Origin: a virus
DNA length: 30,066 nucleotides
Direction: 5' to 3' (one strand)
IMG/VR virus record: IMGVR_UViG_3300025151_000190
Location: 1 to 30,066 of that record
Shown here: positions 1-30,066 of the stretch, piece by piece
How the letters are laid out: the number at the start of each line of letters is the position of its first letter
Position numbering within the stretch: position 1 is the first letter of the stretch
Position numbers and translations under genes: made by a program
Notes under the pieces: model-generated
Told to the model about the DNA's origin: nothing
Database searches by the model: none
Seen by the model: only the letters and a program-made list of their open reading frames with translations

Positions 1-2514
1 TGTAGATGCAATATCAGTTATTAATTTCTTTTTATTTAATATTTTTTCATCTATAGATTTATTATGAATAATTGCAGATTCATTCTTTTTAAATAAATCT
101 TGTCTTTCTAAACAAGTTTCTAATTCAGACTCTTTTGTTTGCATATCACTTTCTAATACTTGCAGTTGTAATTCTTGTTTATCTAATTTATTTCTAATGT
201 CTTGCTTTTCTTGAATTTTATCTATTTCATCTTGTAGAATATTTAATTTAAGTTTAGAAGAACGTTGAACTTGTTCTTGTTTTAATAAAGCTTTTTCTTT
301 TATTGGAATTTGTTTTTCTGCATCTTTAGCTTCTTGTACAAATATATTTGATACACAATATTTACATGTATGATCATATTCGTGATCTTTTAAATGATCA
401 ATTTTTTCTTGTAAATATATAAGTTCTGATTGATATGTATGTATCCATTTAGTGGATTCTTTTAAAGACTTATTAACGTTGTCTTTTTTTATATTAAGAA
501 CATTAATATCCGATTGAAAGTCATATTCTGATGAAACGTTACAACGACTATTTAGTATTTCAATTGTATCTTCTAAGTCTTCAATATCTGTTTGTAGTTC
601 TTCAATATCTTGTTCTAAATATGTTTGTGTATCCTGTAACTCTTTGATATCAGGTCCTTCATATGACATTGGTTGTTTCGATTCAATTAATTCTACAATA
701 TCATTTTGTAAACTATTTCTTGATTCTTGTAATTCATTATCTGTTTTTTCTAAGTCAATGATTGTATCTTGATTTTCAATAATAATATCATCTGATTCTT
801 TGATAATAGATCCAAAGTCTGTTTTTTTGTATTCTTTTAATTTACCAGCTGTTTCTTTTATTTCTTCTGATGCTAGATGATATAATTGTTCAAATACTGT
901 TGTGTCTAAAAATTGTGATAATAAATCTTTTCTTTCACGTTGAGACTTTTCTATAAAATTATTATTATCTGCTTGTAGTGAAAATGCAGTTAAAATAAAA
1001 TCATCATATGTTCCTAAATATCTTCTAATACTTTTATTTGTATCACTTCGCTCTTCTCCATTTAAATTTTCATCTTCATTATAAAAATTAACATTAACTT
1101 TAACATGTCCATGTTTCAATGTTATGCCTTCTCGTTCAATTGTATATAATTTATTATTTAATTTAAATTTAAATACTCCTTTAAATGTAGATTTTTTATT
1201 ATTTAAAACTTCTTTTGATTTACTTGTTTTGCTACATTTATCAAATATTGTATATGTTATTGCATCTAACAAAGAAGATTTACCAGATGCATTAGCAGCA
1301 AATAATCCTATAACATCAGATAATTTTGAAAAATCTACTTTATTATTTTCTCCATATGAAAACATATTATCAAACTCAAATGATACTGGATACCATGTTA
1401 CATTTCTAACAGACGATAAAACAGGAAGTTTAGAATTTATTGATCTATTAATATGTCGTATTGCATCTAATTCTTTTTTATCAGCATCAGGATAATTATC
1501 TTCAATATATTGTGTTATTAAATTATTTTGATATTCAATATCTCTAACATTACCAATAGAAATTGATCCATTTTGATTATTTTCAATATGATTAGCACTA
1601 CGCTGTATAGATATGTCTTGAACTTTATATTTTTTTCTAATAGTTGCAATTAATTTTTTAATATCAGATGCATCCGTATCGTTAAATTTAATTCTAACTC
1701 TTGGTTTATTTGGAACTCGATGTGGAGAATTAATAATTTTTGCATTATCAACTTCAAATGTTACGTAACCATAATCATTTTCAATTTCTATAAATTCAGC
1801 TGATCTATCAGGTAAATCCCATACTAATATTCCGTGATCCAACGCTTCTCCATGATTTTGTTGAATTAACGATCCAGGATATCCAATTGTTTTTTCTTTA
1901 TTTAAAAACTGTGCAGGCTTATGTATATCACCTAATAATGTTAAATCATGCCCTTCAAATAAATCTGTTGTAACATGATCATTTGATATTTGAAATCCAA
2001 TATCTGTTTTTGCATTATGCACAGCTCCATGATGTAATGCTATTTTATAATGTGCATCAAAATCTTTAGCTTGTATATAGTTTTTTGGGGCTACGTCTAC
2101 TGCCATATGATTAAATACAATATTTGCAAATTTAAATAATCCGTTTTCTTTTATAAAATGTATATTAGAATTATTGATAACATCTAATATTGGTGATATA
2201 GCATCTAATCTATATAAATTATTTAAATTCATATCATGATTTCCCAATATAACAATAGTTGGAATATGAAATCCATTAAAGAATTTTGTTAACATGTTAA
2301 TTAATTCTGGAGACATATCTAATTTGGAATGTACTATATCTCCAGTTACTACACAAATACTTTGATTTGTTGCATGTTGTGCAATATGTAAAAATAATGT
2401 ATCAAATACTTCTTGATATTCTTTATGTCGTTTTAATGTACGAATGTGAATATCTGATACATGAAAGATTTTGTCTACAGAATTAATATTTGTTTTTAAT
2501 GTTTTTATTTCCAT
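1..2514 (-). CDS. Fused Mre11/Rad50-type recombination nuclease-ATPase (gp47-gp46), partial at left edge
   Basis: One frame is open for 838 codons from ATG at 2514 to base 1; I checked every triplet and found no stop, so it continues past the window. The N-terminal part (about residues 1-340) is a gp47/SbcD/Mre11 metallophosphoesterase: D21-I-H23, D59 in TGD, GNHD at 91-94, HH at 161-162 and GDIH ending at H198. From about residue 370 a gp46/SbcC/Rad50 ATPase begins: a P-loop around K412, a long charged coiled-coil-like region, and a zinc-hook CKYC at 717-720. The second coil and the C-terminal ATPase half lie outside. In T4, gp47 and gp46 are separate proteins that together resect ends for recombination-dependent replication; here one chain should do both. 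The P-loop reads A-ANAS-GKS, with alanine in place of the first glycine. The start overlaps the primase stop by 10 nt. Confidence 0.93.
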   Translation of the reverse strand, partial: MEIKTLKTNINSVDKIFHVSDIHIRTLKRHKEYQEVFDTLFLHIAQHATNQSICVVTGDIVHSKLDMSPELINMLTKFFNGFHIPTIVILGNHDMNLNNLYRLDAISPILDVINNSNIHFIKENGLFKFANIVFNHMAVDVAPKNYIQAKDFDAHYKIALHHGAVHNAKTDIGFQISNDHVTTDLFEGHDLTLLGDIHKPAQFLNKEKTIGYPGSLIQQNHGEALDHGILVWDLPDRSAEFIEIENDYGYVTFEVDNAKIINSPHRVPNKPRVRIKFNDTDASDIKKLIATIRKKYKVQDISIQRSANHIENNQNGSISIGNVRDIEYQNNLITQYIEDNYPDADKKELDAIRHINRSINSKLPVLSSVRNVTWYPVSFEFDNMFSYGENNKVDFSKLSDVIGLFAANASGKSSLLDAITYTIFDKCSKTSKSKEVLNNKKSTFKGVFKFKLNNKLYTIEREGITLKHGHVKVNVNFYNEDENLNGEERSDTNKSIRRYLGTYDDFILTAFSLQADNNNFIEKSQRERKDLLSQFLDTTVFEQLYHLASEEIKETAGKLKEYKKTDFGSIIKESDDIIIENQDTIIDLEKTDNELQESRNSLQNDIVELIESKQPMSYEGPDIKELQDTQTYLEQDIEELQTDIEDLEDTIEILNSRCNVSSEYDFQSDINVLNIKKDNVNKSLKESTKWIHTYQSELIYLQEKIDHLKDHEYDHTCKYCVSNIFVQEAKDAEKQIPIKEKALLKQEQVQRSSKLKLNILQDEIDKIQEKQDIRNKLDKQELQLQVLESDMQTKESELETCLERQDLFKKNESAIIHNKSIDEKILNKKKLITDIAST

Positions 2515-3452
2515 AATGAATTTATTTCCATTTCCATCATTTCTTCAAAAGAAAAATGATATGTGTCTTGAATTTTTTCAGTAATTTTTTTATATCCTAA
2601 TTCATTAGGATCTTGTTCATTTAATTTTACTAGATGTACGTTTATTCCTTCATACATGAATGTTTTTGCTATTTGCTTTGCATTACTAATAGCATCCTGA
2701 TCTAAACATATGTAAATATCTTTTACTCCCTCTTCAATAATTTTTATACGTAATTTAGGATTAATCATTTTACCAAATAGTGGTATTGCATTTCTTTTTA
2801 TAGTTATAGCATCAAATGCTCCTTCGCATAATATAATAGGTTCATTCCAATTAATTAACATATCAAATCCTATAATATCTTTAGAAACTTTTGGATTCTT
2901 ATGCTTATATGGATCATTTTTATAAAATGCTCTTGATACAAAATAATTTAATTGACCGTTTGAATCATAACTAGGAATAATAATTTTTCCAGAATAAGCT
3001 CCTGATTCAGCATACCCAATTCTATAACGAATAATATCAAATATTGTTATTCCTCGATTTTTTAAATAATGTATTGCATTACGATAATCAGGAGTATTTT
3101 TTTCTATCCATAATGGTTTATATTCTTCAGGCAATTGTAATGTTTCTTTAATATCATCTTTAGTATATGAATTATCTCTATATTTTGTTCGTTCAATTAA
3201 TTTATTTAATTTTTCAAATTTATCTTTTGGTAGTTTTAATTGTTTAAATAAAGAATGTATAGTTCTACCTTTTTTATCAGATATCCAACAATGCCATGGA
3301 TTTTGACCTTCACGATTAGTGTTTATGTCTATTTCTAATTTAGGTTTGTAATGTGATGTAAATGGCGAAAAAAATGCAACATTGTTACCAGAAGTTGGCT
3401 TACCTTTACCTAAAACAGATTCTAATAATTGAAGTAATTTTAAATTCTTCAT
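2505..3452 (-). CDS. DNA primase, T4 gp61/DnaG-type with Toprim domain
   Basis: A 315-residue protein close in length to T4 gp61 (about 342). The Toprim core is visible: hydrophobic strand then E210-G in ILCEGAFDAI, and D251-x-D253 in ICLDQDA, the acidic residues that bind metal for RNA primer synthesis. The N-terminal segment (about 25-70) has the layout of a CHC2-type zinc module, SPFTSHYKP then NPWHCW then a KGRTIHSLF tail, but only one cysteine (C55) remains, so classical zinc binding looks lost. It would make primers at the phage fork with a gp41-type helicase, which is not in the window. The stop overlaps the start of the fused nuclease gene, suggesting coupling. No clear Shine-Dalgarno site precedes the ATG. 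Confidence 0.85.
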   Translation of the reverse strand: MKNLKLLQLLESVLGKGKPTSGNNVAFFSPFTSHYKPKLEIDINTNREGQNPWHCWISDKKGRTIHSLFKQLKLPKDKFEKLNKLIERTKYRDNSYTKDDIKETLQLPEEYKPLWIEKNTPDYRNAIHYLKNRGITIFDIIRYRIGYAESGAYSGKIIIPSYDSNGQLNYFVSRAFYKNDPYKHKNPKVSKDIIGFDMLINWNEPIILCEGAFDAITIKRNAIPLFGKMINPKLRIKIIEEGVKDIYICLDQDAISNAKQIAKTFMYEGINVHLVKLNEQDPNELGYKKITEKIQDTYHFSFEEMMEMEINSLWK

Positions 3453-3510
3453 ATAATATATTATAAGAAAATTTACTGAAAGATCAAAAGAATTGGCTTA
3501 TTTATTACTG

Positions 3511-3535
3511 GTTAGACACAATAAATTAGTCTAAC
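3511..3535. other. Perfect 7-bp inverted repeat in the 179-bp gap upstream of the primase
   Basis: GTTAGAC (3511-3517) and GTCTAAC (3529-3535) form a perfect stem with an 11-nt loop. The gap 3453-3631 holds no gene that I can support. It also contains an 11-nt direct repeat ATTACATTAAA at 3558-3568 and 3588-3598. No U-run follows the hairpin on either strand, so a regulatory or operator role is as likely as termination. Confidence 0.4.
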
Positions 3536-3631
3536 GATTCATCATTTAATTATATACATTACATTAAACGATTTCATCTTTTTATTAATTACATTAAAAA
3601 AATAATGAATATTTTTCAAAGATCCAATTAA

Positions 3632-4105
3632 TTAACTAAAAAATTTTACTAATGTTGGATCTTCGCCTTCTTTACAACATTCATCTAACCATTCTTTTGG
3701 TATTTCTTTTTTTGCAACATATTGTATTCCTAATTTATTTGCATACATTTCATATGTAGTTTTGGATCCTTTTGATATTTTTTGATTTGGATTTTGAAAT
3801 ACCATTCTTAAATCTATGTGTGGATTCGAAGCTAATATATGTTTCATTTTTTGTCTATCAGTACTTGTCCATCTTCCTTTTGTTTCCACATACATTGTTT
3901 TACCATTCTTTTTTGTAAAAATAAAATCAGGCGTATACTTTGAATTTTTTTGAGGAACAATATATTGTAATGTTTCTGTTTCATATCTTACTGGATATTT
4001 TGATTCTTTAATTTGATCTGCTACTTTTAGTTCTAGTCCAGATCTATATCCATATTTGTACGCCGCTTGGCGTTGTTTATTATTTGAATGCCAATAATTT
4101 TTCAT
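3632..4105 (-). CDS. T7 endonuclease I-type Holliday junction resolvase
   Basis: The 157-residue protein follows T7 gp3 endonuclease I along its length: RSGLE (E25), YTPDF (D60), VETKG (E74 and K76), a DRQKM helix, a MVFQNPN strand, and a C-terminal GIQYVAKKEIPKEWL. E25, D60, E74 and K76 correspond to the known catalytic residues E20, D55, E65 and K67 of the T7 enzyme, so it should be active. The enzyme resolves four-way junctions and branched DNA before packaging. T4 uses an unrelated enzyme, gp49 endonuclease VII, so this looks like non-orthologous replacement in a T4-like genome. A purine-rich AAAAGGAAA lies just upstream of the ATG. It sits in the DNA-processing cluster with the primase and the gp47-gp46 fusion. 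Confidence 0.92.
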   Translation of the reverse strand: MKNYWHSNNKQRQAAYKYGYRSGLELKVADQIKESKYPVRYETETLQYIVPQKNSKYTPDFIFTKKNGKTMYVETKGRWTSTDRQKMKHILASNPHIDLRMVFQNPNQKISKGSKTTYEMYANKLGIQYVAKKEIPKEWLDECCKEGEDPTLVKFFS

Positions 4106-4117
4106 AACTATTTCCTT

Positions 4118-4666
4118 TTACCAATCAACCATTACTAAATTACCATTCCAGCTCATTATATTGTCTGGTTTAAAATCTAATGATAATTCTAAATCGCCAA
4201 TTCCGGTATCTTTAACTTGTTGTTCTAATGCACTTAAAAAACTAGCTAATTTTTGATTAATATTTCTTGCTCCATTATTATTAAAATATTCAAAAATGCT
4301 TGTTTCAACACCTTGTTGTCTTGCATAATCTTTATAACCTTCATAGAAGTTATCTATGTTTGTATACATATCTGGAGACAATTTACTTGCTCGTTTCATT
4401 ATATACATTTTTTTATTATCTGTATATACTACTGGAATAAATGCATTATATTTATCATATTGTCCAACAATAACATCTGCTACAGCAACTTCATCAGGTT
4501 CGGATGTTATTTTCATTAATAAATCTTCTCCATCAATTGTATATACTTTTCCATTATCTCCACTATCAAAAAATTGAAAATTTTTATTTCGTATTTTTGA
4601 TAATATACGTTCTGATTCAATTTCAGAAATTTCTTTTAATATGTTAGATAATTTAATCAAGTTCAT
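4118..4666 (-). CDS. Minimal protein-kinase-fold protein with leader-like N-terminus
   Basis: A 182-residue protein with the order of motifs of the kinase/aminoglycoside phosphotransferase fold: a glycine-loop-like GDNGKV (about 36-41), K52 in LLMKI, a hinge-like YIMKRA (88-93), a catalytic-loop-like D164-F-K-P-D-N169-I-M, and D181-W182 as the metal-binding Asp. The chain ends at that DW, so the activation segment and rest of the C-lobe are absent. The first 14 residues (MNLIKLSNILKEIS) resemble a detachable amphipathic leader. The gene overlaps the appendage gene upstream by 14 nt, implying coexpression with late structural genes. Possible roles are phosphorylation of a host or virion protein, or a pseudokinase; the substrate is unknown. 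The fold call rests on motifs only. Confidence 0.6.
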   Translation of the reverse strand: MNLIKLSNILKEISEIESERILSKIRNKNFQFFDSGDNGKVYTIDGEDLLMKITSEPDEVAVADVIVGQYDKYNAFIPVVYTDNKKMYIMKRASKLSPDMYTNIDNFYEGYKDYARQQGVETSIFEYFNNNGARNINQKLASFLSALEQQVKDTGIGDLELSLDFKPDNIMSWNGNLVMVDW

Positions 4667-6317
4667 TTGTTTCTTTTATATTTGCAAATTGATCTTGATC
4701 TAAATCAACTCTAACTAAAATATTTGTGTCGATATCATTTCTATTTTTTACTGGATTTGCTAATTTTCCTATAGCTAACAATTGTGCATGTTCATTATAT
4801 AATCCTACAGTTGTAATATAAGGTTGAAAATTACTAGATGTAACTGCAGTTTGGTATGTTTGATTGTCATCCTTTAATGCTGAATGATTTACTGTTAAAT
4901 TGAAATCTCCTCCAGCAATTTTACATAATGTACTAAATTCAAAAATATTAATTGTACTTTGATAACTAGCAGTATATGTAGTTGACAAAACATTATGATA
5001 TCTATAATCAGGACTAGTTATAACAAATATTCCATTATTATGAAATGCATTTCCTACACGATTAGTTTGTAATAATGTTCCTCCTTCTGTACGATCAGCT
5101 AGTGATGAAACTTGTGCAGAAGTTAATGCATTATTATATATTCGAATTTCATCTAAATATCCATGTAAATTATTATATTGTATTGTATCTGTAGGTATAT
5201 CATACCCTCCAATCTTAACAGGAAAATTATTATTAATCATAGCAGACGATGTTTTGTAACTATTAATTTTATCGATACTTAACAATGTGTTAGACGTTAA
5301 CGAACTATGAAGTGATGCATTAACATACATTTCAATGGTACTACCTGTTTTTTGACATACAATATGTGTCCAACTGCTAGATACATCAGTAGACGAGGTA
5401 ATTTCATTTTTTAATCTTGTCTGTCCTGACACAGAAAAAATAAGCTCGTTACTACCACTTAACTCAATTTTAAATGGGTATTGTTCAGTAGATGATTCTT
5501 TTACCTTTCCTATTACTAACTCGTTGTTAACACTAGTATTTGCCCCACTAATAAAGAAAGATATTGCGTAATCATGATCACGATCAAAATATCCATCAAT
5601 ATCTGTTTGTTCAATATAACCAGATCCTGAAAAATATGCTGAATATCCTATAGAAGCTTGTGATCCATTTGAGGTAGTAACGCCAGGTACGTATACTACT
5701 CCAGAAGATGTATTAAAATTAACAACACGATTTGTATCAAAATATTCATTGAATCCTTCGTAATATATTTCATTTGTTACAAAAGAACTTGTATTTATTG
5801 CAGAATCAACAATATTTTCATATTTATCAGAATGTAAATTTACAGACCCACTATATATAAACGAACCTGGTTTAACTTTTAATCCCATCTTTTTTTGCGG
5901 TATACTAAAAACAGATGCAGATTGATATAAAATTTTTGTAGATTTATCTAATGGAGTTATAGATCCTAATGTTTTAAATGCATCATTTTTATACTTATAA
6001 AATAAATGATTTAATGAATGATATACAGAAAAAGCATATGCTCCATTCGCATTTTTTCTAAATTCACGTATTTCTGGAGAATTAAATAATGAAGCAACAC
6101 CATCTGGACCAATTTCTGGAGTAGATGAAACATAGTTTGCGTATAATACCATGTAATCATTATTGTTATCAAATGGATTACCTGAACTTATTTCACTACC
6201 AGATTCTAATGTAAATGTTTTACTAATCTGTATAGGAGTAATTTTTGTGTCCGCTTTATCAACACGCTTAAAAACTTGTGGATGAGTTCCATTTTTATCT
6301 TTTATTATGTTTGGCAT
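4653..6317 (-). CDS. Tail appendage protein with LamG/concanavalin-like domain
   Basis: A 554-residue structural protein rich in Ser, Thr, Asn and Gly. About residues 225-395 look like a LamG/concanavalin A-like jelly roll: a YSAYFSGSGYIEQ opening, AISFFISG, SSWTHIVCQKTGSTIEMYVN, a VKIGGYD strand and the closing LHGYLDEIRIYNNAL. Such domains often bind sugars. The last ~80 residues (GGDFNL...PYITTVGLYNEHAQLLAIGKL) match the C-terminus of the neighbouring protein at 6374-7786, suggesting a shared docking module. It is probably a virion surface or baseplate-attached appendage. Its start lies just after a strong hairpin at 6328-6360; its end overlaps the kinase-like gene by 14 nt. Confidence 0.7.
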   Translation of the reverse strand: MPNIIKDKNGTHPQVFKRVDKADTKITPIQISKTFTLESGSEISSGNPFDNNNDYMVLYANYVSSTPEIGPDGVASLFNSPEIREFRKNANGAYAFSVYHSLNHLFYKYKNDAFKTLGSITPLDKSTKILYQSASVFSIPQKKMGLKVKPGSFIYSGSVNLHSDKYENIVDSAINTSSFVTNEIYYEGFNEYFDTNRVVNFNTSSGVVYVPGVTTSNGSQASIGYSAYFSGSGYIEQTDIDGYFDRDHDYAISFFISGANTSVNNELVIGKVKESSTEQYPFKIELSGSNELIFSVSGQTRLKNEITSSTDVSSSWTHIVCQKTGSTIEMYVNASLHSSLTSNTLLSIDKINSYKTSSAMINNNFPVKIGGYDIPTDTIQYNNLHGYLDEIRIYNNALTSAQVSSLADRTEGGTLLQTNRVGNAFHNNGIFVITSPDYRYHNVLSTTYTASYQSTINIFEFSTLCKIAGGDFNLTVNHSALKDDNQTYQTAVTSSNFQPYITTVGLYNEHAQLLAIGKLANPVKNRNDIDTNILVRVDLDQDQFANIKETNELD

Positions 6318-6327
6318 ACTAGTAAGA

Positions 6328-6360
6328 CCCCGCTATACTTTTATTATAAATATAACGGGG
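6328..6360 (-). terminator. GC-rich hairpin between two appendage genes (terminator or attenuator)
   Basis: On the minus-strand transcript CCCCGTTAT (6360-6352) pairs with ATAGCGGGG (6336-6328): nine pairs with one G-U, and a 15-nt loop. It is conspicuous in such AT-rich DNA. The following bases (TCTTACTAGT) are only moderately U-rich, so a simple intrinsic terminator is not certain. It ends about 10 nt before the next ATG. The TATAAATAT promoter-like motif (plus-strand 6345-6353) lies in its loop and stem edge. Confidence 0.5.
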
Positions 6361-6373
6361 ATAGAATCAGTTA

Positions 6374-7786
6374 TTAATATTCTAATTTTACTCGAATATT
6401 TAATTCACGCTTTTTAGATTTTAATAAAGGTTTACTTAATTTTGCAATTGCTAACAACTCTCTAGAATCATTATACAATCCTACAGTTGTAATATAGGCT
6501 TTAGGATCTCCAATAAATTCATTTTGTTTAATATCTCCTTGATCGCCGGTTGTATATGTTGCATTATTTGAGTAATTGAAATCTCCATTCTTAACTCTTA
6601 CAAAATAGAATGTACTAGAAACAGTTTCTTTATTTCTTGCTTTAAATCCATTAGTTAATGATCCAGAATATGATCCAGATATTGAAGCATGTAATGCATA
6701 ATGATTACTACCTTGTGAATTTGAACCTGTATTTGTTCCGAATCTTAATCTTTGATCTAATAAGTCGCCATCTAATATAATAGTACTATGATCTGGATAT
6801 ACAACGCCGTAATAGTCTGGAGCTGATGAATTATACACCCCGTTTGCTATACTTCCAGAAACAACAAAATATACATTTCCTGAATCTTCATTTGAAGCAG
6901 ATGCAATTGTAGAATCGTCAATTAATGTAATAGATCCTGAAACTTCTCCTACACTTACACTACCAGTAGCATCAGTAGATCTAGCAGTAATTCCTAATAA
7001 TGGTAATTCAAAATTTCCTGGATCTAATTTATCTTTTGTTCTATTTCTTTGAAAGTTAATAACATATATTGAATCAGTACTTCCAGATTGTGGAGTTGAA
7101 AATCTTGTAACGTCTTTGTTTAATAATAGTTGTCTATATTGACTATAAATTGCTTTTGATGGAGAATCATCAATACTTCCATTTGTACTAGAACCACTTC
7201 CAAGAGCATTACCATATGCAATTGCATATTGTACAGCAGATCCGGTTGCATTTTGTTTCTTTTGTAATACATTAACATAATATTGAGATTGTGCTTGACT
7301 CATTGATTGAGTAAAATAATTTTGCAATTCAGTTAAATTATCACTCCATAATCCTGCGGTAACTGTTTCTTTTGAAGCTTCTATAATATCACCATTTTGT
7401 GTAGACAAATCAAATACTTGAAATGTTTTTCCTCCATTTAATATAGAATTTTGATTTTGTATTTGAGCTATATAATCATCAACAGCTTCTCTTCTAATTT
7501 CATCAATTGTAGTAGGATCAATTTCTCCTCCTGTTATTGGATCTTCAATTACAACAGTTGGTTCCAAAGCTTCTGGAATTGGAGCAGGTCTTTCAATCGG
7601 AGGCTCAGGCCTTACAGGAACTCGTTCAACAGGAACTCGAGCTCGTTCAATAGGAGCTTCTCTTTCCCTTCTTACTCTTTCTCTTATTTGTTCCTCTCTA
7701 TCTCTTCGTCTCTCTCTTATCCTAGATCTAAAATTTCTTTGACCTTGATTTGGTAATTCTTTTAAATTATTTATTATATTATTCAT
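6374..7786 (-). CDS. Tail/baseplate appendage protein with Arg/Pro-rich N-terminus
   Basis: A 470-residue likely structural protein. Residues about 17-50 are extremely Arg/Glu-rich (RSRIRERRRDREEQIRERVR), followed by a Val/Pro/Glu-rich stretch to about 75, likely an extended or coiled segment that binds nucleic acid or an acidic partner. The middle is Ser/Gly/Thr-rich beta-type sequence. The C-terminal ~80 residues (NGDFNYSNN...AYITTVGLYNDSRELLAIAKL...VKLEY) match the end of the LamG protein downstream, so the two probably share an attachment or folding module. An AGGAG site lies 5 nt before the ATG and overlaps the end of the preceding gene. The position after the gp7-like gene fits a T4 gp10-12-type appendage, but I see no sequence match to those. 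Confidence 0.65.
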   Translation of the reverse strand: MNNIINNLKELPNQGQRNFRSRIRERRRDREEQIRERVRREREAPIERARVPVERVPVRPEPPIERPAPIPEALEPTVVIEDPITGGEIDPTTIDEIRREAVDDYIAQIQNQNSILNGGKTFQVFDLSTQNGDIIEASKETVTAGLWSDNLTELQNYFTQSMSQAQSQYYVNVLQKKQNATGSAVQYAIAYGNALGSGSSTNGSIDDSPSKAIYSQYRQLLLNKDVTRFSTPQSGSTDSIYVINFQRNRTKDKLDPGNFELPLLGITARSTDATGSVSVGEVSGSITLIDDSTIASASNEDSGNVYFVVSGSIANGVYNSSAPDYYGVVYPDHSTIILDGDLLDQRLRFGTNTGSNSQGSNHYALHASISGSYSGSLTNGFKARNKETVSSTFYFVRVKNGDFNYSNNATYTTGDQGDIKQNEFIGDPKAYITTVGLYNDSRELLAIAKLSKPLLKSKKRELNIRVKLEY

Positions 7787-7797
7787 TTTAACTCCTA

Positions 7798-8460
7798 TTA
7801 GGATCTTTGAGTAGTTGCTAAGTTAGCAGCTTTAACAGTTATATTTACAGTTACACTACCACCTGTTTCATTACCAATAATAGTAATTGTAGCAGTTTTA
7901 TCACTTGCTAATTGTTTTCCAACTATTCTAAATGCTCCTTGACTTAATGCAGCAATACTTGTTGCTTCTGCATTAGGCGATACTGTAGGTACAGTTGGTA
8001 AAATATTGCTTGTAATTTCATTGTCTGGAGCAGGATTGATAATAGCAACTGCAGAATCTGATAATATTGCAGAATAACCAAATGTTGAATTTGCGTTATT
8101 TAAACCAAACGTAGAAGCTTGTATTATAGCTGATTGTCCTGTATTTAATGTTATAGATGATTTGTCTACTTGTACTGTTGGTATTCTTGTTGTAGTATTA
8201 TTATCTAATGTTAATAATCTACTTTTCATAGCTTGAGTTTCATCTGGTATAGCTTCTGTTAACGGCATGTTTTCTATGATTATTCCATAATAATCAGATC
8301 CTAATGAATGATTCGGATTCCATAAATCATAATCTATTTCATCATCTGCTAATGCAAATTGTGTTATATTAAAAGATCCGTCGCCTTTAGCTAACAATTC
8401 TCTACCTTTATTAGTAAGAATTGCGTCTACAGTAACAGAAGTATTATCTAAGTATCCCAT
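7798..8460 (-). CDS. Conserved phage structural protein with Ig-like C-terminus
   Basis: A 220-residue protein. Its N-terminus (MGYLDNTSVTVDAILTNKGRELLAKGDGSFNITQFALADDEIDY, about 1-44) is a pattern I recognise from structural genes of uncultured tailed phages; no function is assigned to it. About residues 95-210 are beta-rich with alternating Thr/Ser/Val (SITLNTGQSAIIQAS; TATITIIGNETGGSVTVNITVKA) and resemble a bacterial Ig-like domain. It lies between the gp7-like gene and the two appendage genes, with a good AAAGGAAA ribosome-binding site and a promoter-like motif upstream. It is most likely a baseplate or fibre-connecting protein. Confidence 0.65.
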   Translation of the reverse strand: MGYLDNTSVTVDAILTNKGRELLAKGDGSFNITQFALADDEIDYDLWNPNHSLGSDYYGIIIENMPLTEAIPDETQAMKSRLLTLDNNTTTRIPTVQVDKSSITLNTGQSAIIQASTFGLNNANSTFGYSAILSDSAVAIINPAPDNEITSNILPTVPTVSPNAEATSIAALSQGAFRIVGKQLASDKTATITIIGNETGGSVTVNITVKAANLATTQRS

Positions 8461-8476
8461 TGATTTCCTTTTTTTA

Positions 8477-8486
8477 TATAAATATT
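8477..8486 (-). promoter_or_regulatory. Late-promoter-like motif AATATTTATA
   Basis: The sense-strand sequence AATATTTATA ends 16 nt before the ATG of the 7798-8460 gene, followed by AAAGGAAA. The same motif recurs upstream of other cluster-leading genes (13576, 17576, 20064, 23351, 23380, 27158). Confidence 0.5.
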
Positions 8487-8507
8487 GCGTTTTTAAAAAA
8501 ATTAATT

Positions 8508-11500
8508 TTATTCTCGTATATCAAAATTACCTTCTGTTCCAGGAGGTTGTGTTATTATACGATTACCACTTGACTCCACAAATTCAACTACAGGTTTACC
8601 ATCTGGTGTATCTTTTGAATTTACATTAAAATCTGGGCTAGTAATTTTACATCCATTGAATCTATGATTTTCTATACCACGTGGTAAAAAGTCTTGATGT
8701 TGAGCTCTTCTTAATGTTGTTCCAGCTGACGAAGAATATGATGTTTTTGCAAATTCTGAAAATCTACTAGCGGTAATAAATGGTAATATTGCTTCACTTT
8801 CCCAATAAGGTGTTGATCCAGTAATATATGTGTTACCTGAATATATTAAATATTGATGTACATATGTTGCTCCTTCGAATCGATCTGCCTTTCCAATTAC
8901 TATAGCATCATACTCTCTATAACTAGCAGAAATATTTGTTGGATTACTTAAATCCAATGTTGTAACAATATCTTCGAAACTACTAGTAGTTTTTAATACA
9001 CTATTTCTAGCAATATCAAGACTACTACTATAATCTATAATTTCAGGTTGTAAAAAGTTGTCTGGTGTTAAATTAATAGATTGAGAATAATCATTTATAC
9101 TACTAGTAATATTTGTTGTATTCATAATATTAATACTACTAGTATAATGTTGTTCTAATTTTGATATTCTTGCTAAAACAGTATCTTTACTACGTTCAAT
9201 AATTGTAGGTTGTATTAAAACACCTAACGTTTTATCAACACGTGCTGGTAGTAATTGTTCTAATTGTTTAAAAAATGATAAGTCAAATAAAGAAAATATT
9301 CTTAAATATGCGTTCATATCATTTTTATCAGCATATTTTCTCCAATAGTTTCTAGATACATTAACTAAATCAGGATATGAATATTTATCTTTATTACCAG
9401 GATCTCCTATGAGATCATCTAATATTGTAAATCCTAATTGAGAAATAATGTCTTCATTAATCATTGTTTGTGGCGAATAAAATACACCTAATCGATTAGA
9501 ATCTAATGGTGCAGTATCAAATTGATTTAATGATGCACGATTTTCAGTATTCAATGTTCCTGTTAATGTTGTAGACTCTAATCGAACTTTATTATCATCA
9601 AATGTTCCAGCTCCTAACGATATTCCGTCAAAATAATATGTTTCTTCTATAGAATCATATGGTTTATTATTAGTCCAATTTGCAAATGACGCAGAAATAG
9701 TTGATGTTACTGGTTGTACTCCAGTTAAACTTGAAGTTACTGAATGATCAATATTTTGAGTTAATGGTGTTCTAAATACTAATTCTTCATATGCATCTAT
9801 ATTTCCATCATATGCTGAAGGAGCTTTTGTATGATTAGTAAATGGAGAATCTAATAAACTACCGGTCCATATACGTAATTCTTGTACTTGACCTTGCAAT
9901 CTACTACCACCGGTGGTACCACCAATTATCATACTTCCTGGATTTGAAAAACTACTAGTAGCAGATGCTGAAACAGTTGCTACAATTTTTCCATATTTAG
10001 ATTTTTTTGCAACAATTTCTAAACTACCATTTGATCCTGTTCGTAATAATGTATTAACATATCCTCCATCAAATAATTCCATATCTGCAGAAGATGTTCC
10101 ATTTATTTGTATTTTTCCTAATGTTCCTCTACTAAATTCAATAGTAACATCATTACCTCCTACAGAATATAAATTCATAGTAGTTGGTATAGTTGGATTT
10201 GTTAATACATTGTCAGTTTTAAAACGCAATTCTACACTTCCAATTGGTTGATTATAATCTACTTGTACTGTTCCTGCAGTATTTTGTATCAAATCTAATG
10301 CATAATCAAAATTTAATTTTTCATATACTGGAGGTCTTGCTATTCTAGGTCCTCCATATTCTTGTATTGTTATTAATGATTGCGGAACACCATAACATGC
10401 TAATAACGCTTGTATACTACGCTTAGTTCCTTTTGACTTTAATAATCCTGGAATATTATTTACAATTCTTCTCCATGTATGAAATGCAATATCTCTACTA
10501 GGCAATGATGGATCTCCTACAGAATTAGATCCAGTTAAAGGAACACCATTAATATCAGTGCCTAATGTATATTTCCATAAATCATCAGATTGACCACCAT
10601 TTGTTAATTTCCATCCAAATTGTTTTGCAACAGAATATAATAATTCATTTGGCATTCCAATTTTTGGATGTTCTTCTCTAGAATTAATTTTTGTCATTTC
10701 ATTGATATATGTATACAATATATCATAATGTTGTCCTAACATGTTAACAAAACTAGACAAATGTTCATTGTTTTCATCTAATAACATGAATTCTGGAACA
10801 TTTCTTATAATTCTATTATTATTACGTGTATCATATACTGATGCACTTTCGTAAATACCATTATACCAATTTTCAAAATTACTACTTGTTACAGAATATA
10901 ATTGATATGGATATGTTGAATTACTTTTTGGTACTGGAGAAATATAACTACCAGTTACAAATTCTACAGTAGGATTTTCTAATGGAATATTATGTGTAAA
11001 TAAACCAGAAGAAGATTGATAATATAAAAATTGTTCGAATTGATCAAATCCACCAATTAAATTATTATATAATGTTTTATTTTCAACTGCATTTAATTTT
11101 GCAGTAGAGCCTGAAACTGCTGCTATCGATGCAGATTGAGCTGTATAATACTCTAATAATTCTACTTTATATTTGAAGTTAGCTAAACGTTCTGTTGCAG
11201 AACTGTAAAATATAAAATTATTAAAATCTGTAAAATCAATGTTTAATTGAACTCCAGATAAACTTCCAGAAAAATATGAGTCAATTATTTGTTGAGATGT
11301 TTGTAATGATGATCCTAATAAATCATTCCAATTTTTTAATGAAGTTTCATTAGAAGTATTTTGTTCTGCAGATGCATACCAATTTACACCAGAAATAACA
11401 TTAAATGTAACAGCTTGTATTGCTTCTGTAATAGATATATTATCAATATATGGTAATTTATTTTCTCGTACAATCCAACATTTAAAATTTTTCTCTATAT

Positions 11501-12122
11501 CTCTAGAAATTGGTTCATATAATTTTACAAATAAATATTTTCCAACAACCACGCTATTAACAAACATTGCTGTTTGATTTCTAGAAAAATTTAGTAAATA
11601 TCTTTCATGAGCATCATCAGTTAATGATGTTTGATATACATTATTAATATACTGGTTAATTGATTGTAAAAAATGTACATTAGTTTCGTCAATTGCTCGT
11701 AAACGTATTTCTGTCCTATCTGGTGATATTTCGTCAATTGCTAATAATTGTCTATTATAACTTCCTATAATATTTTCAAAAAAGTTTATAACTATTTTAT
11801 AATTACCGCTAGTTAATTTTAAATTTGTTAATGTTTCTGATATATTAAATTTAACTGGTTGTGTTAATTGTATTTCATTTCCATCATTATCAAATATTGG
11901 ATTATTATAATCAGTTAATAATATATTATGTTTTGCAGTTATCCAAGAATCTCCTGAATATACATGTAATTCATTGGAACTATTTACTGATGTTAATGGT
12001 ATTGGAACATATGGAAATGTTGTATCTTTAAATAAAGATTTATCTATACTACTATATCGTTCTCCTGCTATTGCATTAGTTGCATTATTAATATTTTCTA
12101 TATTTGAATATTGTTTTAACAT
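8508..12122 (-). CDS. Large baseplate wedge protein, gp7-like, with embedded LamG-like domain
   Basis: At 1204 residues this is the largest complete gene here. Size and position downstream of gp25 and gp6 homologues fit T4 gp7 (about 1030 residues), which clamps the baseplate wedge. A central segment (about 535-595; HTWRRIVNNIPGLLKSKGTKRSIQALLACYG) resembles the conserved helical core of phage tail protein I/baseplate assembly proteins. About 620-755 looks like an inserted LamG-like beta sandwich (IGSVELRFKT to LQGQVQELRIW). A later conserved block at about 920-980 contains YWRKYADKNDMNAYLRIFSLFDLSFFKQLEQLLP. Ser-rich linkers are frequent. Start ATG follows the upstream stop by one base (TGATATG), so coupling is likely. 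The gp7 equivalence is inferred from context and size. Confidence 0.65.
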   Translation of the reverse strand: MLKQYSNIENINNATNAIAGERYSSIDKSLFKDTTFPYVPIPLTSVNSSNELHVYSGDSWITAKHNILLTDYNNPIFDNDGNEIQLTQPVKFNISETLTNLKLTSGNYKIVINFFENIIGSYNRQLLAIDEISPDRTEIRLRAIDETNVHFLQSINQYINNVYQTSLTDDAHERYLLNFSRNQTAMFVNSVVVGKYLFVKLYEPISRDIEKNFKCWIVRENKLPYIDNISITEAIQAVTFNVISGVNWYASAEQNTSNETSLKNWNDLLGSSLQTSQQIIDSYFSGSLSGVQLNIDFTDFNNFIFYSSATERLANFKYKVELLEYYTAQSASIAAVSGSTAKLNAVENKTLYNNLIGGFDQFEQFLYYQSSSGLFTHNIPLENPTVEFVTGSYISPVPKSNSTYPYQLYSVTSSNFENWYNGIYESASVYDTRNNNRIIRNVPEFMLLDENNEHLSSFVNMLGQHYDILYTYINEMTKINSREEHPKIGMPNELLYSVAKQFGWKLTNGGQSDDLWKYTLGTDINGVPLTGSNSVGDPSLPSRDIAFHTWRRIVNNIPGLLKSKGTKRSIQALLACYGVPQSLITIQEYGGPRIARPPVYEKLNFDYALDLIQNTAGTVQVDYNQPIGSVELRFKTDNVLTNPTIPTTMNLYSVGGNDVTIEFSRGTLGKIQINGTSSADMELFDGGYVNTLLRTGSNGSLEIVAKKSKYGKIVATVSASATSSFSNPGSMIIGGTTGGSRLQGQVQELRIWTGSLLDSPFTNHTKAPSAYDGNIDAYEELVFRTPLTQNIDHSVTSSLTGVQPVTSTISASFANWTNNKPYDSIEETYYFDGISLGAGTFDDNKVRLESTTLTGTLNTENRASLNQFDTAPLDSNRLGVFYSPQTMINEDIISQLGFTILDDLIGDPGNKDKYSYPDLVNVSRNYWRKYADKNDMNAYLRIFSLFDLSFFKQLEQLLPARVDKTLGVLIQPTIIERSKDTVLARISKLEQHYTSSINIMNTTNITSSINDYSQSINLTPDNFLQPEIIDYSSSLDIARNSVLKTTSSFEDIVTTLDLSNPTNISASYREYDAIVIGKADRFEGATYVHQYLIYSGNTYITGSTPYWESEAILPFITASRFSEFAKTSYSSSAGTTLRRAQHQDFLPRGIENHRFNGCKITSPDFNVNSKDTPDGKPVVEFVESSGNRIITQPPGTEGNFDIRE

Positions 12123-12123
12123 A

Positions 12124-13011
12124 TCATGTTTGAGGAGATAATATATCTATCCTATAATTTGTTGGTTGTTTTCCATATTTTGCATATTTTGCAGTACCAG
12201 TTAATCCTTTTCCAGGATCATCAATCAATTCAATATTCCAATACATTGTACTTCGTAAATACCAGGCCGGTCCTCCAGCTACTAATTTTACAAAATATAT
12301 ATCATAATCAAACATATCAGCTGGATCTATTATATATACCAATTTCAAATATGGCCACATTGAACTATAACTATTTCCAGTAAATCCAACATAATTTGCA
12401 TAATCTTGGGATCTTGTATATGCTCTTGGTTTTGTAGATCCATATATTGGATTACCATCTGCTCCTATTTTATTATTTTGTCTATGATTAGTTGGCATAT
12501 CACGTTTAATTGATAATTCATATCCAGTATTACGGAACGGATCTCCTTCTTCTTTTTGATTTAATGAAGTTGCAATAGTAAATCTAATTACTTGATTTGT
12601 CTCACGAACAGCAGTAATAATTTCTGGTGTTAATACAAATCCATAAACTTCTCCTAATGGAGTTCCAGATAATGTTTGTGCAAATGGAATGGTACGGGGT
12701 CCAGCCTTACCGCTAGGATTAAGATCATTAATATTCCAATTGCTATCATATGATAAATTAATTTTTTTATACTCATTAAATGCTGAATTTGGATCAATTG
12801 GGACTCTATGAAATCCAGATACAGGATCAACTCCAAATTCTTCTAAGCTTAAATCTGGTAATGCAAGATCAAAGTCATCAGAATCAATAGTTGTACTAGG
12901 AGGAAATGAAAAATATCGAAATTGAGTATCAACTGCTTTAACAACAGATCGATTAGTATAGTTTCGACGAAGTTGTTCAAATATAATTAGTTCTTCATTA
13001 TTTGCTGCCAT
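12124..13011 (-). CDS. Probable baseplate protein (gp8 position), function unrecognised
   Basis: A 295-residue protein without a family I can name. It has no signal peptide or membrane segment. It is rich in aromatic residues and prolines, with beta-type stretches (QVIRFTIATSL; WPYLKLVYIIDPADMFDYDIYFVKLVAGGPAWYLRSTMYWNIELID), as expected of a compact structural protein. It lies between the gp6-like and gp7-like genes, and its length is near that of T4 gp8 (334). That makes a gp8-type wedge role reasonable, but the match is positional only. Its start overlaps the preceding gene by 14 nt and its stop is one base from the gp7-like start. Confidence 0.5.
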   Translation of the reverse strand: MAANNEELIIFEQLRRNYTNRSVVKAVDTQFRYFSFPPSTTIDSDDFDLALPDLSLEEFGVDPVSGFHRVPIDPNSAFNEYKKINLSYDSNWNINDLNPSGKAGPRTIPFAQTLSGTPLGEVYGFVLTPEIITAVRETNQVIRFTIATSLNQKEEGDPFRNTGYELSIKRDMPTNHRQNNKIGADGNPIYGSTKPRAYTRSQDYANYVGFTGNSYSSMWPYLKLVYIIDPADMFDYDIYFVKLVAGGPAWYLRSTMYWNIELIDDPGKGLTGTAKYAKYGKQPTNYRIDILSPQT

Positions 13012-13570
13012 TTGTTTCTCCTACTGATAATGTAATATTACCGGCATCATCTCTTTTATTAACTGCACTTAAATTTGATTTAAAATATATTCCTTTAGAG
13101 TTATATTCTCTAGCTAAACTTTGTTCTACAGGAGTTGGTGATGGGTCTGGTGATTTTGAATTAGTATTTGATTTACCATATAAATTGCTTTTTTGTGGTT
13201 TTTTATTTTGTATTGATTTTAAATACTCATCTTTACTAATAGTAATTGGATCATTTGGTGATTTTAACGGAGCTTCTGTAGTTGGAATCCTTCCATTACC
13301 AGTATCTCCTAAAGCAGTATCAGAACCTGGAGTTCTAGAAGGAAGTTCATTGCCAACTGTTTGCGGGTCTCTAACAACAGGAGGTTGGTTAGAATTACCT
13401 GCTGTTTGAATTGGATTTCCAGCTAATGCAATTGCTTTATCTTTTAAACTATTTATTGCGTCAAGTCGATCTTGAACATTACCAACTGCATCTTGTAAAG
13501 AGTCTAGGCCTCCTATTTGAGATTGTTTTTTTAATGTTTTTAATTTTGATATTAGTTTATAATGATTCAT
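12998..13570 (-). CDS. Low-complexity tail-cluster protein, unknown function
   Basis: A 190-residue protein with a basic N-terminal helix (YKLISKLKTLKKQSQ), a helical stretch to about 50, then a long Pro/Ser/Asn/Gly-rich disordered region (about 52-150). The C-terminal ~40 residues are more ordered (EQSLAREYNSKGIYFKSNL; NITLSVGETNG). I do not recognise it. The disordered character suggests a connector or scaffold in the baseplate cluster. The leader is unusual: a promoter-like AATATTTATA ends only 5 nt before the ATG, leaving no room for a Shine-Dalgarno site if transcription starts just downstream. It overlaps the next gene by 14 nt. Confidence 0.55.
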   Translation of the reverse strand: MNHYKLISKLKTLKKQSQIGGLDSLQDAVGNVQDRLDAINSLKDKAIALAGNPIQTAGNSNQPPVVRDPQTVGNELPSRTPGSDTALGDTGNGRIPTTEAPLKSPNDPITISKDEYLKSIQNKKPQKSNLYGKSNTNSKSPDPSPTPVEQSLAREYNSKGIYFKSNLSAVNKRDDAGNITLSVGETNGSK

Positions 13571-13575
13571 ATATG

Positions 13576-13585
13576 TATAAATATT
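13576..13585 (-). promoter_or_regulatory. Late-promoter-like motif AATATTTATA
   Basis: Exact sense-strand AATATTTATA, 5 nt before the ATG of the 12998-13570 gene. If it is a -10 element, the transcript would be leaderless or start inside the gene, so either the true start is downstream or the element serves another purpose. Confidence 0.4.
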
Positions 13586-13611
13586 AAACTAAAAAAATAT
13601 GAATATTAATT

Positions 13612-14775
13612 TTATCTTGTAACTTTGAAATAAAATTTATCACTAATATATTCTTCTAGATATCCATCGACTACTTTAAATTCTAATCTATAATATCGCT
13701 CAGGCATAAGTCCAGACATATCCATTTGGATAAAACTACTTGTGCTATCACAACTAATGTTTGTGTAAGATGCATCATATGGAACAATTGTTTCATCTGT
13801 AGCAGCATCTATTACTGTATATAATGAACTACTAGGAAGATACTTTACTGTTCTCATTGGAAATACATTGGTTGGAGATTTTTGTGGATATTTGTCTCGA
13901 CCAAATATTCTAAGTTTAACTACTTCTTGATCTTTATATGATTTTTTTAATCTAGTATATACAGCATATGAATCTAAATCTATAGCAGATAAACTACCTG
14001 TTGAAAAACTAGATTTATCAAAATACATTAATATTCTTGGAACATATACTGTGTGTGAATCTCTACTAAAAAATCTTACAAATCCTGATACTGCAGAATC
14101 TTCTTCATCATCATCTGAAAACTTCAATATAAAACCATAATTTGGTACTGTATATCCACCGCTTCCAGATATCCATAATTTAACAGCATTTGTTATATCC
14201 ATATTAATATCAGTAGGACGTACTGATGTATCCATTAATGATGTTGTAGTAAATGATTGTGAATATAATGTAGAACTACCACTAATATTTGCAGATCCAG
14301 ATTCATAAAGCCAACTTCCTCCAGTTCCAGATCCAGATATATATAATGTACTACCTGTTGGCATATTTACGTTTTGACTACTAGATATCCAAAAATATGA
14401 TCCAGATTTAGGATTATCCCATGTACATCCATTTATTTCAGGGCTTGTTTCATAGTTTAAATATCCTGTTCCATTTGTCCAATCTTGCCCAACTACATTT
14501 GCATTAATTGTAAATGAAGAAGGTAAATTTTTTGCATGCGTTGTATATAATTGTAACATAAATTTACAATCATTTATTCCAACACTATATTTTGATAAAG
14601 TATTTGATATATCATTCATATCAAATTTAATTAATGATCTAGATAATGAATAACTTGAAGTTACGCCAGTTGTTAAACGTTTTCCTACTTCTAATATTTC
14701 ATCTAATCCAGTATTAACTTTAGGTCGTCCTTGATATAATGTAGCGTCATTTGATGGATATATTATTTTAAACAT
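13612..14775 (-). CDS. DNRLRE-like beta-sandwich structural protein
   Basis: A 387-residue protein whose first ~250 residues have the pattern of the DNRLRE/CBM-like fold: an opening YPSNDATLYQG, SRSLIKFDMNDIS, the strand CKFMLQLYTTHAKNLPSSFTINANVVGQDWTNGTG, then ITNAVKLWISGSGGYTVPNYGFILKF, and a closing FFSRDSHTVYVPRILMYF. In that family the domain mediates adhesion or carbohydrate binding on surface proteins. The C-terminal ~130 residues look like one or two further beta domains. It sits directly after gp6 in transcription order, where T4 has baseplate wedge genes, so it is probably a peripheral baseplate or fibre protein. The Gly/Ser-rich stretch about 145-175 is a likely linker. Confidence 0.65.
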   Translation of the reverse strand: MFKIIYPSNDATLYQGRPKVNTGLDEILEVGKRLTTGVTSSYSLSRSLIKFDMNDISNTLSKYSVGINDCKFMLQLYTTHAKNLPSSFTINANVVGQDWTNGTGYLNYETSPEINGCTWDNPKSGSYFWISSSQNVNMPTGSTLYISGSGTGGSWLYESGSANISGSSTLYSQSFTTTSLMDTSVRPTDINMDITNAVKLWISGSGGYTVPNYGFILKFSDDDEEDSAVSGFVRFFSRDSHTVYVPRILMYFDKSSFSTGSLSAIDLDSYAVYTRLKKSYKDQEVVKLRIFGRDKYPQKSPTNVFPMRTVKYLPSSSLYTVIDAATDETIVPYDASYTNISCDSTSSFIQMDMSGLMPERYYRLEFKVVDGYLEEYISDKFYFKVTR

Positions 14776-14791
14776 AATGTTTTATTCTTTT

Positions 14792-16672
14792 TTAATAATT
14801 TACTACTCTTCCTTTAATATCTTTTTTAGGAAATTTAACTTCAAAGATTGCTGGATCTAATGGTGGATATATTATTCCTTGTTTAGTCGCTGTATTTAAA
14901 TCATAAATATTTCCAGAATAATTATTTGCTGTATCATATAAATTTTTAATATTAACGTCTACTACTGAATTTACTCCTCTAACTCTTCCTAATAAATTCA
15001 TAATATCAGACATTACTATAGGTTGATTAATTTGCCATTTATCAATGTCAAAATATGTTTTTAATTCTTCTATACAATTTAATAATACTTCATTACTATT
15101 GTAATTAGTTGCAACTGTTATTTCAAATTCTAATCCAATATTAATAATAAATGCATCAATAATGTTTATAGCGTCGGTTAATATTCTATAATAATCTAAG
15201 TAATTTTTTAAATTTGTTTTAATTGCTTCATTTAAACTAGTTAAATTTCTATTCCTATCAAATCCTAATACATATAAATTCATTGCTAATGGATTAGGAA
15301 TTCTTGTAGTTTCAAATTGATTTTGTGATAATTGATCGTCTGGAACTATATATGATTTTGCAACACTTCCAAATTTAGCTGGCATTGAATAACATCTTAT
15401 TATATAATCATCTCTTGTAACTAATCTATTTTGAGTAGCAAAATTAGCCATTGCATTATTTTTTATATCTTGTACAGAGTCTCCTGATTTACCACCAGTA
15501 GCTGGTTTTTCATTACTAACAGTAACACTTGATTTTACAAAATTATTCATTGCAGCCGATGTTGTTGCATTTGGATCATCGTCAAAATCAATTTTTTCTA
15601 TTTTTGTCAATACACCTGCAGATACATTATCAGAAACGCCTCCTCCAATTGTATATGTTATAGTTAACGTTGTATTAGAAGGAGCTTGTCCATATGCCCT
15701 CGTATATAAAAAATTAGAAGGATCAATATCAACATCAATTGGTCGTCTAAATACAGCTAACCCATTGCCAACGTTGTCTGGATTTGGTATAATTTCTTCG
15801 TCATTGTTATCAGATATACCAGCACCAAATTGTATTTCTAATTTTCTATCACTTCTTAATCTAGTAATAAATCTTTTTGATGTTTTTAATAATTTTAATA
15901 AACTAGGACTAGATGATCTATATTGAGCAAAGTCTGGATCATTTTCTATTAAATTTGGAACTTCCTGAAATATAGTATCTTGTGCTAAATATTCAACTTC
16001 ATACCAAGCATCTCCGTCTGTTTCTGTACATGAAACTATATCAATAATATTAGTATCATCAATAACTACTTTATCATATTGTTTTGGTGTTGTAAAAGAA
16101 AATGTAGCTGTTTTTAATTTTCCTGATACTACTTGTGCTTGTTTTTTTAATAAATAATATATAGGTTGTTTTGTTGTTTCATTACTTTCATATACAGTTA
16201 CTTCGGTTGGATTAATTGATGAACTAAAAGAAAAATCTACGGTATCTAATGTTCTAAATTCTGCGCTACCGTCTGTTTGTTTAATTTGTAATCCTGGTTT
16301 AATTGTTAATGCATAACTAAAATCAGGAGAAACATTAGTTCCAGAACCAGTTGCTGGTATTAATTGAAATATATCAATATTACAATATGAAGGAATTGCG
16401 TTTTTTGATTTATATCCTAATGTTTTAGCTAAATCATAAATATTTTTTCGTTCTGACGCTTGTTCTAATAATGATTCTTTTAAATTATTATCAGCATAAT
16501 AACTTAATACATCACCAACATATGATGCCATTTCCATAAATAACATCCCGGGTGAAGATTCATTAAAATCGTTATAATCATTTGGAAAATACTGTTTTGT
16601 AAAATCAATTAAATTTTTTCTAAATTGACCAAAGTCTTTTCCTAAATATGATATATCTTTTGTTACCTCCAT
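14792..16672 (-). CDS. 6: Baseplate wedge subunit gp6 (baseplate J-like)
   Basis: A 626-residue protein, close to T4 gp6 (660). The N-terminus (DFGQFRKNLIDFTKQYFPNDYNDFNESSPGMLFMEMASYVGDVLSYYADNNLKESLL) is the classic gp6/baseplate J opening, and KNIYDLAKTLGYKSKNAIPS follows. The mid-part has a J-type core with TRDDYIIRCYSMPAKFGSVAKSYIVPDD (about 420-450), and the C-terminus has a ferredoxin-like IGLEFEITVATNYN and GRVRGVNSVVDVNI. Gp6 dimers form the inner ring holding the wedges together. It follows gp25 with 8 nt between, with a GGAAT-type ribosome-binding site overlapping the gp25 stop; gp6 and gp25 are partners in the wedge core of all contractile systems. Confidence 0.93.
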   Translation of the reverse strand: MEVTKDISYLGKDFGQFRKNLIDFTKQYFPNDYNDFNESSPGMLFMEMASYVGDVLSYYADNNLKESLLEQASERKNIYDLAKTLGYKSKNAIPSYCNIDIFQLIPATGSGTNVSPDFSYALTIKPGLQIKQTDGSAEFRTLDTVDFSFSSSINPTEVTVYESNETTKQPIYYLLKKQAQVVSGKLKTATFSFTTPKQYDKVVIDDTNIIDIVSCTETDGDAWYEVEYLAQDTIFQEVPNLIENDPDFAQYRSSSPSLLKLLKTSKRFITRLRSDRKLEIQFGAGISDNNDEEIIPNPDNVGNGLAVFRRPIDVDIDPSNFLYTRAYGQAPSNTTLTITYTIGGGVSDNVSAGVLTKIEKIDFDDDPNATTSAAMNNFVKSSVTVSNEKPATGGKSGDSVQDIKNNAMANFATQNRLVTRDDYIIRCYSMPAKFGSVAKSYIVPDDQLSQNQFETTRIPNPLAMNLYVLGFDRNRNLTSLNEAIKTNLKNYLDYYRILTDAINIIDAFIINIGLEFEITVATNYNSNEVLLNCIEELKTYFDIDKWQINQPIVMSDIMNLLGRVRGVNSVVDVNIKNLYDTANNYSGNIYDLNTATKQGIIYPPLDPAIFEVKFPKKDIKGRVVNY

Positions 16673-16680
16673 ATTAATTC

Positions 16681-17124
16681 CTATTCAATTTTAAGTATTC
16701 CATCTTGACCTGCAAATATTGTAATTGTTTTTTCTGATTCTGTTCCCGATACTGTAAATGTAACTGATATTTTTATGTCATGTATCATGTTAGGATCATC
16801 TTCTTGTGTAACAATTTCTAAATTAGTAATTATTATATATGGTAACCAAAAACTTACAGCATCTGTTATTGTATCTGTTATAAATTCTTTTAATTCAGTA
16901 ACATTTGGTTCAAAAACTAAATTTAAAAGATCTGTACCAAAATTAGGTTGCAAATATCGTTCGCCTTTTCTTGTTAACAATAATGTTTTAACATTGGTAG
17001 ATGCTTGATCAAATGTAGTAAATGTTTTTTGAAAAACTCCTGGCGCGTTGAATGGAAATTTAACACCAATTGCTCGATTTGGTGTTAATGTATTTGTATC
17101 TATTTCAACAATATTATATGCCAT
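16681..17124 (-). CDS. 25: Baseplate wedge protein gp25 (GPW/gp25 family)
   Basis: A 147-residue protein, a little longer than T4 gp25 (132). The family core TRKGERYLQPNFGTDLLNLVFEPN (about 51-74) is clear: a helix-strand unit that joins sheath to wedge. Where many gp25/TssE proteins carry the conserved EPR triad, this one has EPN (72-74), losing the arginine. Downstream are an amphipathic helix (ELKEFITDTITDAVSFWLPY) and beta strands (HDIKISVTFTV). It overlaps the previous stop by one base (TAATG) and is followed by gp6. Confidence 0.92.
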   Translation of the reverse strand: MAYNIVEIDTNTLTPNRAIGVKFPFNAPGVFQKTFTTFDQASTNVKTLLLTRKGERYLQPNFGTDLLNLVFEPNVTELKEFITDTITDAVSFWLPYIIITNLEIVTQEDDPNMIHDIKISVTFTVSGTESEKTITIFAGQDGILKIE

Positions 17125-17558
17125 TATCTACTTTTCTTTTTATCAATTGCTTTCATTAATGCACTATAATCTCGTGTCATAGCTTTTGCAATAACATTAT
17201 CTACTTTCATAGATTTACCTGTTTCTGGATCTTGCATTACTTGTGGAGCTATGGGAGCTGCAGTCATTGTAGATTGTACTCCAAAGTTTTTAGCATTTCT
17301 TGAATCCATAAATATATTTTCATTCATTATATTTGCATAATTAGATGGCTCATGGAGAACATCTGTTTGATTTAATACATCAGAAAATTTATTTTCTTTA
17401 AATTTATTATGTTTCTTTTCTGGTACTGGTTTTTTTATTTCATTAACAGTACGTTGTAACCCTTCTTGTAAAATTTCAGTTAATTCTTCTTTAATTACTG
17501 ATCTAACTTCTTCTTTTACAATTTTTCTTAAAACTTGTATAAACTTTTTTTGTTCCAT
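17124..17558 (-). CDS. Small helical tail-cluster protein, unknown
   Basis: A 144-residue protein. Residues 1-40 form a charged amphipathic helix (KKFIQVLRKIVKEEVRSVIKEELTEILQEGL), the middle is polar and probably disordered, and the C-terminus has IAKAMTRDYSALMKAIDKKK. I recognise no domain. It lies immediately before gp25 with a one-base stop/start overlap. Its first ~20 residues resemble other helical N-termini in this window (4118-4666 and 23420-24754), but less strongly. It is likely a minor baseplate or assembly factor. Confidence 0.6.
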   Translation of the reverse strand: MEQKKFIQVLRKIVKEEVRSVIKEELTEILQEGLQRTVNEIKKPVPEKKHNKFKENKFSDVLNQTDVLHEPSNYANIMNENIFMDSRNAKNFGVQSTMTAAPIAPQVMQDPETGKSMKVDNVIAKAMTRDYSALMKAIDKKKSR

Positions 17559-17575
17559 AATTGTTCTTCTTTTTT

Positions 17576-17585
17576 TATAAATATT
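17576..17585 (-). promoter_or_regulatory. Late-promoter-like motif AATATTTATA
   Basis: Exact sense-strand AATATTTATA, 18 nt before the ATG of the small gene preceding gp25, with a purine-rich AAAGAAGAA between. It would drive the gp25-gp6 gene set. Confidence 0.5.
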
Positions 17586-17589
17586 AACA

Positions 17590-18621
17590 TTAGAAATTTA
17601 CGGGCGTCGGCCAGCCAGAACTATTTTTAGGACCATAAATATTTTTATTTACTGTGTCGACATAATAATCGCCTGGTTTTCCTAATGAGTTTTGTGGCGG
17701 TCCATCGCCATTATATGATTGTGCCGGAGCTTCTTGCAATGATTTTAATAAATCTTGTTGTGATGTAACTAATGATTCTATTAGTTCAATTCTAGATTTA
17801 ATATCATTAATTCCTGTATTTATTTCTGTATAAAATTCACTTCCCATTGTTTCATCATCCTTTCTACTTTGTTCGCTACCCCAAGCAACTCCCGTACCTG
17901 GGTCAATATCTCCATCCCATATCCATATACTGCCATCTGTATCAGTAAATGGACTTTTTGGATTTGGTGGAGGATTTAATGGAGATCCATTAATTCCACT
18001 TCCTTGTATTAATAACCATTGACCACCTGGGTCTCCAAAATTACCACGCTCTGGAATACTATCTGAAAAATCTAAATTATTAATTGCATTTTGTAATGAA
18101 TTTTTTGCATTAATTGATGTTTCATCACCACAAACAGTTCCAACTTTTGTAGCTACATTTGCTAAATTTCCAATTGCTGATTCTAACGATATACGTATTT
18201 GTGGAGGTATTGTTGCTAATTGTTTTACTGCAATACCTGCATTTGCTAGAATCATATTTTGTACAATTACTAATTCTGCAGCTAATACAGGTATTGCTGT
18301 TATTGGATTTAATAATTGTAATGCTTTTATAGCATTTGCAACAGTTACCAATGTTTTTAGTAATGTAACAATTTTTTCTATTAATGGTATTAATTGTAAA
18401 ATTTTTTGAATTAAATCTTGTATTTTACTTATTCTATCTAATAAATCTTGTATCTGCGGAGAATCGCAAGTACAATTATCTGGTAATTTAGCACAATCAG
18501 AAATTACTCGTTCAATTTCTAGTTGTATTTTATTAATAAATTTTACTATCTGATCTACTATCAATGAAACTGCTTGATTTGGTAAAGCTGGTATTTTATC
18601 TAATGGAAATGAAACTGGCAT
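17590..18621 (-). CDS. Hydrophobic helical tail protein with fibre-type C-terminus
   Basis: A 343-residue protein. Residues about 15-165 are strongly helical and hydrophobic, with heptad-like repeats (IQDLLDRISKIQDLIQKILQLIPLIEKIVTLLKTLVTVANAIKALQLL) and long Ile/Leu/Ala stretches that could pack as a coiled bundle or insert into a membrane. A Cys cluster (CAKLPDNCTC, about 43-52) may form a disulphide or metal site. The C-terminal part is Gly/Pro/Asp-rich, and the last ~35 residues (GKPGDYYVDTVNKNIYGPK) carry a motif common in phage fibre and tip proteins. It sits next to the spike gene, so a tail tip, needle or tape-measure-like role is plausible. Confidence 0.55.
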   Translation of the reverse strand: MPVSFPLDKIPALPNQAVSLIVDQIVKFINKIQLEIERVISDCAKLPDNCTCDSPQIQDLLDRISKIQDLIQKILQLIPLIEKIVTLLKTLVTVANAIKALQLLNPITAIPVLAAELVIVQNMILANAGIAVKQLATIPPQIRISLESAIGNLANVATKVGTVCGDETSINAKNSLQNAINNLDFSDSIPERGNFGDPGGQWLLIQGSGINGSPLNPPPNPKSPFTDTDGSIWIWDGDIDPGTGVAWGSEQSRKDDETMGSEFYTEINTGINDIKSRIELIESLVTSQQDLLKSLQEAPAQSYNGDGPPQNSLGKPGDYYVDTVNKNIYGPKNSSGWPTPVNF

Positions 18622-18632
18622 AACTTGTCTTT

Positions 18633-19622
18633 CTATTTATCAAAATAATGAAAATTACTATTTAATTCACCTATATCTTTTAATATATTAATTAATTTTC
18701 CTTGTTGTAATGGAGCTGAAGCTATTCCAGCTGGACCAATTACTCCTGCACTTATAACTGCAACTAAATCATTTAATATCATTCTCAATTTATCTCCTTT
18801 AACTAACGGATGTCCTGCAGATTCTGCTCCTATTCGTATTTCAGGACTTCCTAATGTAATTCTATTTGGCGAATCTAAAATAATAGAATCTGTTTTAGCA
18901 CGTAAAATAATTCTATTTGCATCTGCAATAAATTGAGATGTTTTAAAACTAGTAATAGGAGAAGATTTAGTTGGATTTCTATATAATTTTAAATCAATTA
19001 ATTGTTGCATTGACGTTAAATATAATGAAGAAAAATCTTCTTTAAAAGATTCAATTGTAAATTTTTTGTCTTTAAGATCTTTATGAGCATTTGAAATTAT
19101 TATAATAGGATCTCCATCTGTATCGCCTCCCCATGTAGGTTGTAATGTATAATTTCCATTATTAACAGTACTACCTAATCGAATACTATTACTAAATCTT
19201 CCTTGTATAATAGTATCTCCTTCATATGGTTGAAGTTGCGAAACTTCTTTTTCTTTAAAAGATTCTCCTAATGGAAGTTGTTCACCAATTGCATTAACAT
19301 TAGATGTTTGTGCTTCTGCAATTCCTGGTAACGCATTGTGATTAACATTTGACTGTATATTGTAAGCAGGAAAATAATACCATTGCCTTCTAAATTTATC
19401 TACTGTACTAAATTGATTAGTGCCTTGAAATATTAATACATGTTCTCCAATTAATGGAATATCATTATGCCTAGGATTTGCAGGTCTACATATTAATTCT
19501 TGAGTTTTTTGTTCATCATAAGTACGAACAATAACAGAACCAAAGTTTGATTTGTCATCTTCTTTATATGTATCTGATATATTATTTTGAATAACTTCAG
19601 CTAACAAAAAATTAACTTGCAT
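18633..19622 (-). CDS. Baseplate central spike, gp5/VgrG-type without lysozyme domain
   Basis: A 329-residue protein with an N-terminal OB-fold-like region (about 20-100; SVIVRTYDE..., RPANPRHNDIPLIGEHVLIFQG), a middle segment with GRFSNSIRLGS, and a beta-helix-like tail at about 230-280 (SQFIADANRIILRAKTDSIILDSPNRITLGSPEIRIGAESAGHPLVKGDKL), ending in helices. This is the arrangement of gp5/VgrG spikes that pierce the outer membrane. T4 gp5 also carries a lysozyme between OB fold and helix; none is visible here, so cell-wall degradation must come from another protein. It overlaps the upstream gene by 11 nt. Confidence 0.8.
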   Translation of the reverse strand: MQVNFLLAEVIQNNISDTYKEDDKSNFGSVIVRTYDEQKTQELICRPANPRHNDIPLIGEHVLIFQGTNQFSTVDKFRRQWYYFPAYNIQSNVNHNALPGIAEAQTSNVNAIGEQLPLGESFKEKEVSQLQPYEGDTIIQGRFSNSIRLGSTVNNGNYTLQPTWGGDTDGDPIIIISNAHKDLKDKKFTIESFKEDFSSLYLTSMQQLIDLKLYRNPTKSSPITSFKTSQFIADANRIILRAKTDSIILDSPNRITLGSPEIRIGAESAGHPLVKGDKLRMILNDLVAVISAGVIGPAGIASAPLQQGKLINILKDIGELNSNFHYFDK

Positions 19623-20046
19623 CTTTATTCTCCAATGACTTTTTTACATTGTTAATTTTTTCTTGAAGTTCTTTGTCTTCATTTTCTATTTTTTCAATTT
19701 CGTCAGATAATTCTTCTTGAAATGTATCATCGGCTATTTTTAATAACTGATTTTTTTCATCTTCACTTAATAATGATGATTCTCCTGTAATCGTTTGTTG
19801 AGTTGAAATATAACGTTGTACTATTGCAGTTAATTTAACTAAATGATCATCATTTTTAACAGCAACATCTAAGTATTCTTTAATTAAAGGAACAATAATA
19901 GTAGCATCAGATGCGGTTCGTATTAATGGTTGTAATTGAGATATCAATTGATTTATTTGTCTATCTTTCTTTTTTGAATTATGATAGACATCTGACATTA
20001 AATCAGAAAAACTAGTTCCTTTAAATAATTGATCATTTACATCCAT
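19612..20046 (-). CDS. Small helical conserved phage protein upstream of the spike
   Basis: A 144-residue, mostly helical, acidic protein. The N-terminus (GTSFSDLMSDVYHNSKKKDRQINQLISQLQPLI, about 10-42) and the ATIIVPLIKEYLDVAVKNDDHLVKLTAIVQRY segment (about 48-79) look conserved, and a Glu/Lys coiled coil closes the protein (about 105-140). I have no firm function; a baseplate assembly factor or chaperone for the spike would fit its 11-nt overlap with that gene. It has one of the best ribosome-binding sites here (AAAAGGAG) and a promoter-like motif. Confidence 0.6.
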   Translation of the reverse strand: MDVNDQLFKGTSFSDLMSDVYHNSKKKDRQINQLISQLQPLIRTASDATIIVPLIKEYLDVAVKNDDHLVKLTAIVQRYISTQQTITGESSLLSEDEKNQLLKIADDTFQEELSDEIEKIENEDKELQEKINNVKKSLENKDAS

Positions 20047-20063
20047 TATGGACTCCTTTTAAT

Positions 20064-20073
20064 AATAAATATT
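20064..20073 (-). promoter_or_regulatory. Late-promoter-like motif AATATTTATT at the end of the sigma gene
   Basis: Sense-strand AATATTTATT, one base off the common form, 17 nt before the ATG of the 19612-20046 gene and overlapping the last bases of the sigma-factor gene. An AAAAGGAG site follows. It would start the baseplate transcript. Confidence 0.45.
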
Positions 20074-20779
20074 AAAAAGGCAAATTCACGAACTCATTAC
20101 GTTCATATTCTAAAAATTTAGTTGAATATATATGTTTTAATGTTTTTATTACTTTTGTAATGTTATTTGTTTCTAACCCTGTACGTTCTCTTATAAAAAC
20201 ATATAACGCTTTTTTATTAAATTGTTCTATATTTTGTCTATCTTCAAAAATATGTAATATTGAATCGGCAACATGTATATCTGTTTGACTAGTAAATATA
20301 AAATTTAAATTTTCATAACAATAAGATACATATGCATCCATAAAGTATTTTAATGTATCTTGCATTTCCGTATTATGCATTTCTATCATTACGTTACGTT
20401 GTTCATCTATATTTACAGGTTCAGCAGTTTTTTTAAGATTTGAATATCCTTTTTGATTTTCTGCAATTAAATAATTAAATGCTGTTCTTGTATAATATGA
20501 ATATGCTTTACCAGCATCTGGATTAAATTTATCTAATCGAATTGTTAAATATGTAACTAGATCTGTTTGCAAATCACGAAATGTAGAATCAATATATTCG
20601 CATTTCATTTTATTAATTAAATTTTCTGATAATTTCATAAAAGCAGGAAAAATAAATCTTCGATAAATTTTTTCTTTTAATACTTGATTTTGATTTTTTT
20701 CAGATCTGTTATACGCTGATATAGAATATTCAGTAATTTTAGTCCAATATCTATTCGCCTTTTTCTTCTTTCGTCCCAT
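20072..20779 (-). CDS. 55: Late-transcription sigma factor, gp55-like
   Basis: A 235-residue protein, longer than T4 gp55 (185). About residues 65-117 carry a sigma region 2-like sequence: FRDLQTDLVTYLTIRLDKFNPDAGKAYSYYTRTAFNYLIAENQKG, matching the gp55 pattern of an acidic/amphipathic helix, a K-F-[ND]-P/D turn and an aromatic A-[YH]-[SI]-Y helix that melts the -10 element. The N-terminus is very basic (MGRKKKKANR). The C-terminal ~100 residues are helical. In T4, gp55 with gp33 and the gp45 clamp directs host RNA polymerase to TATAAATA late promoters. The gene start overlaps the previous membrane-protein gene by 29 nt, and it ends at the promoter-like motif of the tail cluster. Confidence 0.82.
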   Translation of the reverse strand: MGRKKKKANRYWTKITEYSISAYNRSEKNQNQVLKEKIYRRFIFPAFMKLSENLINKMKCEYIDSTFRDLQTDLVTYLTIRLDKFNPDAGKAYSYYTRTAFNYLIAENQKGYSNLKKTAEPVNIDEQRNVMIEMHNTEMQDTLKYFMDAYVSYCYENLNFIFTSQTDIHVADSILHIFEDRQNIEQFNKKALYVFIRERTGLETNNITKVIKTLKHIYSTKFLEYERNEFVNLPF

Positions 20780-21047
20780 TAAATTCTTTTTCTAAATTAA
20801 CAATAACATCTTTTAATAATTCAAAAGTCGTACCTGCTTCGTCATCTTTTTCAAACGCTCCTATACGATCAATTCGTTTCATTTCATTAAATGATTCAGT
20901 TATTTTATCATACATATATTGTGACATTTCTTCTAATTCTTGAATATATTCTTCCTGATCAGCTGTTACATTAGCTAATGTAAATGCTCTCCATCCAAAA
21001 TATATACTACTTGCAGAAAATAATATTATTATAAGTATTTCTATCAT
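20751..21047 (-). CDS. Small membrane-anchored acidic protein
   Basis: A 98-residue protein with one N-terminal transmembrane helix (about 2-24; IEILIIILFSASSIYFGWRAFTL) and a soluble acidic, helical tail that includes QYMYDKITESFNEMKRIDRIGAFEKDDEAGTTFELLKDVIVNLEKEF. The IDRIGAFEKDDEAGTTF segment looks conserved and may be an interaction surface. It starts one base after the HD gene's stop and overlaps the sigma gene by 29 nt, so the three are translationally linked. Function unknown. Confidence 0.65.
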   Translation of the reverse strand: MIEILIIILFSASSIYFGWRAFTLANVTADQEEYIQELEEMSQYMYDKITESFNEMKRIDRIGAFEKDDEAGTTFELLKDVIVNLEKEFNGTKEEKGE

Positions 21048-21048
21048 C

Positions 21049-21819
21049 TTATGAAAAATCCTTAAATATATTTGCTATATCATTTTTTATATCTGGATTC
21101 TGATCTGCTAAATTTTTAATAGCTGTTTTTTTAGTAGCTTTTGATTTTGCACTAACAGGATTAGGAGAATTATTTTTATGAGATCTCCATCTTTCATATT
21201 CTATTTGAGATGCCATATGATCTGCGTGATGTAATATTAAAGGTAAATTAGTTTTTAATTTAGCTTGTGCAGATCTAGCAATAAAATAAGGTTTATTAGC
21301 ATCATCATATACTCCATCATGTATTTTTATAGCTTGATATTCATTCCAAGACAATTTTATATCATATTTTTGTAATAAATAAATAGATAAATCTGGTACC
21401 ATTGTAAAAGGAATATTTTCATTATGTTTATACATTCTACCCATATTCTTTCTATGCCAGTCAGATGTTTCTACTTGATATACTTCTCTTCCATTTCCTG
21501 GAAATCCGCATTTACCTAAATCATGATGCATAGCTGCAAACATCATTTCTTGTTTAGAATAACCAGATGTATCTGATCCCATATCATTCCAAGCATCATA
21601 TAATTTTTCTACACAATCCATAACACGTAATACATGATCTACATATCCTCCTGCAAATGCATTATGATAATGAGCAACTGAAGAAGCAGGCATCATTACT
21701 ATCCTTTCTTCATAATCGTCATACATTTTATTTAATTTATCTGCTCTTTCTGGAAATAATGTATTGACTCTTGTTCTATATTCATCCCAATTGGATTTAA
21801 TTTTTTCTGCTTCTAACAT
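21049..21819 (-). CDS. HD-domain metal-dependent phosphohydrolase
   Basis: A 256-residue protein with HD-superfamily motifs in order: H62 in AGGYVDHVLRV, H99-D100 in AAMHHDLGKCG with K103, H167-D168 in IKIHDGVY, and the late His/Asp cluster ILHHADHMAS (H197, H198, D200, H201). These residues coordinate one or two metals and hydrolyse phosphoesters, often of nucleotides. The C-terminus from about 215 is Lys/Asn-rich and helical. Similar HD proteins occur in T4-like phages, but the substrate is not established; dNTP or nucleotide-signal hydrolysis are both possible. A TATAAATA sequence lies just upstream. Confidence 0.85.
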   Translation of the reverse strand: MLEAEKIKSNWDEYRTRVNTLFPERADKLNKMYDDYEERIVMMPASSVAHYHNAFAGGYVDHVLRVMDCVEKLYDAWNDMGSDTSGYSKQEMMFAAMHHDLGKCGFPGNGREVYQVETSDWHRKNMGRMYKHNENIPFTMVPDLSIYLLQKYDIKLSWNEYQAIKIHDGVYDDANKPYFIARSAQAKLKTNLPLILHHADHMASQIEYERWRSHKNNSPNPVSAKSKATKKTAIKNLADQNPDIKNDIANIFKDFS

Positions 21820-21825
21820 ATTTTT

Positions 21826-21833
21826 TATTTATA
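21826..21833 (-). promoter_or_regulatory. T4-late-type sequence TATAAATA
   Basis: On the sense (minus) strand TATAAATA ends 6 nt before the ATG of the HD gene, in AATATAAATAAAAAAT. The same block precedes the 28137-28334 gene. Here the T4 consensus is in its normal orientation, unlike the more common AATATTTATA sites. Confidence 0.35.
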
Positions 21834-21843
21834 TTATAATGAA

Positions 21844-21990
21844 TTATTTGGAATATTCCAATATACCTTCTGCCATTTTAAATGTACAGAAAGAACATAT
21901 AACTGACAAAGATGTCTTTGCAACTTCTACCATATTAGTACAGTTTTTACATCTACATTGTAACTTTTTTGTTGTTTTTGTTTTTTGCAT
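21844..21990 (-). CDS. 48-residue zinc-ribbon-like protein
   Basis: A short gene between the coiled-coil membrane protein and the HD gene. The protein has CRCKNC (C12, C14, C17) and CSFC (C32, C35), a C-x2-C plus C-x2-C arrangement separated by 14 residues, typical of a small zinc ribbon. The N-terminus is Lys/Thr-rich (MQKTKTTKKL). It starts 9 nt after the preceding stop and ends about 25 nt before the HD gene. Such mini zinc ribbons in phages often bind nucleic acid or host transcription proteins; the target is unknown here. Confidence 0.75.
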   Translation of the reverse strand: MQKTKTTKKLQCRCKNCTNMVEVAKTSLSVICSFCTFKMAEGILEYSK

Positions 21991-21999
21991 AATTTATTT

Positions 22000-22983
22000 T
22001 TATGTTATTACTTGACCTGTTGGACCAGGAGCTGGAGGATCGATAGACTTTTCAATTTTTTCTTCTTTTACTTTTTTTACTTTTTTTACTTTGTCTTTTT
22101 GATCTTTTACTATATTTTCTATTTTTTTATTTCTAGCATTAAAATATTCTTGAACTACTTTTTCTCCATATATATTTTCTTTTGTATTAGAAGATATAAT
22201 ATCAAATGCTTTATTTGATGCAATTAATAATATAACTGCTAATGGATCAAATACAAATATAAAAATTAATATAAACCAATTTACTACTTGATTCATAGGT
22301 CGTTCTAATAATTCTGATACATATTTTAATGGGCCTATTTCATTTGTAACTGTTGAATTAGATTCAATATCTAAAACATTTATATCTAACGATGTTACAG
22401 AATCAGTTAACGCTTCAATTTTTAAAGAAACATTATTACGTTGTTGTTTCATATCATTTAACTGAGATGTTAAAACTTTTCTTGTGGATGATGAAGTTGA
22501 GGTTAATATTTGTCCTGTCTCTTTATCTCTCCATTGTACTTTATTATTAGATAATCCTTTTGTTAATTCTGATATTGCAGTTGATATTTGATTTTTTTCT
22601 TGTATATACCCATTTAATTGTTCTTGGTATCGTTCTTTTTTTAAATTAATAATGTTTATTTCTTTATCCATAATGGATAATTCATTAGCTGTCGTTTGAT
22701 ATGCAGCGGTTAAAAATCCATATATACCTAATGACGTTATAAACATTAAAATAATAACAGCTGTAGTTAAATATGTTTTTAAAAGTAAATTTATATGTTT
22801 CCAAAAACGATGTAAATATGTAGCTGTTATTAATTTTGCTGCTTCAAGAGTTCCAGCCATAATAGCTACTGCAACTGCTTGGGCAGAAAATAATTTACTT
22901 ATACCAAATACACTGTAATATGCTGCACTACCTGCTAAAGATAATGCAATTATTAATACAATGTATGAAAATATTCGATTCAT
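22000..22983 (-). CDS. Four-helix membrane protein with central coiled coil
   Basis: A 327-residue protein with likely transmembrane helices at about 5-27, 32-55, 69-94 and 233-256. The loop between helices 3 and 4 (about 98-215) is a long heptad-type coiled coil with a Ser/Thr-rich interruption, and the C-terminal tail is highly Lys/Glu-charged (KKVKKVKEEKIEK) before a PPAPGP end. No family is certain. The AGTLEAAKLITATYLHRFWK and FVFDPLAVILLIASNKAF segments look conserved. The coiled coil could span the periplasm or cytoplasm; a role in host envelope remodelling or lysis timing is a guess. It overlaps the upstream gene by 4 nt (ATGA). Confidence 0.7.
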   Translation of the reverse strand: MNRIFSYIVLIIALSLAGSAAYYSVFGISKLFSAQAVAVAIMAGTLEAAKLITATYLHRFWKHINLLLKTYLTTAVIILMFITSLGIYGFLTAAYQTTANELSIMDKEINIINLKKERYQEQLNGYIQEKNQISTAISELTKGLSNNKVQWRDKETGQILTSTSSSTRKVLTSQLNDMKQQRNNVSLKIEALTDSVTSLDINVLDIESNSTVTNEIGPLKYVSELLERPMNQVVNWFILIFIFVFDPLAVILLIASNKAFDIISSNTKENIYGEKVVQEYFNARNKKIENIVKDQKDKVKKVKKVKEEKIEKSIDPPAPGPTGQVIT

Positions 22984-23162
22984 TCACGCTCGATAAAATG
23001 TTTTACTGCGTCTAATTTTCTTAATGATTCTGCTAAATTTGACATTGCAGAATGAGGATCGATTTGTCCTTTTTCAATACCACGACCAACAGTTTTTATG
23101 ATTTCATATGCATCAGTTAAACTATCAGTAATTTGGGTTTTAAATTTTAATTTACTTGACAT
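22980..23162 (-). CDS. 60-residue helical protein, unknown
   Basis: A small, charged, probably helical protein (TQITDSLTDAYEIIKTVGRGIEKGQIDPHSAMSNLAESLRKLDAVKHFIERE) with no membrane segment. A GGAAA ribosome-binding site precedes the ATG, and the stop overlaps the start of the coiled-coil membrane protein by 4 nt, so it is coupled to it and may be its partner. Confidence 0.65.
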   Translation of the reverse strand: MSSKLKFKTQITDSLTDAYEIIKTVGRGIEKGQIDPHSAMSNLAESLRKLDAVKHFIERE

Positions 23163-23178
23163 AACTTGTTTTCCTTGA

Positions 23179-23334
23179 TTATTTTTTAAATGCTAATAAA
23201 AATTCTCTGGCTGCAAATCCAAATGCAATACCAGAATAAAATACATTTTTGTCTAAAAGTAGCAATATTGCAATGCCTCCGATTGCAGCTGCTTTAAACC
23301 ATGATGAGTTTACTATGTTCTTAATTGTTTCCAT
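23179..23334 (-). CDS. 51-residue membrane protein, holin-like in size
   Basis: A complete small gene with ATG at 23334 and TAA at 23179-23181. The protein has a hydrophobic stretch (about 14-27; KAAAIGGIAILLLL), then DKN, and a second, Gly/Ala-rich one (about 31-47), ending in KK. An AAGAAAGGAAT ribosome-binding site and promoter-like motif precede it. Size and two short hydrophobic helices would suit a holin or antiholin, but no endolysin is adjacent on this strand, so this is only a possibility. It leads the minus-strand group 20072-23334. Confidence 0.7.
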   Translation of the reverse strand: METIKNIVNSSWFKAAAIGGIAILLLLDKNVFYSGIAFGFAAREFLLAFKK

Positions 23335-23350
23335 AATATTCCTTTCTTTA

Positions 23351-23360
23351 TATAAATATC
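23351..23360 (-). promoter_or_regulatory. Late-promoter-like motif GATATTTATA
   Basis: Sense-strand GATATTTATA, 16 nt before the ATG of the 51-residue gene, followed by AAAGGAA. It lies in the divergent gap 23335-23419 facing left. Confidence 0.5.
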
Positions 23361-23379
23361 AGTAATTTAAATTATTGAT

Positions 23380-23389
23380 ATATTTATTA
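23380..23389 (+). promoter_or_regulatory. Late-promoter-like motif ATATTTATTA facing right
   Basis: On the plus strand ATATTTATTA lies 30 nt before the ATG of the only plus-strand gene. The motif follows the direction of the gene here as on the minus strand, which argues it is directional and not chance AT richness. No clear Shine-Dalgarno site is seen (AATCAAAAAACAAATC). Confidence 0.45.
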
Positions 23390-23419
23390 ATATAATAAAA
23401 AATAATCAAAAAACAAATC

Positions 23420-24754
23420 ATGATTAGATTAAAAGATTTAATACAAGAACAGACAACTACGTTAAGACGAGGAAGTCGTGGTAAAAAAGTTGAAGAATTA
23501 CAAAAACAATTAATTCAATTAGGATATCTTCCACCTACTCAATCAAACGGCCGTACATCTGCAGATGGCGTATTTGGATCTGGTACAAAAGCTGCTGTAG
23601 AAGCATTTCAAAAAAATAATAAATTATCTCCAGATGGTATTGTAGGACGAAATACATTTAGTGCACTTAAAAAATCTAAAGTTAATAAAAAACAATCGAC
23701 AGATACTCCAGATACAGAATTACCGTATACTCAATATCGAAATGTGTCTGATGTTAGTCAAATAATATCTGATTTGTTTAGTGCAAGTAGAGGAATGGGA
23801 ACAGATGAAGAGGCACTTCGATATGCTATACGACGAATAAAAGATAAACAAACATATGATCAAGTTAATAAAGTTTTAAAGTCATATCAAAAATTAGCTT
23901 TACGAAGTGGACCTAATGAACCAATTCAAATAGGAAATTATCCACCACTCAATTCAGATTGGTCAGAAGATTATGGATCTATAGAAGATATTTTAGACGG
24001 CGAATATGGATATTTTGATGCAGAAGATAAACAATTGTCATATAATATTTTAAATAAAATTAAAGGCAAAGGAGATGCATATGGTCGGGATAAAGATCAA
24101 GATTTAAATCTAGGCCCTATTGCATGGTTTAAAAGTAAAATATTTCCACAATTAAATAAAGTTTTATTTAAAGTTGCTCCACAAGTAGCACAATATTTAA
24201 TGCCAAAAACTATGACAACTGTAGATTTTTCAGATTCTGATCGTAAATTTTTAGGAGATGTTATTTCAAATGCTATAAGAAGAGGAGTAAATCCTAAATT
24301 TGGAGCAATTGGATATCAAGATTATTCACCTGATATACAAAAATTATTAGAAGGTGGAATGACTGAACCTACATCTTGGATAAAATTGTTAGGAGGAATA
24401 CTTAAAAATGATGCTTCTGTAACAGGTGGTGTAAAAGGATTTCAATTTGCTACTTTATTAGGTAGATTTACGTTTAAGAAAAAAAATGACGGAAATTATA
24501 AAATTGAACCTGATACATATGATTTTTCAAAAGGTATTTCAATTTCAAATAATGTTTTAATTAATGAATTGCAAGGTTTAACATGGGCTGAAAGTATCAA
24601 ATATATAATGCAAAAAAATGCAAATCTTCAAGGAGGAAAAGGAGTTTATCAAGCTATCAGACATATAGGACATTTGGAAAATCCTCAAGGCGGTACAAGA
24701 CCAGATGGCTCAGCATTAGCTTCAATCAGTGTTGATGATATACAAATAACTTAG
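23420..24754 (+). CDS. Peptidoglycan-binding plus annexin-like protein with leader-like N-terminus
   Basis: A 444-residue protein, the only clear plus-strand gene. Residues 1-10 (MIRLKDLIQE) look like a T4 capsid-targeting leader ending in LIQE. Residues about 14-86 are a PG_binding_1 domain (LRRGSRGKKVEELQKQLIQLGYL, DGVFGSGTKAAVEAFQKNNKLSPDGIVGRNTFSAL). Residues about 116-158 resemble one annexin repeat, with the calcium-loop-like GMGTDEEAL (125-133). The rest is unrecognised; a region around 260-400 includes repeated aromatic/Gly segments and no obvious hydrolase motif. It may be a virion or ejected protein that binds the wall and membrane. Its TAG stop overlaps the TAA stop of the convergent gene at 24751. 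Confidence 0.75.
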   Translation: MIRLKDLIQEQTTTLRRGSRGKKVEELQKQLIQLGYLPPTQSNGRTSADGVFGSGTKAAVEAFQKNNKLSPDGIVGRNTFSALKKSKVNKKQSTDTPDTELPYTQYRNVSDVSQIISDLFSASRGMGTDEEALRYAIRRIKDKQTYDQVNKVLKSYQKLALRSGPNEPIQIGNYPPLNSDWSEDYGSIEDILDGEYGYFDAEDKQLSYNILNKIKGKGDAYGRDKDQDLNLGPIAWFKSKIFPQLNKVLFKVAPQVAQYLMPKTMTTVDFSDSDRKFLGDVISNAIRRGVNPKFGAIGYQDYSPDIQKLLEGGMTEPTSWIKLLGGILKNDASVTGGVKGFQFATLLGRFTFKKKNDGNYKIEPDTYDFSKGISISNNVLINELQGLTWAESIKYIMQKNANLQGGKGVYQAIRHIGHLENPQGGTRPDGSALASISVDDIQIT

Positions 24755-24933
24755 CTTTTAACTATTTGAAATGTTCTTATACAAATTAATATAATTGTAA
24801 TTATAGGCCAAATAATACAAAATATCCATGCATTAATTTCATAATATGATAAATCTAATATATTTGCTAAATTAATAACAAAATCTGTACAATAAGTATA
24901 AATACTAATAATAAATTCTATTAACTCTTTCAT
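24751..24933 (-). CDS. 60-residue membrane protein
   Basis: A small protein with two hydrophobic stretches: about 5-27 (IEFIISIYTYCTDFVINLANILD) and about 35-57 (AWIFCIIWPIITIILICIRTF), linked by LSYYEIN. The LSYYEIN...IFCIIWP pattern is one I associate with small proteins of Bacteroidetes and their phages, without known function. It converges with the plus-strand gene, the two stop codons overlapping. It lies 10 bp from the next membrane-protein gene. Confidence 0.65.
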   Translation of the reverse strand: MKELIEFIISIYTYCTDFVINLANILDLSYYEINAWIFCIIWPIITIILICIRTFQIVKS

Positions 24934-24943
24934 AACTTTATTT

Positions 24944-25312
24944 TTAAAATGATAAACAAACTCGTATAAACATATATAACATCCAAACTGGCCATAAAAA
25001 TACTAAAAATATTATATTATTTATTGCATAAAATTTAGATCCACCAGTATATAATAAATTAATTATTCCATCATATATAAAATCAATTGATTTAATATCT
25101 TGATGTTTAATATGGTGTTTTTCACATAATGATGTATTATGATGGCATGACCATGTACATTTATCTTTATTAAATGAATGTGGATTATGAGTTTTTACAT
25201 TATATCCAAATATTGTTTTAACATATGATGTATTATATACAGATTCATTAATACATAACATAATAACATAAGGAAGTATTAATATTGATATAATAAAAAT
25301 TGCTTTTTTCAT
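24944..25312 (-). CDS. Cys/His-rich membrane protein (start moved to the second Met)
   Basis: The open frame begins at 25351, but the better start is ATG at 25312: it gives MKKAIFIISILILPYVIM, a proper signal/anchor, and it is preceded by the same A-rich leader as the CAP gene. The 122-residue protein has an N-terminal hydrophobic helix (about 3-20), a Cys/His-rich central segment (CTWSCHHNTSLCEKHHIKH, about 51-69) that may bind metal or form disulphides outside the membrane, and a C-terminal helix (about 97-118). Similar CTWxCHNNT...HH patterns occur in Flavobacteriia as I recall. It is probably an accessory gene for the host envelope. Confidence 0.65.
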   Translation of the reverse strand: MKKAIFIISILILPYVIMLCINESVYNTSYVKTIFGYNVKTHNPHSFNKDKCTWSCHHNTSLCEKHHIKHQDIKSIDFIYDGIINLLYTGGSKFYAINNIIFLVFLWPVWMLYMFIRVCLSF

Positions 25313-25328
25313 TTTTTTCTTTATAATA
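25313..25328 (-). promoter_or_regulatory. A-rich leader TATTATAAAGAAAAAA, identical to that of the CAP gene
   Basis: The 16 nt before the ATG are TATTATAAAGAAAAAA, and the first 8 coding bases ATGAAAAA also match those of the CAP gene (28890-28905), a 24-nt identity. There is no Shine-Dalgarno site; A-rich leaders are typical of Bacteroidetes genes. Confidence 0.5.
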
Positions 25329-25354
25329 AGAAATATATATGAAAAATCCAACCT

Positions 25355-25855
25355 TTACGTAAATTTTCTTAAAAAGTTTTTTTGCTTGTCAATAGCATCT
25401 TCTAGTTCAACGTTTTTAGTTGTTCTTCTGCTTGCTTTATTTGATTGAACGTTTTTTGCATGGCCATTCCCAATATCATTCGTTGACTCAGATTCAGATC
25501 TTGAATTTGGTATTGTATAGCTATTAGATCCAGAAACTCGTTTCCTTGTTTGATTGTCATTTCGTTTTTCAATTGTTGTATTTCTGGAGTTTTCATTATT
25601 TCGTTGATTCTTTGAGGCGTCGTAATCAATCGATCCGGCATAGTAGCTGGTGTATTCTTTGATTTGTAAGCCACACGGATACGAGTAGCGATTCCCTTTA
25701 ACCATATAAGTAATTTTGTCATTATATTCATTTATTTTAGTTATAATTCCCCACCCATGTTCTCCTAAAAATTCATATTTAACACGATCTCCTATTTTAA
25801 ATTGTGGCTTTTTAAATTTTTGTTGTATATACTTTGGTAATTTTTGTTTTTTCAT
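25355..25855 (-). CDS. Tudor/SH3-like N-terminal protein with low-complexity tail
   Basis: A 166-residue frame. Residues about 15-68 (PQFKIGDRVKYEFLGEHGWGIITKINEYNDKITYMVKGNRYSYPCGLQIKEY) look like a small SH3/Tudor-type barrel. From about 75 on, the sequence is Asn/Ser/Arg/Thr-rich, low complexity (NQRNNENSRNTTIEKRNDNQTRKR...), and coincides with a second open frame (25402-25731) whose protein looks more structured. The tail may therefore be constrained by that frame. Its ATG overlaps the preceding stop by one base. Function unknown. Confidence 0.6.
   Translation of the reverse strand: MKKQKLPKYIQQKFKKPQFKIGDRVKYEFLGEHGWGIITKINEYNDKITYMVKGNRYSYPCGLQIKEYTSYYAGSIDYDASKNQRNNENSRNTTIEKRNDNQTRKRVSGSNSYTIPNSRSESESTNDIGNGHAKNVQSNKASRRTTKNVELEDAIDKQKNFLRKFT
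25402..25731 (-). CDS. Overlapping-frame gene, helical protein (dual coding candidate)
   Basis: A 109-codon frame nested in 25355-25855, shifted by one base. The last ~75 residues (PDRLITTPQRINEIMKTPEIQQLKNEMTIKQGNEFLDLIAIQYQIQDLNLSQRMILGMAMQKTFNQIKQAEEQLKTLN) have ordinary globular, helical composition, which chance frames in AT-rich DNA seldom have. The true start may be M31 (MPDRLITT). DNA here has more G+C (38-43% in two lines I counted) than its surroundings, as expected where two frames are constrained. A +1 frameshift product joining the SH3-like head to this tail is another possibility. Confidence 0.45.
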   Translation of the reverse strand: MNIMTKLLIWLKGIATRIRVAYKSKNTPATMPDRLITTPQRINEIMKTPEIQQLKNEMTIKQGNEFLDLIAIQYQIQDLNLSQRMILGMAMQKTFNQIKQAEEQLKTLN

Positions 25856-26055
25856 TATTCAATTATTTCAGCATCTGATATTTCAATTAAAAACCATAAG
25901 TATCCATCTTTGCGTAAAACTACATCATGTTCAATAATATGTTTCCAATATTCTATATTTTCGTCTGGATTTTCACGAACTAATCTACGAATATTAAATC
26001 TTTTATCTTGATATTCTATAGTTGGTGGTATATATAATGAGTTGGTAGGTCTCAT
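25855..26055 (-). CDS. 66-residue protein, unknown
   Basis: A small soluble protein (TIEYQDKRFNIRRLVRENPDENIEYWKHIIEHDVVLRKDGYLWFLIEISDAEIIE) with mixed alpha/beta character and a conserved-looking WKH...VVLRKDGYLWFLIEI. Not recognised. It lies between hsp20 (5 nt away) and the SH3-like gene (one-base overlap), so the three are likely cotranscribed. Confidence 0.6.
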   Translation of the reverse strand: MRPTNSLYIPPTIEYQDKRFNIRRLVRENPDENIEYWKHIIEHDVVLRKDGYLWFLIEISDAEIIE

Positions 26056-26060
26056 TTAGT

Positions 26061-26474
26061 TTATTTTATAACTAGTTGTTTTGGTGCTCTATCTTTAGCA
26101 TATGGGATTGTTATTGATAACATTCCTTTATCCATTGTGGCTTCTGCTTTAGATAAATCTAATTCTTTTGATATTTTCCATGCAAAATCAAAAGCTCTTT
26201 TAGCTATTCCTTTATGAATATAATCACGATGTTCTTCAACACCTTTTGTATATTTAATTCTTAAAGTTTCACCTTCTGTTAATATTTCGATGTCTTTTTT
26301 CTCTTTACCTACTGCAGCAATATCAAATTGTATTCCATTATCAGTTGTGTAAATATCAACTGGATAATTCATTTTATTTGTTATTACTGGTAAATATGAT
26401 GATTTTTGATCAATTAGATTTTTCCATACTAGATCAAAATCGTTGAATAGAAATGTTTCTTTAAAATGTGTCAT
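26061..26474 (-). CDS. Small heat-shock protein (Hsp20/alpha-crystallin)
   Basis: A 137-residue protein with the alpha-crystallin domain at about 35-137: YPVDIYTTDNGIQFDIAAVGKEKKDIEILTEGETLRIKY, then YIHKGIAKRAFDFAWKISKELDLSKAEATMDKGMLSITIPYA and a C-terminal LVIK, close to the I-x-I/V anchor motif. The A-x-x-x-G-x-L-x-I-x-[IV]-P signature is seen as ATMDKGMLSITIPY. Such chaperones hold unfolded proteins and are found in T4-like cyanophages, often linked to structural-protein assembly. It has the strongest Shine-Dalgarno site in the window (AGGAGG at 26481-26486, 6 nt from ATG), implying high expression. Confidence 0.92.
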   Translation of the reverse strand: MTHFKETFLFNDFDLVWKNLIDQKSSYLPVITNKMNYPVDIYTTDNGIQFDIAAVGKEKKDIEILTEGETLRIKYTKGVEEHRDYIHKGIAKRAFDFAWKISKELDLSKAEATMDKGMLSITIPYAKDRAPKQLVIK

Positions 26475-26549
26475 TTTAAACCTCCTGTGTTTTATGGTTG
26501 CTTTAGCTAACCGTTATTAATTAATATAATTTTTGAGACCTACCGTATC
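26475..26549 (-). promoter_or_regulatory. Leader of the hsp20 gene with strong ribosome-binding site
   Basis: A 75-nt gap. AGGAGG lies at 26481-26486 on the sense strand. A small imperfect hairpin (GGTTAGC...GCAACC, 26496-26512) and a 6-bp inverted repeat (TTGAGA/TCTCAA, 26533-26553) are upstream. Neither is followed by a U-run nor pairs with the Shine-Dalgarno site, so I see no terminator or thermometer, only a leader. Confidence 0.4.
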
Positions 26550-26990
26550 TCAACTATAACATAAATGGTTCTCTGTACCAATTATATTATATATTCTTAA
26601 ATATCTAGCAACTTTATTTTTCTTAAATATTTTTTCAGTTTCTTTATCTCTTTTTAATAAATAACCAGATTCCATACATTTTTTTATCATATATCGTACT
26701 GATTTCAAACTATTTGACTCAACTAATACATTTTCCCGATCAATCATGATGTCTACACGATCTTGAGACCCATGGATATCATATGCAGCAAATTCAAAGT
26801 CTTGTTCTTCTTCATTTGGAATTTCATTGAAGAAATCATTCAATCCTTCTGCTAAATTTTGATCTAAATTTTGTTTTCTGAGTTCTAAATCATATATTTC
26901 AATTAAATACTCAATTTTGTCTGATCCAGACAATTCTTTAAAATAACTATATTCTGGAAAATCTACATATATGTCGTTAAAATTAATCAT
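26550..26990 (-). CDS. Acidic protein of 146 residues, unknown
   Basis: Soluble, Asp/Glu-rich protein with two parts: an N-terminal helical acidic half (about 1-68; ELSGSDKIEYLIEIYDLELRKQ...NEIPNEEEQDFEFA) and a C-terminal half with beta strands and basic helices (VDIMIDRENVLVES; VRYMIKKCMESGYLLKRDKETEKIFKKNK). No domain recognised. Its start overlaps the end of the preceding 54-residue gene by 8 nt, and the two are probably cotranslated. Confidence 0.6.
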   Translation of the reverse strand: MINFNDIYVDFPEYSYFKELSGSDKIEYLIEIYDLELRKQNLDQNLAEGLNDFFNEIPNEEEQDFEFAAYDIHGSQDRVDIMIDRENVLVESNSLKSVRYMIKKCMESGYLLKRDKETEKIFKKNKVARYLRIYNIIGTENHLCYS

Positions 26991-27147
26991 CTAGCTGTTC
27001 TACATTAAATAATTCCATAAAATGAGACAAATTCAATTTCTTTTTTAATGATGCTTTTTTCATGGCTTCATACAAGCCTTCAGCTTTAACTTTGCCTATT
27101 GCTTCTTTACTTGAATCTGTTGCAGAAAAATATTTATATGTTTTCAT
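26983..27147 (-). CDS. 54-residue basic helical protein
   Basis: ATG at 27147, TAA at 26983-26985. The protein is Lys-rich and helical (MKTYKYFSATDSSKEAIGKVKAEGLYEAMKKASLKKKLNLSHFMELFNVEQLDD). It overlaps the next gene by 8 nt. A promoter-like motif ends 10 nt before the ATG. The pattern could suit a small DNA- or RNA-binding or host-modulating peptide, but no family is recognised. Confidence 0.6.
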   Translation of the reverse strand: MKTYKYFSATDSSKEAIGKVKAEGLYEAMKKASLKKKLNLSHFMELFNVEQLDD

Positions 27148-27156
27148 AATACTTTA

Positions 27157-27543
27157 TTATAAATATGTACCAATTTGATATCCTACCTGGATACTTTGCA
27201 AAGAATCATTTAATGTTTCTGATAATTTTCCAATTTCGTGCTTTTTAAGTATAAAAGTTTTATTTAAGATCTCAATAGCAAATTTATCATCTTTATCAGC
27301 ACGTTGAAAATATACAGCATTTGCATTGTCTTCTGCGGTATTTGCTGCAGATAATAAATGTTTATATTTCAATGAAATTTTTTGTCCACATAAATGTAAT
27401 GTTCCAACTATAGTATTCATTGGATCGCTTCTAAAATAATGATTACTAATTTTTGCTACTTCAAAATCCATTTCAGACCAAATTTTGCCATACCGCTTTT
27501 TAAATTTATCTGATATTGCCCAAGGATGATTTATACTATTCAT
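27157..27543 (-). CDS. Hypothetical protein, 128 residues
   Basis: Soluble mixed protein; N-terminus HPWAISDKFKKRYGKIWSEMDFEVAKIS, a beta segment NTIVGTLHLCGQKISLKYKHLL, and a C-terminal helix GKLSETLNDSLQSIQVGYQ. I recognise no domain. The start overlaps the previous gene by 8 nt. Confidence 0.6.
   Translation of the reverse strand: MNSINHPWAISDKFKKRYGKIWSEMDFEVAKISNHYFRSDPMNTIVGTLHLCGQKISLKYKHLLSAANTAEDNANAVYFQRADKDDKFAIEILNKTFILKKHEIGKLSETLNDSLQSIQVGYQIGTYL
27158..27167 (-). promoter_or_regulatory. Late-promoter-like motif CATATTTATA
   Basis: Sense-strand CATATTTATA, 10 nt before the ATG of the 54-residue gene, overlapping the stop of the preceding gene. It could drive the downstream small genes and hsp20. 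Confidence 0.4.
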
Positions 27544-27841
27544 ATTTTCTTATTCTTCTTGTTATACGTTCTTTATTTAAATGTTTTTGTTCTTGTGATA
27601 TTAATTTCTTCATTGGATGTGTACGATTAATATGCTGTTCGTGTTTGGCGGTTATACTAGCTTGTTCCCAAGCTTCTAATTCAGTATTTGTATTATTTAA
27701 AAGGAATATATCATTAAGATTTTCTGAATTCCATTCTATATAATATTCACCATCATGATTTTGTACACACTGAGAGCCAGGATATCTCTTCCTGACTCGT
27801 TTTTTGTATTTATCTATTTCTGGTAATTTTGGCCTAGCCAT
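27536..27841 (-). CDS. Basic 101-residue protein, unknown
   Basis: Very basic protein (N-terminus MARPKLPEIDKYKKRVRKRYPGSQ; C-terminus HLNKERITRRIRKYE) with an aromatic/acidic middle (DGEYYIEWNSENLNDIFLL) and a Glu/Ala helix (ELEAWEQASITAKHEQHINR). Nucleic-acid binding is plausible from charge only. It overlaps the gene before by one base and the gene after by 8 nt. Confidence 0.6.
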   Translation of the reverse strand: MARPKLPEIDKYKKRVRKRYPGSQCVQNHDGEYYIEWNSENLNDIFLLNNTNTELEAWEQASITAKHEQHINRTHPMKKLISQEQKHLNKERITRRIRKYE

Positions 27842-28137
27842 TACGCAATAATTATTGGAAGTTGCTCATTATCTAACATATACTTGAATGGTATAGTAGA
27901 TTCTATATTACCAGATTCCACTAACTTTGTGGTAAGATCTTTATTAACAAAATGTCTTTTAGAAGACTTGGAAGTATTAATAAATGATAATGCTGATCTT
28001 CTTTCTAATAATATGTCATAAAATGTTTGTTTTTTATGAATAAATGATTTCATAATAACACCCACTTCATGTTTTTGTTCTTTAGTTTTTTTATCTAAAT
28101 GTTCTGTAACAATTACAGTTTCTCCTTGTTTATACAT
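27841..28137 (-). CDS. 98-residue protein, unknown
   Basis: Soluble protein starting with a beta-rich, possible KOW/SH3-like segment (YKQGETVIVTEHLDKKTKEQKHEVGVIMKSFIHKKQTFYDILLERRSAL) and a second half with FVNKDLTTKLVES. It is linked by one-base stop/start overlaps to both neighbours, so the three small genes are one translation unit. Function unknown. Confidence 0.6.
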   Translation of the reverse strand: MYKQGETVIVTEHLDKKTKEQKHEVGVIMKSFIHKKQTFYDILLERRSALSFINTSKSSKRHFVNKDLTTKLVESGNIESTIPFKYMLDNEQLPIIIA

Positions 28138-28334
28138 TATTCAATAATTTTAATGATTTTACTTGACGATACTGCTTTCACTTCATATTCTAATGTAGTA
28201 GATCCAAAATCTTTAACTACTTTAGCTTCGGCTTCTGTAACTGACATAGCTTCTACTAAATACATTTCAGTTACTTTTTTTTGTTTGCCAGTTGAATCAT
28301 CTAGTAACTGGACTTTTGCGGTGTAATATCCCAT
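28137..28334 (-). CDS. DUF4494-like small protein
   Basis: A 65-residue protein (MGYYTAKVQLLDDSTGKQKKVTEMYLVEAMSVTEAEAKVVKDFG). The GKQKKVTE-x-YLVEAMSVTEAEAKV stretch fits the DUF4494 family as I remember it, which is found mainly in Bacteroidetes, and so supports that host group. It may be the short phage version. A TATAAATA sequence lies upstream. It leads the set of coupled genes down to 27157. Confidence 0.65.
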   Translation of the reverse strand: MGYYTAKVQLLDDSTGKQKKVTEMYLVEAMSVTEAEAKVVKDFGSTTLEYEVKAVSSSKIIKIIE

Positions 28335-28346
28335 GTTTGTTTATTT

Positions 28347-28354
28347 TATTTATA
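28347..28354 (-). promoter_or_regulatory. T4-late-type sequence TATAAATA
   Basis: Sense-strand AATATAAATAAAA with TATAAATA at 28354-28347, 12 nt before the ATG of the DUF4494-like gene; the same AATATAAATAAA block precedes the HD gene. Confidence 0.35.
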
Positions 28355-28367
28355 TTATATGAAAAAA

Positions 28368-28889
28368 TTAATTAAATTCAAAGAATTCAGAAAATGAATA
28401 TGTAACATATGTTACTATCATTCTATTATCTTCTGTAATTATGGTATGTATACCAACATACTTTGCTGTTTTTAATAGTAAATTTAAATTATGTCCTTCT
28501 GAACGTTTCCAAGATTTTATAGTTTGATTAGCTACCCAATTTGCTATTTCAATTGAATTTAAATCTATACCAGGATTAATTGTAGTAGCATATAAATTTT
28601 CAGCTGATACCCATATTCTATTCTTTGAATTATTATATTTATTTAATCTTTCGTATTGCCATGGAGTATCATTATTTTCTTTATGAGTTATTCCTACTTC
28701 TGGATGATTAGATAAATATTCATTATGATGCTTAGCTGCGTTGTAACCTAATTTAGTAAATTTTAATGTATCTAAATTATTTTCTATTCTATATTGATTA
28801 ATAAATTTTACAAGTACTCTATCTGTTACTGATTGTGAAAATATTGTTGATGTAAACAATATTAATATTATAATACTATACTTTTTCAT
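28368..28889 (-). CDS. Secreted CAP/SCP-domain protein
   Basis: A 173-residue protein with a signal peptide MKKYSIIILILFTSTIFSQ (likely cleaved before or after Q19, a typical Flavobacteriia end) and a CAP (SCP/PR-1) domain over the rest: INQYRIENNLDTLKFTKLGYNAAKHHNEYLS with H54/H55, SAENLY with E97, SWKRSEGHNLNLL with H133, and GIHTI...MIVTYVTYSF. H54/H55, E97 and H133 sit where the CAP cavity residues lie. Free-living bacterial CAP proteins are secreted and some bind lipids or the wall; a phage copy is unusual and may act on the host envelope or be a host-derived accessory gene. Its leader matches that of the 24944-25312 gene. Confidence 0.82.
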   Translation of the reverse strand: MKKYSIIILILFTSTIFSQSVTDRVLVKFINQYRIENNLDTLKFTKLGYNAAKHHNEYLSNHPEVGITHKENNDTPWQYERLNKYNNSKNRIWVSAENLYATTINPGIDLNSIEIANWVANQTIKSWKRSEGHNLNLLLKTAKYVGIHTIITEDNRMIVTYVTYSFSEFFEFN

Positions 28890-28905
28890 TTTTTTCTTTA
28901 TAATA
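28890..28905 (-). promoter_or_regulatory. A-rich leader TATTATAAAGAAAAAA of the CAP gene
   Basis: Identical 16-nt block to that at 25313-25328, directly abutting the ATG, without a Shine-Dalgarno site. It may hold a -10-like TATTATAA; distance to the ATG is too short for a normal leader unless the promoter lies further upstream. Confidence 0.5.
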
Positions 28906-28929
28906 TGAAAAAAATATTAAATATCCAAA

Positions 28930-30066
28930 TTATTTATCAAATACTTTGCCATATGCAGCCTTTTCTGCATCAGTAGGCATAGTCCATGGTTTTGTAAAAA
29001 ATGGTTCAACAGCAAGTTGCCATCTATCAGGATTAACTAGTGTCATATATTTTTTACATGTTGTATTTTGAATTGATTCTTTTACTTTACCTATTTCAAC
29101 GCCTGTATCTTTATTTAAAGGATCATATTTAACTAATGTAAAACTTTTAATCATTCCATCTTTACCCCAGTTTAGAAGCCATCTTGCTACTGGTACAACA
29201 TAGTCATTTCCAATTACATTTGGTTTATATTTTATTTCAAATGCTGATAATCTTTGATCTTTCCACGAACCACAACTGGATGTTACACTTCTCATTTGAC
29301 CTTTTGAATTCATTCCATTACAAAAATATGCACCTGTCATTACTTGATCTGCACTAACTTTTATTTTTTCAAAATTAAATTTGTCTTTTTTGAATCTAAT
29401 ATTAACAAATATATGTTGTCCAGGATTTTTTTTGTCAGTTGGTCTATCTTTATCAGTTTTACCACCAGTATCTACTATAAAAGCTTTTATTGATTTTTTA
29501 GCTCCGCTAATATTAATTCCTTTTTCTTTTAATTTTTGAACTAATATGGTAAAAAATTTATTTGCTCGAGCTAAAGCTAAATCTTTATTTTTTTTATAAT
29601 TAGGATGATTTGCATCTATGTCAAATTCTCCAGGTTTTGCTGCTGGAATGTTCGAAGATTTATAATCATTAGATAAAGTATATGGCATTGATTGCCCACC
29701 CCATGAATTTGACGCTCCTGCTCGTACAAATACAGTTTCTTTAGGGTCTAATTGTAACATTCCTATTTTATAATCTGCAGCTGCTTCTGGAACTGCTTGA
29801 ATTTGTTGAATAATATTATTAACAACTGTATCAACGAATTGACCAGGATCATCTGAGTTAACATCGTATGATGCTGGAAATACTGGTGTCATAAATTTAT
29901 AAATACCTTGTTTATGTTGGGATGCAGTTGATTTTACTATTTCATTTATCTCTTCTTTTACTATATTTTTCAATCTATTTTGAGAATTATAGAAAATAAA
30001 CGATCTATATACTTGTTTTGGTGTTAATCCGAAGTTATGAGCTAAATTATCTAGTATATCAGCAAC
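28930..30066 (-). CDS. Large unknown protein, 5' end outside the window
   Basis: A TTG at 29973 could be taken as the start, but the same frame stays open to the right edge, giving 379 visible residues. The added 31-residue stretch (VADILDNLAHNFGLTPKQVYRSF...) looks like normal protein, so the true start is very likely beyond 30066. It contains mixed alpha/beta sequence with KGINISGAKKSIKAFIVDTGG, PGQHIFVNIRFKKD and NDYVVPVARWLLNWGKDGMIKSFTLVKYD. Four cysteines are scattered. No signal peptide can be judged. No family recognised; it may be a structural or ejected protein. Confidence 0.7.
   Translation of the reverse strand, partial: VADILDNLAHNFGLTPKQVYRSFIFYNSQNRLKNIVKEEINEIVKSTASQHKQGIYKFMTPVFPASYDVNSDDPGQFVDTVVNNIIQQIQAVPEAAADYKIGMLQLDPKETVFVRAGASNSWGGQSMPYTLSNDYKSSNIPAAKPGEFDIDANHPNYKKNKDLALARANKFFTILVQKLKEKGINISGAKKSIKAFIVDTGGKTDKDRPTDKKNPGQHIFVNIRFKKDKFNFEKIKVSADQVMTGAYFCNGMNSKGQMRSVTSSCGSWKDQRLSAFEIKYKPNVIGNDYVVPVARWLLNWGKDGMIKSFTLVKYDPLNKDTGVEIGKVKESIQNTTCKKYMTLVNPDRWQLAVEPFFTKPWTMPTDAEKAAYGKVFDK

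Follow-up and report, generated by a model that had tools for sequence, protein, structure and literature searches.

Fusion of Mre11 and Rad50 in one protein was described for R555 of Mimivirus by Yoshida, Claverie and Ogata in 2011 (PMC3175470), together with twelve further cases, including one in Bacillus phage 0305phi8-36. In the same study, marine GOS homologues of R555 were found on scaffolds that also carry genes for a phage primase and a T7-gp3-like endonuclease. The fused order was argued to suit the known structure, and multiple origins of the fusion were inferred.

The gene analyzed here fits the 2011 description, down to the Asp that replaces His206. As in those fusions, an Mre11-like N-terminal and a Rad50-like C-terminal domain lie in one ORF, and the locus does not have the separate subunit genes of T4 gp46/gp47. 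The first-pass annotation, which knew of no well-studied phage example, implied that such a chain was new. This did not hold: phage and marine viral fusions were published in 2011, and several cultured phages carry a fused gene (Mel-JY01, PTm1/PTm5, pT24, PAU and MA9V-1). The joining of both subunits in one chain is very widespread among uncultured phages, yet the family has been known since 2011.

The fusion gene and its predicted structure

The window is the whole stretch analyzed, the 30,066 bases of virus record IMGVR_UViG_3300025151_000190 (positions 1 to 30,066). The fusion ORF runs without an internal stop across 838 codons (2514 down to 1, minus strand), and contains the whole Mre11-type nuclease half but only the beginning of the Rad50 half (Table 1). 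Residues 15-199 match Pfam Metallophos (E 1.4e-7) and residues 378-834 match the SbcC-like PHROG 77 (E 1e-21). All nuclease and Rad50 motifs named in the first-pass annotation were found in this one uninterrupted frame, on the minus strand, and the junction that it placed at about residues 340-375 lies near the modelled linker.

Table 1. Features of the fusion gene and its neighbors in the window
Feature	Positions	Strand	Basis or remark
Mre11-Rad50 fusion gene	1..2514	-	ATG start; 838 of about 1036 codons; open at left window edge
Mre11 phosphoesterase core, residues 15-233	1816..2472	-	Pfam Metallophos and model secondary structure
DIH metal-binding motif, residues 21-23	2446..2454	-	alignment with relatives, T4 gp47 and SbcD
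GD motif, residues 58-59	2338..2343	-	motif alignment
GNHD motif, residues 91-94	2233..2244	-	motif alignment
HH, residues 161-162	2029..2034	-	H162 aligns with metal-ligand His of SbcD/gp47
GDIH motif, residues 195-198	1921..1932	-	Asp in place of the His of T4 and SbcD (GHxH)
Mre11 capping region, residues 240-308	1591..1797	-	model position and secondary structure
Mre11 helix-loop-helix (Rad50-binding), residues 326-360	1435..1539	-	two model helices, 326-340 and 346-360
Inter-domain linker of 13 residues, residues 361-373	1396..1434	-	model; length comparison
Rad50 N-lobe (ATPase), residues 374-560	835..1395	-	PHROG 77; dN/dS 0.042; PDB Rad50/SbcC fold matches
Walker A / P-loop GLFAANASGKSS, residues 403-414	1273..1308	-	motif alignment
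CxxC zinc hook CKYC, residues 717-720	355..366	-	motif alignment
DnaG-type primase gene	2505..3452	-	PHROG 47, E 3e-30; overlaps fusion start by 10 bases
PHROG 945 endonuclease gene	3632..4105	-	E 1e-43

The metal ligands of Mre11/SbcD (DxH, GD, GNH, H and HxH) are all kept, except that the first His of HxH is an Asp (D196). The DIH motif is invariant across 26 relatives, save for I22, and aligns with T4 gp47 and with E. coli SbcD (DWH). In the P-loop GLFAANASGKSS, Ala replaces the first Gly of GxxxxGKS. Walker A and the zinc hook are inside the window, while the C-terminal motifs were seen in relatives, since the window ends before them. Relatives at 93% identity extend beyond the left edge and carry a second coiled coil, the ABC signature LTSGMERF, the Walker B/D-loop FIAIDEGWGSLD and the His switch IISH; the first-pass annotation had expected the coiled coil, signature and Walker B there. 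The complete fusion genes measured among the relatives encode 1031-1059 aa, and those of the window's subgroup 1031-1048 aa.

A monomer of a 1036-aa relative (L002) was modelled with AlphaFold2 (mean pLDDT 78.9). The individual domain folds appear usable, but the relative placement of the domains is unreliable, with a pTM of 0.42. In the model, the phosphoesterase core is followed by a capping region, then by helices at 326-340 and at 346-360, the linker at 361-373 and the first Rad50 strand at 374-382. The two helices correspond in position to the Rad50-binding helix-loop-helix of Mre11. The capping and helix-loop-helix region is retained and is followed by a 13-residue linker, in keeping with the span of about 28 Angstrom that the 2011 study required of such a linker. 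Fold matches in the PDB are MRN, SbcCD, archaeal Rad50 and other SMC proteins; Lamassu and JetABC are also present, as generic SMC matches. In BFVD, the best matches are giant-virus proteins (Tupanvirus, Harvfovirus, Yasminevirus, Terrestrivirus and Catovirus), which rank above every phage protein. The giant-virus relatives of R555 in that set (Tupanvirus, Harvfovirus and Catovirus) reach 25% identity along 1317 alignment columns.

Gene neighborhood and proposed role

The overlap between primase and fusion genes recurs in relatives, being the same in two loci (L004 and L013) and 8 bases in a third (L103). The order endonuclease-primase-fusion is conserved in these three and in L107. Baseplate wedge proteins are encoded farther off in the window, and a large tail-fibre-like protein is encoded downstream in relatives (L004 and L013). 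The window also has a gene for an Hsp20-type small heat-shock protein (26061-26474, minus strand; PHROG 432, E 8e-16). In seven large contigs, a RecA-family recombinase (RecA/UvsX-type) was found in five and a single Rad50 match in each; in contigs of 60-177 kb, the fusion is the only Rad50-like gene found.

A genome scan gave two relatives only, both on MAG contigs, and in both the primase is next to the fusion. One (L107, binned with Nitrosopelagicus) has the endonuclease and primase; the other (L108, binned with Halobacteriovorax) has a RuvC-like resolvase and a primase, then terminase and portal. Both are evidently phage contigs despite their prokaryote binning. A cellular origin, or host copies, was considered and rejected, as these sole two genome-scan relatives carry phage genes. 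Plasmids gave just distant, unfused matches. Flavobacterium phage immuto has a relative of the primase, yet no MR gene was found near that primase.

The gene very probably encodes a single-chain Mre11-Rad50 (SbcD-SbcC, T4 gp47-gp46) of the Mimivirus-R555-like fusion family, serving recombination-dependent replication in an uncultured marine tailed phage. Judging from their motifs, members of the family are expected to have nuclease and ATPase activity. Two chains would dimerise through their nuclease and ATPase heads, giving the usual M2R2 architecture. ATP binding would close the heads and gate the nuclease, and double-strand ends would be resected to 3' single strands for the recombinase, in recombination-dependent replication and end repair. 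The primase and endonuclease may act in the same pathway. The fusion would tether the helix-loop-helix, seated on the base of the Rad50 coil, by 13 residues and fix a 1:1 ratio; the reaction itself need not change.

Some observations count against this reading. Two motifs deviate: the nuclease half has GDIH in place of GHxH, and the ABC signature reads SGME, not SGGE. The fusion gene also lies between baseplate/tail genes and the tail-fibre-like gene, and is not part of a replication cluster as it is in T4. The alteration of a metal ligand and of the ABC signature across the clade, the position between tail genes, and the presence of Lamassu and JetABC in the fold list, generic as these matches are, would also suit a protein with no repair role that acts, for example, in defence, in counter-defence or only in degradation of host DNA. 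However, all remaining catalytic motifs are invariant, linkage to primase and endonuclease/resolvase genes is kept even in distant members, and the large contigs offer no other Rad50-like gene; such a different role seems very improbable. T4-like phages need gp46/47, and in T4 these proteins degrade host DNA too, hence the roles in repair and in degradation overlap.

Integrity of the chain and its junction

Among viral contigs, one scan found 414 close relatives and a profile scan at least 588. We searched 180 fetched loci, some of which are the same contig fetched twice. The complete chain is a single ORF in 139, contig ends cut the gene in 35, and it is interrupted in six. Among the six, a single T-to-G change puts a stop at codon 349 of L018, whose gene is otherwise identical to that of L016; L152 loses its frame at the zinc hook; and the frames of the remaining four (L085, L106, L149 and L150) break at about residue 208, within the nuclease domain. 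In none of the six do two genes meet at the Mre11/Rad50 boundary, the stop in L018 being the one single-base stop near the junction. The first-pass annotation had named a sequencing error, shown by read mapping or by close relatives with two separate genes, as what would speak against a true gp47-gp46 fusion. No close relative is split at the boundary, and the 139 complete chains bear the fusion out.

The linker has 12-15 residues in all sampled fusions, and 13 in the window's group. In a codon comparison of eleven relatives, dN/dS was 0.09 in the nuclease core, 0.042 in the Rad50 N-lobe and 0.44 in the coiled coil. At the junction it was about 0.07-0.09 (0.066 over residues 337-372, and 0.086 for helix-loop-helix plus linker). 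Because the values are similar (0.086 versus 0.09), the junction is held by purifying selection as tightly as the nuclease domain. Both the near-constant length and the selection agree with the conserved junction that the first-pass annotation had proposed to look for. A short linker between folded domains, as modelled, might also point to a protein made as one chain but active only after proteolytic cleavage of the linker, as an ordinary two-subunit MR. Against cleavage stand the conserved length and the purifying selection, and we consider it very unlikely.

An internal translation start giving a separate Rad50 was sought and rejected. The only candidate in the window is M384, which has no Shine-Dalgarno sequence and sits in the conserved N-M-F-S-Y-G, past the first Rad50 strand. 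Among the 139 relatives, just one has an ATG with a Shine-Dalgarno sequence within the 65 codons that precede Rad50. As far as sequence can show, this is a single ORF without an internal start, and therefore the 1:1 ratio of the two halves put forward in the first-pass annotation would be fixed. Its mechanistic remarks, on this ratio and on an intramolecular clamp contact, are reasonable, though the contact may be made either in cis or by swapping within the dimer.

A sequencing or assembly artefact, in which loss of a stop codon fuses genes that the virus itself keeps apart, has a precedent in Listeria phage LMTA-57, with one 1009-aa CDS where P100 has separate genes. For the window gene this reading is refuted by the relatives and has a negligible chance of being right: many metagenomes and cultured phages yielded the complete chain in one ORF, at 139 loci in all, the junction is under purifying selection, there is no internal start with a ribosome site, and the sole nearby stop is a one-base change in an otherwise identical gene. 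In LMTA-57 itself (L195, 2917-5946; P100 is L196), the two frames differ by an apparent one-base indel within an A-run, so that translation of the fused frame passes through the intergenic region, including the Shine-Dalgarno sequence of the second gene. That fusion looks like a sequencing error or a very young fusion.

The four loci broken in the nuclease domain represent three lineages (L150 4001-8051, also L149; L085 2983-7208; L106 3304-6544), all split at the same place, after GDIHK and before the YPGS strand, within the nuclease active site. Between the two pieces, L150 and L085 each carry a distinct endonuclease-like ORF (Vsr/DUF559-like and TnsA-N-like); the ORFs overlap by a few bases, and the first piece has a similar added tail ending in ..YLxxGW. 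At the split sites, no Rfam match to a self-splicing element was obtained, and visual inspection showed nothing resembling intein ends. In phage Aeh1, nrdA is split by a homing endonuclease and the split enzyme is active (PMC2988022). By analogy, the re-split looks like invasion by a homing endonuclease with reassembly of the pieces.

Origin of the fusion and comparison with known systems

The tree comprised 21 fused or re-split sequences and 8 from two-gene systems, and a branch with support 100/99 sets the fused group apart. Trees of the separate halves agree, with support for the fused clade of 98 for the Rad50 lobes and 18 for the Mre11 half alone, which is uninformative. A single fusion origin is indicated, not proven, for the sampled phages, unlike the multiple origins of 2011, because the tree covers neither giant-virus and cellular fusions nor 0305phi8-36 and its two-gene branches are long.

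The ABC signature has SGM in all sampled fusions, mostly as SGME (residues 946-951 of L002), whereas two-gene systems have SGGE, SEGE, SGAE, SRGE or STGQ. SGM is an unusual change in an ATP-contacting motif. GDIH is present in all sampled fused members save PAU. In one sub-branch (L104, L108 and L106), the zinc hook is CGDxFPTC or DKFPTC-like, not CxxC, and the split Rad50 of a Moorella phage has a similar hook, CNDKLKPSC. We propose tentatively, at somewhat under even odds, that the sampled tailed-phage fusions descend from one ancient fusion with SGME and mostly GDIH, which the R555 lineage of giant viruses probably shares. In this proposal the subunits were never re-separated at their boundary, and the active site was re-split at one position in three lineages, giving enzymes reassembled from an Mre11 fragment and an Mre11-fragment-Rad50 chain.

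Our survey indicates that uncultured phages of marine and fresh waters account for most of the fusion family of 2011, and that current annotation (AAA domain protein, metallo-phosphoesterase, gp288) obscures it. It adds to the 2011 picture one clade of phage fusions as against two-gene phages, and three re-split lineages, two with an inserted endonuclease gene. Single-chain MR is a naturally simplified version of a complex that has mostly been investigated in its two- or three-subunit forms, and a fixed linker within one chain may make cryo-EM and single-molecule work easier.

The R555-like fusions share with the window gene an N-terminal Mre11 and a C-terminal Rad50 in one chain, the Asp that replaces His206, and a linker of about 9-12 extra residues. 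The GOS homologues of R555 also have a primase and a T7-gp3-like endonuclease as neighbors, as in the window. R555 has 1351 aa, while the window type has about 1036 aa, with a shorter coiled coil, and lies in a tailed-phage genome. Complete phage copies, seen in the present survey, were not in view in 2011. The phage fusion of 0305phi8-36 (A7KV18), compared here by its 2011 description, reportedly lacks the capping/helix-loop-helix part and one P-loop NTPase segment (PMC3175470).

Among cultured phages, Microcystis phage Mel-JY01 has a full-length fusion (WWT39521.1) with 38-41% identity over the chain and the same motifs, annotated merely as 'AAA domain containing protein'; our literature search found no experimental study of it. 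A primase and a GIY-YIG gene precede it and, unlike in the window, the primase is separated from the fusion by a small ORF. The fusions of Tenacibaculum phages PTm1/pT24, Sphingomonas phage PAU (gp288) and Chryseobacterium phage MA9V-1 (PHROG 35725) belong to the same clade and have the same domain order in one chain and the SGM signature, but are longer (1301-1326 aa), with longer coiled coils, about 21-28% identity and other gene neighbors. T4 gp47/gp46 and E. coli SbcD/SbcC share domain content and motif sets with the fusion; however, they are encoded by two genes, have GHxH and SEGE or SGGE where the fusion has GDIH and SGME, and fall outside the fused clade.
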